64,000 bases of DNA, taken from positions 1-64,000 of the forward strand of contig CAADGI010000020.1 in NCBI GenBank assembly GCA_900696495.1. Direction: 5' to 3'. Shown in pieces: positions 1-64,000 of the stretch; position 1 is the stretch's first letter, and each line of letters opens with the position of its first letter. The stretch comes from an uncultured Alphaproteobacteria bacterium (GTDB lineage: Bacteria > Pseudomonadota > Alphaproteobacteria > Micavibrionales > Micavibrionaceae). The notes beneath the pieces are model-generated. The model was not told the origin of the DNA. It saw only the letters and a program-made list of their open reading frames with translations, and did not search any database. A program made the translations under genes and the position numbers.

Positions 1-23
1 ATCGTCATCCCGGCTCCCTTATT

Positions 24-111
24 GTCATCCCGGCGAAAGCCGGGATCCATTCATCCGTTAGCTCAATCTGCCTCCGGCCTTTCCATGGATTCCAGCTTTC
101 GCCGGGATGAC
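24..111. repeat. Palindromic repeat, family A (head-to-head REP pair)
   Basis: Two inverted arms of the form GTCATCCCGGCGAAAGCCGG and its reverse complement flank a short centre, so the RNA could fold as two hairpins or one long stem. A lone arm start lies just upstream at about 4-15. Further copies occur at 14000-14078, 21117-21214, 24723-24800, 38396-38474 and 54239-54316. This copy is intergenic, upstream of mgtE. Confidence 0.9.
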
Positions 112-151
112 GGAGAAGAATAAACGCTTGATCTAAATCCCGAATAAGGTA

Positions 152-200
152 ATGGTGGCCAGAGATTTTAAACTTTAAACCCCTATCGGCGGGCCACCAT
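152..200 (+). promoter_or_regulatory. Hairpin that covers the mgtE start codon
   Basis: Nine bases at 152-160 (ATGGTGGCC) are the exact reverse complement of 192-200 (GGCCACCAT), and the downstream arm runs into the ATG at 199-201. The loop is 31 nt. No ordinary Shine-Dalgarno sequence is visible before this ATG, so folding would hide the whole initiation site. A role in translational control is inference; I do not recognise it as a known Mg2+ riboswitch. Confidence 0.5.
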
Positions 201-1590
201 GACCGATGAAAGCCTTAACGACATAACCGACAGCGCCGGCGATGCACCCTTCCTCCTGACCGACCGCGAGATCAGGGACATCACTGACGCCGTGCGCGCG
301 CAGGACACCGACATGGTGCACGCCATCCTGCAGGGCATGCCGCCGTTCGACATCGCCGACCTCATTGCAAAGATCACCGACGAGGAACGCCGCGAGCTTC
401 TCCTGATGTGCGCCGAAACGATGAACCCCATCGTCTTCGCGGAAATGGATTCCGAACTGCGCCGCGCCGCGCTCTCGGCTCTCTCCGCCGACCAGGTCGC
501 CGAGATCATCTCGCGCCTTGAATCCGACGACGCGCTCGGCCTCGTCCTCGACCTCGACCAGGAATTCCGCCACGAAATCATCCGCAAGCTCTCCGCCAAA
601 ACCCGTCTCGCGGTTGAAGAAGGTTTGAACTTCCCCGAACACAGCGCAGGCCGCCTCATGCAGCGCGAGCTCGTCGCCGTCCCGCAATTCTGGACCGTTG
701 GCAAAACCATCGACTATTTAAGAGAAGCCGGCGAAGACCTGCCCGAAGATTTTTTCGACATCTTCGTCATCGATCCCGCCTATCACGTGCTCGGGCAAAT
801 CCCGCTGAACCGCGTCATCCGCTCAAAACGCCCCGTCAAAATGGAAGACCTCGCGCTCGATGAAATCAAACCCATCCCCGCGACCATGGACCAGGAAGAG
901 CTCGCCCACATCTTCCGCCGCGGCGACATCACCTCCGCGCCCGTGGTCGACGATAACAACCGCCTGCTCGGCGTCGTCACGATTGACGACATCGTCGACG
1001 TCATCGACGACGAAGCCGAGGAAGACCTCCTCAAGCTCGCCGGCGTCGACCAGGACGACATGTACCGCGCCGTGCTCTCCACCAGCGCGCTCCGCTTCCG
1101 CTGGCTGTTCGTCAATCTCATCACCGCCTTTCTCGCCGCCGGGGTTGTCTCGCTCTTCGGCGCGACGATCGAAAAAGTCGTGGCCCTCGCCATCCTCATG
1201 CCCATCGTCGCCGGCATGGGCGGCAATGCGGGCACTCAAGCTTTGGCAGTCGCCGTCCGCGCCATCGCGCTGCGCGAGCTTTCCGGCACCAACGCCGCCC
1301 GCGCCGTGTTCAAGGAAGCCCTCGTCGGCTTCATCAACGGATGCCTGTTCGCGATACTGGTGGGAATGATCGCCGCTTTATGGTTTCAGAACCCGATGCT
1401 CGGCGTGGTCATCGGCGCGGCCATGATCATCAACCTCGTGATCGCCGGGTTCTTCGGCGCCTTTATTCCCGTTCTGCTGAGCCGCATCGGCTCCGACCCG
1501 GCCGTTGCCTCCGGCGTGTTCCTCACCGCCGTGACCGACGTGGTCGGCTTCTTCGCTTTCCTCGGCCTCGCGGCCATTCTTCTTTTCTAA
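199..1590 (+). CDS. mgtE: Magnesium transporter MgtE
   Basis: Mg2+-selective channel/transporter of the inner membrane, gated by cytosolic Mg2+. The 463 residues show the family order: an N-terminal helical MgtE_N domain (about 25-130), a pair of CBS domains (about 140-262, with a typical second-CBS strand ending GVVTIDDIVDVI), a connecting helix and five membrane segments from about 285 to the end. The signature GMGGNAGTQ lies in the pore region. Length is normal for the family. It stands alone, behind a palindromic repeat and a hairpin over the start codon. The identification is secure; the start rests on the ATG at 199, which lacks a clear ribosome-binding site. Confidence 0.95.
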   Translation: MTDESLNDITDSAGDAPFLLTDREIRDITDAVRAQDTDMVHAILQGMPPFDIADLIAKITDEERRELLLMCAETMNPIVFAEMDSELRRAALSALSADQVAEIISRLESDDALGLVLDLDQEFRHEIIRKLSAKTRLAVEEGLNFPEHSAGRLMQRELVAVPQFWTVGKTIDYLREAGEDLPEDFFDIFVIDPAYHVLGQIPLNRVIRSKRPVKMEDLALDEIKPIPATMDQEELAHIFRRGDITSAPVVDDNNRLLGVVTIDDIVDVIDDEAEEDLLKLAGVDQDDMYRAVLSTSALRFRWLFVNLITAFLAAGVVSLFGATIEKVVALAILMPIVAGMGGNAGTQALAVAVRAIALRELSGTNAARAVFKEALVGFINGCLFAILVGMIAALWFQNPMLGVVIGAAMIINLVIAGFFGAFIPVLLSRIGSDPAVASGVFLTAVTDVVGFFAFLGLAAILLF

Positions 1591-1664
1591 AGCCTCCGCC
1601 GGCGCAAACGCCCGCGCGATACGCGGCGCCGCTCTCCTAAACCGGGATCAACGAAGAAGGCCTC

Positions 1665-2108
1665 TTATAATTTCCATTCCGGAAGCTTCGATCCGTCGAT
1701 CAATGACGGCGCAGCCCTCATCACGAATCTTATTGTATCCGCAATATTCCTCGCCCCGATCTTCAACCGGGCCCTGTATCGATGAGTCTCTACTGTTCTT
1801 GTGCTGATCTCTAAAAGATTGGCGATACCTTTGTTCGACCACGCCTGCGTAGACAGGTACAGCACTTCGCCCTCTCTTGGGGTAACATCTTTCTTCTTGA
1901 AAGCATCGATTAAGGAAGGTGGCAACGCATCAAACAATCTTCCGGGTTTGACATTTTCATTCACGCTGCGCATTCCGGAGTCTTCATTGAAAATATCCAG
2001 GCGCGCATTGACCTCGAACAATGAAAGATTCAGCTCTCGTGCAATTCTCTTCGGACTTTTTCCGTCGGCGGCGAGGGTGAAAACTTGCTGGGTTATTTTC
2101 TGGGTCAT
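1665..2108 (-). CDS. Small LuxR-type helix-turn-helix protein
   Basis: Protein of 147 residues with a LuxR/GerE DNA-binding domain at about 75-125, including TPREGEVL and the recognition helix region STRTVETHR. The first 70 residues also look helical and start with a possible second HTH (KSPKRIARELNLS), but there is no receiver domain and no obvious ligand domain. The start is set by ATG at 2108, preceded by AAGGGAAG; the frame stays open upstream, but that stretch looks non-coding. It converges with mgtE. Probably a transcription regulator of unknown target. Confidence 0.75.
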   Translation of the reverse strand: MTQKITQQVFTLAADGKSPKRIARELNLSLFEVNARLDIFNEDSGMRSVNENVKPGRLFDALPPSLIDAFKKKDVTPREGEVLYLSTQAWSNKGIANLLEISTRTVETHRYRARLKIGARNIADTIRFVMRAAPSLIDGSKLPEWKL

Positions 2109-2139
2109 CGGCTTCCCTTTTCTGTAATGACTAACCGCT

Positions 2140-2167
2140 TTTTTATAGAAACCAATGATTATGTCAA
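2140..2167 (-). promoter_or_regulatory. Possible promoter of the LuxR-type gene
   Basis: On the minus strand a TTGACA (2167-2162) is followed by AT-rich DNA with poor -10 candidates (TAAAAA after 16 nt, or TATAAA at a short 14 nt). It lies about 30 nt before the chosen start codon. The -35 box is perfect and the -10 box is weak. Confidence 0.35.
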
Positions 2168-2233
2168 GAAAGAAGCCTGCCCGGACGCCGGATTGCTTGA
2201 TTATTGGCGTATAACAGGCTACTTGAAGGCACC

Positions 2234-4237
2234 ATGGCGCGCAGAAAAACCGGAAAATCACGCAAAAACAGTAATAAAGCACCATTTTTCAATACCTCGT
2301 CCTTTCTGGGCTGGGCGTTGAAATGGGCATTCGTCGCCGCGCTTTGGGCCGGGATTTTCCTGGGCGCCCTCTGCGCCTGGTACGCCCAGGAACTGCCCGA
2401 CATCACCCAGAAAGCCAATTTCGAGCGCAAGAACTCCATCACGGTCAAAGCCGCCGACGGCTCGGTCATCGCTCGCTACGGCGAGATCCGCGGCAACAGC
2501 ATCACCGTCGAGGAAATGCCCCATCACCTCGTCTACGCCGTTCTCGCCATCGAGGACCGTCGCTTCTATACCCATTTCGGCATCGACCCTGTCGGCCTGC
2601 TCCGCGCCATGGGCACCAATCTTGTTCATGGCCGCTATGTTCAGGGCGGCTCGACCATCACGCAACAGCTCGCGAAAAATCTTTTCCTGTCGCAGGAACG
2701 CACCTTCAAAAGAAAAATCCAGGAAGCCATGCTCGCGCTCTGGCTGGAATATGAACTGACGAAAGATGAAATCCTCAGCGCCTATCTCAACCGCGTCTAT
2801 ATGGGCTCCGGCACCTACGGCGTCGACGCCGCCGCGCGCCTCTACTTCAATAAGGACATCAAGGATATCAATCTGCAGGAAGCCGCGACACTCGCGGGTC
2901 TCTTGAAAGCACCCTCGCGCTATTCGCCGCTGAACAATCCCGGCCTCTCCAAGGAACGCGCCGACATCGTGCTGAATGCCATGGTCGATGCGGGCTTCAT
3001 CGAAAAAGAGGACGCTGAGAATTTCACCAAAGTCCCGCCCGTCCCGGCTCCCAAACCCACCGGCGGCAACGCCGAGCGTTATTTCTCCGACTGGGTCGTC
3101 GACGGCCTCGAAGATTTGATCGGCACGCCGCAGGAAGACATCATCGTCGAAACCACGATGGACACGAAAATCCAGCAGGCCGCCGAGGAAGCCTTGCTCA
3201 AGGCCCTTCTCGAACACGGCGAGGAAAAACACATCGCGCAGGGCGCCGTCATCGCCATGCGCCCCGACGGCCGCGTTCTCGCCATGGTCGGCGGGCGCGA
3301 CTACGCCGCCAGCCAGTTTAACCGCGCCGTCCAGGCCAAGCGCCAGCCCGGCTCGTCCTTCAAACCCTACGTTTATCTCGCCGCGCTGGAATACGGCATC
3401 CGCCCCGACGACCTCTTCATGGACGCGAAAATCACCGAAGGAAAATACCGCCCGCAAAATTTCGGCGGCGAATATTGGGGTGAAGTCCCGATGAGCGCCG
3501 CGCTGACTCTCTCGCTCAACACCGTCGCCTTCCAGATCGCCAGGATCGTCGGCCCCGAACACATCGTCGACACCGCGCGCCGCCTCGGCATCATCTCGCA
3601 ACTCAACCCCGATCTCTCCCTCGCCCTCGGCACGAATGAAGTCTCCCTGCTCGAGCACGCCACCGCCTACGCCGCGATCGCGAACGGCGGCGGCTCCGTG
3701 TTCCCCTACGCCATCACCAAAATCACCAGCGAGGACGGCACCCTGTACTATCAGAAACGCGAGGAACGCGGCCGCCGCCGCGTCGCCGACGCCCGCCTCA
3801 TCGGCGACCTCGCTTATATGATGCAGGACGTTCTCGTGAACGGCACCGGCCAGCGCGCACGCCTCCCCTGGCCCGCGTCTGGTAAGACAGGAACCTCACA
3901 GGACAGCCGCGACGCCTGGTTCATGGGCTTCACCAGTGAAACCGTCGCGGGCGTCTGGATGGGTAACGATGATTATTCGCCGATGAAGAACGTCACGGGC
4001 GGCAGCTTCCCCGCCGATGTCTGGAAACAAACCATGATCGCCGCGCGCGGGCGCTATTCGCCTGTAAGAACGTCAGGCGGCTTCTCGGATAGTTTTGAAA
4101 ATCTCCTCAGCCGGTTTACGGGCGCCGAGGAATCCCCCGACCAATACCGCTACCGCCGCGAAGCCGCCGAAGAGGAAATCCGCTGGAACGACGGCACCAC
4201 CTCCCGTATCCCCGCCAGCGGCGCCTATAACGATTAA
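2234..4237 (+). CDS. Penicillin-binding protein 1A family, bifunctional
   Basis: Class A penicillin-binding protein that polymerises lipid II and cross-links peptidoglycan from the inner membrane. The 667 residues show a basic cytosolic tail, one membrane anchor (about 20-48), a glycosyltransferase domain with EDRRFYTHFG and GGSTITQQLAKN, and a transpeptidase domain with the active-site SSFK, the SLN motif and KTGT. It is shorter than the 800-residue PBP1a of enterobacteria, so it probably lacks the OB-like insert. The start is ATG at 2234 with GAAGG eight bases before; an upstream in-frame start at 2204 looks less likely. Monocistronic. Confidence 0.93.
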   Translation: MARRKTGKSRKNSNKAPFFNTSSFLGWALKWAFVAALWAGIFLGALCAWYAQELPDITQKANFERKNSITVKAADGSVIARYGEIRGNSITVEEMPHHLVYAVLAIEDRRFYTHFGIDPVGLLRAMGTNLVHGRYVQGGSTITQQLAKNLFLSQERTFKRKIQEAMLALWLEYELTKDEILSAYLNRVYMGSGTYGVDAAARLYFNKDIKDINLQEAATLAGLLKAPSRYSPLNNPGLSKERADIVLNAMVDAGFIEKEDAENFTKVPPVPAPKPTGGNAERYFSDWVVDGLEDLIGTPQEDIIVETTMDTKIQQAAEEALLKALLEHGEEKHIAQGAVIAMRPDGRVLAMVGGRDYAASQFNRAVQAKRQPGSSFKPYVYLAALEYGIRPDDLFMDAKITEGKYRPQNFGGEYWGEVPMSAALTLSLNTVAFQIARIVGPEHIVDTARRLGIISQLNPDLSLALGTNEVSLLEHATAYAAIANGGGSVFPYAITKITSEDGTLYYQKREERGRRRVADARLIGDLAYMMQDVLVNGTGQRARLPWPASGKTGTSQDSRDAWFMGFTSETVAGVWMGNDDYSPMKNVTGGSFPADVWKQTMIAARGRYSPVRTSGGFSDSFENLLSRFTGAEESPDQYRYRREAAEEEIRWNDGTTSRIPASGAYND

Positions 4238-4245
4238 CTCTCACG

Positions 4246-4318
4246 CCATCCCGAGCGAAGTCGAGGGATCTTCCCCGTTTCATTTATGAAGATTCCTCAC
4301 CGCTAGCTCGGAATGACA
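4246..4318. repeat. Palindromic repeat, family D
   Basis: The stretch begins CATCCCGAGCGAAGTCGAGG and ends with the imperfect inverse CTAGCTCGGAATGAC. A half copy with the same first 25 bases is at 7308-7333. It is the first of three repeat families packed into the 4238-4516 gap between the PBP gene and the next minus-strand gene. Confidence 0.7.
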
Positions 4319-4334
4319 ATAAAAAAAATATTAA

Positions 4335-4387
4335 ACGCGAAGCCCCGAAGTAACGAAGCCCTTCTTCGCTCCTTCGTAACTTCGCGT
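4335..4387. repeat. Palindromic repeat, family B
   Basis: Inverted repeat with outer arms ACGCGAAG and CTTCGCGT and inner CGAAG/CTTCG blocks. Other copies are at 7345-7394, 53379-53441, 61939-62094 (interrupted by a family C copy) and 63880-63938. Confidence 0.8.
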
Positions 4388-4398
4388 AAAAAAAATAG

Positions 4399-4506
4399 AA
4401 CCACAGCGTTCACAGCGAATACACAGGAGCCTTAAAACCCAAAACGCGCTGTGATTTCGCCTGTGGCTTGTCCTCCGAAGCTTTAGCGAAGGAGGACCGC
4501 TGTGGT
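4399..4506. repeat. Palindromic repeat, family C, with a nested hairpin
   Basis: Outer arms AACCACAGCG and CGCTGTGGT enclose a second inverted repeat at about 4471-4496 (TCCTCCGAAG / CGAAGGAGGA). Related copies are at 9884-9951, 61970-62060 and 62925-62992; the last shares a central block including ACACAGGAGCCTT and CGCGCTGTGATTTCG. The nested hairpin suggests one element inserted in another. Confidence 0.8.
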
Positions 4507-4516
4507 AAAATTTTAA

Positions 4517-4939
4517 TTAATAATAAATCCGCTCATCGAGCAGCGTATACTCGCCCTTGAACGCCGCGAACTTATCCTCGCCTATGCGGTTCCAGTGACT
4601 GTGCAGCGCGATCAATCCATGCGTCGGCGCGCCGACCTCCCAGCCGTTGCGCATCATCGCCTCGCTGGCATATTTCAAAAAATCAGCCGGGAAAGCCATC
4701 TGCGGAGCGCGCAAACCCAAATCGACGAGCAGCTTCGCCACATGGGCGTCGCTGTACCCCAGCATGTCCGCTGTGAACTGGATGGCGGAGAGCACCTTGA
4801 TCTCCATCCGGCTGTTCGGAACATTTCTCAGGTGACGCATGAAACGTGCGTAAAGCGCCATGTCATCGCCGTCCGCGGGTAGTTGCGGCGGCAGTGGCAG
4901 GATAACTTCGTCTTGGTTACTGCGGACTTGCGTATTCAT
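4517..4939 (-). CDS. Conserved-looking hypothetical protein, 140 aa
   Basis: I do not recognise this family. The protein is soluble, with no signal peptide or membrane segment. A proline-rich start (LPLPPQLPADGDD, about 15-27) precedes a mostly helical body, and the tail is rich in aromatic residues (ERIYY at the C-terminus). Base composition matches its GC-rich neighbours and codon use looks genuine. It lies between a repeat-filled gap and rnhA, which is transcribed the same way but about 120 nt further upstream, so it may have its own promoter. Confidence 0.6.
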   Translation of the reverse strand: MNTQVRSNQDEVILPLPPQLPADGDDMALYARFMRHLRNVPNSRMEIKVLSAIQFTADMLGYSDAHVAKLLVDLGLRAPQMAFPADFLKYASEAMMRNGWEVGAPTHGLIALHSHWNRIGEDKFAAFKGEYTLLDERIYY

Positions 4940-5062
4940 TGAATGGCCTCCCGGTTGTTGAGTTGAGGTCGCTTCGAGACTACGATTTCAGCATCGCGCC
5001 CGCATGGTTAACGAAAGATTAATACCGGGAGTTCCATGGATATGGAATGTGGACGGAAGTTA

Positions 5063-5485
5063 CTAACACTTTGGAATCGCTTGCCGAGCCAGCGCATCGC
5101 ATCTTTCATTCTCCGCGTGCCCGTCATGGCCCCGAACCCAGTGAAATATCACTTTATGGTTCGAAAGCGCCGAATCGAGTCGCTTCCAGAGGTCCTGGTT
5201 CTTGATTCGCGCCGGCCATCCCTTTTTCTTCCAGCCCGGCATCCATTCCATCACGCCCTGCTGCAAATATTTGCTGTCGGTGTACAAATCAACAACAGAG
5301 TCCTTCTTCAGCGCCTCGAGCGCGCATATAGCCGCCATCATTTCCATGCGGTTGTTCGTGGTCCCGCACTCGCCGCCGGACAATTCCTTCTCGACGCCGT
5401 TATAGCGCAAGATCGCCCCCCAGCCCCCCGGCCCCGGGTTCCCGCTGCACGCGCCGTCGGTGAAGATTTCTACCTTTTTTCCCAT
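5063..5485 (-). CDS. rnhA: Ribonuclease HI
   Basis: Degrades the RNA strand of RNA-DNA hybrids in the cytosol. The 140-residue protein has the catalytic carboxylates in the expected places: D10 in [15 protein letters not shown]48 in NNRMEM, D70 in LYTDSKY and D130 in ERCDALAR, with the histidine loop RGHDGH at 119-124. Length fits bacterial type 1 RNase H. It lies downstream of the ATPase and ispH genes on the same strand, separated from them by a family B-like repeat. Confidence 0.96.
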
Positions 5486-5517
5486 TTAGTCTCTTTAAAA
5501 AATCAATAAAAAATTTA

Positions 5518-5586
5518 AAACGCAACGAACGCTACGGTCTCGACGATATCACTGAACGCGTTGCGTTCTTTGTGGTCGTTGCGTTT
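5518..5586. repeat. Palindromic repeat related to family B
   Basis: Arms AAACGCAACGA (5518-5528) and TCGTTGCGTTT (5576-5586) are exact reverse complements. It fills most of the gap between rnhA and the ATPase gene. Confidence 0.75.
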
Positions 5587-5592
5587 AATATT

Positions 5593-6321
5593 TTAAAACC
5601 CGATCGCCTTCAAAAACTCATCCACGTTTTTCAGCCCGCGCAATTCCTTCGACGACACCGTCACGCCATATTTATCCGCAATGCGTTGGTATTTCGGCAA
5701 CCGCGAATAAAACAGCTTCGGAAACACCCACCGCGAAAACTCGTTACGCGAAAAATCCTCAGGTCCGCCGTAACCATGCTGCTTCATGAACTCCGCCAGC
5801 CATTCATCGAACTGCGCGGGCTGGAAATAAAGCGGCTTCGGCTCGTGGAACGCCTGCGCCACCAGTTCCTGCTCTTCTTCTTTCCCCGCCTTGATGTAAA
5901 CGAACAGCGTATGCTCGCCCACAGTCCTGAACAGATCCTCGTCATTGATCTCGCAAATACTGCCCGTGGAATCGTTCACGAATTTATCCGGCGAATGATC
6001 GATGACGTCGCACATGTCATACAGCGATTGCCGCTCCGCCTCGATATACCGCGCCTGCCTGCGCTTGAATTCCTCAACCGCCACCGATCCCTTGCCCACC
6101 TGCCCGACATAATCCGACAGCGCCGTCAGATCGTCACACTTCACGCTGTCGCCCAATTCATCACGCAGATATTTCGTGCCGATCAGGTAATCATGATTGT
6201 AATGATGCCAGCCCGCCTTCTCCAGCGCCCACGACCAATGCGTCTTGCCGACGCCTGACATGCCCATCAGCGTGAGAGCCTTGCGTGGCCCGTTTTTGAA
6301 TTTCTCGATCAGCGCATTCAT
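5593..6321 (-). CDS. P-loop ATPase of unknown role, coupled to ispH
   Basis: Protein of 242 residues with a Walker A motif GMSGVGKTH near the N-terminus (about 19-27). The rest is mostly charged and helical, with no recognised partner domain, signal peptide or membrane segment. The layout resembles small nucleoside or adenylate kinase-like ATPases, but I cannot assign a substrate. Its start overlaps the end of ispH by 4 nt (6318-6321, ATGA type), so the two are translationally coupled. The tight link with ispH does not by itself prove a role in isoprenoid synthesis. Confidence 0.75.
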
Positions 6322-7295
6322 GCGGCCCGCGAGGAAGTATCATTCAGGATATGCGGCACCTTGAAATGCACATCTTCCTTGATAATTGAAATTTCGCGGA
6401 TAGTAACGGTGAATCTCTCCTGCAGCCGCTCGATCACCTCGTCCACCAGCACTTCCGGCGCCGACGCGCCCGCCGTTAAGCCCAAAGACTTCACGCCCTC
6501 CAGCCACGCCCAGTCAATTTCTGAAGCGCGTTGCACCAAGGTCGATTTCGGGCACCCGTTCAGCGCGGCCACTTCCACCAACCGCATCGAGTTCGATGAA
6601 TTCGGCGCGCCGATCACGATAATCGCGTCGCTTTCCGGCGCGATCGCCTTCACCGCTGCCTGCCTGTTCGTGGTGGCGTAGCAGATATCTTCCTTATGTG
6701 GTCCCTGCATCTGCGGAAATTTTTTTTGCAGCGCCGCGACGATCTCCGCCGTGTCATCCACCGACAGCGTCGTCTGCGTGCAGTACGCCAGCTTCGACGC
6801 ATCCGCGACATTCAGCTTCGCCACATCCTCGACCGTCTCCACCAGGAACACCGCCCCCGGCGGCAACTGCCCCATCGTCCCGATCACTTCCGGGTGCCCC
6901 GCATGGCCGATCAAAATAATCTGGTTGCCGTTCTTGTGGTAACGCTCCGCCTCCCAGTGCACCTTGCTCACCAGCGGGCATGTCGCGTCGATATAAAACA
7001 TCTCCCGCGCCCGCGCAGTCTCGGGAACGCTTTTTGGCACGCCGTGCGCCGAAAAAATCACCGGCCTGTCCTCGTGCCCCGCCGGAATTTCATCCAGCTC
7101 CTCGATGAACACCGCGCCCTTCGCGCGCAAAGAATCCACCACATATTTATTGTGCACGATTTCATGCCGCACATAGACAGGCGCGCCGTATTTCCCCAGC
7201 GCCTTTTCCACGATCTGGATCGCGCGGTCCACCCCCGCGCAAAAGCCCCGCGGGGACGCCAGCAACACTGTCAAAGATGCCTTGTTCATGCCCAT
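6318..7295 (-). CDS. ispH: 4-hydroxy-3-methylbut-2-enyl diphosphate reductase
   Basis: Last step of the MEP isoprenoid pathway: an iron-sulfur enzyme that makes IPP and DMAPP from HMBPP. The three cluster cysteines are visible in [20 protein letters not shown] and [10 protein letters not shown], together with the substrate-binding GHAGHPEV and SSNSMRL motifs. At 325 residues it is of normal length. It leads a two-gene unit with the P-loop ATPase. Other pathway genes in this window are dxs, ispA and ispB. Confidence 0.96.
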
Positions 7296-7307
7296 TTATT
7301 TACATCT

Positions 7308-7333
7308 CATCCCGAGCGAAGTCGAGGGATCTT
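7308..7333. repeat. Half copy of repeat family D
   Basis: CATCCCGAGCGAAGTCGAGG followed by GATCTT repeats the first half of the copy at 4246-4318. It sits just upstream of ispH and abuts a family B copy. Confidence 0.6.
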
Positions 7334-7344
7334 AAATATTAATT

Positions 7345-7394
7345 ACGCGAAGAAACGAAGCCACGAAGCGCTTCGCCTCTTCGTAACTTCGCGT
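7345..7394. repeat. Palindromic repeat, family B
   Basis: Outer arms ACGCGAAG and CTTCGCGT with inner CGAAG/CTTCG blocks, as at 4335-4387. Intergenic, between divergent ispH and the lipoprotein gene. Confidence 0.8.
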
Positions 7395-7415
7395 AAAAAC
7401 AATGAAATAGTACTA

Positions 7416-7444
7416 TTGATTTGCCCTTCCCTGTCTCGTAATCT
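7416..7444 (+). promoter_or_regulatory. Promoter of the lipoprotein gene
   Basis: TTGATT (7416-7421), a 17-nt spacer and TAATCT (7439-7444), about 36 nt before the ATG at 7481, which has CAGGAG in front of it. Confidence 0.55.
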
Positions 7445-7480
7445 TGCCCCCACGACAAGATTTACTCCAGGAGCCCCGTC

Positions 7481-8206
7481 ATGAAAAACCTGCGCCTGAT
7501 TGCCCTGACTTCCTGCGTTGCCGCCCTTCTTTCCGCCTGCAATACCGTCGACGGGCTGGTCGAGGAGCTGCGCTTCACCGACTGGGGCGCGTTTAACGGC
7601 AAGGCCGGCGGCAAGTCCGAAAATTTCCTCTCCGACGGCTGCCCGCAGGCCGCCGTGGTGCCGGAACTGGCAAGCTTCACCGATTTCACCGACAATGCCC
7701 GCCCGACCACGAACAGCATGGTCTCGCACGCGGAGATGAGCTCCATCACCAGCCAGTGCCAGTTCGGCCCGCAAAGCGTCACCGTCGACGTTAAACTCAA
7801 TTTCGAAGGCACGCTCGGGCCGCAGGGCCGCAGTGGCGGCCAGCCCGCCTTCTCCTACCCGTTCTTCGTCGCCGTGACCTCACCGACCGGCACCATTCTG
7901 GCCAAGGAAATCTTCGCCGCCGACATGTCGTATAATTCCGGCGACCAGCAATCCTACCAGGAAAGCATGCGCCAGATCATCCCGCTGCCGAACAAGGACC
8001 TCGCCGGTTCATATAAAGTCCTCGCGGGCTTCCAGCTCTCGCCCGAGCAGCTCGGCTATAACCGCGCCGCCGCTGCCGCCCATGCCGCCGCCGCGAAAGA
8101 ACGGGCACGGGTCCAGCGTGAAAACGACGAGGCCGCGAAAAAACTCGCCGCCGACAAAAACGCGCCTCCCGGCGAAGTCGTCATCGTGCCGGATACGACG
8201 AATTAA
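7481..8206 (+). CDS. Putative lipoprotein, 241 aa
   Basis: The N-terminus is a type II signal peptide with lipobox LLSAC (cysteine at about residue 20), so the mature protein is probably lipid-anchored in the periplasm or outer membrane. The middle part is predicted soluble and beta-rich. The last 45 residues (after about 195) form an Ala/Lys/Glu-rich helix, likely coiled. I do not recognise the family. It has its own promoter and Shine-Dalgarno sequence, and ends about 100 nt before gmhA. Confidence 0.75.
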   Translation: MKNLRLIALTSCVAALLSACNTVDGLVEELRFTDWGAFNGKAGGKSENFLSDGCPQAAVVPELASFTDFTDNARPTTNSMVSHAEMSSITSQCQFGPQSVTVDVKLNFEGTLGPQGRSGGQPAFSYPFFVAVTSPTGTILAKEIFAADMSYNSGDQQSYQESMRQIIPLPNKDLAGSYKVLAGFQLSPEQLGYNRAAAAAHAAAAKERARVQRENDEAAKKLAADKNAPPGEVVIVPDTTN

Positions 8207-8303
8207 CTAACTGCTTCCCCCGCGCCCGCCGCGAATGCGGCAAACGTTATAAGCGGGGGCCTTGCAAAGATCCCCGCCTACGCGGGGAAGACAAAAGAGA
8301 AAA

Positions 8304-8891
8304 ATGACACCCTTTGACCTTAACGACTTCTGGACTTCCGAAAGCGGCGAACATCTCGGCGTCGCCGAGAAAACGTTCGATACGCTACGTGGCGATTTCG
8401 GCGAAGTGGTCGAACTTTGCGCGAAATCCTTAAGCGGCGGCGGCAAGCTCCTGTTCTTCGGCAACGGCGGCAGCGCCGCCGACGCCCAGCACCTCGCCAC
8501 CGAATTCACCGTCCGCTACGTGAAAAACCGCAAGCCCATGGCGGCCATCGCGCTCACCACCGACACCTCCACGCTGACGGCCATCGGCAATGACCTCGGC
8601 TTCGATGAACTCTTCGCGCGGCAGATCGAGGCTTTGGGAAATCCCGGCGATGTCGCCATCGGCATCAGCACTTCGGGCAAGAGCGCCAACGTCCTGAAAG
8701 CCCTCGCCGCCGCCCGGGACAAAAAACTCTCGACCGTCTGCTTCACCGGCGCGAACGGCGCCGCCATGGCCAAAATCTGCGATGCTGCGCTGAAAGTCCC
8801 GTCGAAAACCACCGCCCGCATCCAGGAAATGCACATCACCCTCGGCCAGATGCTCGTCGGCGCGCTCGAGAAAAAACTCGGGCTGGTTTAG
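8304..8891 (+). CDS. gmhA: Phosphoheptose isomerase (SIS domain)
   Basis: Converts sedoheptulose 7-phosphate to D-glycero-D-manno-heptose 7-phosphate, the first step toward the LPS core sugar ADP-heptose. The 195-residue protein is a single SIS domain with the phosphosugar loop FFGNGGSAADAQH and the second loop GISTSGKS; RIQEMHITLGQ near the end carries the family's catalytic His region. ATG at 8304 is preferred over an upstream TTG at 8262 that reads through a small palindromic repeat. A heptosyltransferase gene lies elsewhere in the window (37104-38063). Confidence 0.9.
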   Translation: MTPFDLNDFWTSESGEHLGVAEKTFDTLRGDFGEVVELCAKSLSGGGKLLFFGNGGSAADAQHLATEFTVRYVKNRKPMAAIALTTDTSTLTAIGNDLGFDELFARQIEALGNPGDVAIGISTSGKSANVLKALAAARDKKLSTVCFTGANGAAMAKICDAALKVPSKTTARIQEMHITLGQMLVGALEKKLGLV

Positions 8892-9409
8892 GACAAATCC
8901 GATCCTATAGCTAACTCTTTAGCGCCATCCTTGTCGATAGTCGCAAGAGATTTTACCATTCCGGGCTTGAGTTCCAACCAGCTATTGGCATTGAATGACA
9001 TTTTCACGGCATCGCCGGTCGACACCGCCATCTCTTCCCCCAAAAGCCTGATCGCGATGGCATTGATTTGAAACTCGTGCGTAACAAGCAGCACTTCCCT
9101 CACGCCATCCGGCAATTCATGCAGCATGGTCATGATGTCGGTAAAATCTGCGCTCTGGCCAAGAGCCTTGACCGGGAATACCGCCACCCTTCCTCCGTGC
9201 AGGTTTGAAACGATGTTGGCGCTTTGAACGCCGCGCAGTTCTGGCGTTGTCAGGATTTTCTCAATATTAAATTTATCCCGCAACGTCACGCCTGTGCGCT
9301 CGACCTCTTTCGCCCCTTGTTCGGTCAGGCCGCTAATATCATATCCGCCGTGCCGCATCGCGATGACGGTCCGTTGAGACTTTTCCGCTTCTGGTGAATC
9401 TGCCTGCAT
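8888..9409 (-). CDS. Histidine phosphatase family protein (SixA/PhoE-like)
   Basis: Member of the phosphoglycerate-mutase-like fold. The 173 residues show the phosphohistidine motif as MRHGGYD (about 17-23), the first-half motif LTEQGAKE and a second catalytic His in LVTHEF. The size and short insertions resemble SixA-type phosphohistidine phosphatases more than metabolic mutases, but the substrate cannot be told. Its stop overlaps that of gmhA by 4 nt, and it has its own consensus-like promoter. Confidence 0.8.
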   Translation of the reverse strand: MQADSPEAEKSQRTVIAMRHGGYDISGLTEQGAKEVERTGVTLRDKFNIEKILTTPELRGVQSANIVSNLHGGRVAVFPVKALGQSADFTDIMTMLHELPDGVREVLLVTHEFQINAIAIRLLGEEMAVSTGDAVKMSFNANSWLELKPGMVKSLATIDKDGAKELAIGSDLS

Positions 9410-9436
9410 GTATTTCTCCCTGTTTTTTATGGAGGA

Positions 9437-9466
9437 ATATTACACACTTGCCTATTAATATGTCAA
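9437..9466 (-). promoter_or_regulatory. Promoter of the histidine phosphatase gene
   Basis: Minus-strand TTGACA (9466-9461) and TAATAT (9442-9437) are 18 nt apart, about 30 nt before the start codon, which is preceded by AGGGAG. It belongs to a recurrent ATTGACATA-type promoter set in the window. Confidence 0.55.
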
Positions 9467-9522
9467 TTAATGGTTTTTTGCCGTTTTATTGGGAAAGAGC
9501 CGCCTTCCCGCCCCGAAATCCC

Positions 9523-9551
9523 TTGAGCTTCCCCCGCGCCTGACTTATGCT
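9523..9551 (+). promoter_or_regulatory. Promoter of xseB
   Basis: TTGAGC (9523-9528), a 17-nt spacer and TATGCT (9546-9551). The predicted transcription start is near 9558, about 38 nt before the ATG. Confidence 0.5.
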
Positions 9552-9595
9552 TTGCCGCCCAGAAATAAAAGCTTTAACACATTTTGATAAAACAA

Positions 9596-9841
9596 ATGGC
9601 CGCCGCTAACGCACTGGAAAAAATGAGTTTTGAGGAAGCCCTCGAAGAGCTGGAAACCATCGTCCGCGACCTTGAAACCGGCAAGGCGCCGCTCGAAAAA
9701 TCCATAAGCTCGTACGAGCGCGGCATCGCGCTGAAGCAGCACTGCGAAAACAAGCTGCGCGACGCCCGCTCGAAAATCGAAAAAATCACCGTCGGCAAAG
9801 ACGGCTCGCTCTCCACCAAACCCTTCGACCAAAAAGAATGA
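9596..9841 (+). CDS. xseB: Exodeoxyribonuclease VII small subunit
   Basis: Small helical subunit of exonuclease VII, which degrades single-stranded DNA with the large subunit XseA. The 81 residues carry the family core FEEALEELETIVRDLETGK and a second helix with SYERGIALKQHCENKL. The ATG at 9596 is used; a TTG four codons upstream is possible. It stands just before ispA, the usual proteobacterial order xseB-ispA-dxs. Confidence 0.93.
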   Translation: MAAANALEKMSFEEALEELETIVRDLETGKAPLEKSISSYERGIALKQHCENKLRDARSKIEKITVGKDGSLSTKPFDQKE

Positions 9842-9883
9842 AACCACAGATGAAGAGCGCAGAGAAAGTGAACCAGTTTTTTA

Positions 9884-9951
9884 AACCACAGCGGCCACAG
9901 GCGAAGCACAGCGACATTCGCGCTGAACGCGCCTGTGTTTTCGCTGTGGTT
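9884..9951. repeat. Palindromic repeat, family C
   Basis: Arms AACCACAGCG and CGCTGTGGTT with a GCGCTGAACGCGC-type centre. It lies between xseB and ispA; a degenerate ACCACAGATGAAGAG block precedes it at about 9843. Confidence 0.75.
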
Positions 9952-10012
9952 CAATTCTTTTTTCTAAGCCGCGCAAGATCTTTTAACTTACAACTTAGGA
10001 CTTGTAACTGAC

Positions 10013-10924
10013 ATGGCCCCATCCCCCCGCGACGCCAGCCCCGGGCTGCAACAGGCGATGGACGACAGCGCCGAGGCCGTCAACCGCACCATCGAACGCT
10101 TGCTTCCCCAAACCGATCTCGCCGAGGCCCCGCTCTATGACGCCATGCGCCACGGCGTGCTGGCCGGCGGCAAACGCCTCCGCCCATTCCTCGCGGTTCA
10201 TTCGGCGTTCCTGTTCAATGTCGATCCCGGCCGCGCGCGCCGCGTCGCCGCCGCCGTCGAATTCATTCACTGCTATTCGCTGATCCATGACGACCTCCCC
10301 GCCATGGACGACGCCGCCCTCCGCCGCGGCCACCCGACCGTTCACAAAAAATACGGCGAGGCCACCGCCATCCTCGCGGGCGACGCGCTGCTCACCCTCG
10401 CCTTCCAGGTTCTCTCCGAACCCGAAACCCATGAAGACCCGCGCGTGCGCTGCGAACTTATCCGCTCGCTCGCCGTCGCCTCAGGCGGCCACGGCATGGT
10501 CGGCGGCCAGATGCTCGATCTCATCGGCGAGCAGCAGGATTTCGACCTTGGCACCATCTCGCGCATGCAGCGCATGAAAACCGGCCAGCTCATGGCCTTC
10601 GCCTGTGAATCCGGCTCGATCCTCGGCAAGGCGTCCGAGCCGCACAGGAAAGCGCTCCGCAATTACGCCTACGACCTCGGCCTCGCCTTCCAGGTCACCG
10701 ATGACATCCTGGATGTCGAAGCCGACCCGCAGGACACCGGCAAGGACACGAAAAAAGACGCGCAGGCCGGCAAATCGACCTTCGTCCGCGCCATGGGCAA
10801 GCAGCAGGCGCGCGAACGCGCCGAAATGCTGGTGCAACAAGCCATCGGCCATCTCTGGGTCTTCGAAGGCCGCGCCGAACTCCTCAAAGAACTCGCCCAC
10901 CACGTCCTCAAACGCCGGGCTTAA
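10013..10924 (+). CDS. ispA: Farnesyl/geranyl diphosphate synthase
   Basis: Short-chain trans-prenyltransferase that condenses IPP with DMAPP and GPP. At 303 residues it has both aspartate-rich motifs: the first as HDDLPAMDD followed by LRRG, the second as DDILD, plus GGKRLRP near the N-terminus and GGQMLDL in the middle. The two extra residues in the first motif are typical of bacterial type II FPP synthases, which separates it from the longer-chain synthase at 43812. Part of the xseB-ispA-dxs neighbourhood, but two orphans separate it from dxs here. Confidence 0.93.
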   Translation: MAPSPRDASPGLQQAMDDSAEAVNRTIERLLPQTDLAEAPLYDAMRHGVLAGGKRLRPFLAVHSAFLFNVDPGRARRVAAAVEFIHCYSLIHDDLPAMDDAALRRGHPTVHKKYGEATAILAGDALLTLAFQVLSEPETHEDPRVRCELIRSLAVASGGHGMVGGQMLDLIGEQQDFDLGTISRMQRMKTGQLMAFACESGSILGKASEPHRKALRNYAYDLGLAFQVTDDILDVEADPQDTGKDTKKDAQAGKSTFVRAMGKQQARERAEMLVQQAIGHLWVFEGRAELLKELAHHVLKRRA

Positions 10925-10926
10925 TT

Positions 10927-10978
10927 GCCATCCCCGGCAAGTGAGGCTGCAAGCCGAACGCAGACCGGGGATCCGGCA
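10927..10978. repeat. Short palindromic repeat, GCCATCCCCGGCA type
   Basis: CATCCCCGG ... CCGGGGATCCGGCA flank a short centre directly behind the ispA stop. It is a variant of the family A arms with a different core. Confidence 0.55.
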
Positions 10979-11027
10979 CAAAACATGTCGCGCAGCGACA
11001 CAAAATTAATCGTCACAGGGGGAACCA

Positions 11028-11600
11028 ATGGATCAAGCTGAAAACCAAAAACCGGAAAATTCCCCCAACGCCTTCGTTCCCTTTCTTCTCGCGCCCGTTA
11101 TTCCCGCCGTCCTTTTTATTATTGTGAATTTCGGACGCATGCGCCTGAGTCTTTTCCCAAGACTCCCACATGAAATAGTGAATCACTTTGAAAATCTGGC
11201 GATGCTTTCCATCGTGGTTATTTTCATCGCATGGGCCATTATTCTGGTCTTTGCCATGCCACTCTATTTTATTCTGAAAGCATCAGGCCGCCTGCGCCCG
11301 CTTTACATCATTTCAGCCGCTGGCTTCATCACGATAATCCCCGATCTGTTTATGGAGATTTATCGCCTGGGTGATATCGAAGATTCATCTTTCTATTCTT
11401 ACGGCAATTGTGAAGCCATTATCGAAGGCGTTCGCACCGTTTGCGGTTACAGGCTATTCTTTCAGATGCTAATTGAGCACGCAGCCTATGGCTGCCTCGC
11501 AGGCTATATCTTCTGCGGTCTTTACTTCAAAAAATGGGCGCTGTGGAAGAAGGCTGCACCGGACTTGATTACCCCTGAACCATCCCGCGGAAAAAACTGA
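11028..11600 (+). CDS. Predicted inner-membrane protein, 190 aa
   Basis: No family recognised. Four hydrophobic segments are visible at about 16-38, 62-88, 95-118 and 145-170, which suggests a four-helix membrane protein with a short charged cytosolic start. A loop near residues 125-145 holds two cysteines (NCE and VCGYR) that could pair. Codon use is somewhat more AT-rich than ispA or dxs. It starts after a GGGGGAACC-type leader and ends near a MITE-like half element. Confidence 0.6.
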   Translation: MDQAENQKPENSPNAFVPFLLAPVIPAVLFIIVNFGRMRLSLFPRLPHEIVNHFENLAMLSIVVIFIAWAIILVFAMPLYFILKASGRLRPLYIISAAGFITIIPDLFMEIYRLGDIEDSSFYSYGNCEAIIEGVRTVCGYRLFFQMLIEHAAYGCLAGYIFCGLYFKKWALWKKAAPDLITPEPSRGKN

Positions 11601-11630
11601 TCTCGCCGCGAATATCTTTCGATAAAAATT

Positions 11631-11715
11631 GCGGTATTATATCCGTTTGAAAATCCTGAAAACTGTCACCCCCGCGCAGGCGGGGGTCCGGCACTAACAA
11701 CAAGGCGCGCGGCAG
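11631..11715. repeat. Half copy of a MITE-like element
   Basis: These 85 bases match 51292-51376 with only a handful of differences: the terminal repeat GCGGTATTATATCCGTTTGA, then the internal CACCCCCGCGCAGGCGGGGG hairpin. The right terminal repeat found in the 51-kb copy is missing here. Confidence 0.75.
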
Positions 11716-11725
11716 CCACGCCTCT

Positions 11726-12256
11726 TTATAAATGATCGCGCTCGGGCGGCGCATGCGGATTTGCCGCGCCCGGCGTAAATTTTGCTTGAGCATCCTGAAT
11801 CTTGATTGCGCCCGCCAAACGCTCCAGGGCGCCAAAATTTCCCACTCTCATCACTGCGACATCGTGCCCGTAACGATGCACGAGCAAATTTTCACCAACC
11901 CTCCCGGCAACATTTTCAATCCATTGCCGCACAAAATCTTCATAGGCCGCTGCCGGCATCGTTCCCTTTTCAGGAAATCTTTTCGTGTACGCAAGGCATG
12001 GATCCTGCGCCCTGAATTTCCGGTCCAGCAGCGAGGGATCCAGGTAGAACATTAAATTTTTGAGATTCGCGATCGTCGCCGTCTTTATCACGACATCGTC
12101 GCGTGAAAGCCCGACCGCAACCGCCACTCCGGAAATTCTTGAAAACGCTTCCGCCATGCCGCCGAACGCACCGATTTCCCCGCCGGGCGTCCCGGCCGGG
12201 AATTTTTTGGTATAAGAGAACGGCCAGCTCTCCTCCTGCTTTATCGGCGCTGACAT
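11726..12256 (-). CDS. Hypothetical protein with an internal repeat, 176 aa
   Basis: Unrecognised soluble protein with no signal peptide or membrane segment. A short motif occurs twice, as SYTKKFP (14-20) and AYTKRFP (89-95), each followed by a helical stretch, so the protein may be an old duplication. The last 20 residues are proline- and histidine-rich. It lies between ispA and dxs on the opposite strand and has its own promoter about 80 nt upstream. Confidence 0.55.
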   Translation of the reverse strand: MSAPIKQEESWPFSYTKKFPAGTPGGEIGAFGGMAEAFSRISGVAVAVGLSRDDVVIKTATIANLKNLMFYLDPSLLDRKFRAQDPCLAYTKRFPEKGTMPAAAYEDFVRQWIENVAGRVGENLLVHRYGHDVAVMRVGNFGALERLAGAIKIQDAQAKFTPGAANPHAPPERDHL

Positions 12257-12342
12257 GACTGCCTTTACCTTCCCGGTTTATCTGGATGACCTTCCCCGGA
12301 TCATCCGAATGACCATCCCCGAATTACACTGAATTATAATTA

Positions 12343-12372
12343 TGTATAATAAATCCCGGCCGTTCTTGTCAA
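12343..12372 (-). promoter_or_regulatory. Promoter of the 176-aa hypothetical gene
   Basis: Minus-strand TTGACA (12372-12367) with TATACA (12348-12343) after an 18-nt spacer. The leader would be about 80 nt long and AT-rich. Confidence 0.5.
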
Positions 12373-12425
12373 TAAACTAATAAAGCTTTGGCGGACGCGG
12401 CTATTTGCGCTACATAAGCAGGTCT

Positions 12426-14444
12426 ATGAAACAGGCCCCGAAACATAACCCCGCGCCCCAGCCGGACTCCCTTCTTGACCGCGTTCACGTCCCCGCCGAC
12501 ATGAAAGCGCTGAGCGACGCCGAACTGAAAATCCTCGCCGAAGAACTCCGCCGCGACATGATTCAATCCGTCTCCAAAACCGGCGGCCACCTCGGCGCCG
12601 GCCTCGGCGTCGTCGAGCTCACCGTCGCCATCCACGCCGTGTTCGACACGCCCGCTGACAAACTCATCTGGGATGTCGGCCACCAGGCCTACCCGCACAA
12701 AATCCTCACCGGCCGCCGCAGGCAAATGCACACGCTTCGTCAGGGCGGCGGGCTCTCCGGCTTCACCAAACGCTCCGAGTCCGAATACGATCCCTTCGGC
12801 GCCGCGCACTCCTCCACTTCCATCTCCGCTGCTCTTGGAATGGCGGTTGCACGTGATTTAAATCAAAAACAAAATCACCAGGTCACCAGATCGCCAAACC
12901 ACGTCATCGCCGTCATCGGCGACGGCGCCATGTCCGCCGGCATGGCCTACGAAGCCATGAACAACGCCGGGACCTTGAAATCCCGCCTCATCGTCATCCT
13001 CAACGACAACGACATGTCCATCGCCCCGCCCGTCGGCGCCATGTCGCGCTACCTCACCAAACTCGTCTCGTCGCAGCCTTACATGAACGCGAGGCAAGCC
13101 GGAAAAAAATTCACCGAAATCCTCCCCGCCCCGCTGCGCCACGCCGCCAAGCGCGCGGAAGAAGCCGCCCGCGTCGCGCTCGGCACCGGCACGCTGTTCG
13201 AGGAAATGGGCTTCTACTACATCGGCCCCGTCGACGGCCACAACTTGGACGCCCTCCTCCCGATCCTGCGCAATATCCGCGACTCCGATCACGAAGGCCC
13301 CGTCCTCATCCATGCCATCACCCAAAAAGGAAAAGGTTACCTCCCCGCCGAAAATTCCTCCGACAAAATGCACGGCGTCAAAAAATTCGACGTCGTCACC
13401 GGCGAACAGGCCAAGGGCAAAATCGGCGCGCCGACCTACACCAAAGTCTTCGCGCAATCTTTAATCGCCGAAGCCAAACGCGACGAAAAAATCATCGCCA
13501 TCACCGCCGCCATGCCCGACGGCACCGGCCTCGACCTCTTCTCCTATGAATTCCCCGACCGCGCCTTCGATGTCGGCATTGCCGAGCAGCACGCCGTCAC
13601 CTTCGCCGCCGGCCTCGCCGCCGAAGGCTTCAAACCCTTCTGCGCCATCTACTCCACATTCCTGCAGCGCGCCTACGACCAGGTCGTGCACGACGTCGCC
13701 ATACAAAATCTCCCCGTCCGCTTTGCGCTCGACCGCGCCGGGCTGGTCGGCGCCGACGGCCAGACCCACGCCGGATCGTTCGACATCGCCTATCTCGGCT
13801 GTTTACCAAACTTTGTCCTCATGGCCGCCAGCGACGAAGCCGAACTCGCCCACATGGTCGCCACTGCCGCCGCGCATGATGCGGGCCCCATCGCTTTCCG
13901 CTACCCGCGCGGCGAAGGCACCGGCGCCGGGCTTCCGGCACAGGGCGAAATTTTAGAAATCGGTAAGGGAAGAATTGTTTATGAATCCCCATTATCCTCG
14001 TCACCCCGGCGAAAGCCGGGGTCCATGGAACCCACCAGCGCTAACGTCGAAATGGATTCCGGCTTGCGCCGGAATGACAGTGTAGAGAGCGTAGCCATCC
14101 TCTCCTACGGCACCCGCCTATCGGAATCCCTCAAGGCCGCCAAACTCCTCGAGGAAAAAAACATCCGCGTCACCGTCGCCGACGCCCGCTTCGCAAAACC
14201 GCTCGATGAATCTCTCATCCGCACCCTCGCCGCCAACCACGCCACGCTCATCACCATCGAGGAAGGCTCCATCGGCGGCTTCGGCGCCTTCGTGCTGGAT
14301 TTCATGAATCGCGAAGGCCTGCTCGCCCATTGCCGCGTGAAAAATCTCTACCTCCCCGACATCTTCCAGGACCACGACGACCCCGCCAGGCAATACGAAA
14401 CCGCCGGCCTGACGGCGCGGGATATTGTTAAGATGATTTATTAG
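12426..14444 (+). CDS. dxs: 1-deoxy-D-xylulose-5-phosphate synthase with a repeat-derived insertion
   Basis: TPP enzyme that condenses pyruvate and glyceraldehyde 3-phosphate, the entry step of the MEP pathway. TPP-binding [18 protein letters not shown], the catalytic region [13 protein letters not shown] and the C-terminal ILSYGTRL domain are all visible. Two stretches exceed the family norm: about 7 extra residues before the GDG motif ([13 protein letters not shown]), and about 35 residues after GKGRIVYE that are translated from a family A palindromic repeat (14000-14078). The frame is kept through the insertion, so the gene is probably functional. ATG at 12426 is chosen because AGCAGG precedes it. 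Confidence 0.95.
14000..14078 (+). repeat. Family A palindromic repeat inside dxs
   Basis: A 79-bp copy with arms GTCACCCCGGCGAAAGCCGG and CCGGCTTGCGCCGGAATGAC lies in frame within dxs and encodes [10 protein letters not shown] ... MDSGLRRND. The copy in ygfZ (38396-38474) has the same length and is read in the same frame. Confidence 0.9.
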
Positions 14445-14449
14445 TGAAA

Positions 14450-15226
14450 ATGCCAGAATTTGGTGATTATATTATTTATGTTGATGAAAGCGGAGACCAT
14501 TCGCTAACCACAATTGACACTTCTTATCCTGTATTTGTTTTAGCTTTTTGTATTGTACCAAAAGACCATTACGCAGATTCTCTTTCTCCTCAGATAAAAA
14601 AGCTCAAATTTGAGTTATTTGGTCACGACAATATTATTTTTCATGAACGTGAAATTAGGAAAGCGGAAGATGAATTTTCTATTCTCTTAAATCCCCGCAC
14701 CCGAAAACTTTTTAATGACAGAATAGCTCATATCGTAGAAAATTCCTCGGCCACCATAATCGCTGCCGCCATTAATAAAACAGGACTTACTCAGCGCTAT
14801 ACTCAACCAGACAATCCTTACAATCTGGGATTAGGGTTTTGCATGGAACGGGCTGCAATGTTTTTAGAATCAAAAGGGCAGGCAGGAAAGCTAACTCACA
14901 TAGTTGTCGAGAGTCGGGGTAAAAATGAAGATAGGGATTTGGAGTTGTCTTTTAGACAAGTAATCGATGGTGTAAAAGTGGGTACAGGTTTAAGTTATAA
15001 CGTTGGAAAATGTAAATTTGATATTCAATTTACAACCAAAGCTGCAAATATGGCCGGATTGCAATTTGCAGATTTGATAGCACGGCCTATAGGACGGCAT
15101 GTGATAGATAAAGAACAGCCCAACCGAGCGATGGACATTATAAAAACAAAACTACTTACAAACGGAAAAGGCGGTATTGAGGACTCAGGATTAAAAGTTT
15201 TTCCAAATTACCCCAAAAAAAGCTAA
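14450..15226 (+). CDS. DUF3800 domain protein, AT-rich
   Basis: Family with an RNase H-like fold and predicted metal-dependent nuclease residues; function unknown. The 258 residues show the N-terminal YVDESGDHS, a middle VVESRGKNEDRDLE and the C-terminal MAGLQFADLIARP, the three acidic blocks expected of the family. The gene is far more AT-rich than its neighbours, with many AAA/TTT/ATT codons, which points to recent transfer. A GTG at 14444 overlapping the dxs stop is an alternative start. DUF3800 genes often sit in defence or mobile islands, but no partner gene is evident here. Confidence 0.85.
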   Translation: MPEFGDYIIYVDESGDHSLTTIDTSYPVFVLAFCIVPKDHYADSLSPQIKKLKFELFGHDNIIFHEREIRKAEDEFSILLNPRTRKLFNDRIAHIVENSSATIIAAAINKTGLTQRYTQPDNPYNLGLGFCMERAAMFLESKGQAGKLTHIVVESRGKNEDRDLELSFRQVIDGVKVGTGLSYNVGKCKFDIQFTTKAANMAGLQFADLIARPIGRHVIDKEQPNRAMDIIKTKLLTNGKGGIEDSGLKVFPNYPKKS

Positions 15227-15227
15227 A

Positions 15228-15251
15228 GGCTTCGGTGTTCACCGAAGCCAT
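15228..15251 (+). terminator. Hairpin after the DUF3800 gene
   Basis: GGCTTCGGTG and CACCGAAGCC form a perfect 10-bp stem with a tiny loop, immediately behind the stop. Only a short T-run follows (ATTTCG), so termination may be partial. Confidence 0.5.
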
Positions 15252-15269
15252 TTCGCCGACCGGGCATTC

Positions 15270-15385
15270 CCAATCCACTTACTATTAGTATATAGAACAA
15301 CATATAGTATTACCAACCATATTAAAATATATAAGTAATACAAATGATTGGATTGAAATGGTTGATGATTGTCTAATAGCAAATC
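15270..15385. other. AT-rich, palindrome-rich spacer
   Basis: Very AT-rich DNA with several short inverted repeats: CAATCCA/TGGATTG at the edges, and TACTAT/ATAGTA and ACCAACCAT/ATGGTTG inside. No ORF. It marks the right-hand edge of the AT-rich block that begins with the DUF3800 gene and may be a scar of its insertion. Confidence 0.4.
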
Positions 15386-15389
15386 TCAC

Positions 15390-15418
15390 TTGACATCCTA
15401 GGAATAATTTCCTACACT
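15390..15418 (+). promoter_or_regulatory. Consensus promoter giving a probable leaderless mRNA
   Basis: TTGACA (15390-15395), an exact 17-nt spacer and TACACT (15413-15418). The ATG of the next gene is at 15425, just where transcription is expected to begin, so the message would have no 5' leader. No Shine-Dalgarno sequence is present. Confidence 0.6.
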
Positions 15419-15424
15419 CTCCCT

Positions 15425-15760
15425 ATGACACTTCCCACACTCCCCGACCCGAAACAGGCGGAGGCCGAGGCCCGCCACACCCTTACGCAGCTCTCTGATG
15501 AGCTGCGCGAGCTGACCATGACCGAAGACATTTCGCTCGCGCGCCAGGCACAGCTTCTCGAATATGCGTTTGCCTTTCTGCTGCGCGAAGGCCTGCACGC
15601 CAAATGGGACGCGAATGGCACCTTGCGCCTCGCCCTGCAATCCCAGCGCCAATGCGTCGATACGCTGCGTGCCGAAACATCCCGGCGCTACATGGAATCG
15701 TTCATGTCTGGAAAACCCAACATCACAACCATCCCCCTCCCCGGAAAAACGCCGAAGTGA
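15425..15760 (+). CDS. Hypothetical protein, 111 aa
   Basis: Small, mainly helical soluble protein of unknown family. An acidic helical first half (about 8-50) leads to LRLALQSQRQCVDTLRAE near 67-84, a pattern seen in many small DNA-associated or phage-type proteins but not diagnostic. The start is fixed by a strong promoter ending 6 nt before the ATG. The stop overlaps the GTG start of the next gene, so the two are coupled. Confidence 0.55.
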   Translation: MTLPTLPDPKQAEAEARHTLTQLSDELRELTMTEDISLARQAQLLEYAFAFLLREGLHAKWDANGTLRLALQSQRQCVDTLRAETSRRYMESFMSGKPNITTIPLPGKTPK

Positions 15761-15951
15761 AACCGAAAAGCCGAAAGAAAAGAAGGCCATGGCCCGACAA
15801 GCATAAACGAAGGCTCTCCGAGGCCGCCCTTGAGCGCTGGTCGTCGAAGCCCGGCCTCCGCCGCGGGCAACTCCGCGATTTCGCCCGCCTCCTAAAACGT
15901 CAACAGGCCCTGATTCGCAGTGTTTTCAATGCTTCCCATGATAGTACATGA
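15757..15951 (+). CDS. Small basic protein coupled to the 111-aa protein
   Basis: 64 residues from a GTG that overlaps the preceding stop (GTGA, 15757-15760). It is very basic: KPKSRKKRRPWPDKHKRR at the start, then SEAALERWSS and a second Arg/Lys-rich helix. This composition suggests nucleic-acid binding. No family recognised. Support is the translational coupling and the two-gene unit; a longer frame starting at 15604 is rejected because it overlaps the upstream gene. Confidence 0.45.
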   Translation: MKPKSRKKRRPWPDKHKRRLSEAALERWSSKPGLRRGQLRDFARLLKRQQALIRSVFNASHDST

Positions 15952-15969
15952 CGCCTATAATACGCCCCC

Positions 15970-16779
15970 ATGACCCTGCCGAAGCCCACAATCGTGCTGT
16001 TCGACATGGACGGCACCAGCGTCCGCCACATCAACCCGGTCTTCCTGCATATCCTCGAATGGCTGGACGACAACGCGTTCAAGCTGCGCAAGCTGATGAA
16101 CAAAATCCTCCCGCGCAAGAGTTACAATCTCGACGTTACCGACCTCGCGCCGCGCAAGACGCCCAAGCTCCTCGTCCACCGCGCCATCCATAAGGCCCGC
16201 CGCAAGCCGGTGGAACAAATCGTCGAGCCCTGCCCCGGCATTTATTACGTTCTCGAATTGCTGAAGCGCCACAACATCCCGATGGCGCTCGCGAGTAATG
16301 GTTTGGGCAAGGGCTACGGCCACGACATTCTCCAGAAATTCGACCTCGAAAAATATTTCCGCGTCTCGATCTTCCGCGAGGACATCAAGCGCTCGAAACC
16401 CAACCCCGAGCCGATTTTGCTCACGCTTCAGAAAATGAACATCGCGCTCAGCGCGGACGACGTCATCTGGTATATCGGCGACCGCCACAAGGACGTCATC
16501 GCCGTGCTCGCCGCGCGCGCGCATCTGCCCTGCCGGATCGAACCGATCGCCTACGGTTTCAACGCTGCCGTCGCCGTGATCGAAAAAAACATCGGCCCCG
16601 ATCACATCCTGATGTCATACCTGGATATCTATACGAAACTCGACATGCTGCTCGGCCCGCCGCCGCTTATAAGTCATCCCCGCGATTCATCTGGTCATCC
16701 CGGCGATTCATCTGGTCATCCCCGCGAAGGCGGGGATCCGGCAATATTTACCGAACCTTCAAAGGCTCATAAGTCGTAA
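15970..16779 (+). CDS. HAD-family hydrolase with a repeat-encoded C-terminus
   Basis: Phosphatase-like HAD enzyme. Motif I is LFDMDGTS (about 10-17), motif II LASN (about 110), motif III a lysine in KRSKPNP and motif IV GDRHKD. Substrate unknown; the layout resembles phosphoglycolate phosphatase-type enzymes. The last 35 residues are not HAD sequence: they come from three 21-bp repeats (HPRDSSG, HPGDSSG, HPREGGD) plus a tail that runs 32 nt into the convergent sppA gene. The natural C-terminus probably lay near residue 235. Confidence 0.85.
   Translation: MTLPKPTIVLFDMDGTSVRHINPVFLHILEWLDDNAFKLRKLMNKILPRKSYNLDVTDLAPRKTPKLLVHRAIHKARRKPVEQIVEPCPGIYYVLELLKRHNIPMALASNGLGKGYGHDILQKFDLEKYFRVSIFREDIKRSKPNPEPILLTLQKMNIALSADDVIWYIGDRHKDVIAVLAARAHLPCRIEPIAYGFNAAVAVIEKNIGPDHILMSYLDIYTKLDMLLGPPPLISHPRDSSGHPGDSSGHPREGGDPAIFTEPSKAHKS
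16673..16740 (+). repeat. 21-bp tandem repeat related to family A
   Basis: Two full units (16673-16693, 16694-16714) of the form GTCATCCCCGCGATTCATCTG and a third that ends in the hairpin CCCCGCGAAGGCGGGG. All lie in frame at the 3' end of the HAD gene. Confidence 0.8.
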
Positions 16780-18664
16780 AACCGGGCTGATTGATGACTT
16801 CCACCTGGTCCATGAACGGTTTCGTCACCCGCCCCAGCTTCGCCTGGAATTTCAGCCCCTCATACACCGCCCCCTGCTCGCTCAGGAACGCCATCAATTC
16901 TTCAAACGTCGTCAGCGGTTTCGGCAGCAGGATAATATCGAGGCCAAAACGGTTTTCCGTCTTCAGCAGCGTCGCCGTGTAATCCAGCGCGTTCTGCAAT
17001 CCGCCGATTTCATCCACCAATCCGACGCGTTTCGCCGCTTCGCCCGACCAAACGCGCCCGCCGGCAATCTTGTCGACCTGCTGGACAGACATTTTCCGTC
17101 CTTCCGAAACACGATTCAGGAATGCGTCGTAAACCTGGTCCAACATGGCATTGATGCGTTCGGCTTCGCTGGCGCTGAAGGGCGTGTTGAACGACCATAA
17201 ACCGGCATTTCGTCCCCATTCGACGCGCTCCCAGTTCACACCGAGCTTCGGCCAGACATCCTTGGCCGAGAACTTGCCGCCGACAACGCCGATCGAACCC
17301 GTGATCGTCGTCGGCGTCGCGAATATCCGGTCCGCGTGCGCCGCAACCCAGTAACCGCCGCTCGCGGCCGTCGAACCCATGGACACAATGACGGGTTTGC
17401 CTTCCTCCCTCGCCTTGTCGATGGCGCGCAGGATGGTCTCCGACGCGACCGGCGATCCGCCTGGACTGTCGATCCGGACCACGATCGCCTTAATATCCTT
17501 ATCTTCCGCAGCATCCAGAATCGCCGGCGCAATCTCGTCCGCAGCGGCAATGCCTTCATCCGCAAACCCTGAAGGCGTAGAAACACCAATGCGCGTATCC
17601 ATGATCGCCCCGCTAATATGCACCAGCGCCACGCGCGGACGCGGATCGCTGAAACGCCCGCGCACAAGATTGCGCTCGGACTGCTCGCGGCCAATTCCGA
17701 TGAGATAGGCTTTCGGATCGATAAAGATATCTTTCTGGCTTTCCGGATCGCCGGTGATTTCCTCCGTGATCTTGTTCACCAGCACATCGACATAATTAAG
17801 CTCGGTGACCAGCTTCTCCTGCAGCGCTTCCGGTCCGGTGAACAGGCCCTTATTCACCAGCGCCTCGAACTTCACCGGGCTGATCTTGAGGTCGGCAGCG
17901 ATATCGTGCGTCAGAACGGCGCGCATGTCACGCACAATACTCTCGATCGTCTCGCGGTTCTGCGGCGACATTTTCCTGGCGGTCAGGTTTTCATAGGCGG
18001 TCTTGTATTCCTTGCGCTGGAAAAACTGCGGCTCGACCCCGATCTTGTCGAGCGTCTCCCGGAAGAACGGCATCTCGGCGGCCATGCCGGGAATGGAAAC
18101 AATGCCAAGCGGCTGCATCCAGCGTTCCTCGAACGCCGAAGCCAGGTAGAACCGCCCGAGCCCGCCGCCCGCCTCGCCGTACGACGCCGAATAAATCCGC
18201 GTGAATTTTCCGGCCGCGCGGAAACGCGCCAGCGCGTCGCGCACTTCTTTGGTCTGGGCAGTGGAGAAAGTACCGCCATCCATCCGCGCCATGATGCCCA
18301 GCACGCGCCCGTCCTTCGCGGCAAGATCGATAGCGCTGACCAACTGGTGCACCGTCGGCGGCTCAAGATTGAAAGAACCCGCCAGCGCCGAGCCTGAAGG
18401 CTTCTCTGTAAATCCATCACTAAATTCGATATAAAGCGCCATTTTCTGCGGCAACGGCGGCGCGGCGCTTTCATTCAGACCCGAAAGCATGAGCACGCTG
18501 AGGAACACCATCACCAGCACAAACGCGCCGATCACCGTGCAGGTTTTCTTGATCGCCAGCCAGACGATCGGAAGCACGCGCCAATGAATTTTATTCCGGC
18601 GCATATCGCGCGAAACCGGATCGGAAAAAAGCGGCCTGTGTCTGTTCCAGCGGTTACGGGGCAT
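16748..18664 (-). CDS. sppA: Signal peptide peptidase SppA, 67-kDa type
   Basis: Inner-membrane serine protease that degrades cleaved signal peptides. The 638-residue protein has a membrane anchor at about 28-50 and two tandem SppA domains. The catalytic lysine is probably in RKEYKTAYEN of the first domain, and the serine nucleophile is in STAASGGYW of the second. The start is ATG at 18664, six nt after the aroC stop, so the two genes form an operon. Its 3' end overlaps the repeat-extended HAD gene by 32 nt. Confidence 0.93.
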   Translation of the reverse strand: MPRNRWNRHRPLFSDPVSRDMRRNKIHWRVLPIVWLAIKKTCTVIGAFVLVMVFLSVLMLSGLNESAAPPLPQKMALYIEFSDGFTEKPSGSALAGSFNLEPPTVHQLVSAIDLAAKDGRVLGIMARMDGGTFSTAQTKEVRDALARFRAAGKFTRIYSASYGEAGGGLGRFYLASAFEERWMQPLGIVSIPGMAAEMPFFRETLDKIGVEPQFFQRKEYKTAYENLTARKMSPQNRETIESIVRDMRAVLTHDIAADLKISPVKFEALVNKGLFTGPEALQEKLVTELNYVDVLVNKITEEITGDPESQKDIFIDPKAYLIGIGREQSERNLVRGRFSDPRPRVALVHISGAIMDTRIGVSTPSGFADEGIAAADEIAPAILDAAEDKDIKAIVVRIDSPGGSPVASETILRAIDKAREEGKPVIVSMGSTAASGGYWVAAHADRIFATPTTITGSIGVVGGKFSAKDVWPKLGVNWERVEWGRNAGLWSFNTPFSASEAERINAMLDQVYDAFLNRVSEGRKMSVQQVDKIAGGRVWSGEAAKRVGLVDEIGGLQNALDYTATLLKTENRFGLDIILLPKPLTTFEELMAFLSEQGAVYEGLKFQAKLGRVTKPFMDQVEVINQPGFTTYEPLKVR

Positions 18665-18669
18665 ATCTT

Positions 18670-19743
18670 TTATCCGCACTGCGCCTTGTGCCGCAGCCAG
18701 TGATCGGCCAGCACGCAGGCCATCATCGCCTCGACAACCGGCGCGCCGCGAATACCAACGCATGGATCATGGCGGCCCTTGGTGGAAATTTCAGTTTCCT
18801 TGCCTTTAACGTCAATCGTCTTGCGAGATGTTAAAATAGAGCTGGTCGGCTTGAAGGCGACGCGCACGATAATATCCTGCCCCGTCGAGATGCCGCCGAG
18901 AATACCGCCCGCATTGTTGGATAAAAACTTCTTTCCCTTGCGGATTTCATCGGCGTTTTTCTCGCCGCCCCATTCGACGGTCTCGAAGCCAGCGCCGATT
19001 TCCACGGCTTTCGTTGCATTGATCGACATCATCGCCTTGGCGAGATCGGCATCGAGCTTGTCATACACCGGCGCGCCGAGCCCGGCCGGAATTCCGCTCG
19101 CCACGCATTCGATCATCGCGCCCGCGCTGCTGCCCGCCTTGCGCTGCTTGTCGAGGAACGACGCCCATTTTTCGGTAACGCCCGCATCCGCCGCGAAGAA
19201 ATCATTCCTGTCGATATTCTTGAGGTCGCGCTTGGCCGCATTATCCTTGTGCGGACCGATCTGCACGACATAGGCGCTGATCTTCACCTTGGCGCCGATC
19301 TCATGCGCGAGAATTTTCCGCGCAATCGCGCCCGCCGCAACACGCATCGCGGTCTCGCGCGCAGAGGAACGTCCGCCGCCGCGATAATCACGAATGCCGT
19401 ATTTCTCCATATAGGTGAAATCGGCGTGACCGGGACGGAACTTGTCCTTGATGTCGGCGTAGTCTTTCGATTTCACATCCATGTTCTCGACCAGCAGGCC
19501 AATCGGCGTTCCCGTCGTCTGCCCCTCGAACACGCCGGAAAGAATTTTGATCTCGTCCGCCTCGCGCCGCTGCGTCGTGAAACGCGACTGGCCGGGCTTG
19601 CGGCGATTTAAATACTTTTGAATGTCAGCCTCGGACAATTTGATCTTCGGCGGCACGCCGTCAACCACGCAGCCGATCGCCGGCCCGTGGCTCTCGCCGA
19701 AGCTCTGGTACTGGAACAATGTGCCGAAACGGTTTCCTGACAT
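18670..19743 (-). CDS. aroC: Chorismate synthase
   Basis: Last step of the shikimate pathway: FMN-dependent conversion of EPSP to chorismate. The 357-residue protein shows the signatures [14 protein letters not shown] near the N-terminus, [18 protein letters not shown] in the middle and [14 protein letters not shown] near the end. It is the upstream gene of an aroC-sppA pair. Confidence 0.97.
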
Positions 19744-19795
19744 GATTTACAGTTTTAACCAATTTAAACCCTTCTGAACACTGCCAAAGTTTTCA

Positions 19796-19824
19796 TTGAC
19801 ATAACCAATAACCGCCCTTATGTA
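19796..19824 (+). promoter_or_regulatory. Promoter of the 103-aa/ankyrin gene pair
   Basis: TTGACA (19796-19801), a 17-nt spacer and TATGTA (19819-19824), about 30 nt before the ATG. The ten bases ATTGACATAA recur at 57071 and 57604 before other orphan genes. Confidence 0.65.
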
Positions 19825-19854
19825 TAAAACCATCACTAAAAAAGCAGGGAAACG

Positions 19855-20166
19855 ATGGACATCGCGGAAGAATTTTCTTTAAGCAGAAAAAAGATCAAAG
19901 AGCTGGAGCAGATTGCGAGCGGCCAATGCACGGCCTTCGACAAACACGACCTCATCAAGCTTTTCAGCAAAGCCGGCGCATCCAGCGTGGGCAATCCTCA
20001 GAACATCGTTCTCGAGTTTAATGATCGCCGTATATATGTCTCCACACATCAAAGCCGCGGCTCTCAGTTAAAAACGCAAATATCGAGTAATGTGCGTTGC
20101 ATGGCGCATGATCTGCTCAGACACGTGCAGGCGCAGCACGCCGAACCTGTCAGCGCCCAGGCTTAA
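19855..20166 (+). CDS. Hypothetical protein, 103 aa
   Basis: Soluble protein of unknown family with a helical start (SRKKIKELEQIAS) followed by an alpha/beta region. No signal peptide or membrane segment. It has a clear promoter and an AGGGA ribosome-binding site, and precedes the ankyrin-type gene by 10 nt, so the two are co-transcribed. Confidence 0.6.
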   Translation: MDIAEEFSLSRKKIKELEQIASGQCTAFDKHDLIKLFSKAGASSVGNPQNIVLEFNDRRIYVSTHQSRGSQLKTQISSNVRCMAHDLLRHVQAQHAEPVSAQA

Positions 20167-20176
20167 GGAGGTATTC

Positions 20177-20650
20177 ATGAGCAAGGAAGAAATCAAGGTT
20201 GTGCGCATTACAGACCCCGATCAGGTCATCGGAAAATCAACGCCCCTGTCATCCATACTGAAACAGGCAGCGGTCAGCCCATGGAAAGACGAATATTCAA
20301 GGGAATGGAACGCACTGCGCGCCGGAAATTTCTCGGCCTATCAGGGTTTGAAAGACCGCGGCGCGCGTTTCAACTGGGTCGATCCGTGCGGCAGGCACCC
20401 GCTTCATGTCGCGGCGCAAGGCGGTAATGTCACCATACTGGCGGACCTCGTGGATTCTTTTGGCCATGACATCAACGTCATCAATGAGAAGAACGGCGAA
20501 ACGCCCGCTCTTTACGCTCTGTCAGAGACAAACACCAAAGCCCTCCTTTTCTTCAAGAAGCGCGGCGCCGACCTCACGATTAAACCTCATCATGCCGAGA
20601 CTTTTGAAACGCGCATGCGCGCCAAGGGCCTCACCCTGGAAATGCTCTAG
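20177..20650 (+). CDS. Ankyrin-repeat-type protein, 157 aa
   Basis: Small protein with two to three ankyrin-like repeats in its second half: GRHPLHVAAQGGNVTILADL is a textbook unit, followed by NGETPALYALSETNTKALLF and a degenerate third unit. The first 60 residues are not repeat-like. Ankyrin proteins mediate protein-protein contacts; no enzyme domain is visible. The start is fixed by a strong AAGGAGG ahead of ATG at 20177. Its stop overlaps that of the thioesterase gene by 4 nt. Confidence 0.8.
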   Translation: MSKEEIKVVRITDPDQVIGKSTPLSSILKQAAVSPWKDEYSREWNALRAGNFSAYQGLKDRGARFNWVDPCGRHPLHVAAQGGNVTILADLVDSFGHDINVINEKNGETPALYALSETNTKALLFFKKRGADLTIKPHHAETFETRMRAKGLTLEML

Positions 20651-21105
20651 AGAAGTATCTTTTCTTTTTGCGCAGACAGCGTGCCCTGGTCGATGATCGC
20701 CACGGTCAGGCGCGAAATCGCGACGCGTTTTCCGGTCGCTTCCTCGGTAATGTCCGTCTGCCAGACCTGCGTGCGCTTGCCCACATGCAGCGGCGTGCAG
20801 GTGCCGATGACATGACCTTTCGTCACCGCGCGGATATGGTTGGCGTTTATTTCAATGCCCACGGCGCGGTATTTGTCCGGATCGATCGTCATCCATGAGG
20901 CGACGCTCCCCAAACTCTCGGCAAGAACGCAACTCGCGCCGCCATGCAGAATGCCGAATGGTTGAGTCGTGCGCTTGTCCACCGGCAGACGCCCTTTCAG
21001 GAAATCCGGCCCCACCTCGGTGAATTCAAAACCGATATGCGCGCTCATATTCGTATTGCGAAAGGATTTAAGATCGCCAAGCGTGTAATTTTTAAACCAG
21101 ATCAT
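20647..21105 (-). CDS. Hotdog-fold thioesterase, PaaI/YdiI-like
   Basis: Acyl-CoA thioesterase of the 4HBT superfamily. The 152 residues show the diagnostic HGGASCVLAES (about 54-64), with the glutamate acting as general base, and the closing strand TGKRVAISRLTVAII. Closest pattern: YdiI/MenI and PaaI hydrolases of aryl-CoA esters. The substrate cannot be told from sequence. It is downstream of fabI on the same strand, separated by a family A repeat. Confidence 0.85.
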   Translation of the reverse strand: MIWFKNYTLGDLKSFRNTNMSAHIGFEFTEVGPDFLKGRLPVDKRTTQPFGILHGGASCVLAESLGSVASWMTIDPDKYRAVGIEINANHIRAVTKGHVIGTCTPLHVGKRTQVWQTDITEEATGKRVAISRLTVAIIDQGTLSAQKEKILL

Positions 21106-21116
21106 TTTCCTATACC

Positions 21117-21214
21117 GTCATTCCGGCGAAAGCCGGAATCCATTCATCCATCTGCGCGATAAACTGAAAATTACTCTCATTCTCTCCATGGACCCCGGCC
21201 TTCGCCGGGGTGAC
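21117..21214. repeat. Palindromic repeat, family A
   Basis: Arms GTCATTCCGGCGAAAGCCGG and CCCCGGCCTTCGCCGGGGTGAC with a longer 50-nt centre; 98 bp in all. It lies between fabI and the thioesterase gene. Confidence 0.85.
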
Positions 21215-21224
21215 GAGGGGTTTA

Positions 21225-22076
21225 TCACGCGGCCGCATCTTTCTTCGGCGCGATGCCCTGCAAAAGCTCGGCGGTCTGAGAAGCGGAATCGACGGAAACC
21301 ATGCCCACCGTGTGATAGCCGGAATCGACATGCAGCACTTCGCCCGTAACGCCGGAACCCAGATCCGACAGGAGGAACAGGCCCGAGCGGCCCACATCCT
21401 CGATCGTCACGTTACGGCGCAGCGGCGAATTGAGTTCATTCCACTTGAGAATATAACGGAAATCGCCGATGCCGCTCGCGGCCAGAGTTTTAATCGGTCC
21501 GGCGGAAATGGCATTCACCCGGATATTCTGCGGGCCGAGATCGGTGGCGAGATAACGCACGCTCGCCTCCAGCGCCGCCTTCGCCACGCCCATGACATTG
21601 TAATGCGGCATCACGCGCTCGGACCCGTAATAGGTGAGCGTCACCAGCGACCCGCCGTTTTTCATCAGCGGCGCGGCGCGCTGCGCGACCGCCGTGAAGG
21701 AATAAACCGAGATGTCCATCGTGCGCTGGAAATTCGCGCGCGTGGTGTTGAGGTACAAACCGTCCAGCTCGTTCTTGTCCGAGAATGCAATCGCGTGAAC
21801 GACGAAATCGAGGCTCCCCCATTTCTGCTCGATCGCCTTGAAGGTGCGGTCGATGCTGGCCTCGTCCGTGACGTCGCACGCCTCGACGATGGGCGATTTG
21901 ACGCTCTCGGCCAACGGCCTCACGCGCTTTTCCAGCGCATCGCCCTGGTAGGTAAAGGCAAGCTCCGCCCCGCTGGCGGCCGCCATTTCGGCGATTCCCC
22001 AGGCGATCGAACGGTCGTTGGCGACCCCCATGATCAGCCCGCGCTTGCCCTTAAGAAACTGGTTGTTGTTGTCCAT
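21225..22076 (-). CDS. fabI: Enoyl-[acyl-carrier-protein] reductase (NADH)
   Basis: Final reduction of each fatty-acid elongation round. The 283-residue short-chain dehydrogenase shows the FabI-type nucleotide motif GVANDRSIAWGIA and a Y-x6-K catalytic pair in HYNVMGVAKAALEA, with ANFQRTMDISVYSF typical of the family. ATG at 22076 (MDNNNQF) is preferred to an upstream in-frame start. It is the target of triclosan in other bacteria. Confidence 0.95.
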   Translation of the reverse strand: MDNNNQFLKGKRGLIMGVANDRSIAWGIAEMAAASGAELAFTYQGDALEKRVRPLAESVKSPIVEACDVTDEASIDRTFKAIEQKWGSLDFVVHAIAFSDKNELDGLYLNTTRANFQRTMDISVYSFTAVAQRAAPLMKNGGSLVTLTYYGSERVMPHYNVMGVAKAALEASVRYLATDLGPQNIRVNAISAGPIKTLAASGIGDFRYILKWNELNSPLRRNVTIEDVGRSGLFLLSDLGSGVTGEVLHVDSGYHTVGMVSVDSASQTAELLQGIAPKKDAAA

Positions 22077-22157
22077 GACATAAAACCCTAAAAACCTGAG
22101 TATCCTACACATTTCAGGGGCTTCGTCCAGTCTCTATAGAGTGGTAGACTGTGGGCC

Positions 22158-23477
22158 ATGGGACTTGAAACCGCCGCCGTCGATCATGCCTGCAACGTCG
22201 TCCGCAGGGAAATTCAGGAAGAATTTCCTCAACTGACCCTGCTTTATATCGTCCACCAGGACGGCCAGCGCGCCAGGGCCCTCGAGGCAAGGCGTTCCGA
22301 ACTGCTCGAACACCCCGCCGGCGAGGCTTTTCTACCCTATCTCCAGAAGCAGGCCGAAAAGAACGGCTCCGAGTTTTCCGGAATATGCATCAAGCGCGAA
22401 AAGAAGCTCCTCAGGCTCATGGCCAAGGATAAAATCCTCGCCTGTTTCTTTGTGAACGCGGAACTGCTGGAAACCACCGACGAGGCAAGACGGCACGCCC
22501 TCTTCCTCGCCTGGCAGGCGATTTCCCTCGTCGAAGATTATGAAGAGGAAAAGAAAGACGACTTCCAGGAATCCGGCGGCGTCATCATTCCCAAAGCCGA
22601 CAAAATGCTCCGCGCCTGGAAATACATGCTGGGCGAAGCCTTTTCCGTCCTGATGCTCGAGATGGAAAAAAAGCGTGATTCAATCGGCGCGTTGGGACGC
22701 GCGCGCAGCGCCATGGTGCTGACGGCGAAATCCGGGTCAAAGCCCGAACATTACGCCTTCCCGCTTATTTATGACGCCACGCGCCTTCTGTACCACGAAA
22801 TGGGAAAAGCGGCCGGCGCCGAGGGGCATGTCCGCCACGCGCTTCACCTGACGAAGGAAATCGGTGAAACGTTCGACCGCACCGCCGTGCGCCAATGGTG
22901 GCTCTTCAGCCGCACCGCCCAGGAAATGGCGTGGCTCGGCGCCGATAACAAAACCATCCTCGGCGCCGCGGTTTACAGCAGTGAAGACCCTTATATCCGC
23001 GCAACCGCCTATCTCGTCGCCGAAGCCTTGAATATCCAGACACTCCTGCCTTCGCCGGTAGGCGCATACAACCCGTTCGCGGAACCGGAAACCAACGAGC
23101 GGCACCATTTAAAAGCCTGCGAGGAAACATTCCGCAACACGATCGCCCGCGCCAACCAGAACAACAGTTCGCTGCCCTTCGTCGAGGAAGCGCAGAAACA
23201 TAATCGCAAACTGATAAGCGGCAATCCGATCGGCTGGTGCGCATGGCCGCTCATGTGCGCGGAAGTTGCCTGCCGCACCTCGCCGACCGAGGCGAAAATC
23301 ATTTTCGACAAGGCGCTCACTGAAGCGCCGTGGGCGAAAGTTCAGGATATCGTGCGCATGATCATCCTGCTCCGCCGCGAGGGCGTGGAAATTACGTCCG
23401 ATCTGCTCACGGAAAAGCTCATGGAAGTCGATGATCTGAAATTTCTCGCGCCCTGTTTCAGCGCGCGCACGGCATAA
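22158..23477 (+). CDS. Large hypothetical protein, 439 aa
   Basis: Unrecognised, mostly helical soluble protein without signal peptide, membrane segment or metal motif. An acidic stretch EDYEEEKKDDFQES lies near residue 130, and the second half holds repeated helix pairs that could be TPR-like (for example VRHALHLTKEIGETF). It is divergent from fabI and followed by a strong terminator, so it is monocistronic. Confidence 0.6.
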   Translation: MGLETAAVDHACNVVRREIQEEFPQLTLLYIVHQDGQRARALEARRSELLEHPAGEAFLPYLQKQAEKNGSEFSGICIKREKKLLRLMAKDKILACFFVNAELLETTDEARRHALFLAWQAISLVEDYEEEKKDDFQESGGVIIPKADKMLRAWKYMLGEAFSVLMLEMEKKRDSIGALGRARSAMVLTAKSGSKPEHYAFPLIYDATRLLYHEMGKAAGAEGHVRHALHLTKEIGETFDRTAVRQWWLFSRTAQEMAWLGADNKTILGAAVYSSEDPYIRATAYLVAEALNIQTLLPSPVGAYNPFAEPETNERHHLKACEETFRNTIARANQNNSSLPFVEEAQKHNRKLISGNPIGWCAWPLMCAEVACRTSPTEAKIIFDKALTEAPWAKVQDIVRMIILLRREGVEITSDLLTEKLMEVDDLKFLAPCFSARTA

Positions 23478-23480
23478 TAA

Positions 23481-23507
23481 AAAACCGCCGGGATCGCCGG
23501 CGGTTTT
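23481..23507. terminator. Bidirectional rho-independent terminator
   Basis: AAAACCGCCGG (23481-23491) and CCGGCGGTTTT (23497-23507) form an 11-bp stem with a 5-nt loop, flanked by A and T runs. It serves the 439-aa gene on plus and the glycine-zipper gene on minus. Confidence 0.9.
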
Positions 23508-23528
23508 CTCAAATTTTCTTAGGCGGGA

Positions 23529-24014
23529 TTAACCGTTGACGATTTCCCAGCTGCCGTCAGGCTGCTGGCACGCCGTGCCGTAACCTTTTTCCGTGCGGCC
23601 GCCGACCACGATGGTCTGCTGGTACTCACGGCAGTAACGGCCGGAAGAGCTGTAGCCGTCGCGGGTCGGCGTATAGGTGCCGTAGTTGCCGCTGTTGGGG
23701 TTGTTCCACGAGATGCTCTCGCCGACCGGTGCGCTGTAAGCGCGGGTCTGGGCCTGAGCCGCATAAGCGCGGTCTGCGTTATCGAGCGAGGCGCCGATTT
23801 CAGAACCGGCCAGCGCGCCAAGCAGAACGCCGGCGCCGGTGGCCCACAGACGGCCGGAACCGCCGCCAACCTGCGAACCGAGCAAGCCGCCGGCCACCGC
23901 GCCGAGACCCGTACCGACAACCTGCTTGTTGCCCGCGCCGCGCATTGTGTTGGTGCAGCCCACCATGGCAAGCGCCGCGACGGTCATGACTGTCAGAGCA
24001 AAACTATTCTTCAT
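23529..24014 (-). CDS. Glycine-zipper surface-antigen-like lipoprotein
   Basis: Outer-membrane lipoprotein of the rickettsial 17-kDa antigen type. The 161 residues begin with a signal peptide ending in lipobox MVGC (cysteine at about residue 20), followed by a glycine-zipper hairpin (VGTGLGAVAGGLLGSQVGGG, then GAGVLLGALAGSEIGASLD) that can span the membrane. The C-terminal domain has two conserved cysteines (YCREY, TACQQPDG) and ends DGSWEIV, typical of this family. Role: envelope structure, details unknown. Confidence 0.85.
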   Translation of the reverse strand: MKNSFALTVMTVAALAMVGCTNTMRGAGNKQVVGTGLGAVAGGLLGSQVGGGSGRLWATGAGVLLGALAGSEIGASLDNADRAYAAQAQTRAYSAPVGESISWNNPNSGNYGTYTPTRDGYSSSGRYCREYQQTIVVGGRTEKGYGTACQQPDGSWEIVNG

Positions 24015-24111
24015 AAAAAAGCCTTTCTTTATTGCGATTTTGGTCCCACACCATATATCTAAACAGGTTGTGTGTATATGTTATACGCTTGAAATAGGAA
24101 TTCCTCCCGCT

Positions 24112-24714
24112 ATGGTCGATAATATTTTTAAAGAATATGGAAAAAACCCGGTCGCCCTCTTTCATAAATGGCATGCCGAGGCTGAAAAATCCGAAATAAA
24201 CGACCCCAATGCCATGGCCCTGGCCACTGTGGATAAAGAGGGCCGCCCGGAAGTCCGCATGGTTTTATTGAAGAGCGCCGATGAACAAGGCTTCACATTT
24301 TATACCAATCTCGAAAGCGCCAAGGCCGAAGCGCTCGGGGTTCACCCTTATGCCGCCCTGAATTTTCACTGGAAAAGCCTCGAGAAACAAATCCGGATTT
24401 CAGGCCCCGTCGTAAAAACAACCGATGAAGAAAATGACAAATATTTCACCAGCCGCAGCCGCGCCAGCCGGCTTGGGGCGTGGGCCTCAAGCCAGAGCCG
24501 GCCGTGCGGGAGTTACAGCGAGTTCGAAAAACTCGTGGCCAAAGCCGAAAAGAAATTCGCCGGGCAGGATGTCCCCCGCCCGAAACACTGGGGCGGATTC
24601 CGCGTTATGCCCGAACGCATGGAATTCTGGATCGGCCACCCCGACCGGCTGCATAAGAGATTTGTGTATGTTAAAGATGACAATGAGTGGACGGCTTGCT
24701 GGTTATTCCCCTAA
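24112..24714 (+). CDS. pdxH: Pyridoxamine 5'-phosphate oxidase
   Basis: FMN enzyme that makes pyridoxal 5'-phosphate from PNP or PMP. The 200 residues carry the FMN-binding RMVLLK, the phosphate-contacting SRSRASRLGAWAS and the C-terminal family ending RPKHWGGFRV ... RLHKRFVY. The ATG at 24112 gives the normal length; the frame is open much further upstream, but that part overlaps the divergent lipoprotein gene. PLP-dependent HemA is also encoded in the window. Confidence 0.94.
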   Translation: MVDNIFKEYGKNPVALFHKWHAEAEKSEINDPNAMALATVDKEGRPEVRMVLLKSADEQGFTFYTNLESAKAEALGVHPYAALNFHWKSLEKQIRISGPVVKTTDEENDKYFTSRSRASRLGAWASSQSRPCGSYSEFEKLVAKAEKKFAGQDVPRPKHWGGFRVMPERMEFWIGHPDRLHKRFVYVKDDNEWTACWLFP

Positions 24715-24722
24715 ACTCTGCC

Positions 24723-24800
24723 GTCGCCCCGGCGAAAGCCGGGGTCCATTTTCGAACATGAATACTGAAAAAAATGGATTCCGGCTTTCGCCGGAATGAC
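24723..24800. repeat. Palindromic repeat, family A
   Basis: Arms GTCGCCCCGGCGAAAGCCGG and CCGGCTTTCGCCGGAATGAC; 78 bp. The closing ATGAC supplies an ATG in frame with htpG, but the real htpG start lies downstream. Confidence 0.88.
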
Positions 24801-24819
24801 AAAAAAAGAAAGAATAAAA

Positions 24820-26679
24820 ATGACTGCAGAAACAATGAATTTCAGCGCCGACGTTTCCCGCCTCCTCGATATCGTGGCGAACGCGCTCTATACGAACCAC
24901 GACGTTTTCCTGCGCGAGCTGATATCGAACGCCGCCGATGCCTGCGACCGTTTGCGCTATGACGCCATTCAAAACCCGGCCCTGACGAAAGACAACCCCG
25001 ACTTCCGCATTCATGTCTATAAGGACACCACCACCCGCACGCTCACGCTTGTCGATAACGGCACCGGCATGAGCAAGGGCGAACTGATCGACCATCTCGG
25101 CACCATAGCCAAATCCGGCACCGCCGCGCTGATGGAAAAAATGAAGGGCAGCAGTGATTCACTCAAACTCATCGGCCAGTTCGGCGTCGGCTTTTACGCG
25201 AGTTACATGGTCGCCTCGAAAGTCACCGTGATCAGCCGCAAGGCGGGCGAAAGCGAAACATGGGCCTGGGTCTCGGACGGCCGCACCGGTTTCGACGTGC
25301 GCGAAGCAACCAAAGAAGAAATCGACAGGCTCGATGGCGCGCGCGGCACCGCGGTAATTTTAAATATCAAAGATGAGGCCGCCGAATTCCTGATCGATGA
25401 AAAAATAAAGCACACCGCCCTGCATTATTCCGACCATATCGACGTGCCGATCTTCCTGGGCGAGCCCGGCGCCGCCGACAAGGGAAAACCGCTGAACAAG
25501 GCCTCCGCCCTCTGGACGCGGCCCAAAGCCGATATCACGCAGGAGCAATACACCGAATTCTACCGCCACATCTCGCACGGCTTCGACGAACCGCTGATGA
25601 TTTCGCACTGGCACGCGGAAGGAAAAATCGAATATACCGGCCTGCTGTTTATCCCGACGCTTCGCCCGTGGGACCTGTTCGACCCTTCGCGCCGCAGCTT
25701 CGTGAATTTATATGTCCGCCGCGTCTTTATCACCGACAGCCTTGAAACACTGATGTTCCCGTGGCTGCGTTTCGTGCGCGGCGTCATCGACAGCCAGGAC
25801 CTGCCGCTCAACATCAGCCGTGAAAGCCTGCAGTTCAACCCGCTCCTGCCGAAAATACGCTCCGGCGTCGCCAAGAAAATCCTCGGCGACCTCGATAAAC
25901 TGTCGCGCGACGATTTCCACGGCTTCATCGCCTTCTGGGGCCAGTTCGGCGCGGTCATTAAAGAGGGATTATACGACGCCGCCGAGCACCGCGACGATAT
26001 TTTCAAAATCTGCCGCTTCTACTCCACACTCAATGACGGCGAAAAATTCATCAGCCTCGACGATTATGTCGGCCGCATGAAGGAAGGTCAGGAGGAAATC
26101 TATTACATCAGCGGCGAAAAAATCGACACGCTGATCTCCTCGCCACAGATCGAGGGTTTCCGCGCGCGCGGGATCGAGGTCCTCTATCTCACCGACACGA
26201 TCGATGATTTCTGGCTCCAGAACGTGCCCGAATATAAAGGCAGGAAATTCAAATCCGTTACCAAGGGCGACATCAATCTCGGCCAAGACGATAAAAAGCC
26301 GGAAGCGCCGAAAGAATCCGCCGACCTGATCAGGCAGTTGAAAGAAGTCCTGAAAGACGACGTCGCCGACGTCCGCATTTCAAAACGCCTGACCGAATCT
26401 CCCGTCTGCCTCGTCGCGCAGGAACGAGGCGTCGACATGCACATGGAGCGCGTGCTGAAAATTCACCAGAAATACGCGGGCAATTCGAAACCCGTTCTTG
26501 AAATCAACATCAAGCACCCGCTGATCGAAAAACTCGGCGCCAAAACCGCCGACAGCGCGCTGTTCGCCGATGCCGCGCATCTCCTGCTCGACCAGGCGCG
26601 CATCGTGCAGGGCGAACCCGTGAACGATGCGGGCGCGTTCGCGCGGCGCATGAGCGCCTTCATGGCGAGCGGCCTTTAA
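24820..26679 (+). CDS. htpG: Hsp90-family chaperone HtpG
   Basis: ATP-driven cytosolic chaperone. The 619 residues show the GHKL ATP site (ELISNAADACDRLRY, DNGTGMS, GQFGVGFYASYM), the middle-domain signature WxRPK as LWTRPK, NISRESLQ and the C-terminal dimerisation domain. ATG at 24820 is chosen; an in-frame ATG at 24796 lies in the tail of a palindromic repeat and is less likely. No CIRCE element is visible upstream. Confidence 0.95.
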   Translation: MTAETMNFSADVSRLLDIVANALYTNHDVFLRELISNAADACDRLRYDAIQNPALTKDNPDFRIHVYKDTTTRTLTLVDNGTGMSKGELIDHLGTIAKSGTAALMEKMKGSSDSLKLIGQFGVGFYASYMVASKVTVISRKAGESETWAWVSDGRTGFDVREATKEEIDRLDGARGTAVILNIKDEAAEFLIDEKIKHTALHYSDHIDVPIFLGEPGAADKGKPLNKASALWTRPKADITQEQYTEFYRHISHGFDEPLMISHWHAEGKIEYTGLLFIPTLRPWDLFDPSRRSFVNLYVRRVFITDSLETLMFPWLRFVRGVIDSQDLPLNISRESLQFNPLLPKIRSGVAKKILGDLDKLSRDDFHGFIAFWGQFGAVIKEGLYDAAEHRDDIFKICRFYSTLNDGEKFISLDDYVGRMKEGQEEIYYISGEKIDTLISSPQIEGFRARGIEVLYLTDTIDDFWLQNVPEYKGRKFKSVTKGDINLGQDDKKPEAPKESADLIRQLKEVLKDDVADVRISKRLTESPVCLVAQERGVDMHMERVLKIHQKYAGNSKPVLEINIKHPLIEKLGAKTADSALFADAAHLLLDQARIVQGEPVNDAGAFARRMSAFMASGL

Positions 26680-26685
26680 TTAAAA

Positions 26686-27690
26686 CTATTCGTTGCAGGT
26701 CAGGTTGTTGTAATCGTACCAGCAATTGAGGCCGGGACAGACCGCGTCCTGGCGGAAGGCGCCGTCAAGCTCGATGACAACGCCGGTGCGCACGGGCGGA
26801 ACAGCGGCGCAGGGCGGCGGATGCCAGAAAGTATCATACAAAATAAATATCCTGTCGACGCCCGGGCCCACGGCCGGGGGCATGACAGGCGGCGGATTGG
26901 CGACTTCCAGCGCGTTGCTCCACGTGCCGCGGCAACCTTCGCATTCGCGCCTGTCCGTGCAGATATGCTGGTCGTACGTGAGCCAGTTGTCTTTGTTTAT
27001 GTTCGAGCATTTCGCTTCCATCCAGATTTCAGCCATGCTGCCGCAGATCACGGTCGGCGGCATCGGCAGCGGCGTGGCGGGCCGGTGCATCACAAAATTT
27101 TCTCTCCAGTAAGGCCGAAGCGACCAGCGAACCAGCATGGTGACGGCGCGGTCAAGATAGATGGCATCCATGGGAGCGCCGGGCGGGTTTGGGCCGGGCT
27201 CGGGCAGGATCAAAGGCTGGAAAATATCGATCGGCATCTGCAACACGATCACGAGCGGGTTGATAGGGTTTGGGATCAAGGCGCCGGTGAGCCAGGGAAT
27301 CGGGGCGCATGCCGGCCCGAAACAAAGCGGCGGCATGCGGAATAATGTTCCATACGGGGCGCCGGTGCCCACAAACCGGAACGCGCCGTCGCTGAACAGC
27401 ACGTCGTCCCGCTCGGGCATTTCACGCATGTGATGATCGAAACAGGACATATAAAGAATGCTGTCTCTAAAAGTGATGTCTTTACTCAACTGGATAAGAG
27501 TCTGGGCGGTTTCGAATTGGCGTTTGCCGCCCATCCATGAATGCGCCGATTGCGCTTCGTAAATACCAGGGTCGCAGGTCGGGGGGATCGGCTGGGCCCG
27601 CGCTCCGCCGCCCCATGCCAGGACAAGCATAAAAATCGCCAAAAAAACGTGTATTTTCAAGACAAACCGCCCGGGCCCCGAATAATTCAT
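26686..27690 (-). CDS. Secreted cysteine- and proline-rich protein, 334 aa
   Basis: A signal peptide (hydrophobic core about 10-30, cleavage probable after GARA) leads to a mature protein with at least a dozen cysteines and many prolines. Cysteine pairs occur as CFGPAC, CTDRRECEGC and CPGLNC, which suggests several disulfides and a periplasmic or extracellular location. I do not recognise the family. It converges on htpG with a 6-nt gap and precedes no obvious partner gene. Confidence 0.6.
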   Translation of the reverse strand: MNYSGPGRFVLKIHVFLAIFMLVLAWGGGARAQPIPPTCDPGIYEAQSAHSWMGGKRQFETAQTLIQLSKDITFRDSILYMSCFDHHMREMPERDDVLFSDGAFRFVGTGAPYGTLFRMPPLCFGPACAPIPWLTGALIPNPINPLVIVLQMPIDIFQPLILPEPGPNPPGAPMDAIYLDRAVTMLVRWSLRPYWRENFVMHRPATPLPMPPTVICGSMAEIWMEAKCSNINKDNWLTYDQHICTDRRECEGCRGTWSNALEVANPPPVMPPAVGPGVDRIFILYDTFWHPPPCAAVPPVRTGVVIELDGAFRQDAVCPGLNCWYDYNNLTCNE

Positions 27691-27739
27691 GTCGCTTTAT
27701 AAGTTTATCACAGGACGGGAAGACGTGACCAGCTTGTCC

Positions 27740-28189
27740 TTAAAGCATGCCCTGATAATGCCGACGGGCCATTTCCTCGATTTCGTCGTCCGGAAAGTCG
27801 AAATGGCGGCCCAACTCCTCGATCATCACCTGCCGCAGCAGGCTGAGCAGGTCGTCGCAGGATTCGCACCACATATCCAGCAGCGGGCGGCGGTAGATCA
27901 CCAGAACATCGTCGTCATTGGCGGTTTTCTTCTCGACGCCCGGGGATATTTCCTTGCCGCTTTTATATTGCGCCAGAAGATCGTAGGGATTCTCGAGATC
28001 AAGCTCTTCCACCGTCGTTTCGTCGGGAAAATCCTCGACGCGGATCGCAAGCCCGTCGCAATGCTCCAGCAACTCTTCCGGCAGATTATCCAACATCGAA
28101 CCGGCTATGGCCTCGATCTCGTCGGTGCCGGGCGGCACCGAATAGTTCATGATGATCCGTTGTTGTTGCGCTCCCATGACGTTAGCCAT
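27740..28189 (-). CDS. Zincin-like family protein lacking metal ligands
   Basis: Resembles the small bacterial minimal metallopeptidase family (Zincin_1, formerly DUF1025): LPEELLEHCDGLAIRVEDFPDE near the N-terminus, LVIYRRPLLDMWCE in the middle and a following helix-loop ending in HFDFPDDEIEEMA. Family members normally read HEIGHHF at this site; here it is EELGRHF, so both histidines of the HExxH motif are replaced. The fold may be kept for binding rather than catalysis. Start uncertain: ATG at 28189 or at 28150 (MNYSVPP). Confidence 0.75.
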   Translation of the reverse strand: MANVMGAQQQRIIMNYSVPPGTDEIEAIAGSMLDNLPEELLEHCDGLAIRVEDFPDETTVEELDLENPYDLLAQYKSGKEISPGVEKKTANDDDVLVIYRRPLLDMWCESCDDLLSLLRQVMIEELGRHFDFPDDEIEEMARRHYQGML

Positions 28190-28283
28190 TTTGCATTCCC
28201 ACCGCGGAATTCATCCGCCAACTTTTTTGATTCTGTATATAAGCGTACGATGATTTACAGGCCTGCACAATCCTGTAAAGCCT

Positions 28284-29912
28284 TTATGGACGGCTGCGTG
28301 TGGAAATCTGCCTTGGATCCATTCTGATTTCGATTAAAGCCGCTTTGCCTGATTTGGAAACTTCAGGCCATAATTTTTTGAAATCACTGGCATTATTCAC
28401 GCGAGCTGAGACGGCGCCGTAACTCTCCGCCAGCTTCACGAAATCCGGGTTCGTCAGCGCCGTGCCGCTCACCCGCCCGGGGAATTCCCGTTCCTGGTGC
28501 ATGCGGATCGTGCCGTACATGTTGTTATTGCAAACGATGATGATCGGTTTCGCCTTGTGATGAATTGCCGTCGCCAGCTCCTGCCCGGTCATCATGAACC
28601 CGCCATCGCCGCAAAACCCGATCACGGTTCTGTCAGGATATTGAAGCGACGCCGCCACCGCAGCCGGCACGCCGTAACCCATCGCGCCGCTGACGGGCCC
28701 GAGAAAACGACCGGGCCGCGCATAACGCAAATAACGCTGCGGCCAGCCCGCGAAATTCCCCGCATCGACCGTCACGATTGAATCGCGCGGGAACAACTCC
28801 TGCGCATGACGCATGATTTCCGTCATATCCGCGCCCTTCCATCCCTGCGCGGCGTCTTTAATCGCCGTCCATTCCATGTAGTCTTTACGGCCATCCGCGC
28901 ACCACGCCGCCCATTTGCGCCCGTCCAGCGTGAACGCCGCCGCCAGCGCCGCACTCAAGGCCTGCGCATGCGCCGCGATCGCAAGGTCGGGCGTGAACGC
29001 TTTTCCGAACGCGTCCGCCGAAGGATAAACATGGATCGTCTTCTGCCCTTTTTTCGGCAGCGTATAGGCCTGCACCGTCGTCTCATCCGGCCGCGCGCCG
29101 AGAAACAGCAAGAGGCCGGCGGCCTCAAGCCGCTCGATCAGTTTCGGGTTGGAGCCGAAACTCATTTCGCCGATATAGCAGGGATGATTGTGATCCATGA
29201 TGTCCTGCTGACGGAATCCCGCAACAACAGGCAAATGCGCCGCGCGCGCGAAGCTCGCAAGATTTTCGCAATCGGAATCTTTCCATGTACCGCCGCCGCC
29301 GATAACCACGGGCCGCTCCGCCGCCGCGAGCATATCCGTCAGCGCCTTCACATCCTGCGGCGACGGCTTAGTTTCCACCACCGGCAAAACATTGGCCTGC
29401 ACGGATTTTCCGCCCTCAAATAAAATATCTTCCGGCAGACCCACCACCACCGGCCCCGGCCTTCCCGACAGCGCCGCATAAAATGCCCGCGCGATCAAAT
29501 CCGGAATGGAGGGAATTGCCTCGATGACGAATGCTTCCTTCGCCAGCGGCGCGAACATGGCCGCGATATCGAATTCCTGGAACGCCTCCCGCCCGCGGTC
29601 GCGTGAATGAATAAGACCCGAGAATAAAATCACCGGCACGGAGGATTGCTTCGCCGTATGAATCCCGATCGACGCATTGCAGGCGCCCGGCCCGCGCGTC
29701 ACGAAAATAATTCCCGGCTGTCCGGTCAGTTGCGCATGCGCCTCGGCCATGAACGCCGCGCCCGACTCATGGCGGCAGGTAATCACCTCTATATGAGGAA
29801 AATCTAAAAAAGCATCGAGGGCTGGAAGGTAACTCTCCCCCGCCACGCAAAACACGCGGCTTACGCCATGTACCGCCAGGCATTCAACAAGCAACCGACC
29901 GCCGGAAATCAT
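28284..29912 (-). CDS. TPP-dependent acetolactate synthase-like enzyme
   Basis: Member of the acetolactate synthase/pyruvate oxidase family, 542 residues. Visible: the catalytic glutamate in CRHESGAAFMAEA, the FAD/substrate-domain region, and the TPP signature GDGGFMMTGQEL ending in VCNNNMYG. No small regulatory subunit gene is adjacent, so it is probably not the biosynthetic IlvB but one of the related catabolic decarboxylases or ligases. The start is fixed by GAGGG before ATG at 29912. Confidence 0.85.
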   Translation of the reverse strand: MISGGRLLVECLAVHGVSRVFCVAGESYLPALDAFLDFPHIEVITCRHESGAAFMAEAHAQLTGQPGIIFVTRGPGACNASIGIHTAKQSSVPVILFSGLIHSRDRGREAFQEFDIAAMFAPLAKEAFVIEAIPSIPDLIARAFYAALSGRPGPVVVGLPEDILFEGGKSVQANVLPVVETKPSPQDVKALTDMLAAAERPVVIGGGGTWKDSDCENLASFARAAHLPVVAGFRQQDIMDHNHPCYIGEMSFGSNPKLIERLEAAGLLLFLGARPDETTVQAYTLPKKGQKTIHVYPSADAFGKAFTPDLAIAAHAQALSAALAAAFTLDGRKWAAWCADGRKDYMEWTAIKDAAQGWKGADMTEIMRHAQELFPRDSIVTVDAGNFAGWPQRYLRYARPGRFLGPVSGAMGYGVPAAVAASLQYPDRTVIGFCGDGGFMMTGQELATAIHHKAKPIIIVCNNNMYGTIRMHQEREFPGRVSGTALTNPDFVKLAESYGAVSARVNNASDFKKLWPEVSKSGKAALIEIRMDPRQISTRSRP

Positions 29913-30043
29913 GATAACCCTCGAAAAACAGCCGTTTCCGCATTCATCATATGGAACCCGGCGTAAAAAACAATCACGCGTATGGAAAGACGGCCAAAAT
30001 CCCTTTATAATTGTGAGGTTGTTTAATTCTCGCAGCAGGCCTC

Positions 30044-30607
30044 ATGCCCTATTCACTCGACAGAGTCAAAATCCTCATCGTTGATGACATGGTTCCCATG
30101 CTCTCGCTGGTGAAATCGGTGCTGTCGATTTACGGCTTCAAGGAAATCTTCACGGCCAACGACGGCGAAGAGGCGTTCGAGCTCGTCTGCCGCCACGACC
30201 CAGACCTCATCATCACCGACTGGGTGATGGAGCCCATGGACGGGCTGGAATTCACCAAGAAAGTGCGCCGCAGCCCGCTAAGCCCTAACCCTTACGTCCC
30301 GATCCTGATGATGACGGGTTTCAGCTCGCGTATCCGTGTCGAAAGTTCGCGCGACACCGGCATCACCGAATTCCTGGTCAAACCGTTCAACTCCAGGGAC
30401 TTATGCGCGCGCATCGTGCAGATCGTCGAAAACCCGCGCCAGTTCGTCGACGCCGTGGAATTTTTCGGGCCCGACCGCCGCCGCCGCGATGACCGCGATT
30501 ATGAAGGCACGCGCAAGCGCGGTGACGATGCCACGCGCGGCAAGAGCGACGACAAAACCACCGACATTCTCAAAAAACTGCGTGAAGAAGCAAAAACCAT
30601 CTCATGA
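30044..30607 (+). CDS. CheY-like response regulator
   Basis: Single receiver domain (about 8-130) with the acidic pair D14/D15, phospho-acceptor D59 in LIITDWVMEP, the switch threonine in MMTGFSS and K113 in LVKPF. No DNA-binding domain follows; the C-terminal 50 residues are a charged tail that opens with FFGPDRRRRDD. Its stop overlaps the next gene by 4 nt. Together they look like a phosphorelay-derived signalling unit, possibly for motility. Confidence 0.88.
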   Translation: MPYSLDRVKILIVDDMVPMLSLVKSVLSIYGFKEIFTANDGEEAFELVCRHDPDLIITDWVMEPMDGLEFTKKVRRSPLSPNPYVPILMMTGFSSRIRVESSRDTGITEFLVKPFNSRDLCARIVQIVENPRQFVDAVEFFGPDRRRRDDRDYEGTRKRGDDATRGKSDDKTTDILKKLREEAKTIS

Positions 30608-31113
30608 AACAAGACAAGCCGCGTAAACCCCGCTTTATCAAGCCCCCGAATGTCCTCAAGCAGAAGGTCGGCATCGGCGGCTTTGATGAAAAGCTCATCG
30701 CGCGCAGCCAGGAATTCATCGAAAAGGTCGAGGTCGATTTCATCCCCTACGCCGAAAAATACCTTCAGGACTTCTCAAGGGGCGTCAAAGCGGCAGCTGG
30801 CAGCAACGATAATTTCAGCAAGGTACGAAACGACATCATCTATCCCGTCATGCAGCTTAAGGCCAATGGCGGCATGTTCCAATATCAACTCGTGAGCGAG
30901 GTCGCTGATATCGCCCTGCAATTCCTCGAGGCCGTCGATAACGATACGGTCAATAACGAAACGCTGGATGTCCTGCGGGCGCATGAAAAGACGCTGAAAG
31001 TCATCATCGCCAACAAGCTGAAAGGCAGCGGCGGCCAGGAAGGATTCCGCCTGATCCAGGAGCTCGACAAGGCCTGCAAACGCTACTTCTCGAAGTACAA
31101 AAAAGCTGAGTAG
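30604..31113 (+). CDS. Hpt-like helical protein without the phospho-histidine
   Basis: 169-residue protein, mostly helical. Residues 80-100 (VMQLKANGGMFQYQLVSEVA) match the core of histidine phosphotransfer domains, AHxLKGxxxxFGxxxLxxxA, but the active-site histidine is replaced by Met83 and the following glycine by Ala87. It is translationally coupled to the receiver gene by an ATGA overlap. The likely role is to bind a receiver without accepting phosphate. Alternative: an unrelated four-helix protein. Confidence 0.6.
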   Translation: MKQDKPRKPRFIKPPNVLKQKVGIGGFDEKLIARSQEFIEKVEVDFIPYAEKYLQDFSRGVKAAAGSNDNFSKVRNDIIYPVMQLKANGGMFQYQLVSEVADIALQFLEAVDNDTVNNETLDVLRAHEKTLKVIIANKLKGSGGQEGFRLIQELDKACKRYFSKYKKAE

Positions 31114-31194
31114 AACAGGAATATCTTCCGCACCCTGCGGTTTATCTTTCGTTAATTTTGATGTAGGATAATGAAAGAGTAAGGGGATTCTCAC

Positions 31195-31368
31195 ATGGAA
31201 ATACCAGCCCAGTTTGCAGCCGAACAGGCCATATTAAGGCAGAATGTCGCGCTGTCGCTGATCAAGTCGGCCGCCGACGCCGAGAAACAGCTGGTCGGCA
31301 TTCTCGAGGATTCCGCTCGCCAGATCGCCGCTTCCAACCGCGGCAACAACGTCAATTTCCAGGTTTAA
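31195..31368 (+). CDS. Short YjfB-like putative motility protein, 57 aa
   Basis: Small ORF starting MEIPAQFAAEQAIL and ending NNVNFQV, with AAGGGG about 9 nt before the ATG. The pattern of a short amphipathic helix, KSAADAEKQLVGILED and an N-rich end resembles the YjfB family of putative motility proteins. It follows the pseudo-Hpt gene after 81 nt. The call rests on overall resemblance, so moderate confidence. Confidence 0.55.
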   Translation: MEIPAQFAAEQAILRQNVALSLIKSAADAEKQLVGILEDSARQIAASNRGNNVNFQV

Positions 31369-31373
31369 TTAGC

Positions 31374-32591
31374 TTAAGCGACCGCTCTCAGCGCGTGGTG
31401 TGAATTCCACAGCTCTTCAAGCGCGCCTGCAAGCCTCTCTATATCTTCAGTCGAATGCGCCGCCGTCGCCGTCAAACGCAGGCGCTCCGTGCCGCGCGGC
31501 ACGGTCGGGTAATTGATCGGCTGCACGTAAATCCCGTAATCGCGCATCAATATATCCGTCACCTCGCGGCAGCAATTCGGATCGCCCACCACCAGCGGCA
31601 CGATATGCGTCGGCCCCTGCATAAAGGGCAGGTCCGCCCGCGTAAGCAAATCTTTCAATAGCTTTACATTGCGGCGTTGTTTCTCGCGTTCGATCTGTGA
31701 AACCTTCAGATGCTCCACCGCCGCATGCGCGGACGCCAATACAGATGGCGGCAGGCTGGTCGTGAAAATAAACCCGCCGGCAAAACAACGAATGGAATCG
31801 ATCACATTCTTTTTGCCCGTGATAAATCCGCCCATCGCGCCGTAAGCCTTGCCAAACGTACCCTCGATAATATCAATACGGCCCAGAACGCTTCGCTCTT
31901 CGGCGACGCCGCCGCCGCGCGGTCCGTAGATTCCAACCGCGTGCACCTCATCGAGATACGTCATCGCGTTATATTTTTCCGCGAGGTCCGCAATCTGCTC
32001 GATCGGGCCGATATCCCCGTCCATCGAATAGACCGATTCAAAAACGATGATCTTCGGCCGCTTGATATCCACCGCTTGCAGCAAAGATTCCAGATGCTCG
32101 ACATCGTTATGTCTGAAGATCTGCTTCTCCGCGCCGCTGCTGCGGATGCCGTGGATCATCGAGGCATGATTCATCGCGTCGGAAAAAATTACGCAGCCCG
32201 GCATTAATTTGCCGAGCACGCCGAGCGCGCCTTCATTCGCCACATAACCCGAGGAGAAAACCAGCCCCGCTTCCTTGCCGTGCAGTTCAGCAACCGAAGC
32301 CTCCAGCTCCACATGATATTTCGTCGTGCCGGAAATATTGCGCGTGCCGCCTGCGCCCGCGCCGGAATTGTAAAGCGCGTCACGCGCCGCCGCGATCACT
32401 TTCGGGTGCTGTCCCATGCCGAGATAATCGTTGCTGCACCAGATCGTGACTTCTTTCTGGCCGCCGTCCAGCGCGTGATAAATCGCTTTCGGGAACTTGC
32501 CGACGATACGTTCGAGCGTCGCAAAAGTGCGGTAGCGCCCTTCGCGCTTCACACCCTCGACACAGTTTTTAAAATGTTCGTTGTAATCCAT
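31374..32591 (-). CDS. hemA: 5-aminolevulinate synthase
   Basis: PLP enzyme that condenses glycine and succinyl-CoA, the C4 route to haem typical of alphaproteobacteria. The 405 residues show [21 protein letters not shown], the [10 protein letters not shown] aspartate block and the PLP lysine in [12 protein letters not shown]. The start is ATG at 32591 with GAAGG ahead; an open extension upstream is rejected. Divergent from nothing close: the TetR-like gene upstream is on the same strand, 28 nt away. Confidence 0.96.
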
Positions 32592-32619
32592 CTCGGCCTT
32601 CAGAATGCCAGATATATAG

Positions 32620-33210
32620 TTATAACCCAATCGAATTTGCAAGGCTTTCGGCCCGGCTTAAATCCTTGTCCAAAGCTGCCATAACCTTGGCCAGATCGGC
32701 GCTTTCATCGCCCGCCCAGACCCTTAAATTCTTAATATAAATGCCCGTCAGCCCGGCCAGCCGCAGCGCCCCGTCCCAGCCATTGGCATCCTGCCCTGCC
32801 GCCTCCAGCATCCAGTTCATCGATTTGCATAGATGCGGCAGCCCTATGAAAACCTGCTTGGGATCGGATTTGAACGACTCCAATACGGAAACCAGACCGG
32901 GCCGGTACGCATTCAGCGCTTCATACCGCTCCATCAGCAGGTCGAACAGCCGGTCGCGCGGCGAAACGTCCGGGTCCGGCTCGCCCGCCGCCTCCAATAC
33001 CTGTTTATCGATCATCCTTCCCAGCGCGGCCAGGATGTCGCCCTTATCCTCGAAATGCTCGCGAAGCCGGGCCAATGTGATCTTGTTGGCCCTGGCCAGG
33101 CCCGCCAGCGTCAGGTCCTGCCACCCTTCCCGGGCGGCCAGTTCCAGCGCCGATTCAACCAGCTTCTCTTTAGTGTGTCGGAGCGTGTCTTTTTGCTGTT
33201 TTTTGGCCAT
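32620..33210 (-). CDS. TetR-type regulator with a COQ9-like C-terminus
   Basis: 196 residues. The N-terminal third is a TetR-type HTH ([37 protein letters not shown] reads as the canonical three helices). The C-terminal domain, with [22 protein letters not shown], resembles the COQ9/alphaproteobacterial TetR-like proteins, so either DNA binding or a ubiquinone-related lipid-binding role is possible. It is divergent from the PfkB kinase gene, with an inverted repeat between the two starts. Confidence 0.75.
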
Positions 33211-33214
33211 GTTC

Positions 33215-33229
33215 CGGGTTATATACCCG
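33215..33229. promoter_or_regulatory. Candidate operator between the TetR-like and PfkB genes
   Basis: CGGGT and ACCCG form a 5-bp inverted repeat around TATAT, centred in the 51-nt divergent intergenic region. The position would allow control of both genes. Short arms keep confidence low. Confidence 0.35.
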
Positions 33230-33261
33230 TTTTGGGAAACTGTAAAAAGGATTAAAAACTG

Positions 33262-34260
33262 ATGTCTGCTAAACTCGGAGTTGTCGCCGTCGGCAACGCG
33301 CTCGTTGATGTTCTCTCGCAAGCCACGGATAATTTTATCGCCGCCCAGAAGAAAAAGCACGGCATGGAAAAAGGCGCGATGACCCTGATCGACGAACCGC
33401 GCGCGGTCGAGCTTTACAGCGAAATGGGCCCGGGCATCGAAACCTCCGGCGGCTCGGCGGCGAACACGATGGCGGGCTTCGCATCCTTCGGCGGCAAGGG
33501 CGGCTTCATCGGCAAGGTCGCGAACGACAAACTCGGCCAGACATTCCAGCACGACATCCGCGCACAAGGCGTAACCTTCACCACCGTCCCCCTCGCCATC
33601 GGCGCGCCGACGGGCCGCTGCCTGATCCTCGTCACGCCGGATGCCCAGCGCACCATGAACACCTTCCTCGGCGCCAGCGTCGAACTCAACGAAGACGACA
33701 TCGATGAAAAACTGGTCGCCTCCGCGCAAGTGACGTATCTCGAGGGCTACCTCTTCGACCGCGAACAGGCCAAGCGGGCCTTCGTCCGCGCCGCCGACGC
33801 CGCGCATGATGCCGGCCAGCGCGTTGCGCTGACATTATCAGACCCTTTCTGCGTCGACCGTCACCGCGGCGATTTCCGCAAGCTGGTTGAAAATCACATC
33901 GACATTCTTTTCGCGAACGAGGACGAAATCATTTCGCTCTACCAGACGAAAAATTTCGAACAGGCCGCCGCCACCGTGAAGGACAAATGCGAAATCGCCG
34001 TCCTGACTCGCAGCGAAAAGGGCGCCGTCGTTCTTGGCAGGGGCGAGCAGATCGCTGTTCCCGCCGCGCCCGTCGCCAAGATCGTCGATACCACCGGCGC
34101 AGGCGACCAGTTCGCCGCCGGCTTCCTCTATGGCTTCACGGAAAAAATGCCGCTCGAGAAATGCGCGAAACTCGGTGCCGCCGCCGCCGCCGAAGTCATC
34201 GGCCATATCGGTCCCCGCCCGCAGCAGCGTTATTCCGAACTGATCAGACAGGCAGCCTAA
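33262..34260 (+). CDS. PfkB-family carbohydrate/nucleoside kinase
   Basis: Ribokinase-fold kinase, 332 residues. The N-terminal motif ETSGGSAANTMAG and the C-terminal anion-hole motif DTTGAGDQFAAGFLYG with its catalytic aspartate are both present. The arrangement and length match alphaproteobacterial adenosine kinase-like proteins. Substrate not proven. Its stop codon overlaps that of the macrodomain gene by 4 nt. Confidence 0.9.
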   Translation: MSAKLGVVAVGNALVDVLSQATDNFIAAQKKKHGMEKGAMTLIDEPRAVELYSEMGPGIETSGGSAANTMAGFASFGGKGGFIGKVANDKLGQTFQHDIRAQGVTFTTVPLAIGAPTGRCLILVTPDAQRTMNTFLGASVELNEDDIDEKLVASAQVTYLEGYLFDREQAKRAFVRAADAAHDAGQRVALTLSDPFCVDRHRGDFRKLVENHIDILFANEDEIISLYQTKNFEQAAATVKDKCEIAVLTRSEKGAVVLGRGEQIAVPAAPVAKIVDTTGAGDQFAAGFLYGFTEKMPLEKCAKLGAAAAAEVIGHIGPRPQQRYSELIRQAA

Positions 34261-34814
34261 AGCATTATCGTCTTGAGCCGTTCGCGGTAAACGCTGAGAG
34301 TCTTCTCCGTGCGCGCGACGATGCGCACCTCTTCCATATTTTCATCAAGCCGCTCGGAAATCCCCTGCAGCATCAGCCGCGCCGCGCGCGGCTTCGGAAA
34401 TCCCTGCTTGCCCGACCCCAGAGGCGGAAACCCGATCGTCCGCAACCCCATCGCATGCGCGGTTTCCATCGCCTTGCGGCACGCATTGACCAGATATCTG
34501 TCCGGCCTGTCGGTATCGAGACGCCTGATCGGCACGATGCAGAAAAAGATATGCAAGGCGGGAAGATCGAAACCCGGCACGGTATAAACATCGCCCACGC
34601 GCGGGCGGAAAATATTTTCCAGCACGAAATCGTCGAGCTTCTTCCCCGCCTCTTTTAAAATGCAGCGGTTGATCTCGCCCCTGTATTCAAGATTCTGCGG
34701 AATAAAAGTGACGATGGCATCCACATCCTGGCGCGTGATATCCCCCTGCACCAGCGTAATACGGTTGAGATAGGGGTTGGAACGCCTGTTGGGGTCTGTT
34801 ATCACTATGTCCAT
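34257..34814 (-). CDS. Macrodomain protein (ADP-ribose-binding)
   Basis: 185 residues covering one macrodomain, the fold that binds ADP-ribose and often removes it from O-acetyl-ADP-ribose or proteins. Seen: ITLVQGDITRQDVDAIV near the start, a weakly conserved N-loop (TFIPQNLEYRGE instead of the usual VNAAN), and the phosphate loop FPPLGSGKQGFP. The altered asparagine region makes hydrolase activity uncertain. The start codon overlaps head-to-head with that of the YejA-like gene through a shared CATG (34812-34815). Confidence 0.82.
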   Translation of the reverse strand: MDIVITDPNRRSNPYLNRITLVQGDITRQDVDAIVTFIPQNLEYRGEINRCILKEAGKKLDDFVLENIFRPRVGDVYTVPGFDLPALHIFFCIVPIRRLDTDRPDRYLVNACRKAMETAHAMGLRTIGFPPLGSGKQGFPKPRAARLMLQGISERLDENMEEVRIVARTEKTLSVYRERLKTIML

Positions 34815-36522
34815 GAGGAACTATACTCTTCTTTTCATTACCATTTTCTTTATTTTTAGCGCCGAAGCCAGCGCCGAAGAGTTTTTTGGCCTCGCTATGC
34901 ACGGCAAAGCGAAATACGGGCCCGAAGCCACGCATCTCGACTATGCCAATCCAGAAGCGCCCAAGGGCGGCTCCATCACGCTGGCCGGCCTCGGCACCTA
35001 TGACAGCATCAATCCCTATGCCCTCAAGGGAAAGGCGGCGGAAGGCCTGAACCTCGTCTATGACCGCCTGATGGCCCGGGTCTGGGACGAGCCCTTCACC
35101 ATGTACCCGCTCATCGCCGAAAAAGTCGACGTGCCGGAAGACCGCTCCTCGATCACATTTTATCTAAACCCGAAAGCGCGCTTTCATGACGGCAGCCCCG
35201 TCACCGCCGACGATGTCGTGTTCTCGTTCGAGACCTTACGCGATCATGGCCGCCCGAACATGCGCCGCGTTTATAAAATCGTCAGCGAGGTTAAAAAACT
35301 CGGCGACCGCACCGTGCAGTTCAAACTTGGGCCTGAGCGCGACCGCGAAACCATCATGATCATCGCCATGATGCCCGTGCTTTCGAAAACATGGTGGTCG
35401 GGCCGCAATTTCGATGAAAGCGTTCTCGAAAAACCGCTGCTGAACGGCCCCTACAAAATCGCTGAAATCGATCCGGGCCGCCGCATCGTCTATGAACGCG
35501 TGCCCGATTACTGGGCGAAGGATCTGTTGCCCAATGTCGGCCACTTCAACATCGACCGCATCGTCTACGATTACTACCGCGACGACACCGTCGCCTTCGA
35601 AGCCTTCAAGGCCGGCACTCTCTCTCTGCGCCGCGAATGGGACGCCGGCAAATGGGCGGGCGGTTATAATTTTCCCGCCGCGAAAGACGGCCGCGTCGCG
35701 ATGGACGAGCTTCCCCATGGCCGCCCGGAAAAAGTCCGCTCCTTCATCTTCAACACCCGACGTGCGCCCTTCGACGACATCCGCGTGCGCCAGGCGCTCA
35801 TTCTTATGTTTGATTTCGACTGGATGAATAAAAATCTTTTCCACGGCCAGTACAAACATATCAATAGTTATTTCCCCAATTCCGAACTCGCCGTGCCGGA
35901 CGCGCCGCCGCCTCCCCCGGCGGACCCCCGCGCCAACATGCGCAAGGCCAACGAACTCCTGAACGAAGCGGGCTGGAACATCGTCAAGGGCTGGCGCATG
36001 AAGAATGGCAAGCCGCTGGCCTTCGAAATCATTCTCAGCGCGCCGGAAGATGAAAAAATCGCGTTGCAGTTTAAAAACGCGCTTCAGAAAATCGGTGTTG
36101 ATATCAGCGTCCGCCTGCTCGACAGCGCGCAATATATCCGCCGCCTCAACGAATATGATTACGACATGACACTTTACTATTGGCTCTCGACCCTCTCGCC
36201 CGGCACCGAACAGGTACTCTACTGGACCTGCGAAGCCGCCAAGCAACCCGCCCGGTTTAATTACGCCGGCATATGCGATTCCGAAATCGACGCCCTCGCC
36301 CGCCAGGTCGCCCAGGCGCGCGACCGGGCCGAGCTTGTCTCCACGGTCCGGAAGCTGGACAAAAAACTGCTGGAAGGCGCCTACATGATTCCCCTTTATT
36401 ACGCAGGCGTCGATGACGTCGCCTACTGGAAACCCCTGCGCAGGCCGGAACAGACGCCCCTCTACGGCATGGTTCAGGAGACCTGGTGGATTGATCCTGC
36501 CGGGACAGGCAAACAGCATTGA
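34813..36522 (+). CDS. Periplasmic family 5 binding protein, YejA-like
   Basis: Solute-binding protein of peptide-type ABC transporters. A signal peptide (about 1-20, cleavage near AEASA) is followed by the family opening GLAMHGKAKYGPEATHLDYANPEAPKGG, which is characteristic of YejA-type oligopeptide/microcin C receptors, and by FHDGSPVTADDVVFSFE. 569 residues, normal length. No permease or ATPase gene is adjacent, so it must work with a transporter encoded elsewhere. An alternative start lies two codons upstream at 34807. Confidence 0.88.
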   Translation: MRNYTLLFITIFFIFSAEASAEEFFGLAMHGKAKYGPEATHLDYANPEAPKGGSITLAGLGTYDSINPYALKGKAAEGLNLVYDRLMARVWDEPFTMYPLIAEKVDVPEDRSSITFYLNPKARFHDGSPVTADDVVFSFETLRDHGRPNMRRVYKIVSEVKKLGDRTVQFKLGPERDRETIMIIAMMPVLSKTWWSGRNFDESVLEKPLLNGPYKIAEIDPGRRIVYERVPDYWAKDLLPNVGHFNIDRIVYDYYRDDTVAFEAFKAGTLSLRREWDAGKWAGGYNFPAAKDGRVAMDELPHGRPEKVRSFIFNTRRAPFDDIRVRQALILMFDFDWMNKNLFHGQYKHINSYFPNSELAVPDAPPPPPADPRANMRKANELLNEAGWNIVKGWRMKNGKPLAFEIILSAPEDEKIALQFKNALQKIGVDISVRLLDSAQYIRRLNEYDYDMTLYYWLSTLSPGTEQVLYWTCEAAKQPARFNYAGICDSEIDALARQVAQARDRAELVSTVRKLDKKLLEGAYMIPLYYAGVDDVAYWKPLRRPEQTPLYGMVQETWWIDPAGTGKQH

Positions 36523-36582
36523 GTAGAAGCCCCGCTCCTGCTATCATTTTACAGTGTTCATTAATGATTCTGGCAGATTCTC

Positions 36583-37107
36583 ATGATATTCCGGCTTAAA
36601 TCCCTCGGTCTTCCGCTTGTTTTTGCATCTGTTTTGGCGCTTGGCGCCTGCTCGACGCCGGATATCGATAACGGCCAGTACTGGCAACGCTCCAGCGTTT
36701 CCGACGCCATCTATACCGAAGGCCCCAAAGCCCAGCAGATGCTCAACCGCGACATCAGCCGCTGCGTCGTTGAACTGCGCGAACTCGAAGGTCTCGGTTC
36801 TATCAAGGACGCGATCCCGACCGACCGTCACGGCAAGGTCCTGGATCCCGATGAAATGGACAAGGACGAACTGGCCGACTGGGACACGCCTGAGCGCGAC
36901 GGCGCCCTGCTCGCCGAGCACACCGATTACACCGATTTCGAAGGCTGCATGCTCGCCAAGGGCTGGGAGCGGATAAAATACGTTCCTTATGAAGTCTCGA
37001 CCAAGGCCCGGCGTTCATGGTTCCAGTCGCACGTCGATTACGGCAAGGACCCGCGCGATGCGCCGATCTCCGCGCCGAAAAACAGAGACCAGCAATATAA
37101 TGATTAA
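36583..37107 (+). CDS. Putative lipoprotein, 174 aa
   Basis: Signal peptide with lipobox ALGAC (cysteine about residue 23), then a soluble domain with two further cysteines (SRCVVEL, EGCMLAKGWERI). The phrase EGCMLAKGW is common in small envelope lipoproteins of proteobacteria, where it ends a domain of unknown function. It stands alone and ends with a 4-nt stop overlap with the heptosyltransferase gene. Confidence 0.75.
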   Translation: MIFRLKSLGLPLVFASVLALGACSTPDIDNGQYWQRSSVSDAIYTEGPKAQQMLNRDISRCVVELRELEGLGSIKDAIPTDRHGKVLDPDEMDKDELADWDTPERDGALLAEHTDYTDFEGCMLAKGWERIKYVPYEVSTKARRSWFQSHVDYGKDPRDAPISAPKNRDQQYND

Positions 37108-38063
37108 GCCGCGCCTTTTAGTTTAGCCCGGAATTTTTCCAGCCGCTCGCGCACGGAATCGACGCTTAATGACGTCATCAGGCTCGGCGCTGTCGCCGGA
37201 TCGTAATCCTCATAAGCAATCAACTCGTCATAGCTCTCCGGCGTTGAAACATAATCCGCGTGCGCGCCCCACGGCCGGTAAAGCTGCGGATAGCTCGGGC
37301 CGAACAACCCTAACGTGGGAACGCCCGCCGCCGCCGCCGTGTGCATGAGGCCGGAATCGTTTCCGATATAAAGCGCGCAGCGCGCCAGCGCCGCCGCCAC
37401 CGTCCCCGCATCGGCCTTGGCGATCATGTTGATTTGCCTCTCAGGCGGCACGGAATGAAGAACTTCCTCGGCAACGCTCTCCTCGCCCGGCGCGGCAAAC
37501 ACCGCCACCCGCGCCCCCGGCAGGATGCCCGCCGGTTCCGTGATATGCCGGATGATCTCGATGAATCTTTCCGCCGGCCACATCTTGCCTTGCCAGTTCG
37601 CCGCCGGGCCGACGCCCAGCACCGCCCCGCCCGCAGGAACAAACCGCTCGGCCGCGTTCTTCTGCCCCTGCGTGAACCACACTTCCGGCGATGGCACACC
37701 CGTCAGCTTCATCACCTGCGCCGCCTGCTCGACCTTGTGCCGTTGGGAATTCTGCCGTCCTAAAATGAAACGCTGCTTCGCATAGATCAGACGCGACACG
37801 GCAGAATTGCGCATGTCCACCACCATGTCCCATTGCGTGCCCGCCACCTGCCGCCACAGATCCAGCCAGTGCAGGCTGAATTGACGCTTCTCCAGCGAAA
37901 TGACTTTATCAAGGGCCGGATATCCCGCGAACAGCGACGCCGCGATCGGCCCCGCCACGATCGTCACGCTGGCGCCCGGGTATGTTTGCGTTATATAACC
38001 GAGAAGGCCGGTCGAAAGAACGGCATCGCCCAGGCGGCTCGATGTGATGAACAGGACCTTCAT
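37104..38063 (-). CDS. Glycosyltransferase family 9 (ADP-heptose:LPS heptosyltransferase)
   Basis: Transfers heptose to the inner core of LPS at the cytosolic face of the inner membrane. The 319 residues show the GT9 start KVLFITSSRLGDAVLSTGLL, the nucleotide-sugar region GVGPAANWQGKMWPAE and the C-terminal IGNDSGLMHTAAAAGVPTLGLFGPS. It resembles WaaF/WaaC, but which heptose it adds cannot be told. ATG at 38063 is used; only 9 nt separate it from the divergent ygfZ start, so the promoters lie inside the opposite genes. Confidence 0.88.
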   Translation of the reverse strand: MKVLFITSSRLGDAVLSTGLLGYITQTYPGASVTIVAGPIAASLFAGYPALDKVISLEKRQFSLHWLDLWRQVAGTQWDMVVDMRNSAVSRLIYAKQRFILGRQNSQRHKVEQAAQVMKLTGVPSPEVWFTQGQKNAAERFVPAGGAVLGVGPAANWQGKMWPAERFIEIIRHITEPAGILPGARVAVFAAPGEESVAEEVLHSVPPERQINMIAKADAGTVAAALARCALYIGNDSGLMHTAAAAGVPTLGLFGPSYPQLYRPWGAHADYVSTPESYDELIAYEDYDPATAPSLMTSLSVDSVRERLEKFRAKLKGAA

Positions 38064-38072
38064 AAAGAAATC

Positions 38073-38879
38073 ATGGCAGAAACAGCGTTTTATACAACCC
38101 TGAAAAATCGAGGGATCGTGCGGGTTTCCGGCCCGGACGCCCGCAAATTCCTGCAGGACATCATCAGCAACGACATCAACCTGCTGGACGCGCAACCCTG
38201 TATCTACGCCTGCCTGCTGAACGCGCAGGGAAAATTCCTGCATGATTTTTTCATCACTGGAAAAGACGGCGCGCTTCTCCTCGAATGCGAGGGCGGCCCG
38301 CGCGCGCAGGATTTATTCTCCCGCCTCTCAAAATACAAACTCCGCGCCAATGTGAAAATTGAATGTGAGGAAAGCGTTGCCGTTTATATAATATTGTCAT
38401 CCCGGCGAAAGCCGGGATCTATGGTTAACACAATTGAAAATGTTGAAATGGATCCCGGCTTTCGCCGGGATGACAACTTTGTTGCTGACCCGCGCCATCC
38501 TGATCTCGGCTTCCGCACATTTGAAAAACCAAAACTTCCTGAACAACCATTCGAAACATGGGACCGCTTCCGCATTTCTCTTACCATCCCCGACGGCAGC
38601 CGCGATCTCATCCCTGAAAAATCCACGCTCGACGAAGGCCGCATCGATAAATTAAACGGCGTCTCCTACGACAAGGGCTGTTACGTAGGCCAGGAACTTA
38701 CCGCGCGCATGCATCACCGCGGCCTCGGCAAAAAACATCTTTATACGATTAACGGCGAACTGCTTCGCGAACCCGGCGGGGAAATCCGCGTGAACGACGC
38801 CCTGCTCGGCGAAATGCGCTCGCGCTGCGGCGATATCGGGCTGGCGCTGCTTAAGGATGAATATGGCGGCAGTGAATGA
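38073..38879 (+). CDS. ygfZ: Iron-sulfur cluster assembly protein YgfZ with a repeat-derived insertion
   Basis: Folate-binding protein of the GcvT fold needed to maintain certain Fe-S enzymes. The signature KGCYVGQELTARMHHRG is intact near the C-terminus, and the N-terminal GPDARKFLQDIISND is typical. Between the N-terminal domain and ADPRHPDLGFRTFE lies an extra stretch of about 28 residues (SSRRKPGSM ... MDPGFRRDD) translated from a family A palindromic repeat at 38396-38474. The frame is unbroken, 268 residues in all, so the protein is probably made. Confidence 0.93.
   Translation: MAETAFYTTLKNRGIVRVSGPDARKFLQDIISNDINLLDAQPCIYACLLNAQGKFLHDFFITGKDGALLLECEGGPRAQDLFSRLSKYKLRANVKIECEESVAVYIILSSRRKPGSMVNTIENVEMDPGFRRDDNFVADPRHPDLGFRTFEKPKLPEQPFETWDRFRISLTIPDGSRDLIPEKSTLDEGRIDKLNGVSYDKGCYVGQELTARMHHRGLGKKHLYTINGELLREPGGEIRVNDALLGEMRSRCGDIGLALLKDEYGGSE
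38396..38474 (+). repeat. Family A palindromic repeat inside ygfZ
   Basis: 79 bp, arms GTCATCCCGGCGAAAGCCGG and CCGGCTTTCGCCGGGATGAC. It is read in the same frame as the copy in dxs and has the same length. Confidence 0.92.
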
Positions 38880-38938
38880 TTTTCGGATATTTTTTGGTAT
38901 ATTTACTTGAATTACGAGCAATATAATTGCGTATTAAT

Positions 38939-38967
38939 TTGACATATTATAAAAAAACTGCTAAAGT
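38939..38967 (+). promoter_or_regulatory. Promoter of the 95-aa orphan
   Basis: TTGACA (38939-38944), a 17-nt spacer and TAAAGT (38962-38967) in an AT-rich stretch, about 42 nt before the ATG. Confidence 0.6.
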
Positions 38968-39009
38968 TGGGTTTACTCCTGATTCTTCAGTTCAGTAGAG
39001 AGAGGCACT

Positions 39010-39297
39010 ATGGTTTCGAAATATTTTGAAAAGACGGTTGAACCCGTTAGCGGTTATGAAGATCCGCGTTTTGTGGACCTGACCGATCCTGACACCGGCA
39101 TTGCCGTAATCGGATTCAGGGACTATCCCGACCATCGATATACTGAAGAAGAGCTTCACAACATTCTGCTCGGCAACGGACACTCCTATATGGATACCCA
39201 AACGTTGAGCGATGCGCACTACGCGATAAAAGCGTTCATAAGAAAACAAAGCCCGTCTTCAGACGCAGTCGAGACTCTGACAAGCCCCACTCTTTAA
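39010..39297 (+). CDS. Hypothetical protein, 95 aa
   Basis: Small acidic soluble protein, unrecognised. No signal peptide. A GAGAGG ribosome-binding site precedes the ATG and a consensus promoter lies upstream. The C-terminal part (HYAIKAFIRKQSPSSD) is helical, then disordered. It is one of several orphans in the window with the same promoter type. Confidence 0.55.
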   Translation: MVSKYFEKTVEPVSGYEDPRFVDLTDPDTGIAVIGFRDYPDHRYTEEELHNILLGNGHSYMDTQTLSDAHYAIKAFIRKQSPSSDAVETLTSPTL

Positions 39298-39421
39298 AGG
39301 ACTGTTCAGGCCCTTGCTTTTAAAAGCGCCTGCCGGGACTCGCGGCTGGCTTTGCCGAGGGATGAAGCGGCCGGATGATTTTTATTGCCATTCCCGCCCC
39401 CATCCCGCTATTGTCTGCATT

Positions 39422-39781
39422 ATGACAAACAAATTCGATGAAATTACAGGGTTTTTGGACCCAAGGCGCGACTTCGACCGCGCCTGCATCGAGCCATCGG
39501 AAAAAGAATTTCTGAGAAAATTTGCCAACGGCAAGTTTGAGGCCAGAGTAAATGAGGCGGATTTGGGATTGGCCGTGATGAGAGGATTTTACAGGGGCGG
39601 CTCTGTCGGCCTGCTGCTGGGTTCTTTTTACGATGCCGCCTCCGGACATCCGGGCTCGGCCTCCGCGCTCGGCGCTGTCTTGGGCATCGTGCTGGACAGC
39701 GGGCAGATTTTAGTGAGGCATACAATGCGCGAGCCCGCGCGCGAAAAAGCCGCGATAAATTCCCAAAACGATCAAATCTGA
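39422..39781 (+). CDS. Hypothetical protein with a glycine-rich hydrophobic segment, 119 aa
   Basis: Acidic N-terminal half followed by a hydrophobic, small-residue-rich stretch at about 60-98 (GGSVGLLLGSF, then SALGAVLGIVLDSG) that could insert into a membrane as a hairpin. No signal peptide. ATG at 39422 is preferred; the frame extends upstream without a good start. It ends 4 nt before the convergent ppdK stop. Confidence 0.5.
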   Translation: MTNKFDEITGFLDPRRDFDRACIEPSEKEFLRKFANGKFEARVNEADLGLAVMRGFYRGGSVGLLLGSFYDAASGHPGSASALGAVLGIVLDSGQILVRHTMREPAREKAAINSQNDQI

Positions 39782-39785
39782 TTAA

Positions 39786-42488
<2,703 letters not shown>

Positions 42489-42593
42489 ACGTAACTCCCT
42501 GAACTCTATTCTAAAAGGGTGTAGCCTTTTTAAACGTCCCGAATGAAAAAGTTAAGCAAAAAACACCGGTTTTGAGCCGTTTTAAGCTTAATT

Positions 42594-43130
42594 TTACAGG
42601 TTTTTCACCAACATCAGGCATAACTGGTCGTCTATAGGCTTGAATTCGCCCTCTGCGACGATTTTCCGGTCATAAGTCGCCCCGTAACCGTCAGGAACAT
42701 AGCCAAGCTTTATATAAAGCCTCTGCGCCGCCCCGAACCCCGGATGCAGCCCGAAACTGATGCCCATACGCTTACACCCCTTGCGTGCAGCAAGTTCCTC
42801 GCAATACAAAATCATTTTGGTGGCAATGCCCTGCCTCCTGAATTCAGGCAGAACATTCAGGTCCTGGATTTCCGGAATTTCATGCGCCTTGAAATATCCG
42901 TATTTCGGCTCCCAGTTCAGCAGGCAGTACCCCGCATCCTCACCTTCTTCCGCCGCGATGAGAATCAGCCGCTCCCCCGCTTCCTGGAATTCTATCTGCT
43001 GCTCGAAATAATCCGGCTCCTTGGCCTGGCGCATCGCCAGCGACATTTCTCGCAAGGAATCCAGGTCTTTATATCCGGCCTGCCGAATCTGTATGTCAGG
43101 CATGTCCTTTTGTATTTGTGTATCGGCCAT
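42594..43130 (-). CDS. GNAT-family N-acetyltransferase
   Basis: 178 residues with the GNAT acetyl-CoA motif A as EFRRQGIATKMILYCEE and motif B near LGYVPDGYGATYD. Substrate unknown. AGGAA precedes the start. It is divergent from the 174-aa periplasmic gene with only 20 nt between starts. Confidence 0.85.
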   Translation of the reverse strand: MADTQIQKDMPDIQIRQAGYKDLDSLREMSLAMRQAKEPDYFEQQIEFQEAGERLILIAAEEGEDAGYCLLNWEPKYGYFKAHEIPEIQDLNVLPEFRRQGIATKMILYCEELAARKGCKRMGISFGLHPGFGAAQRLYIKLGYVPDGYGATYDRKIVAEGEFKPIDDQLCLMLVKNL

Positions 43131-43150
43131 AAAATTCCTAATAATAGAGG

Positions 43151-43675
43151 ATGCGTATGCTTATCCGTTTCACACTTATAGCACTTCTCGCCGGTTTTGC
43201 CTCCCCCGCCTTGGCGGAAGGCACCAGCGGCATGCATTACACGAAAATACAGGACACCGCGCCCGACAGTGGCACCACCCACATCCGCATGAAAACGGTC
43301 GGGCAGGATGAGGAGCCCCCCAGGCAGGAAGAACCGGCGCAGATCCGCATCTGGAACAAATACAAGGCCCTCGCCTCCGGCAAACCCGAAATGACGGAAG
43401 AAGAAAAAGAAGCGCAGGAAGCAGCCGATAAAAAAGAGGCCGGGGAAAAAGCCGCCGCCGCTGAAAAAGCCAAACAGGAGGAAGCGGAAAAAGCGGCCAG
43501 GGTTGAACAGCAGCCCGCGCCGCCCACCGGCATCGCCGCGATCATCGATGAATACCGCCGCAACAAGGCGCAGCGCAGCCAGATGCGCAGCCTGACGATT
43601 ACTAAACCCGCCGATTTCCAGCCCGCCGCCGGTGAAACCGAAGAAACCAGGCCCCAGCCGAAGCCGGAAGGTTAA
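43151..43675 (+). CDS. Predicted periplasmic coiled-coil protein, 174 aa
   Basis: Signal peptide (about 1-23, ending PALA) followed by a soluble protein dominated by an Ala/Glu/Lys-rich helix at about 80-120 (EEKEAQEAADKKEAGEKAA), probably a single long coil. Polar, proline-containing tails at both ends. No family recognised. The composition suggests a spacer or tethering role in the envelope. Confidence 0.6.
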   Translation: MRMLIRFTLIALLAGFASPALAEGTSGMHYTKIQDTAPDSGTTHIRMKTVGQDEEPPRQEEPAQIRIWNKYKALASGKPEMTEEEKEAQEAADKKEAGEKAAAAEKAKQEEAEKAARVEQQPAPPTGIAAIIDEYRRNKAQRSQMRSLTITKPADFQPAAGETEETRPQPKPEG

Positions 43676-43682
43676 AGTTTTT

Positions 43683-43774
43683 CGTCATCGCGAGCCGACG
43701 TAGTCGGCGTGGCGATCCATTTTTGGATTGCTTCGCGCAGCTTGCCCTCGCGAAGGCAGGGGCTCGCAATGACG
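43683..43774. repeat. Palindromic repeat, family E
   Basis: CGTCATCGCGAGCC at one end and GGCTCGCAATGACG at the other form imperfect arms; two inner hairpins (CGACGTAGTCG, CCTCGCGAAGG) lie between. Only one copy was seen in the window; the sequence type is common in alphaproteobacteria. Confidence 0.65.
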
Positions 43775-43811
43775 CTGGTATTTTTGCCATTGTTCCTATA
43801 AAAATCATTTC

Positions 43812-44825
43812 ATGACAGCACAGGCCGGAAAGAAACAAGCCGCACAGCCAAGCCCGCTCGACAGGCTCTCCGACCTGCTCGCCGGCGACATGAAATCGGT
43901 GAACGCCGAAATCATCCGCCGCATGGATTCCCCCGTCGCTCTCATTCCAAAACTCGCGAGCTATCTGATCGCCGCGGGCGGCAAACGCATTCGTCCCCTG
44001 ATGACTCTTGCTTCAACTTCGATTTTCAGCGGCGACATGACACGCGCGCACAACCTCGCCGCCGCCGTTGAATTCATCCACACCGCCACGCTGCTCCATG
44101 ACGATGTTGTCGATGAAAGCACCGCGCGGCGCGGACAGGATTCCGCCAATCTCGTCTTCGGCAACCAGGCCAGCGTCCTCGTCGGTGATTTTTTATTCTC
44201 CCGCGCTTTCCAGTTGATGGTCGATGACGGCTCGCTGGATGTCCTGCGCATTCTCTCCGACGCCTCCGCCATCATCGCGCAAGGGGAGGTCATGCAGCTC
44301 TCCACCGCCAACAATCTCTCGACCGGCATGGGCGAATCTCTCGAGGTCATCCGCGCCAAGACCGCCGCCCTCTTCGCCGCCGCCTGCGAAGTGGGCCCTG
44401 TTGTCGCGGGCGCCGACGCCGCCGCGACCCGCGCCATGGCCGAATACGGCCTCAATCTCGGCATCGCCTTCCAGATCGCCGACGACGCGCTCGATTACGC
44501 CGCCACGCAGGAAAAAATCGGCAAAACGCCGGGCGATGATTTCCGCGAAGGCAAGATGACCGCGCCTGTCATCCTCGCGCTGATGAAAGCCTCGCCCGGG
44601 GAACTGAAATTCTGGTCGCGCACGCTCGGCGAAAAACAGCAGACCGAACAGGATTTCACCGAAGCGCAACGCCTGATCAAAAAGCACGATTCAATCGCCG
44701 AATCCCTCGCCCTCGCCAATGATTACGGCGAAAAGGCGCGCCTCGCCCTCGCCGAAGCGCCCGATCACCCGATACGGGCCTTACTCGATGAATTGATTTT
44801 CTACACGATCAACCGCGATAATTAA
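43812..44825 (+). CDS. ispB: Long-chain polyprenyl diphosphate synthase
   Basis: Builds the octa- to decaprenyl side chain of ubiquinone. The 337 residues have GGKRIRPLM, the first aspartate motif LLHDDVVDESTARRG without the two-residue insert of ispA, and the second as IADDALDYAA. No insert and a larger cavity region indicate a chain longer than C15. Its stop overlaps that of the receiver gene by 4 nt. Confidence 0.93.
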   Translation: MTAQAGKKQAAQPSPLDRLSDLLAGDMKSVNAEIIRRMDSPVALIPKLASYLIAAGGKRIRPLMTLASTSIFSGDMTRAHNLAAAVEFIHTATLLHDDVVDESTARRGQDSANLVFGNQASVLVGDFLFSRAFQLMVDDGSLDVLRILSDASAIIAQGEVMQLSTANNLSTGMGESLEVIRAKTAALFAAACEVGPVVAGADAAATRAMAEYGLNLGIAFQIADDALDYAATQEKIGKTPGDDFREGKMTAPVILALMKASPGELKFWSRTLGEKQQTEQDFTEAQRLIKKHDSIAESLALANDYGEKARLALAEAPDHPIRALLDELIFYTINRDN

Positions 44826-45226
44826 CCGACCGCCGCGCTGCGCTCCTGCCACAATTTTTCAATCTGCGAACGCAGATTCTTCGGCTCCAGCGGTTTGTAA
44901 ATAACGCCGATCACACCGAGCGCCTTGTAATCCTCGATCATTTTTACTTTCTGCCGGTCGGTCACGAAAATCACCGGCGAATTTGTATAGGCCGGGCTCT
45001 TGCGCAGCGCGTCGATCGTGTCCGGCCCGTTCATGTCCGGCATGCGCAGGTCGAGCAGGATCAATTCCGGCTGCAGCTCGCGCAGCCGCGCGATCAACTC
45101 CCGCCCCGTCGCGCAGGTCACCAGGAAATGCGGATCGTCCTCGTCCCCGCCCAGCGCGTCCTTGACGATTTTGCGCGCCTGCGGCTCGTCGTCGACATAA
45201 ACCATGCGTTTTGGAAAGTCCGTCAT
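44822..45226 (-). CDS. Single-domain response regulator
   Basis: 134-residue receiver with the acidic pair D12/D13 (YVDDEP), phosphorylation site D59 (LILLDLRMPDMNGPD) and K111 (YKPLEP). No output domain. A cognate kinase is not encoded nearby. Confidence 0.88.
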   Translation of the reverse strand: MTDFPKRMVYVDDEPQARKIVKDALGGDEDDPHFLVTCATGRELIARLRELQPELILLDLRMPDMNGPDTIDALRKSPAYTNSPVIFVTDRQKVKMIEDYKALGVIGVIYKPLEPKNLRSQIEKLWQERSAAVG

Positions 45227-45281
45227 AGCAACTGGAGTTTACCATTTTTCACGGCCATTCCGAAGAGGCCTTGAATTGACT

Positions 45282-45302
45282 ATATACCCCTTAGGGGTAT
45301 AT
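45282..45302. promoter_or_regulatory. CsoR-type copper operator
   Basis: ATATACCCC-TTA-GGGGTATAT, perfect 9-bp arms around 3 nt, matches known CsoR-family operators (TACCCC...GGGGTA). A TTGACT (45276-45281) lies at its left edge and TATATT (45298-45303) at its right, so bound repressor would block the promoter. A csoR gene lies in the operon below. Confidence 0.88.
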
Positions 45303-45310
45303 TATAAGAA

Positions 45311-45934
45311 ATGAGAATTTTAAACCTGCTGGTCTTATTGCTGGTTTTACCTATAACCGCCCACGCCCGCCCCGTGTCATGGCCCGGCAGCTGGATGGTC
45401 ATGATCATGAACGATATGGTCAGCAACGGCGCACAGGTGAATTACACCGTCACGCCGAAATACGCGCTGGGCGTCCAGCATGAATATTTCCGTGAGGAAA
45501 AATTCAACATGGATGCCGCCACGCTCGATGTGCTGCTGAAGCGCTGGAACAACCAGGGCTCGCAGGCCAATCTCTATCTCAAATCCGGTGCGGGCGTTGC
45601 ATATGGCAGCGGCGAAACCGACCCCGCCGCCTTCGCCGGGCTGGAGATCGACTGGGAAAATCGCCGCTTCTTCACGCTCTACGAAAACCGCGTCCTCTGG
45701 GCGGGCGACCAGGACAAATTCATCAAGCACAAGGCCCGCCTCGGCGTCGCGCCATACGAGGGCGATTACGGCGACCTGCATACATGGCTGATGCTGCAGG
45801 CCGATTACGACGCCGGAGCTGACGATACATTCTCGCTTACGCCGCTGGTCCGGCTGTTCAGGGGCACGACACTGGTCGAGGCCGGCTACAATCTCGACGG
45901 CGCGGTTTTATTTAATTTCACCCAACAATTCTAG
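45311..45934 (+). CDS. Predicted outer-membrane or periplasmic protein of the copper operon
   Basis: 207 residues: signal peptide (about 1-19, ending AHA), then a region of alternating strands ending in an aromatic residue (VLFNFTQQF), the usual signature of an outer-membrane beta-barrel. Likely strands include YTVTPKYALGVQHEYF and SLTPLVRLFRGTTLVEAGY. No metal motif. It is the first gene of the CsoR-controlled operon. Transcription is expected at about 45310 and there is no Shine-Dalgarno sequence, so the mRNA may be leaderless here. Function unknown; metal export across the outer membrane is a guess. Confidence 0.65.
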   Translation: MRILNLLVLLLVLPITAHARPVSWPGSWMVMIMNDMVSNGAQVNYTVTPKYALGVQHEYFREEKFNMDAATLDVLLKRWNNQGSQANLYLKSGAGVAYGSGETDPAAFAGLEIDWENRRFFTLYENRVLWAGDQDKFIKHKARLGVAPYEGDYGDLHTWLMLQADYDAGADDTFSLTPLVRLFRGTTLVEAGYNLDGAVLFNFTQQF

Positions 45935-45943
45935 GAGGCGCAT

Positions 45944-46252
45944 ATGAAAAAACTTTTCCTTATCCTCACGGCGATTATAACTTTCTCGTCCCCGGCCCTC
46001 GCCAATCATAATGGCAAATCGCATGGTCCGATAAAAACCATCGTCGTCGGCGTCGACGGCATGGTCTGCGATTTCTGCGCCCGCTCGATGGAAAAAATCT
46101 TTTACCAGGAGGACGGCGTGGAAGGAGTCATCATCGATCTCGATAAAGAATCCATGACCCTTGAAATCGACGAAGCCGCCGCCATCTCGGACGAAAGAAT
46201 AAAAGAACGCGTCTATTACGCTGGCTACAAAGTCAGGGACATCACGCGATGA
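45944..46252 (+). CDS. Periplasmic heavy-metal-associated (HMA) protein
   Basis: 102-residue protein with a signal peptide (about 1-20) and one HMA domain carrying GMVCDFCARSMEKIF, the CxxC copper/zinc-binding loop. It resembles MerP/CopZ-type metal chaperones, but exported. AGGAGG lies just before its start. The stop overlaps csoR by 4 nt (ATGA). Confidence 0.85.
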   Translation: MKKLFLILTAIITFSSPALANHNGKSHGPIKTIVVGVDGMVCDFCARSMEKIFYQEDGVEGVIIDLDKESMTLEIDEAAAISDERIKERVYYAGYKVRDITR

Positions 46253-46527
46253 GCAAACATCCCAGCCACGCAAACGAACTGAAAAAACTCAACCGCATCG
46301 CCGGGCAGGTCGAGGGCATATCGCGCATGATCACGGAAGGCCGCTATTGCCCCGACATCATCGCCCAGATCCGCGCCGCGCGCGCCGCCCTGCGCTCGGT
46401 CGAGGCCAATATTCTCGAAACCCACTTGCAGCATTGCGTCGCCGATGCCATAACCACGGGAAACCGTAAAAAATCCTCCGAGAAAATCATGGAACTCGGC
46501 GAGTTACTGAAAAGATACGACCAATGA
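46249..46527 (+). CDS. csoR: CsoR-type copper-sensing repressor
   Basis: 92-residue all-helical repressor. The ligand residues fit the Cu(I)-sensing pattern Cys34-His59-Cys63, with the 25- and 4-residue spacings of CsoR; RcnR and FrmR types have other ligands. It presumably binds the inverted repeat at 45282-45302 and releases it when Cu(I) binds. Coupled by ATGA overlaps to both neighbours. Confidence 0.92.
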   Translation: MSKHPSHANELKKLNRIAGQVEGISRMITEGRYCPDIIAQIRAARAALRSVEANILETHLQHCVADAITTGNRKKSSEKIMELGELLKRYDQ

Positions 46528-47567
46528 CCAGTTGTTGCTCAACCAAAACCGACAATCACGAACACGAAAAGCACCGCTTCGACTACATATTATGGGGTAG
46601 CGTCTCCGTGATCGCGACCGCGCTCGCGCTCCATTTCGCGGGACTGAACCTTCCCTACGTCCATCATTTCGCAAGCACCGTTCTCGAATTTCTCTCCACC
46701 ATGTGGTGGGGCATCGTGCTCGGCATCCTTATCGTCGGCCTGATGAACAAAGTCCCCCGCGAATATTTCCAGGTCGCCATGGGCCGCGGTAATTCCGCCG
46801 GCGGCATCTTCCGCGCCGTGTTCGCAGGCCTGCTCCTCGACATGTGTAACCACGGCATTCTCATGGTCGGCGCAAAATTATACGAGCGCGGCGTCAGCCT
46901 GCCGCAGGTCATGGCCTTCCTGATCGCCAGCCCGTGGAACTCCATCTCGCTGACAATCATCCTCATCACGCTGATCGGCCTGAAATGGACGCTTGCCTTC
47001 ATCTTCCTGTCCGCCGTCGTCGCCATGATTTCCGGTTTCATCTTCATGGCATTGATCAAAGCGGGCATTCTTCCCGACAACCCCAACAAACCCGAAATCG
47101 CCGCTGATTTTTCCGTCATCGCGGATTGCAAGGCGCGGCTTAAAACTTTCAAGCCGTCTGGCAGGTTTTTCGTCGAACTCGTCACCGGCGGCATGCACGA
47201 GGCCCGCATGCTGCTGCGCTGGCTGCTGCTCGGCGTCGTCATCGCCGCCGCGGTGCGCACCTTCGTGCCGCATGAAACTTTCGCCGAATGGTTCGGCCCC
47301 ACCCTCTTCGGCCTCGGCATGACGCTGCTCGCCACCACCGTGCTCGAGGTCTGCTCCGAAGGCTCCGCCCCCGTCGCCGCCGACATCATGGCCCGCGCCG
47401 CCGCGCCCGGTAACGCCTTCGCCTTCCTGATGGCGGGCGTCGCCACCGACTACACGGAAATTCTCGTCATGCGCGAGGCGACAAAATCATGGAAGATCGC
47501 GTTCTTCCTGCCGCTCGTCACCGTGCCGCAGGTCGTCCTGCTCGGCTGGATTCTCAACCAGTTCTAA
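46524..47567 (+). CDS. SO_0444-type Cu/Zn efflux permease
   Basis: 347-residue permease of the DUF318/ArsP-like superfamily. A metal-binding N-terminus (SCCSTKTDNHEHEKH) precedes about eight membrane segments, with the family motifs DMCNHGILMVGAKLYERG and FLIASPWNSIS in the first half and EVCSEGSAPVAADI in the second. Known members export copper or zinc. It is the last gene of the four-gene CsoR operon, and its stop overlaps a convergent gene by 4 nt. Confidence 0.88.
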   Translation: MTSCCSTKTDNHEHEKHRFDYILWGSVSVIATALALHFAGLNLPYVHHFASTVLEFLSTMWWGIVLGILIVGLMNKVPREYFQVAMGRGNSAGGIFRAVFAGLLLDMCNHGILMVGAKLYERGVSLPQVMAFLIASPWNSISLTIILITLIGLKWTLAFIFLSAVVAMISGFIFMALIKAGILPDNPNKPEIAADFSVIADCKARLKTFKPSGRFFVELVTGGMHEARMLLRWLLLGVVIAAAVRTFVPHETFAEWFGPTLFGLGMTLLATTVLEVCSEGSAPVAADIMARAAAPGNAFAFLMAGVATDYTEILVMREATKSWKIAFFLPLVTVPQVVLLGWILNQF

Positions 47568-48085
47568 TGAATGAAGTTTAATATCGCGCCGTGAATAAGC
47601 GCCGTCAGGCCCATCGCGGTTAAAGGATATGCCGCAAAGGCAGGCAGCCCGCCCTTCACGAAAAAAATATACATGATGAACAAAACCGGCAGCGTCGCCG
47701 CGAAATAAACCCGCAGGCCGTAGACATGCGCCTCGGGAAACAAAACAAAACTCGAAATCAAAATCATCGTCATCAGCGCCGCGACGATCTTGTACCAGAT
47801 ATCCGCAAGGTGATTGTAGATCGGGCTGCCGTTCACAATGATCCATATAATCGCCGGCACGGAAACCCACGCCGCCACCATCAACGCCATCACATACGCG
47901 CTCTTGTCCTCGAACAGGTAATGGATCAGGCTGCCCTTCTCGGCGGCAATGCCAATCAGCACCGAAATATAAGTCAGGCTCAAAACGGGAAGAAAACGCC
48001 GCGCCAATATTTCGCCGAAATCCTTGGGCACCAGCCTGTCCGGCCCGCCGCGTTCCAGTTCGACTTTCCTCCGCCGCGCCGTCAT
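47564..48085 (-). CDS. Predicted inner-membrane protein, 173 aa
   Basis: Cytosolic basic start (MTARRRKVELERG) followed by about five hydrophobic segments (roughly 28-50, 63-85, 98-116, 122-142, 148-170). No family recognised with confidence; overall shape resembles Yip1-type membrane proteins. The start at 48085 overlaps the stop of the Rap1a/Tai-like gene (ATGA), so the two are coupled. Confidence 0.65.
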   Translation of the reverse strand: MTARRRKVELERGGPDRLVPKDFGEILARRFLPVLSLTYISVLIGIAAEKGSLIHYLFEDKSAYVMALMVAAWVSVPAIIWIIVNGSPIYNHLADIWYKIVAALMTMILISSFVLFPEAHVYGLRVYFAATLPVLFIMYIFFVKGGLPAFAAYPLTAMGLTALIHGAILNFIH

Positions 48086-48459
48086 TTTTTCTTTTTCCCG
48101 CACGGATAGGCATTGAACAAAGCCAGCGCCACCGCCGGGGCCGCGATAAATGCGCCGTGCTGGCTCTTGTTTTTATAAAGATAACTTGCGACATCCTTCT
48201 GCAACTGGTTCAGCCCGACATTCTCCGGCACGCAGAACTCGACGCTGGGCGACGTGCCAAGCGAGCGAATGAGATTGTGGTAATCGAGAACCCCGGCGAT
48301 ATAGGACTGGCACGCCACATGCCCGCCCGGCACCAGCTCCTTGCCGTTCTTGTCGCTTAAACACATCTGCAGAAGATAATCGCCGGAAAAACGGGCCGCC
48401 TGCGCCGGCGCCGTCCATGACAAAAGCAAAGCCGCGAGAATGCCGAGCCTAAGCCCCAT
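48082..48459 (-). CDS. Rap1a/Tai-family-like periplasmic protein
   Basis: 125 residues with a signal peptide (ending AQA, about 1-21) and a small helical domain containing four cysteines: MCLS, VACQSYIAGVLD, EFCVPENV and YPCGKKKK. The CxxYIxGV and FCxPExV motifs match the Rap1a/Tai fold named after T6SS immunity proteins of Serratia. No T6SS gene is seen here, so an immunity role is not implied. Middle gene of a three-gene minus-strand unit. Confidence 0.7.
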   Translation of the reverse strand: MGLRLGILAALLLSWTAPAQAARFSGDYLLQMCLSDKNGKELVPGGHVACQSYIAGVLDYHNLIRSLGTSPSVEFCVPENVGLNQLQKDVASYLYKNKSQHGAFIAAPAVALALFNAYPCGKKKK

Positions 48460-49570
48460 CTTTTCCGGCCTTCTTGAGTTGCCCCAATATCGCGAAGGGC
48501 GAGTCGGCCGGGTTGGTTTTTGCCTCGGCGGAAATCATGCGCGGGCGCTCGGACTTTTTCTCTTTGTCCTTGCGGCCATGCTTGCGGTCGCCGCGCGGCT
48601 TCTTGTCCTTGTCCGATTTTTCCCGGCGCGGCTTGTCCGATTTCGGCTTCGGCTCGCGCCTTTCAAACGCCTTGCCTTTTTTCAGCGCAAACACCGCCAG
48701 CTCCGGCTTCGCTTTCGCCTCTTCCGGTTTCTCATCAGCGGGTTTTTCCCCCGCAGGTTTTTCAGCGGCAGCTTCTTCCGCAGACTTCTCAGCCACCTCG
48801 GTTTTATTCTCAACCGGGTCGCTGATCTTCCGGTGCCCCATCGCAGTCAACACCCCATAGAGGTCATCGATCTGGCAGCCGAGCCACTCGGCCATCTTGT
48901 GCTGCGCCTGGAATTTCCCGTCTTTCGCGCTATCGTAAACGGCGCTGATGACACGGTCGAGCATGTCGATCCTGATCGCGCGCGGCCCGTAAACCGGGTA
49001 ACCGATCGCGCGGTAAAAATCCCGGTCCGCGCCCTCGTCCACTTTCTGCGACACAACCCCGTCACGCGGCAGCGGCGGCGGCAACGGCTTGTCGTTCCAC
49101 AGCGCATACAACAACCCGCGCAGCTTCACCCCGGCGGGCTTGTTGAGCGCCGGCAGGAAAACCAATACAGGCCCCAGCCGCACGTGTTTTCCGCGCAGCA
49201 CCTGCCGCATCTCCGGGTCGAGCGAAGCCGTCAGGCTTTGAATCTCTTCGCGCGGTATAATCCCGAGCGCGTTGTATAATTTCTCGCAGATGCCGCGCAC
49301 CGGCTCGGCCATGCCTTCCGTCTGCTCCAGCGCCACCAGCGGCTCCAACACCGTACGCACGTGATTCTTGATCCACTCGCGCAGGATGCCGCGCACCGCG
49401 TCCGTATCATGTCCGGCGGCGTCGATGACCTCGATATCCGGCTCGAAAATCTTCGCGCCCTTCACCGCTTTGGCGAAAGGTTCGCCCGGCAGGGGATTGC
49501 TGGCGTCGGGCTGGTAGCGGACAAGTCCGTCATCGCCCAGCTTGAATTGCGTAATGGCTGCGTTCAACAT
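48449..49570 (-). CDS. Orphan C-terminal domain of a SUV3-like RNA helicase
   Basis: 373 residues that match the region following the helicase core in alphaproteobacterial helicase-related proteins: EPDIEVIDAAG, REWIKNHVRTVLEPL, the VFLPALNKPAGVKLRGLLYALW block, GYPVYGPRAIRIDML, and a Lys/Glu-rich tail ending in SPFAILGQLKK. In related genomes this follows an N-terminal ATP-dependent helicase in one long polypeptide. Here the helicase half is absent: DNA upstream holds a divergent gene. Either the gene has split in this lineage or the N-terminal part was lost. The stop end overlaps the Rap1a/Tai-like gene by 11 nt. Confidence 0.75.
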   Translation of the reverse strand: MLNAAITQFKLGDDGLVRYQPDASNPLPGEPFAKAVKGAKIFEPDIEVIDAAGHDTDAVRGILREWIKNHVRTVLEPLVALEQTEGMAEPVRGICEKLYNALGIIPREEIQSLTASLDPEMRQVLRGKHVRLGPVLVFLPALNKPAGVKLRGLLYALWNDKPLPPPLPRDGVVSQKVDEGADRDFYRAIGYPVYGPRAIRIDMLDRVISAVYDSAKDGKFQAQHKMAEWLGCQIDDLYGVLTAMGHRKISDPVENKTEVAEKSAEEAAAEKPAGEKPADEKPEEAKAKPELAVFALKKGKAFERREPKPKSDKPRREKSDKDKKPRGDRKHGRKDKEKKSERPRMISAEAKTNPADSPFAILGQLKKAGKDGA

Positions 49571-49692
49571 TGTTTTAAAAGCGTTTTATACCGTTTCGTA
49601 CGATATAGACCGAAAATTAAGCCCCTGTCCATTGAATGATACGCAGACTATATGTTTTACTCTTGATCCTGTTTCCAGCCACGGAGCCATAA

Positions 49693-51258
49693 ATGACCTT
49701 TCGCCGTTCCTTTCTCGTCATCGCCCTCGCTTTGCTCGCCTGGCCCGCTTATGCCGCCGACATTAATAAAGAAGGCGCCGCCCGGGTCAAAACCCTGGTC
49801 GAGACCTTTATCGCCGAGCAGAAAAAACTCACCGAGATCGACGGCGTCACCAAGATCGAATACCAGGGCGAGGTGCTGGTCGAGGAGGCCGGCGATTTCT
49901 ACGCCGTCACCCTTCCCTACACAAAACTGATCAACGCCAGCAGCGAACAGGTCGATATCGGCATGGTATCGATCAATGTCTCCCCCGCCGACGAACCCGG
50001 CCAGTGGAAAATGCGCGTCGCCGTTCCCACGCCCATCGTCATCACCGACAAAACCGGCGTCGAAATCATGCGCGTCACCATCGGCGGCCAGCGCGCCGCG
50101 GGCATCTGGGACGAAAAACTCCAGAGCTTCGTCAAGCTCGACGCTCTTTATAAAGACGTGGCCTTCACCGGCCCCGACGGCAGCGTCAAAATCCCCGAAA
50201 CCAAAATTATTTATGATTTCGTCAAGGACGCCACCGGAAAATGGTCCGGTCCCGGCTCGCTCACTCTCAAAAACGTCGATGCGGCAAGCGTGAAGGATTC
50301 CAGCGCCTTCAAGGCCGCTTCGGTGAACATCGATTTTTCCATCGACCAATATGATTCCTCCGCCATCAGGACCTACCGCGAAAAGCTCGCCGGCCTTGCC
50401 GAAACCCTTGCCAGGAACGCGACCCAAAATGGAAAAGTCTCGGCCGCCCACACCAGCGCCATCGGCGGCATGATGATGGAATTCTTCACCGGCGCAGGCA
50501 ACGGCGTAAAAATCCGCTACGACGTCACCGGCCTGCAGATCAGCAAAACCGACCCCTCGACCAAAGCGCTTCACACGCTGACCATGCCCAAGGCATTTGC
50601 CGGGCTTGACCTTACCGGCTTCACCACCGGCAAGGTGCGTCTCGCGCTTCAGGCTGGGCATAACGGCCTTGTCGTCACGCCCGAACCCGCACAGAAGGGC
50701 CTGACGCCGACGGAATCCAACATCGATATCCTTGTTGAAAATATCCCGGTGAAGGAAATCGTCGGCCTTGGAAAAAACACGCTCGATGCCACGATCCAGC
50801 AGCCTGAAATGCAAAAGCTCGCCGGGATTTCCTTCCTCTTTAAACTCCCCGCCCTGCTCTCGCAGGCCGGCACGCACATGGCTGTCACCAACACCCATAT
50901 CGGCAACGCCGACATCGATGTGAATATCGAGGGCCGCGCCCGCGCCGACATCAGCGCCGTCAACAGCGCCACGGCGGAGTCAAAGGCAACCATCCGCGGC
51001 CTTGATCTGCTTCTCGCGCGCCTCAAGGAACAGCAGAAAGCAGGTACGGCCATCGACCAGCAGAAACTGGGCATGACCATCACCCAGCTCGAACAGATCA
51101 AGCAAAAAGCCAAAGTCGTGAAAAACGCCAGCGGCGAAGACGTGCATGTTTTAGAATTCGTGATGAACCCGCAAGGGCAGATGCTTATGAACGGCAGCGA
51201 CATGCGCACCGGCACACCCGCGGGAATCGAAAAACCCGCGCCGGTCCCCACGCCTTAA
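49693..51258 (+). CDS. Large periplasmic protein of unknown function, 521 aa
   Basis: Signal peptide (about 1-21, ending AYA), then a long beta-rich protein with no membrane segment, which may bind lipids or envelope polymers; DUF945- or DUF2125-type proteins look similar at this level. A Gln/Lys-rich helix lies near residue 435-460. Proline-rich end (EKPAPVPTP). Monocistronic. Confidence 0.6.
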   Translation: MTFRRSFLVIALALLAWPAYAADINKEGAARVKTLVETFIAEQKKLTEIDGVTKIEYQGEVLVEEAGDFYAVTLPYTKLINASSEQVDIGMVSINVSPADEPGQWKMRVAVPTPIVITDKTGVEIMRVTIGGQRAAGIWDEKLQSFVKLDALYKDVAFTGPDGSVKIPETKIIYDFVKDATGKWSGPGSLTLKNVDAASVKDSSAFKAASVNIDFSIDQYDSSAIRTYREKLAGLAETLARNATQNGKVSAAHTSAIGGMMMEFFTGAGNGVKIRYDVTGLQISKTDPSTKALHTLTMPKAFAGLDLTGFTTGKVRLALQAGHNGLVVTPEPAQKGLTPTESNIDILVENIPVKEIVGLGKNTLDATIQQPEMQKLAGISFLFKLPALLSQAGTHMAVTNTHIGNADIDVNIEGRARADISAVNSATAESKATIRGLDLLLARLKEQQKAGTAIDQQKLGMTITQLEQIKQKAKVVKNASGEDVHVLEFVMNPQGQMLMNGSDMRTGTPAGIEKPAPVPTP

Positions 51259-51291
51259 GTGCAGGTATATTTGTGATTACGTCATTCCTAG

Positions 51292-51468
51292 GCGGTATTG
51301 TATCCGTTTGAAGATCCTGAAAACTGTCACCCCCGCGCAGGCGGGGGTCCGGCAATAACACTAAGGCGCGCGGCAAGAGCCGCGCACATTATGGATCCCC
51401 GCCGTTCAAGCGCGGCTGACGCCGCGCCGCGGAGATGACGGGGATATTTCAAACGGATACAATACCGC
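51292..51468. mobile_element. MITE-like element with 21-bp terminal inverted repeats
   Basis: The ends GCGGTATTGTATCCGTTTGA(A) at 51292-51312 and its exact reverse complement at 51448-51468 bound 177 bp with no ORF and an internal GC hairpin (CACCCCCGCGCAGGCGGGGG). The outer DNA reads like a split family A repeat: GTCATTCC before it, and GGCCGGGATCCATTCATCCG after it, the latter also found at 41-57. A left half copy is at 11631-11715. No transposase is visible in the window. Confidence 0.75.
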
Positions 51469-51500
51469 GAAGGCCGGGATCCATTCATCCGTTAGCCCAG
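51469..51500. repeat. Right half of an interrupted family A repeat
   Basis: The bases after the MITE-like element include CCGGGATCCATTCATCCG, then TTAGC, identical to the family A copy near position 42-62. The missing left arm may be the GTCATTCC at about 51281-51288. Confidence 0.55.
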
Positions 51501-51551
51501 ATGATTATTATCGGTCACCAGTCCATCCATGGATTGCAAACATTCGCTCTA

Positions 51552-52787
51552 CTAAAAATCGTCTTTCAGAATAAACGGCACCAGCGAATTGAGCCGCAGC
51601 CAGCCCTCGCGCGTCGCCTGCAGGTGCTTGGCGTCCTTCACCAGCCAACCCTCACCCACCGCCTGCTTCAGTTTTTTCGGGTGCAGCGCTTCGCTCGCAT
51701 TGATTCCCGATTTCGTCCGTAGATGCTCCAGCGTCACCCCTTCCCGCAGCCTCAGGCCCATCATCAACGCTTCGAGGAATTTGTCGCGCGGTGTCAGCGC
51801 CTGTTCCGGATGTGCCCCATGCCCCTTCAGTTCCACCCGGTCCAACCAGATTCCGGGCGCCTGATGATCCCTTATAGCAACTTTGTATCTATTAGCGTCA
51901 TCCAGCAAATCATCCAAAAAGTCGCTATTAGAAACTTTGTCGCTTAATAATGATATTCTGCCATGAGCCCCCGGCCCGATCCCAATATAATCGCCATATT
52001 CCCAGTAAAGCCGGTTATGGCGGCTCTCCTGCCCTGGCTGCGCATGGTTCGAAACCTCGTAAGCCGGCAGACCCGCCCCTTCCATGACCTCCTGCGTCAG
52101 CGTATAGAAATCGGCGGCCAGCTCCTGCGCAGGCATCGTGAATTTTCCCTGCTCATGGGCGAGGTAAAAGGGCGTGCTGCGTTCGATCGTGAGTTGGTAA
52201 AGCGACATATGCCCCTCCGCGTGCGCCAGCGCCCCGCGTAATTCCGACTCCCATGCCTGCAATGTCTGCCCGGGCCGCGCATAAATCAGGTCGAACGAAT
52301 AGCGATCAAAAATTTTCCGTGCTGTTTCAATCGCCTGCACAGCTTCTTTCGCATTATGCATTCGCCCGAGGAATTTGAGCTGTCCGTCATCCAGCGACTG
52401 CACGCCCAGCGACACGCGGTTGATTCCCGCCGCGCGAAAGCCTTTGAATTTCTCCGCCTCCACCGATGTCGGGTTCGCCTCAAGCGTCACTTCCGCATCC
52501 GGCGCTAATATCCATGAATCATTTATCGTTTTTAAAATTTCACCGACCGTCTCCACCGGCATCAGCGACGGCGTCCCGCCGCCGAAAAATACCGATACGA
52601 TACGTCTTTCGGGAAAACGCGCTGCGTAATGTCCAAGCGCGCGCGCATAAGCATGCTTCCATGCCCCCTGGTCGATGCTGTCATGAACATGAACGTTGAA
52701 ATCGCAATACGGGCATTTCGATTTGCAGAACGGCCAGTGGATATAAATCCCGGTATCTATCGCGTTGGCTATTTTTGAGTCAGACAT
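51552..52787 (-). CDS. hemW: Radical SAM haem chaperone HemW
   Basis: Radical SAM protein that inserts haem into membrane respiratory proteins; once annotated as oxygen-independent coproporphyrinogen oxidase. The 411 residues have the 4Fe-4S motif [10 protein letters not shown] following YIHWPF, then FFGGGTPSL, and a C-terminal HemN-type domain. HemW differs from HemN by lacking a fourth cysteine after the CxxxCxxC motif, as seen here. Its start lies within the 3' end of rdgB (19-nt overlap), so they share an operon. Confidence 0.92.
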
Positions 52788-53365
52788 TGCTCCACCAGCT
52801 TCGCAAATGCCCGCGCCCGGTGCGACGTGGCGCTTTTTTCCTCAGGCGTAATCTCGGCATAGGTCCGCGTTTCGCCCTCGGGGATAAAAATGGGGTCATA
52901 CCCGAACCCCTTCTCGCCCCGCGGCGGCCAGATCAGATTGCCGTCAATCCGTCCCTCGAACGTCTCCACATGCCCGTCCGGCCACGCAATCGCCAGCGCA
53001 CAGATAAAGGCCGCCGAGCGGTCGGCGCTTTTGCCGAGCCGCCTGTTCACCTCGGCCATGGCGATATTGAAATCCTTGTTTGGCGCCCAGCGCGCAGAAA
53101 AAATCCCCGGCTCGCCGTTCAAAGCCGTGACGGCCAGACCGCTGTCATCAGCCAGCGCAGGCATGCCGCTCCCCTTCGCCGCCGCCACCGCCTTGATCGA
53201 GGCATTGCCGGTGAAGGTGCGCGCGGTTTCCTCCGGCTCGGGCAGATCGAGCTCGGCGGCGGTATGGAATTTTTCAATATAGGGTTTCAGCAGGTCCGAA
53301 ATTTCCCGGGCCTTGCCGGAATTGTGCGTGGCGATGACCAGTTTATTTTCTTTAAATTTTCTCAT
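52769..53365 (-). CDS. rdgB: XTP/dITP diphosphatase (Ham1 family)
   Basis: Removes non-canonical purine nucleoside triphosphates. The 198 residues show the Ham1 opening [23 protein letters not shown] in the middle, SARWAP, and FGYDPIF near the end. ATG at 53365 gives the usual length; an open extension upstream includes a family B repeat and is discarded. Second gene of an rph-rdgB-hemW series. Confidence 0.95.
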
Positions 53366-53378
53366 AAAAAACTTTTTG

Positions 53379-53441
53379 CACGAAGATTCGAAGTAACGAA
53401 GAAGAATAAAATAAAAACTTCGTTTCTTCGTTACTTCGCGT
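53379..53441. repeat. Palindromic repeat, family B
   Basis: GCACGAAGATTCGAAGTAACGAAG at one end and TTCGTTACTTCGCGT at the other. It separates rph from rdgB. Confidence 0.7.
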
Positions 53442-53451
53442 TTAAATTTTT

Positions 53452-54171
53452 TTAAATTTCCAAAACTTTCTTCTGCAGCGCGCTCAACTCCGCGCACCCC
53501 TGCTTGGCGAGGTTCAGCATGGATAAAAACTGCTGCTCCGAAAACGGCTCCCGCTCCGCCGTACCCTGAATTTCGACCAACCCGCCCTTGCCGGTAATCA
53601 CGAAATTCGCATCCGTCTCCGCCGTGGAATCCTCGGCGTAATCGAGGTCGAGCACATTGTCGTTCTGGTGCACGCCGCACGAAATCGCCGCTACTGTATC
53701 GGTAACCGGCACCGCTTTCAGCATCCCGATTTTCACCAGGTGCTGAAACGCCAGATGCATCGCAACAAAACCACCCGTCACCGACGCCGTTCTTGTGCCG
53801 CCATCGGCTTGAATAACATCGCAGTCCACTTTGACTTGAATCTCGCCCATCGCCTGCACATCGACCACCGCGCGCAGCGCTCGCCCGATCAGCCTTTGAA
53901 TCTCCTGCGTACGCCCTGACTGGCGGCCTTTATACGCCTCGCGGTCCATGCGCGTGCCCGTCGAACGCGGCAGCATGCCGTATTCGCTCGTCACCCAGCC
54001 CTTGCCCGAATTCTTCATCCAGTGCGGAATTTTATCCTCGACCGTGGCGAGACACAGCACATGCGTATCGCCGAATTTCACCAGGCACGACCCTTCCGCG
54101 TGCTTGTTCACGTTCGGGATCAATTCGACGGTTCTGATCTGGCCCGGTTTGCGGCCCGAAGGTCTGGTCAT
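53452..54171 (-). CDS. rph: Ribonuclease PH
   Basis: Phosphate-dependent exonuclease that trims tRNA 3' ends. The 239 residues include [48 protein letters not shown] and the C-terminal [16 protein letters not shown], all typical. AAGGAAA precedes the start. Confidence 0.97.
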
Positions 54172-54238
54172 GGGGGTTTTCCTTTAGTTTCGCCGCAGTC
54201 TAAAAGGATAACGGGAATTGTCAATTCAGCTCATTACT

Positions 54239-54316
54239 GTCATTCCGGCGAAAGCCGGAATCCAAGCTGACGATAGCGCAGGCGTCTCCATGGACCCCGG
54301 CTTTCGCCGGGGTGAC
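54239..54316. repeat. Palindromic repeat, family A
   Basis: 78 bp, arms GTCATTCCGGCGAAAGCCGG and CCCCGGCTTTCGCCGGGGTGAC. It sits between divergent rph and hrcA, 38 nt before the hrcA start. Confidence 0.88.
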
Positions 54317-54354
54317 GACTTTTGTTTAATAGCCAAATATGCAATATTTCCCTC

Positions 54355-55395
54355 ATGATCACCGAGCTGAACGAGCGTTCGCGGACCATTTTCCGCTTTA
54401 TCGTCGACACCTATCTCGCCACCGGCGAACCCGTCGGCTCGCGCACGATTTCCAAGGTGGCGGGGCTAAGCCTCTCGCCCGCCAGCATCCGCAACACCAT
54501 GGCCGACCTCGAACAATCCGGCCTTCTCTACGCGCCGCACACTTCCGCCGGGCGCCTGCCCACCGAACAGGGCATCCGCCTTTACATCGACGGCCTGATG
54601 CAACTCGGCAATCTCGCACAGGAAGACCGCCGCCGCATCGAGGCCGCCTGCGCCGCCCAGAATCGCCCCATCACCGAAGTCCTCGAACAGGCCACCTCGC
54701 TTCTCTCGGGCCTTTCCTCCTGCGCCAGCCTCGTCGTCGCGCCGAAAATGAGCGGCGCAGTGAAGCAGGTGCAATTCGTCCAGCTCGCGCCCGGAAAAAT
54801 CCTCACAGTCCTCGTCTTCCAGAACGGCCTCGTCGAAAACCGCATCCTCGAAATGGACGGCGAATTGCCCGTTACGGCATTAATGGCCGCCAGCAACTAT
54901 CTCAACGCCAAGCTCGCCGGAAAAACAATTGAAGACGCCGAGAAAAACATTCTCGCCGAAATCCGCGAAAACCGTTCACAGCTTGATCAGATTACAGCTG
55001 GCCTCGTCGAAAAAGGCATCGCCCTGCCGCCGCAGAACAAGCGCGACAGCCATATCATCATCCGCGGCCAGTCGCGCCTGCTCGAAGACGTCAAGGCCCT
55101 GCAGGACCTCGAACGCGCCCGCACCCTCCTCGGCTATCTCGAGCAGCAGCAGAACATGCTCGAATTGCTGGGCTCGGTGAACAACGCGCAAGGGGTGCAG
55201 ATTTTCATCGGCGCCGAAAACCGGATTTTCGACCAGGCGGGCTGGTCGCTGATCATCGCGCCCTACAAAAACGCCAGCGAGCAGATTGTCGGCGCCATCG
55301 GCGTCATCGGTCCCACCCGGCTGGACTACGACCGCATTATCCCGATGGTCGATTATACCTCCCAGATCGTTTCGAAACTGGTGGACGGCACCTGA
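54355..55395 (+). CDS. hrcA: Heat-inducible transcription repressor HrcA
   Basis: Repressor of class I heat-shock genes that binds the CIRCE inverted repeat and is tuned by GroEL. The 346 residues show the winged-HTH start with GEPVGSRTISKVAGLSLSPASIRNTMADLEQSGLL, HTSAGRLPTEQGIRLY and the GAF-like C-terminal domain ending GAIGVIGPTRLDYDRIIPMVDY. ATG at 54355 is used. No CIRCE element was found in the window, so its targets (probably groESL) lie elsewhere. Confidence 0.95.
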   Translation: MITELNERSRTIFRFIVDTYLATGEPVGSRTISKVAGLSLSPASIRNTMADLEQSGLLYAPHTSAGRLPTEQGIRLYIDGLMQLGNLAQEDRRRIEAACAAQNRPITEVLEQATSLLSGLSSCASLVVAPKMSGAVKQVQFVQLAPGKILTVLVFQNGLVENRILEMDGELPVTALMAASNYLNAKLAGKTIEDAEKNILAEIRENRSQLDQITAGLVEKGIALPPQNKRDSHIIIRGQSRLLEDVKALQDLERARTLLGYLEQQQNMLELLGSVNNAQGVQIFIGAENRIFDQAGWSLIIAPYKNASEQIVGAIGVIGPTRLDYDRIIPMVDYTSQIVSKLVDGT

Positions 55396-55467
55396 CGATG
55401 CCTTGCCTGCCCCCGGCCTATTACCTATAATCTTGTGAAGATTGGAAATTCCACAGGTTTTATTCCT

Positions 55468-56439
55468 ATGAGTCGCCCGCTTCTACCAGCCCTCCTGTTT
55501 GCCCTCGTTCTGGCCGCGCTGCCCGCGCACGCGCAGCAGAACAACCAGCAAAACAAGAACACGCCTTACGGTTCCTATGTGCAGGACCTCTATGGCAGCG
55601 GCAACCAGGACAATGACCAGAAACCCGCAACCTGGCAGTACGATAAAAAATACAGAATGCTCGGCAAGGGTCCCGCGCACAATTTCAAAACCGGGACGAA
55701 CCCGCTCCCGCTCGGCATGCAGCAGATATATCTCGTCCGCAAGGAGGGCCTGAAAAACAACGAGGCCGCCCTGCGCATGATGACGCCTGTTTCGCTCGGT
55801 GGATGCATTAACGTCGCGCCGCCCGTCATCAAGATGCGCAAAAGCGCCAACATGCTGATCCTGAACATCGAAGACGGCGTCATCTCCGTCAATAAAAAAC
55901 CGCAATACGGACATTTCCAGTGCGACAGTGGTTCGCACACGGCTTCCGCCGATCTCATCCTCAACCGCGATGAACTGATCCAGGACAATATCAGGTCGTT
56001 ATCGTTCCAGGCATCTAACGGCGCGATGGATGTCTATGACGTCAAGGTCACGCCCGACCGGCTTACGCTCGTCCCGCGCAGCACCGTGGCTTTCGTGCCT
56101 TACGCCGCCAGCACAAAACTCGATCCGCTTGTCTATGATTTCTACCCTGACAACCTTGTCATTCTTTATGCGTCCTCGGCGCCTGAAGGCGCCGACCTCT
56201 CTGCGCAGATCACCACGCTCGCCCAGAGCAAGGGCCTTGTCGAAAGCACGGTCTTGAAAAACGGCCGCGGCCTCTATTTTATTGACCGGACCGGGGCGCT
56301 GGCTGGTACGCTTGCTTTTGACGCCAATGCCTTTATCGGCACTGTACGCGTCGAGGAAACGTATCAGGGTCCGGACGGCCCCTACCAGCAGGCCCGCGCC
56401 GTCGACGTTTACGCGAAACGTCCCGGCACGCTGGACTGA
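55468..56439 (+). CDS. Secreted protein of unknown function between hrcA and grpE
   Basis: 323 residues from ATG at 55468: signal peptide (about 1-23, ending AHA), then an Asn/Gln-rich stretch (QQNNQQNKN) and a beta-rich body with two cysteines. No family recognised. It sits inside the heat-shock cluster between hrcA and grpE (20-nt gap to grpE), in the same direction, so it may be co-transcribed with them, which is unusual for an exported protein. Confidence 0.6.
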   Translation: MSRPLLPALLFALVLAALPAHAQQNNQQNKNTPYGSYVQDLYGSGNQDNDQKPATWQYDKKYRMLGKGPAHNFKTGTNPLPLGMQQIYLVRKEGLKNNEAALRMMTPVSLGGCINVAPPVIKMRKSANMLILNIEDGVISVNKKPQYGHFQCDSGSHTASADLILNRDELIQDNIRSLSFQASNGAMDVYDVKVTPDRLTLVPRSTVAFVPYAASTKLDPLVYDFYPDNLVILYASSAPEGADLSAQITTLAQSKGLVESTVLKNGRGLYFIDRTGALAGTLAFDANAFIGTVRVEETYQGPDGPYQQARAVDVYAKRPGTLD

Positions 56440-56458
56440 CAATTAAGAAGAACAAGGC

Positions 56459-57064
56459 ATGATGTCCGAAACGCAAAAAAGTTCGATGAACAACGAAGAA
56501 CCTGACGAAAACGTAACGCCGCTGGAGCAGCCTGCCGAAACCGGCGAAGATCCGCGCATCGCGTCACTTCAGGAAGAGCTGGTAAAAACCAAGGACCAGA
56601 TGCTCCGCGCGCTGGCCGAAGCCGAGAATTCCCGCAAGCGCGCGCTGAAGGAACGCGACGACGCTTCGAAATATTCAATCGCGGGCTTCGCCAAAGATCT
56701 GCTTTCCGTTGCCGACAATCTCCAGCGCGCGCTGGCCGCCATTCCGCCCGAAGCGCTCGCTGCCGAACCGCGCCTCAAAAATCTCGTTGACGGCATCGAA
56801 GCCACGCAGCGCGAAATGCAAAAAACTTTTGAACAAAACGGCATCCGCAAAATCGACCCCGTGGATGAACCCTTCAACCCGAACTATCACGAAGTCATGT
56901 TCGAAGCGCCCGGCACCGGCAAGCGTCCCGGCTTCATCGTCCAGGTTATCGAGGTGGGTTATCTCCTGCACGACCGCCTGCTCCGCCCCGCCCGCGTCGG
57001 CGTCGCCAAGGACGAAGGCCAGGGCAACGGCACGCCCGGCGTCAATCTCGACATCCAGTCCTGA
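56459..57064 (+). CDS. grpE: Nucleotide exchange factor GrpE
   Basis: Releases ADP from DnaK. A long N-terminal coiled coil (about 30-90; KTKDQMLRALAEAENSRKRALKERD) is followed by the beta domain with EPFNPNYHEVMFEAP and the ending GYLLHDRLLRPARVGVAK. 201 residues, normal. It precedes dnaK by about 1.2 kb, with two orphan genes in between. Confidence 0.95.
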   Translation: MMSETQKSSMNNEEPDENVTPLEQPAETGEDPRIASLQEELVKTKDQMLRALAEAENSRKRALKERDDASKYSIAGFAKDLLSVADNLQRALAAIPPEALAAEPRLKNLVDGIEATQREMQKTFEQNGIRKIDPVDEPFNPNYHEVMFEAPGTGKRPGFIVQVIEVGYLLHDRLLRPARVGVAKDEGQGNGTPGVNLDIQS

Positions 57065-57071
57065 TTTGCCA

Positions 57072-57100
57072 TTGACATAACGAAAAACACTGCGCTAAAT
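57072..57100 (+). promoter_or_regulatory. Promoter of the 148-aa orphan
   Basis: TTGACA (57072-57077), a 17-nt spacer and CTAAAT (57095-57100), 8 nt after the grpE stop. Context ATTGACATAA as at 19795 and 57604. Confidence 0.6.
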
Positions 57101-57128
57101 TCGGCTTGAAATTGATTAGGAAAGCCTT

Positions 57129-57575
57129 ATGAAGCACTTGTTTTATTCCGTCGCGCACGAGCATACGCCGCGCCCCAAAATCAGGCGGAGAATTCAGACA
57201 TTGGACGAAACCTATGCGTATCTCTACAAGGATTCGCAAAGAATTCATTCCTGCAATGTCTATCTGACGCGCAGCCATGAAATCCTGCCGGCCACGTTTG
57301 TCGGAAACTTGCTTCCTCACGAGCTCTGGCTTCAATACCCCGATTATAAAGAAGTAAACGCTTCCATCACGGGCGACGACGACTGCCTGGTTAAAGACGG
57401 CACAATTACAAGACGGGGGCAAGAAGTCGCGAAACAACTGAAGATGCCTGCCGATGCCCAGGTCTTTATAAGACTCGCCCGCGAGAACATGCATTTCAAA
57501 CATCAACTCGGCGTCATCTATATAACGACATCCGACAAAGATCCCGAGCGGCGCAGCTTGCAGCCCTCGCTCTGA
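57129..57575 (+). CDS. Hypothetical protein between grpE and dnaK, 148 aa
   Basis: Soluble, His- and Tyr-rich protein of unknown family, without signal peptide. The start is well placed behind AGGAAAG and a consensus-like promoter. Segments include HSCNVYLTRSHEILPATF and VIYITTSDKDPERR. More AT-rich than grpE and dnaK, which may mean a later arrival. Confidence 0.6.
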   Translation: MKHLFYSVAHEHTPRPKIRRRIQTLDETYAYLYKDSQRIHSCNVYLTRSHEILPATFVGNLLPHELWLQYPDYKEVNASITGDDDCLVKDGTITRRGQEVAKQLKMPADAQVFIRLARENMHFKHQLGVIYITTSDKDPERRSLQPSL

Positions 57576-57604
57576 AACAGCCGTAGAAACGCATCACGAA
57601 ATCA

Positions 57605-57633
57605 TTGACATAACCTGACACGAAGGTTACGGT
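57605..57633 (+). promoter_or_regulatory. Promoter of the 159-aa orphan
   Basis: TTGACA (57605-57610), a 17-nt spacer and a weak TACGGT (57628-57633). Context ATTGACATAAC is identical to that at 57071. Confidence 0.45.
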
Positions 57634-57661
57634 CCGATTTTACAGTAACTGAGGAGTATTC

Positions 57662-58141
57662 ATGTCACCGTCGCCTGCCCGTGTCCCGCTTTATTATTGC
57701 TTCGAATACGCGGCAGAATACGCGGCTGTATCTGGAAAACTGAAGGATCACTTCGGAAAGAAAGCGCCGGATTATAAATCCTTTTATGTTTTCGAAACGG
57801 ACGCCGGCAAAATCGTACCGGTTACGCAGATCGGCACGCCGTCGGCGCATTTCCCGAAGTCAGACCTTATCGGACAGGCGCGCAACCGCACGCCTCTCGT
57901 CAGGAGAAACGGCGAACTTTCCGATCGCGCCAGGGAAATTCTGGACCGGGAAGGAAAAGCCCATAACCCTGATATTCTCAGGGACCGCGCCGTCTCCACC
58001 CTGCCCTGGAACAAGAGACCCGATGATTACAGGAATCCGTTTGAGGGTAAAAAACACTCGGCCGGAAAACCGTATGAAGACCTTCAGGAACGGTTGATGG
58101 CCATGGGGTCCGCCGGCGCCAACCCGCCTTCTCCGGCCTGA
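57662..58141 (+). CDS. Hypothetical protein between grpE and dnaK, 159 aa
   Basis: Soluble, basic, proline-rich protein without signal peptide. The N-terminal half contains FYVFETDAGKIVPVTQIG, the second half many Arg/Asp pairs and a proline-rich end. GAGGAG precedes the ATG. Unrecognised; it has its own promoter and stands about 120 nt before dnaK. Confidence 0.58.
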   Translation: MSPSPARVPLYYCFEYAAEYAAVSGKLKDHFGKKAPDYKSFYVFETDAGKIVPVTQIGTPSAHFPKSDLIGQARNRTPLVRRNGELSDRAREILDREGKAHNPDILRDRAVSTLPWNKRPDDYRNPFEGKKHSAGKPYEDLQERLMAMGSAGANPPSPA

Positions 58142-58258
58142 AACGGCTGGTTTTTTCTGTGATCCATGCTATATAAACGCCCGTATAAAGCTGTAGGTAA
58201 TCGTTGCGGCACCGCCTTCGGGCCGCTAGTGTATGGACCTGATTAAAGGGAAAAATAA

Positions 58259-60202
58259 ATGAGCAAAATTATCGGCATCGACCTTGGAACCACCAACTCC
58301 TGCGTGGCGATCATGGAGGGCAAGGAGCCCCGTGTTATTGAAAACTCCGAGGGCGCCCGCACCACCCCCTCGATGGTGGCTTTCAGCAAGGACGGCGAAC
58401 GCCTCGTCGGCCAGCCCGCGAAACGCCAGGCCGTCACCAACCCTGACAATACATTATATGCCGTCAAGCGCCTGATCGGCCGCCGCTTCGACGATCCCGA
58501 AGTTCAGAAAATGGCGAAAACCGCGCCCTTCAAAATCGTCAAGGGCGACAACGGCGACGCTTGGGTCGAAGTCAACGGCGAGAAAAAATCGCCCGCGCAA
58601 ATTTCCGCCATGATCCTGCAGAAGATGAAGGAAACCGCCGAGGCGTTCCTCGGCCAGACGGTCACCAAGGCCGTCATCACCGTTCCCGCCTACTTCAACG
58701 ACAGCCAGCGCCAGGCGACGAAAGACGCCGGTAAAATCGCCGGCCTCGAGGTCGAGCGCATCATCAACGAACCCACGGCCGCTGCTCTCGCCTACGGCCT
58801 CGACAAGAAATCCTCCGGCATCATCGCGGTCTACGACCTCGGCGGCGGTACATTCGATATTTCCATTCTTGAAATCGGCGACGGCGTATTCGAAGTCAAA
58901 TCGACAAACGGCGACACGTTCCTCGGGGGCGAAGACTTCGACGCCCGCATCATCGACTTCCTCGCCGATGAATTCAAAAAAGAACAGGCGATCGACCTCC
59001 GTAAGGACAAGCTCGCGCTCCAACGCCTGAAAGAGGCCGCAGAAAAAGCGAAAATCGAACTCTCTTCGACGACTCAAACCGACGTCAACCTGCCCTTCAT
59101 CACGGCGGATGCATCCGGTCCGAAACACCTCAACATCAAGCTCACCCGCGCGAAACTTGAAAGCTTGGTCGATGACCTCATCAAGCGCACCGCCGGCCCG
59201 GTCAGGGCCGCGCTGAAAGACGCTGGCGTCAAGGCGTCCGACATCAACGAAGTCGTCCTCGTCGGCGGCATGACGCGCATGCCGAAAATCATCGAGACGG
59301 TGAAGGAAATCTTCGGCAAGGAGCCGCACAAGGGCGTCAACCCGGACGAAGTCGTCGCCGATGGCGCGGCCATCCAGGGCGGCGTTCTGCAGGGCGACGT
59401 CAAAGACGTCCTTCTCCTCGACGTTACCCCGCTCTCGCTCGGTATCGAAACGCTGGGCGGCGTGTTCACACGCCTCATTGAGCGCAACACGACAATCCCG
59501 ACCAAAAAATCGCAGACCTTCTCGACCGCGGAAGACAGCCAGAGCGCCGTCACCATCCGCGTCTTCCAGGGCGAGCGTGAAATGGCCGCCGACAATAAAC
59601 TTCTCGGCCAGTTCGACCTCGTCGGTATTCCCGCCGCCCCGCGGGGCGTGCCGCAGATCGAGGTCACTTTCGACATCGACGCCAACGGCATCGTGCAGGT
59701 CTCCGCGAAAGACAAGGCGACCGGCAAGGAACAGCAGATCCGCATCCAGGCCAGCGGCGGTCTTTCGGAAGCCGACATCGAAAAAATGGTCAAGGACGCG
59801 GAATCGAACGCCGAGTCCGACAAGAAGCGCCGCGAACTGGTCGAAACCAGGAACCAGGCCGAGACGCTCATCCACAACACCGAGAAATCGATTAAAGATC
59901 TCGGCGCCCAGGTGCCCGACAGCGACAAAACAGCCGCCGAAGCCGCGGCCGCCGACCTTAAATCCGCGCTTGAAGGCGATGACAAGGAAGCCATCGAGAG
60001 CAAGATGCAGGCCCTCATGCAGGCCAGCATGAAAATCGGTGAAATGGCCTATCGCAAGGCGCAGGAAGAAAACGCCGGTTCGCCGGATAACGCTGCCGCG
60101 CCCGAAAATTCCGCCACGGCCGGCGATGACGGGGTGCTGGAAGCCGATTTCACGGACCTCGAGCTCGACGACGACGAGGGGAAAAAAGAGGGGAAAAAAT
60201 AG
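58259..60202 (+). CDS. dnaK: Chaperone DnaK (Hsp70)
   Basis: ATP-driven chaperone. The 647 residues begin [18 protein letters not shown], with the phosphate loops [12 protein letters not shown] and [12 protein letters not shown], the linker [19 protein letters not shown] and an acidic C-terminus ending in [21 protein letters not shown] precedes the ATG. No CIRCE element upstream, so control is probably by sigma-32 rather than HrcA. Confidence 0.98.
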
Positions 60203-60210
60203 GAAATTTA

Positions 60211-60326
60211 CCTCTCCCTTTAGGGAGAGGAAGGGGCCCGCGCTGAAAGCGCGGGAAGGTGAGGGACACCCCCTGTACAATCCCTCACCCCGGCCCTCTC
60301 CCTGAAGGGAGAGGGAGAAGAGGGGG
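60211..60326. repeat. Palindromic repeat, family F
   Basis: CCTCTCCCTTTAGGGAGAGG, an inner GCGCTGAAAGCGC hairpin, GGTGAGGG/CCCTCACC arms and a closing CCCTCTCCCTGAAGGGAGAG hairpin. A known general class of bacterial intergenic repeat; one copy here, directly behind dnaK. Confidence 0.75.
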
Positions 60327-60380
60327 ATAGGTTTTAGAATCCCTTTGCCGCTGGCCCGAATCATCCTGTAAAATCTGAAT

Positions 60381-60728
60381 ATGGCTCCCGAAAACCTGAC
60401 CACCCCCGTCTGCTACTACGACGTGCTGCAAGTGACGCCGCGCTCCGGTGACGACGAGATCAAGCGCGCCTACCGCAGGCTGGCGATGGTCTATCACCCG
60501 GACATGAACCCGCAGAACCGCGTCGTGGCCGAACTCCGTTTCCGGCTGATTAACGAAGCCTATGCCCATCTGAAAACGCGGGAGAAGCGCCTGCGTTATA
60601 ATTTGAACCAGAAATCCCGCGCCGCCGCCGGCAACGACAACCGCGCCGCGGCGCCGTCATGGTTCGAACAGTTCACCGCCTTCTTCCGCGCCCCCGGCGT
60701 AGGACAGAATTCCGGCTCCAAGGCATAG
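60381..60728 (+). CDS. Small J-domain protein, 115 aa
   Basis: J domain (about 10-78) with the HPD tripeptide in MVYHPDMNPQN and the closing INEAYAHLKTREKRLRYN. No zinc fingers or substrate domain; the last 35 residues are a polar tail ending in FFRAPGVGQNSGSKA. It would stimulate DnaK ATPase at a special site or client. Sits between dnaK and dnaJ, same strand. Confidence 0.88.
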   Translation: MAPENLTTPVCYYDVLQVTPRSGDDEIKRAYRRLAMVYHPDMNPQNRVVAELRFRLINEAYAHLKTREKRLRYNLNQKSRAAAGNDNRAAAPSWFEQFTAFFRAPGVGQNSGSKA

Positions 60729-60752
60729 ACGAAAACGTGATGGTTTAGAAAT

Positions 60753-61919
60753 ATGAGCAAGGATTTTTACAAAACCCTCGGCGTCCAGAAGGGCGCGTCG
60801 GCGGATGAGATTAAAAAATCCTACCGCAAGCTCGCCATGCAATACCACCCCGACCAGAACAAGGGCAACGCCGACGCCGAGAAGAAATTCAAGGAAATCA
60901 GCGAAGCCTACGATGTCCTGAAGGACGAGCAGAAACGCGCCGCTTACGACCGCTTCGGCGCGGCGGCGTTCGATGGTTCCATGGGCGGCATGGGCGCCGG
61001 GCGCCCCGGCGGCGGTTTCAACGCGCAGGATTTCTCCGGCTTCGGCAGCGCCTTCACCGATATTTTCGAAGACATGTTCGGCGACCTCGGCGGGCGCGGG
61101 CGCTCCTCGCCCGGACGCGGCCAGGACATGCAATACACGCTCGAGATTTCCCTCGAGGATGCCTTCAAGGGCCGCGAAGCCGTCATCAAGGTGCCGCTCA
61201 ACGATGTCTGCGAACAATGCAAGGGCTCCGGCTCCGAAGGCGGCGCGGCGGGCGTCGAAAATTGCGACACCTGCGACGGCCATGGCCGCATCCGCCAGCA
61301 GCAGGGCTTCTTCACCATCGAACGCGTCTGCCCCACCTGCGGCGGCCAGGGCAAAACCGTCAAGAATCCCTGCAAAAAATGCGGCGGCTCCGGGCGCACG
61401 CAAAAAGAAAAACAACTCAAGATCAAAATCCCGCCCGGCGTTGATCACGGCCGCCGCATCCGCCTCTCCGGCGAAGGCGAAGCGGGTCTGCGCGGCGGCG
61501 AGCGCGGCGATCTGTTCGTCCTGCTGGCATTGAAGCCGCACAAATTCTTCAAACGCGATGGCGCGCACCTTCACTGCCGCGTGCCGATCACCATGACTCT
61601 CGCCGGGCTCGGCGGCGACGTCGAAGTTCCCACGATCGAAGGCGTGCGCTCGAAAGTCAAAATCCCGCCGGGCACCCAGACCGGCCAGCAATTCCGCCTC
61701 AAAGGCAAGGGCATGACCGTGCTCGGCTCCGACGCGCGCGGCGACATGTTCATCGAGATTTTCGTCGAAACGCCCGTCAACCTTGATAAAAAACAACAGG
61801 AACTGCTCAAACAGCTTGAAAAAACCATGGGCGGCACACGCGAAGCGAGCAAGAATTCGCCTGAATCCAGCGGCTTTTTCAGCAAGATGAAAGATATATG
61901 GTCGGACCTGAAGGAATAA
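60753..61919 (+). CDS. dnaJ: Chaperone DnaJ (Hsp40, class A)
   Basis: Co-chaperone of DnaK. The 388 residues have a J domain with MQYHPDQNK, a Gly/Phe-rich linker, four zinc-finger repeats (CEQCKGSG, CDTCDGHG, CPTCGGQG, CKKCGGSG) and two client-binding barrels. Only 24 nt separate it from the small J-domain gene. Confidence 0.97.
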   Translation: MSKDFYKTLGVQKGASADEIKKSYRKLAMQYHPDQNKGNADAEKKFKEISEAYDVLKDEQKRAAYDRFGAAAFDGSMGGMGAGRPGGGFNAQDFSGFGSAFTDIFEDMFGDLGGRGRSSPGRGQDMQYTLEISLEDAFKGREAVIKVPLNDVCEQCKGSGSEGGAAGVENCDTCDGHGRIRQQQGFFTIERVCPTCGGQGKTVKNPCKKCGGSGRTQKEKQLKIKIPPGVDHGRRIRLSGEGEAGLRGGERGDLFVLLALKPHKFFKRDGAHLHCRVPITMTLAGLGGDVEVPTIEGVRSKVKIPPGTQTGQQFRLKGKGMTVLGSDARGDMFIEIFVETPVNLDKKQQELLKQLEKTMGGTREASKNSPESSGFFSKMKDIWSDLKE

Positions 61920-61938
61920 AAAATAAAAAATGATTTAA

Positions 61939-62094
61939 ACGCGAAGTTACGAAGGAACGAAGATTATTAAACCACAGAGTTCACAGAGAAAAATTGGAGT
62001 TGACAGAGAAGCATAAAAAAAACTCCACGATCTCTTTTAAACTCTGTGTTCTCTGTGGTTAAAATTTTTACTTCGTTTCTTCGTTGCTTCGCGT
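61939..62094. repeat. Family B repeat interrupted by a family C repeat
   Basis: Outer arms AACGCGAAGTTACGAAG (about 61938-61954) and CTTCGTTGCTTCGCGT (about 62079-62094) enclose a family C copy at 61970-62060 (AACCACAGAGTTCACAGAGA ... TCTCTGTGGTT). A nested insertion is the simplest reading. Confidence 0.75.
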
Positions 62095-62140
62095 AAACTA
62101 ATTTTAATGCGTGTTCATTCGTGGTTAAAAAGGCATTGAA

Positions 62141-62911
62141 ATGAAAATCGGCATCGTCGGCTGCAAGGGCAGGGTCGGAACCCTCCTCGTCAATGAAATC
62201 CGCTCCGGCAACTGGAAGGGCGTTGGCCTGTCCGGCGGCACCGTGCTGCCCCAGGACATGAAAGGCAAAAGCGATTTTTTTATCACCACCGACGCCGAGG
62301 AGCTTTTCAAAAAATCCGACGCCGTCATTGATTTCACTTCCCCCGCCGCGACGCGCAAACACGCCGCGCTCGCCGCGAAACATAAAAAGGCGCTGATCAT
62401 CGGCACCACCGGCCTCTCCGTCGCCGATGAAAAGGAAATCGCCAATGCGGCGAAAAAAACAACCATCGTCCAGTCCGCGAATTTCAGCGTCGGCGTCAAC
62501 GTCCTGCTGGCTCTCGTCGAGCGTGGCGCCGCGACGCTGGACGAGGATTTCGATATCGAGATTTTCGAGGCGCACCACAAGAACAAGGTCGACTCGCCCT
62601 CCGGCACCGCCCTCGCCCTCGGCAAATCCGCCGCCAAAGGCCGCAAGGTCGACCTCAAACGCGCCGCCGACTACGCCCGTCACGGCGAAACCGGCAAACG
62701 CAAGCGGGGCAAAATCGGGTTCTCGGTCGCGCGCGGCGGCGATGTCGTCGGCGATCACCGTGTCTTTTTCTACGGCGAAGGCGAGCGCGTCGAGCTTTCG
62801 CACATCGCCACGAACCGTTCGCTCTACGCCCGCGGCGCCATCCGCGCCGCCCTCTGGACGAAAGGAAAAAAACCCGGCCTCTACTCCATGAAAGACATCC
62901 TGGGACTTTAA
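62141..62911 (+). CDS. dapB: 4-hydroxy-tetrahydrodipicolinate reductase
   Basis: NAD(P)H enzyme of lysine and diaminopimelate synthesis. The 256 residues show the nucleotide loop GIVGCKGRVG, IIGTTGLS, the catalytic EAHHKNKVDSPSGTAL and the C-terminal dimer region with VARGGDVVGDHRVFF. It supplies meso-DAP for the peptidoglycan that the PBP at 2234 cross-links. Confidence 0.95.
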   Translation: MKIGIVGCKGRVGTLLVNEIRSGNWKGVGLSGGTVLPQDMKGKSDFFITTDAEELFKKSDAVIDFTSPAATRKHAALAAKHKKALIIGTTGLSVADEKEIANAAKKTTIVQSANFSVGVNVLLALVERGAATLDEDFDIEIFEAHHKNKVDSPSGTALALGKSAAKGRKVDLKRAADYARHGETGKRKRGKIGFSVARGGDVVGDHRVFFYGEGERVELSHIATNRSLYARGAIRAALWTKGKKPGLYSMKDILGL

Positions 62912-62924
62912 AATAAAAAAATTT

Positions 62925-62992
62925 AACCACAGCGAACACACAGGAGCCTTGGTGCATAACGCGCTGTGATTTCGTCTGTGGCCGTTGTGGTT
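62925..62992. repeat. Palindromic repeat, family C
   Basis: AACCACAGCG ... GTTGTGGTT, with a central ACACAGGAGCCTT and CGCGCTGTGATTTCG also found at 4399-4506. Confidence 0.78.
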
Positions 62993-62997
62993 AAAAA

Positions 62998-63822
62998 TTA
63001 AATTTGAGATTCCATAGCAAGAAGAAGTTTCTTCCTCGGGCTGCCCCAGCCGTAATTATCGATGATCCCCGTCGCCCGTATCACCCGGTGACACGGGATC
63101 AATAACGACACCGGGTTCGCGCCCACGGCATTCCCCACCGCCCGCGAGGATTTCGGCCGCCCGATCTGCTGCGCGATATCCTGGTACGTCATCGTCTCGC
63201 CGAACGGGATTTTCAGCAGCGCCTGCCACACCTGGATTTGAAAATTCGTTCCGTAAACGTCGAGCTTCAATCTTCCCTTCCCCTCGCCGCGCCACAACCC
63301 GGCGATAATTTCGCCTTCCTTGGCAATCCCTGCATCGTCATGCGCGAAACTCGCCTCCGGCCACCAGCGTTTCATCCGCCGCACCGGCTCCTCCCGCTTC
63401 TCCTCCATCAAAAACCCGAGATAACAGATCCCGCGCGCCGTCTTCGCGATCATCACCTCGCCGAGCTGCGTCGGGTAAAATCCGTAAACCACCTTCAGCC
63501 CCGCCCCGCGCCGCGTGATATCCCCCGGCGTCATTGCCTCGCAGGTGATGAACAGGTCATGCAGCCGCCCGTTGCCCGACAACCCCGTCTCATACGCCGC
63601 CTCCAGCGTCGGCTTGCCTTGGCTAAGCAAATCCCGCGCATGCTTCATATTCATATATTGCACGAGGCGCTTGGGGCTCAGTCCCACATGCTCGCTGAAA
63701 ATCTTCTGAAAATGCGTCGATTCGTACCCCGCCCGCTTCGCAAGAAAATCAAGGTCCGGCTGCGCCGTATGGTTCGCGGCCAGGTAATCGATTGTGTTGG
63801 CTATCACAGCTTCTCGGCTCAT
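62998..63822 (-). CDS. Ada-type regulator/O6-methylguanine-DNA methyltransferase lacking the zinc domain
   Basis: 274 residues. An AraC-type HTH half (about 1-105, ending in the RRGAGLKVVYG linker) is followed by the methyltransferase domain with GTNFQIQVWQALLKIPFGETMTYQDIA and the active-site cysteine in IPCHRVI. The N-terminal Ada zinc domain (methyl-phosphotriester repair) is absent. It repairs O6-methylguanine and may control its own gene. Alone on the minus strand. Confidence 0.9.
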   Translation of the reverse strand: MSREAVIANTIDYLAANHTAQPDLDFLAKRAGYESTHFQKIFSEHVGLSPKRLVQYMNMKHARDLLSQGKPTLEAAYETGLSGNGRLHDLFITCEAMTPGDITRRGAGLKVVYGFYPTQLGEVMIAKTARGICYLGFLMEEKREEPVRRMKRWWPEASFAHDDAGIAKEGEIIAGLWRGEGKGRLKLDVYGTNFQIQVWQALLKIPFGETMTYQDIAQQIGRPKSSRAVGNAVGANPVSLLIPCHRVIRATGIIDNYGWGSPRKKLLLAMESQI

Positions 63823-63879
63823 ATATTTTATTTAAAGCAAGCCACCCTCCAGGCCAATCCGTTTTTTGGCTTTATTTTT

Positions 63880-63938
63880 ACGCGAAGTCCCGAAGAAGCG
63901 AAGTTTATATTATTCTTCGGAACTTCGGATCTTCGCGT
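63880..63938. repeat. Palindromic repeat, family B
   Basis: ACGCGAAG ... CTTCGCGT with inner CGAAG/CTTCG blocks. It fills the right end of the window; a half family C copy (CTGTGGT) follows at about 63967. Confidence 0.75.
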
Positions 63939-64000
63939 AAAAAATCTAATTTTTATCTGTGTCCATCTGTGGTAAAAATTTCTATGCAAAAGAAGATCCA

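Follow-up and report, generated by a model that had tools for sequence, protein, structure and literature searches.

A palindromic dimer inside ygfZ and related repeats

The stretch of DNA analysed here, 64,000 nucleotides long and referred to as the window, carries a ygfZ gene whose reading frame is open throughout and encodes 268 aa, a 79-bp palindromic insert included (Table 1). The insert is read as LSSRRKPGSMVNTIENVEMDPGFRRDD, with the N-terminal domain on one side and the segment ADPRHPDLG on the other. The N-terminal side matched PF01571 at residues 14-88 (Pfam) and the C-terminal side matched TIGR03317 at residues 163-243 (NCBIfam; 67.3 bits, cut-off 49), consistent with an intact gene and with an earlier note on this DNA, which had placed the copy in frame in ygfZ. 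In a structure model built on alignment A1 (29 rows) the fold stays confident (mean pLDDT 88.1); the insert forms a loop (blocks about 50-52), a second weaker stretch lies at residues 201-220 (pLDDT 67-74) and most other blocks are at 91-98. We read the insert as a non-autonomous REP dimer that the gene tolerates.

We assign this dimer to the CGTC-1 REP family because its stem, loop, tag, tail and head-to-head pairing agree with the description of Di Nocera (2013). Its units fold as ATCCCGGC-GAAA-GCCGGGAT, an 8-bp stem starting with AT and closed by a 4-base loop, and its outer tags (TTGTCATCC...GGGATGACAA) are the TGTC variant of the CGTC/TGTC tag. The tails, CCA on the right and CTA on the left, and the head-to-head orientation are likewise those of CGTC-1. 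In that description (PMC3733652), CGTC-1 REPs form head-to-head (HH) dimers and some units lie within genes. The copy number also agrees: with up to 3 mismatches allowed, the 2.04-Mb genome contains 109 matches to the unit pattern and 0 to the reversed pattern used as a control, so the repeat is dispersed beyond chance. At up to 5 substitutions there were at least 41 head-to-head dimers and at least 34 single units (75 places among the matches listed).

Table 1. Genes, REP dimers and insertion sites in the window.
Feature	Position	Strand	Remarks
88-bp REP dimer	24..111	+	
ispH-like coding site, empty in the window	6794..6821	-	
dxs with in-frame REP dimer	12426..14444	+	start codon approximate; TIGR00204, NF003933
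79-bp REP dimer in dxs, linker before the C-terminal part	14000..14078	+	frame as in ygfZ
98-bp REP dimer	21117..21214	+	clean empty site in both congeners (G001, G002); ATCA on both sides
78-bp REP dimer upstream of the htpG-like gene	24723..24800	+	
ygfZ (CAF17-like folate-binding protein)	38073..38879	+	PF01571, TIGR03317, ortholog alignment A1
79-bp REP dimer in ygfZ	38396-38474		two 26-base hairpin units head to head, 27-base spacer
Left REP unit	38396..38421	+	TGTC tag, 8-bp stem ATCCCGGC/GCCGGGAT, loop GAAA, tail CTA
Dimer spacer	38422..38448	+	head-to-head dimer
Right REP unit, inverted	38449..38474	-	tail CCA
78-bp REP dimer outside confirmed genes	54239..54316	+	empty in G002; another palindrome family in G001

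The second 79-bp copy lies in dxs, which is matched by TIGR00204 (779 bits, in two stretches) and by NF003933 (PRK05444), the latter spanning residues 19-671 of 672. An odd hydrophilic stretch of the Dxs protein, upstream of the REP insert, may be another insert. We take the gene downstream of the 78-bp dimer at 24723..24800 to be htpG, and the gene with the empty site at 6794..6821 presumably encodes IspH. No uniform target duplication was seen across the insert sites compared. Only one site shows a clean duplication (21104-21224, flanked on both sides by ATCA); we draw no target-duplication rule because the other sites show filler bases, which lie beside several of the inserts.

The window also holds a second repeat family, of CTTCGTTTCTTCGTTACTTCGCGTTTAAA type, at 4364-4396, 7371-7403, 53418-53450, 62071-62103 and 63915-63947 and in inverted copies; for several copies of this family, one or both congeners lack the repeat. 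At 9830-10013 and 61918-62141 there are polymorphic inserts containing ACCACAG...CTGTGGT stretches, which G001 lacks at the corresponding position, and at 57071-57090 the window is without about 509 bp that G001 and G002 both have.

GIY-YIG genes between inverted REP units

Upstream of the htpG-like gene, where the window has a REP dimer, G001 and G002 have instead a 0.4-kb element in which a GIY-YIG gene (94 aa, PF01541) lies between inverted palindromes. Matches to the GIY-YIG family (all E ≤0.001) were present in 38 of 58 relatives. We scored the flanks of these genes by the best local inverted match between the 150 nt upstream and the 150 nt downstream, with a threshold of at least 12; this score was used because a strict palindrome detector, which found both flanks in only 22/70, had missed many imperfect flanking units. 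Paired inverted flanks reached the threshold in 55 of the 70 family members scored in relatives (from 77 non-weak places, less one contig edge and six fragments), compared with 116/686 when a flank was paired with that of another locus. The arms lay a median of 26 and 27 nt from the matched stretch. Control ORFs, which are mechanical ORFs of 80-400 aa rather than annotated genes, reached 12 in 3/210 cases in these loci and in 2/96 and 3/61 cases in the loci of the named genomes and of the phylum-wide draw described next (8/367 in total).

The association extends beyond these relatives. It was found for 26/30 family members in named genomes chosen for carrying CGTC-1 dimers (24/27 without three distant paralogues) and for the best loci of a phylum-wide draw (22/29; 101 of 299 genomes with a match). 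Of 12 replicons picked for spread from the 33 records of a plasmid collection, 9 reached the threshold. Clear CGTC-type pairs are those of S. meliloti, Shinella, Rhizobium, N. aromaticivorans and A. lipoferum; the N. gonorrhoeae replicon passes with a less regular REP set, and the replicons of R. tumorigenes, Photobacterium and Spirosoma score below 12. Distant GIY-YIG paralogues reached 12 in 0/16 cases in relatives and 2/3 in the named set (2/19), and because of the latter the group is not a clean negative. A search of open-access titles and abstract beginnings, covering the top matches only and with subscription journals and preprints outside its scope, returned no report of a GIY-YIG/REP link.

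Two further arrangements were observed. REP-like-flanked GIY-YIG genes lie directly downstream of dxs in two genera (L290 in G018; L101, 10731-10997, in G001). Distant GIY-YIG genes in L375, L376 and L386 also stand beside other repeat types, among them GTTCGTCCTGAGC... in L375 and GTTCATGCTGAGG... in L376; L376 and L386 pass the flank score and L375 fails, and because two of them pass, the GIY-YIG/repeat association may reach beyond GTC-tagged REPs.

Over 28 GIY-YIG copies, Y7, Y18, G20, R28, H32, E65 and N84 are invariant, and with them the residues of catalytic type. The protein model has a GIY-YIG fold (pLDDT 94.8), and among solved structures only UPF0213 matched below E 0.001 (2e-4), followed by Slx1 and UvrC at about 0.04-0.06. 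Slx1 acts on branched DNA, which suggests by analogy a putative action of the nuclease on cruciforms. The phylogenomics of GIY-YIG proteins has been treated elsewhere (PMC1564403).

The main alternative is that the GIY-YIG genes are passengers, homing into pre-existing REPs as safe sites, and that REPs spread otherwise, by replication slippage, recombination or an unknown enzyme. The numbers in the window's own genome lean this way, with only 9 GIY-YIG Pfam matches to the 109 REP units, as does the lack of a strong nuclease family member in 7 of the 25 named genomes with CGTC-1 dimers (5 without a match, 2 with weak ones only). Some GIY-YIG genes, moreover, adjoin whole dimers rather than single units (in A. 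lipoferum and in C23 of the window's genome). The one GIY-YIG copy of this genome with CCA-tailed CGTC-1 ends is broken. Against passengers stand the inverted flanks themselves, which match within a locus far more often than between loci, and the nuclease tree, which is tracked by REP type: REP core types require 35 changes on it, compared with a mean of 49.5 and a minimum of 41 in 500 shuffles (34 and 47.9 with one copy per genome and type), a link that may partly reflect host relatedness. In addition, some dimers resemble element ends joined without the gene. With unit tails trimmed, 5 of 26 dimer spacers fitted the joined ends of GIY-YIG elements at no more than 2/200 shuffles, the clearest being that of Kaistia (score 15, 0/200), in a comparison that used an element of another genus for 8 of the 26 dimers and whose five fits do not cover the 79-bp ygfZ family; the spacers of the other 21 were unlike joined ends. 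An untrimmed version of this test was discarded, since shared unit tails overstated the fit and inflated G024, and the trimmed test stands. On balance we regard the passenger explanation as rather unlikely, and a REP-flanked GIY-YIG nuclease as the most likely mover of ygfZ-type REP dimers.

Reading frames and repeated use of the same linkers

The two 79-bp copies share a reading frame, as the earlier note had stated, and it took this agreement for a sign of selection on a mobile, protein-coding palindrome. The left unit can be read as SSRRKPGS (A), VIPAKAGI (B) or HPGESRD (C) and the right unit as DPGFRRDD (A'), WIPAFAGMT (B') or ...PG-stop (C'), the last being the TGA-ended frame that the same note had seen. 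Dimer length modulo 3 fixes two open combinations and one closed one. For 79 bp, AA' and CB' are open, and because only two of the three readings are open the agreement of ygfZ and dxs, both AA', has a probability of 1/2.

We therefore counted frames in 14 in-gene dimers with a protein profile that spans the insert or matches both sides. The combination AA' is used in ygfZ, dxs, dusA and argC of the window's genome and in cobN, a type ISP methyltransferase gene and prmC elsewhere; BA' in an ELM1-like gene (own genome; Pfam match in two stretches), in cobN again, in a Methyltransf_28 protein and in queG; CB' in a DinG-like helicase gene (own genome) and czcA; and CA' in valS. The cobN gene of L144 (1026-4949) carries two in-frame dimers in different frames. 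Two confirmed single units, which give MDPGFRRDD in cobT and PIPASAGMT in anmK, were left out of the dimer count, as were L160 and L184 (two dimers), whose long open frames lack a supporting profile, L167 and L233, in which the recognised domain begins only after the dimer, L205, L226, L177 and L008 (no Pfam match) and other open-frame cases such as L148, L176, L201, L215, L221 and L239. A codon score replaced a hexamer coding score, which was too noisy with its 31-kb training set.

Four of the six open combinations thus occur in confirmed genes. For the left unit each of the three readings occurs (A 7, B 4, C 3; the excess of A has P=0.15). The right unit is read mostly as DPGFRRDD (12 to 2 for WIPAFAGMT; two-sided P=0.013), or 10:2 (P=0.039) without ygfZ and dxs, the copies that prompted the count; all these P values are generous, since not all cases come from separate genomes and genes. 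Of the frame bias that the earlier note had proposed to look for across the genome, a small excess is seen in the right unit only.

That the palindrome codes for protein and is kept for one selected reading frame would fit the agreement of dxs and ygfZ and the 12:2 count of the right unit. The three left-unit frames, the four combinations in use and the position of most examined copies outside confirmed genes argue otherwise, and we consider such selection improbable; frame bias as its sign was rejected in the form proposed. The excess of DPGFRRDD fits the loss of intolerable insertions as well as it fits selection for the peptide. Insertion into genes is avoided, not favoured: 8 of the 75 listed places lie in confirmed genes, in a genome whose window is about 88% ORF by a greedy count. 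The in-gene copies are not confined to pseudogenes, however, a case the earlier note had held open as a refutation, and dxs, ygfZ, dusA, argC, cobT, valS and prmC are without pseudogene signs. Depletion and frame use together are the outcome to be had when insertions are random and purifying selection acts on them; the hydrophobic WIPAFAGMT reading is at most mildly disfavoured. What stands of the mobile, protein-coding palindrome is its dispersal and its in-frame presence in sound genes; a single preferred coding frame is not supported.

In neighbouring species the dxs, ygfZ and ispH linkers are occupied by palindromes of other families, always inserted in frame. At the ygfZ site the congeners G001 and G002 are not empty: they have, likewise in frame, a single REP-like unit that differs from that of the window, and G013, of another genus, has a third palindrome. 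This linker could be read by motif in 29/30 loci, and no palindrome was recognised in the other 25 of the 29. The dxs linker holds different repeats in G000, G001, G002, G013 and G028; it was readable by motif in 14/30 loci and shorter in the other 9 of the 14. Most other relatives' dxs align to about residue 195 of the query and resume at about 230, as expected of genes without the insert. The repeat in the dxs linker of L115 (G028) is read as TPSPLREREGPGTAKQEREGEG. At the ispH-like site G001 and G002 each have a different in-frame palindromic insert.

It might be argued that such inserts descend from a single ancient insertion, altered since by mutation, and do not reflect re-use of a site, as the left junction of the ygfZ insert lies at an identical base in three congeners. 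The palindrome families of these inserts, however, differ in core and in length, and the ispH-like site is empty in the window's genome, which makes common descent from one insertion quite improbable.

A proposed nuclease-linked element and its relation to known systems

We think it fairly likely that the CGTC-1 dimer is a non-autonomous element of about 80 bp, spread by REP-flanked, single-domain GIY-YIG nucleases of about 95 aa, and REP dimers probably derive from REP-[GIY-YIG]-REP elements and lack their gene. What the data show is the association, the conservation of residues and the turnover at sites; nuclease activity, mobility, copying and a causal role of the enzyme are inferred. In this scheme autonomy would lie with the REP-[GIY-YIG]-REP unit, and the dimer would be its version without the gene. 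The nuclease would cut REP hairpins or cruciforms, or else the target DNA. A REP-ended segment could then be copied into the break during its repair or by template switching; at an occupied site, one REP family would be swapped for another. Within genes, surviving copies would be those that keep the frame open (any but the TGA-ending one) and fall in tolerant linkers.

A mover of another kind, the RAYT (Y1) transposases, is suggested by the RAYT-REP pairs described for GTAG REPs (PMC3733652; see also PMC2817692) and by Y1_Tnp matches in 15/58 relatives, the dimer-carrying G021 and G023 among them, yet it is highly improbable for CGTC REPs, since the tag here is (T/C)GTC rather than GTAG, no Y1_Tnp match was found in G000 (the window's genome), G001, G002 or G024, all of which carry REP dimers, and no transposase is described as associated with CGTC REPs in PMC3733652.

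A wider claim concerns CGTC REPs together with related GTCAT...ATGAC palindromes, which translate as RRKPGS...DPGFRRDD, WIPAFAGMT or CHSERSEES...AQDD. These could form one large mobile class, a minimal GIY-YIG gene between inverted hairpins with gene-less dimers as offspring, that moves by nuclease-triggered repair, returns repeatedly to the same sites, by new invasion or by swapping, and leaves essential enzymes with in-frame peptides; we hold the case for this class to be evenly balanced. CGTC REPs were described in 2013 as apparently without a dedicated transposase (PMC3733652), a gap that would be closed if small GIY-YIG nucleases mobilise them. A common and usually ignored class of bacterial repeats would gain a directly testable enzyme and a second, unrelated solution would stand beside RAYT-REP. 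It would also explain why bacterial proteins, among them enzymes like DXS, carry such peptide tags. As a set of natural experiments, the site turnover seen in dxs, ygfZ and ispH can tell which protein linkers accept foreign peptides.

The in-frame insert itself is a known REP type; what goes beyond known REPs is the turnover of families in the same linker and the GIY-YIG genes between inverted REP-like units. In the published account (PMC3733652), CGTC-1 REPs share with the ygfZ dimer the 8-bp, AT-first stem, the 4-base loop, the TGTC tag, the CCA-type tail, the HH dimers and the in-gene units, and differ in that a GIY-YIG nuclease gene is here enclosed by such units and a single linker is occupied by different families in sister species. 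RepRanger is described in PMC12306157. Rickettsia palindromic elements, of which RPE-6 equals CGTC-1 and RPE-4 equals CGTC-4 in the same account (PMC3733652), are similarly palindromes in frame in real proteins, but of another host group and, in the text consulted, with no linked gene reported. REPtrons (RAYT with GTAG REPs) also have short palindromic repeats flanking a small nuclease or transposase gene, with a GTAG tag and a Y1 enzyme where we find GTC and GIY-YIG. GIY-YIG homing endonucleases and UPF0213 proteins share the fold and catalytic-type residues, whereas the proteins described here, at about 95 aa, have no room for an extra DNA-binding domain, are flanked by REP pairs and occur in several copies per genome in many relatives. 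Finally, MITEs resemble the dimers as short, gene-less elements with inverted ends and a proposed autonomous partner; here, unlike in MITEs, the ends are hairpins themselves and the insertions lack a uniform target duplication.
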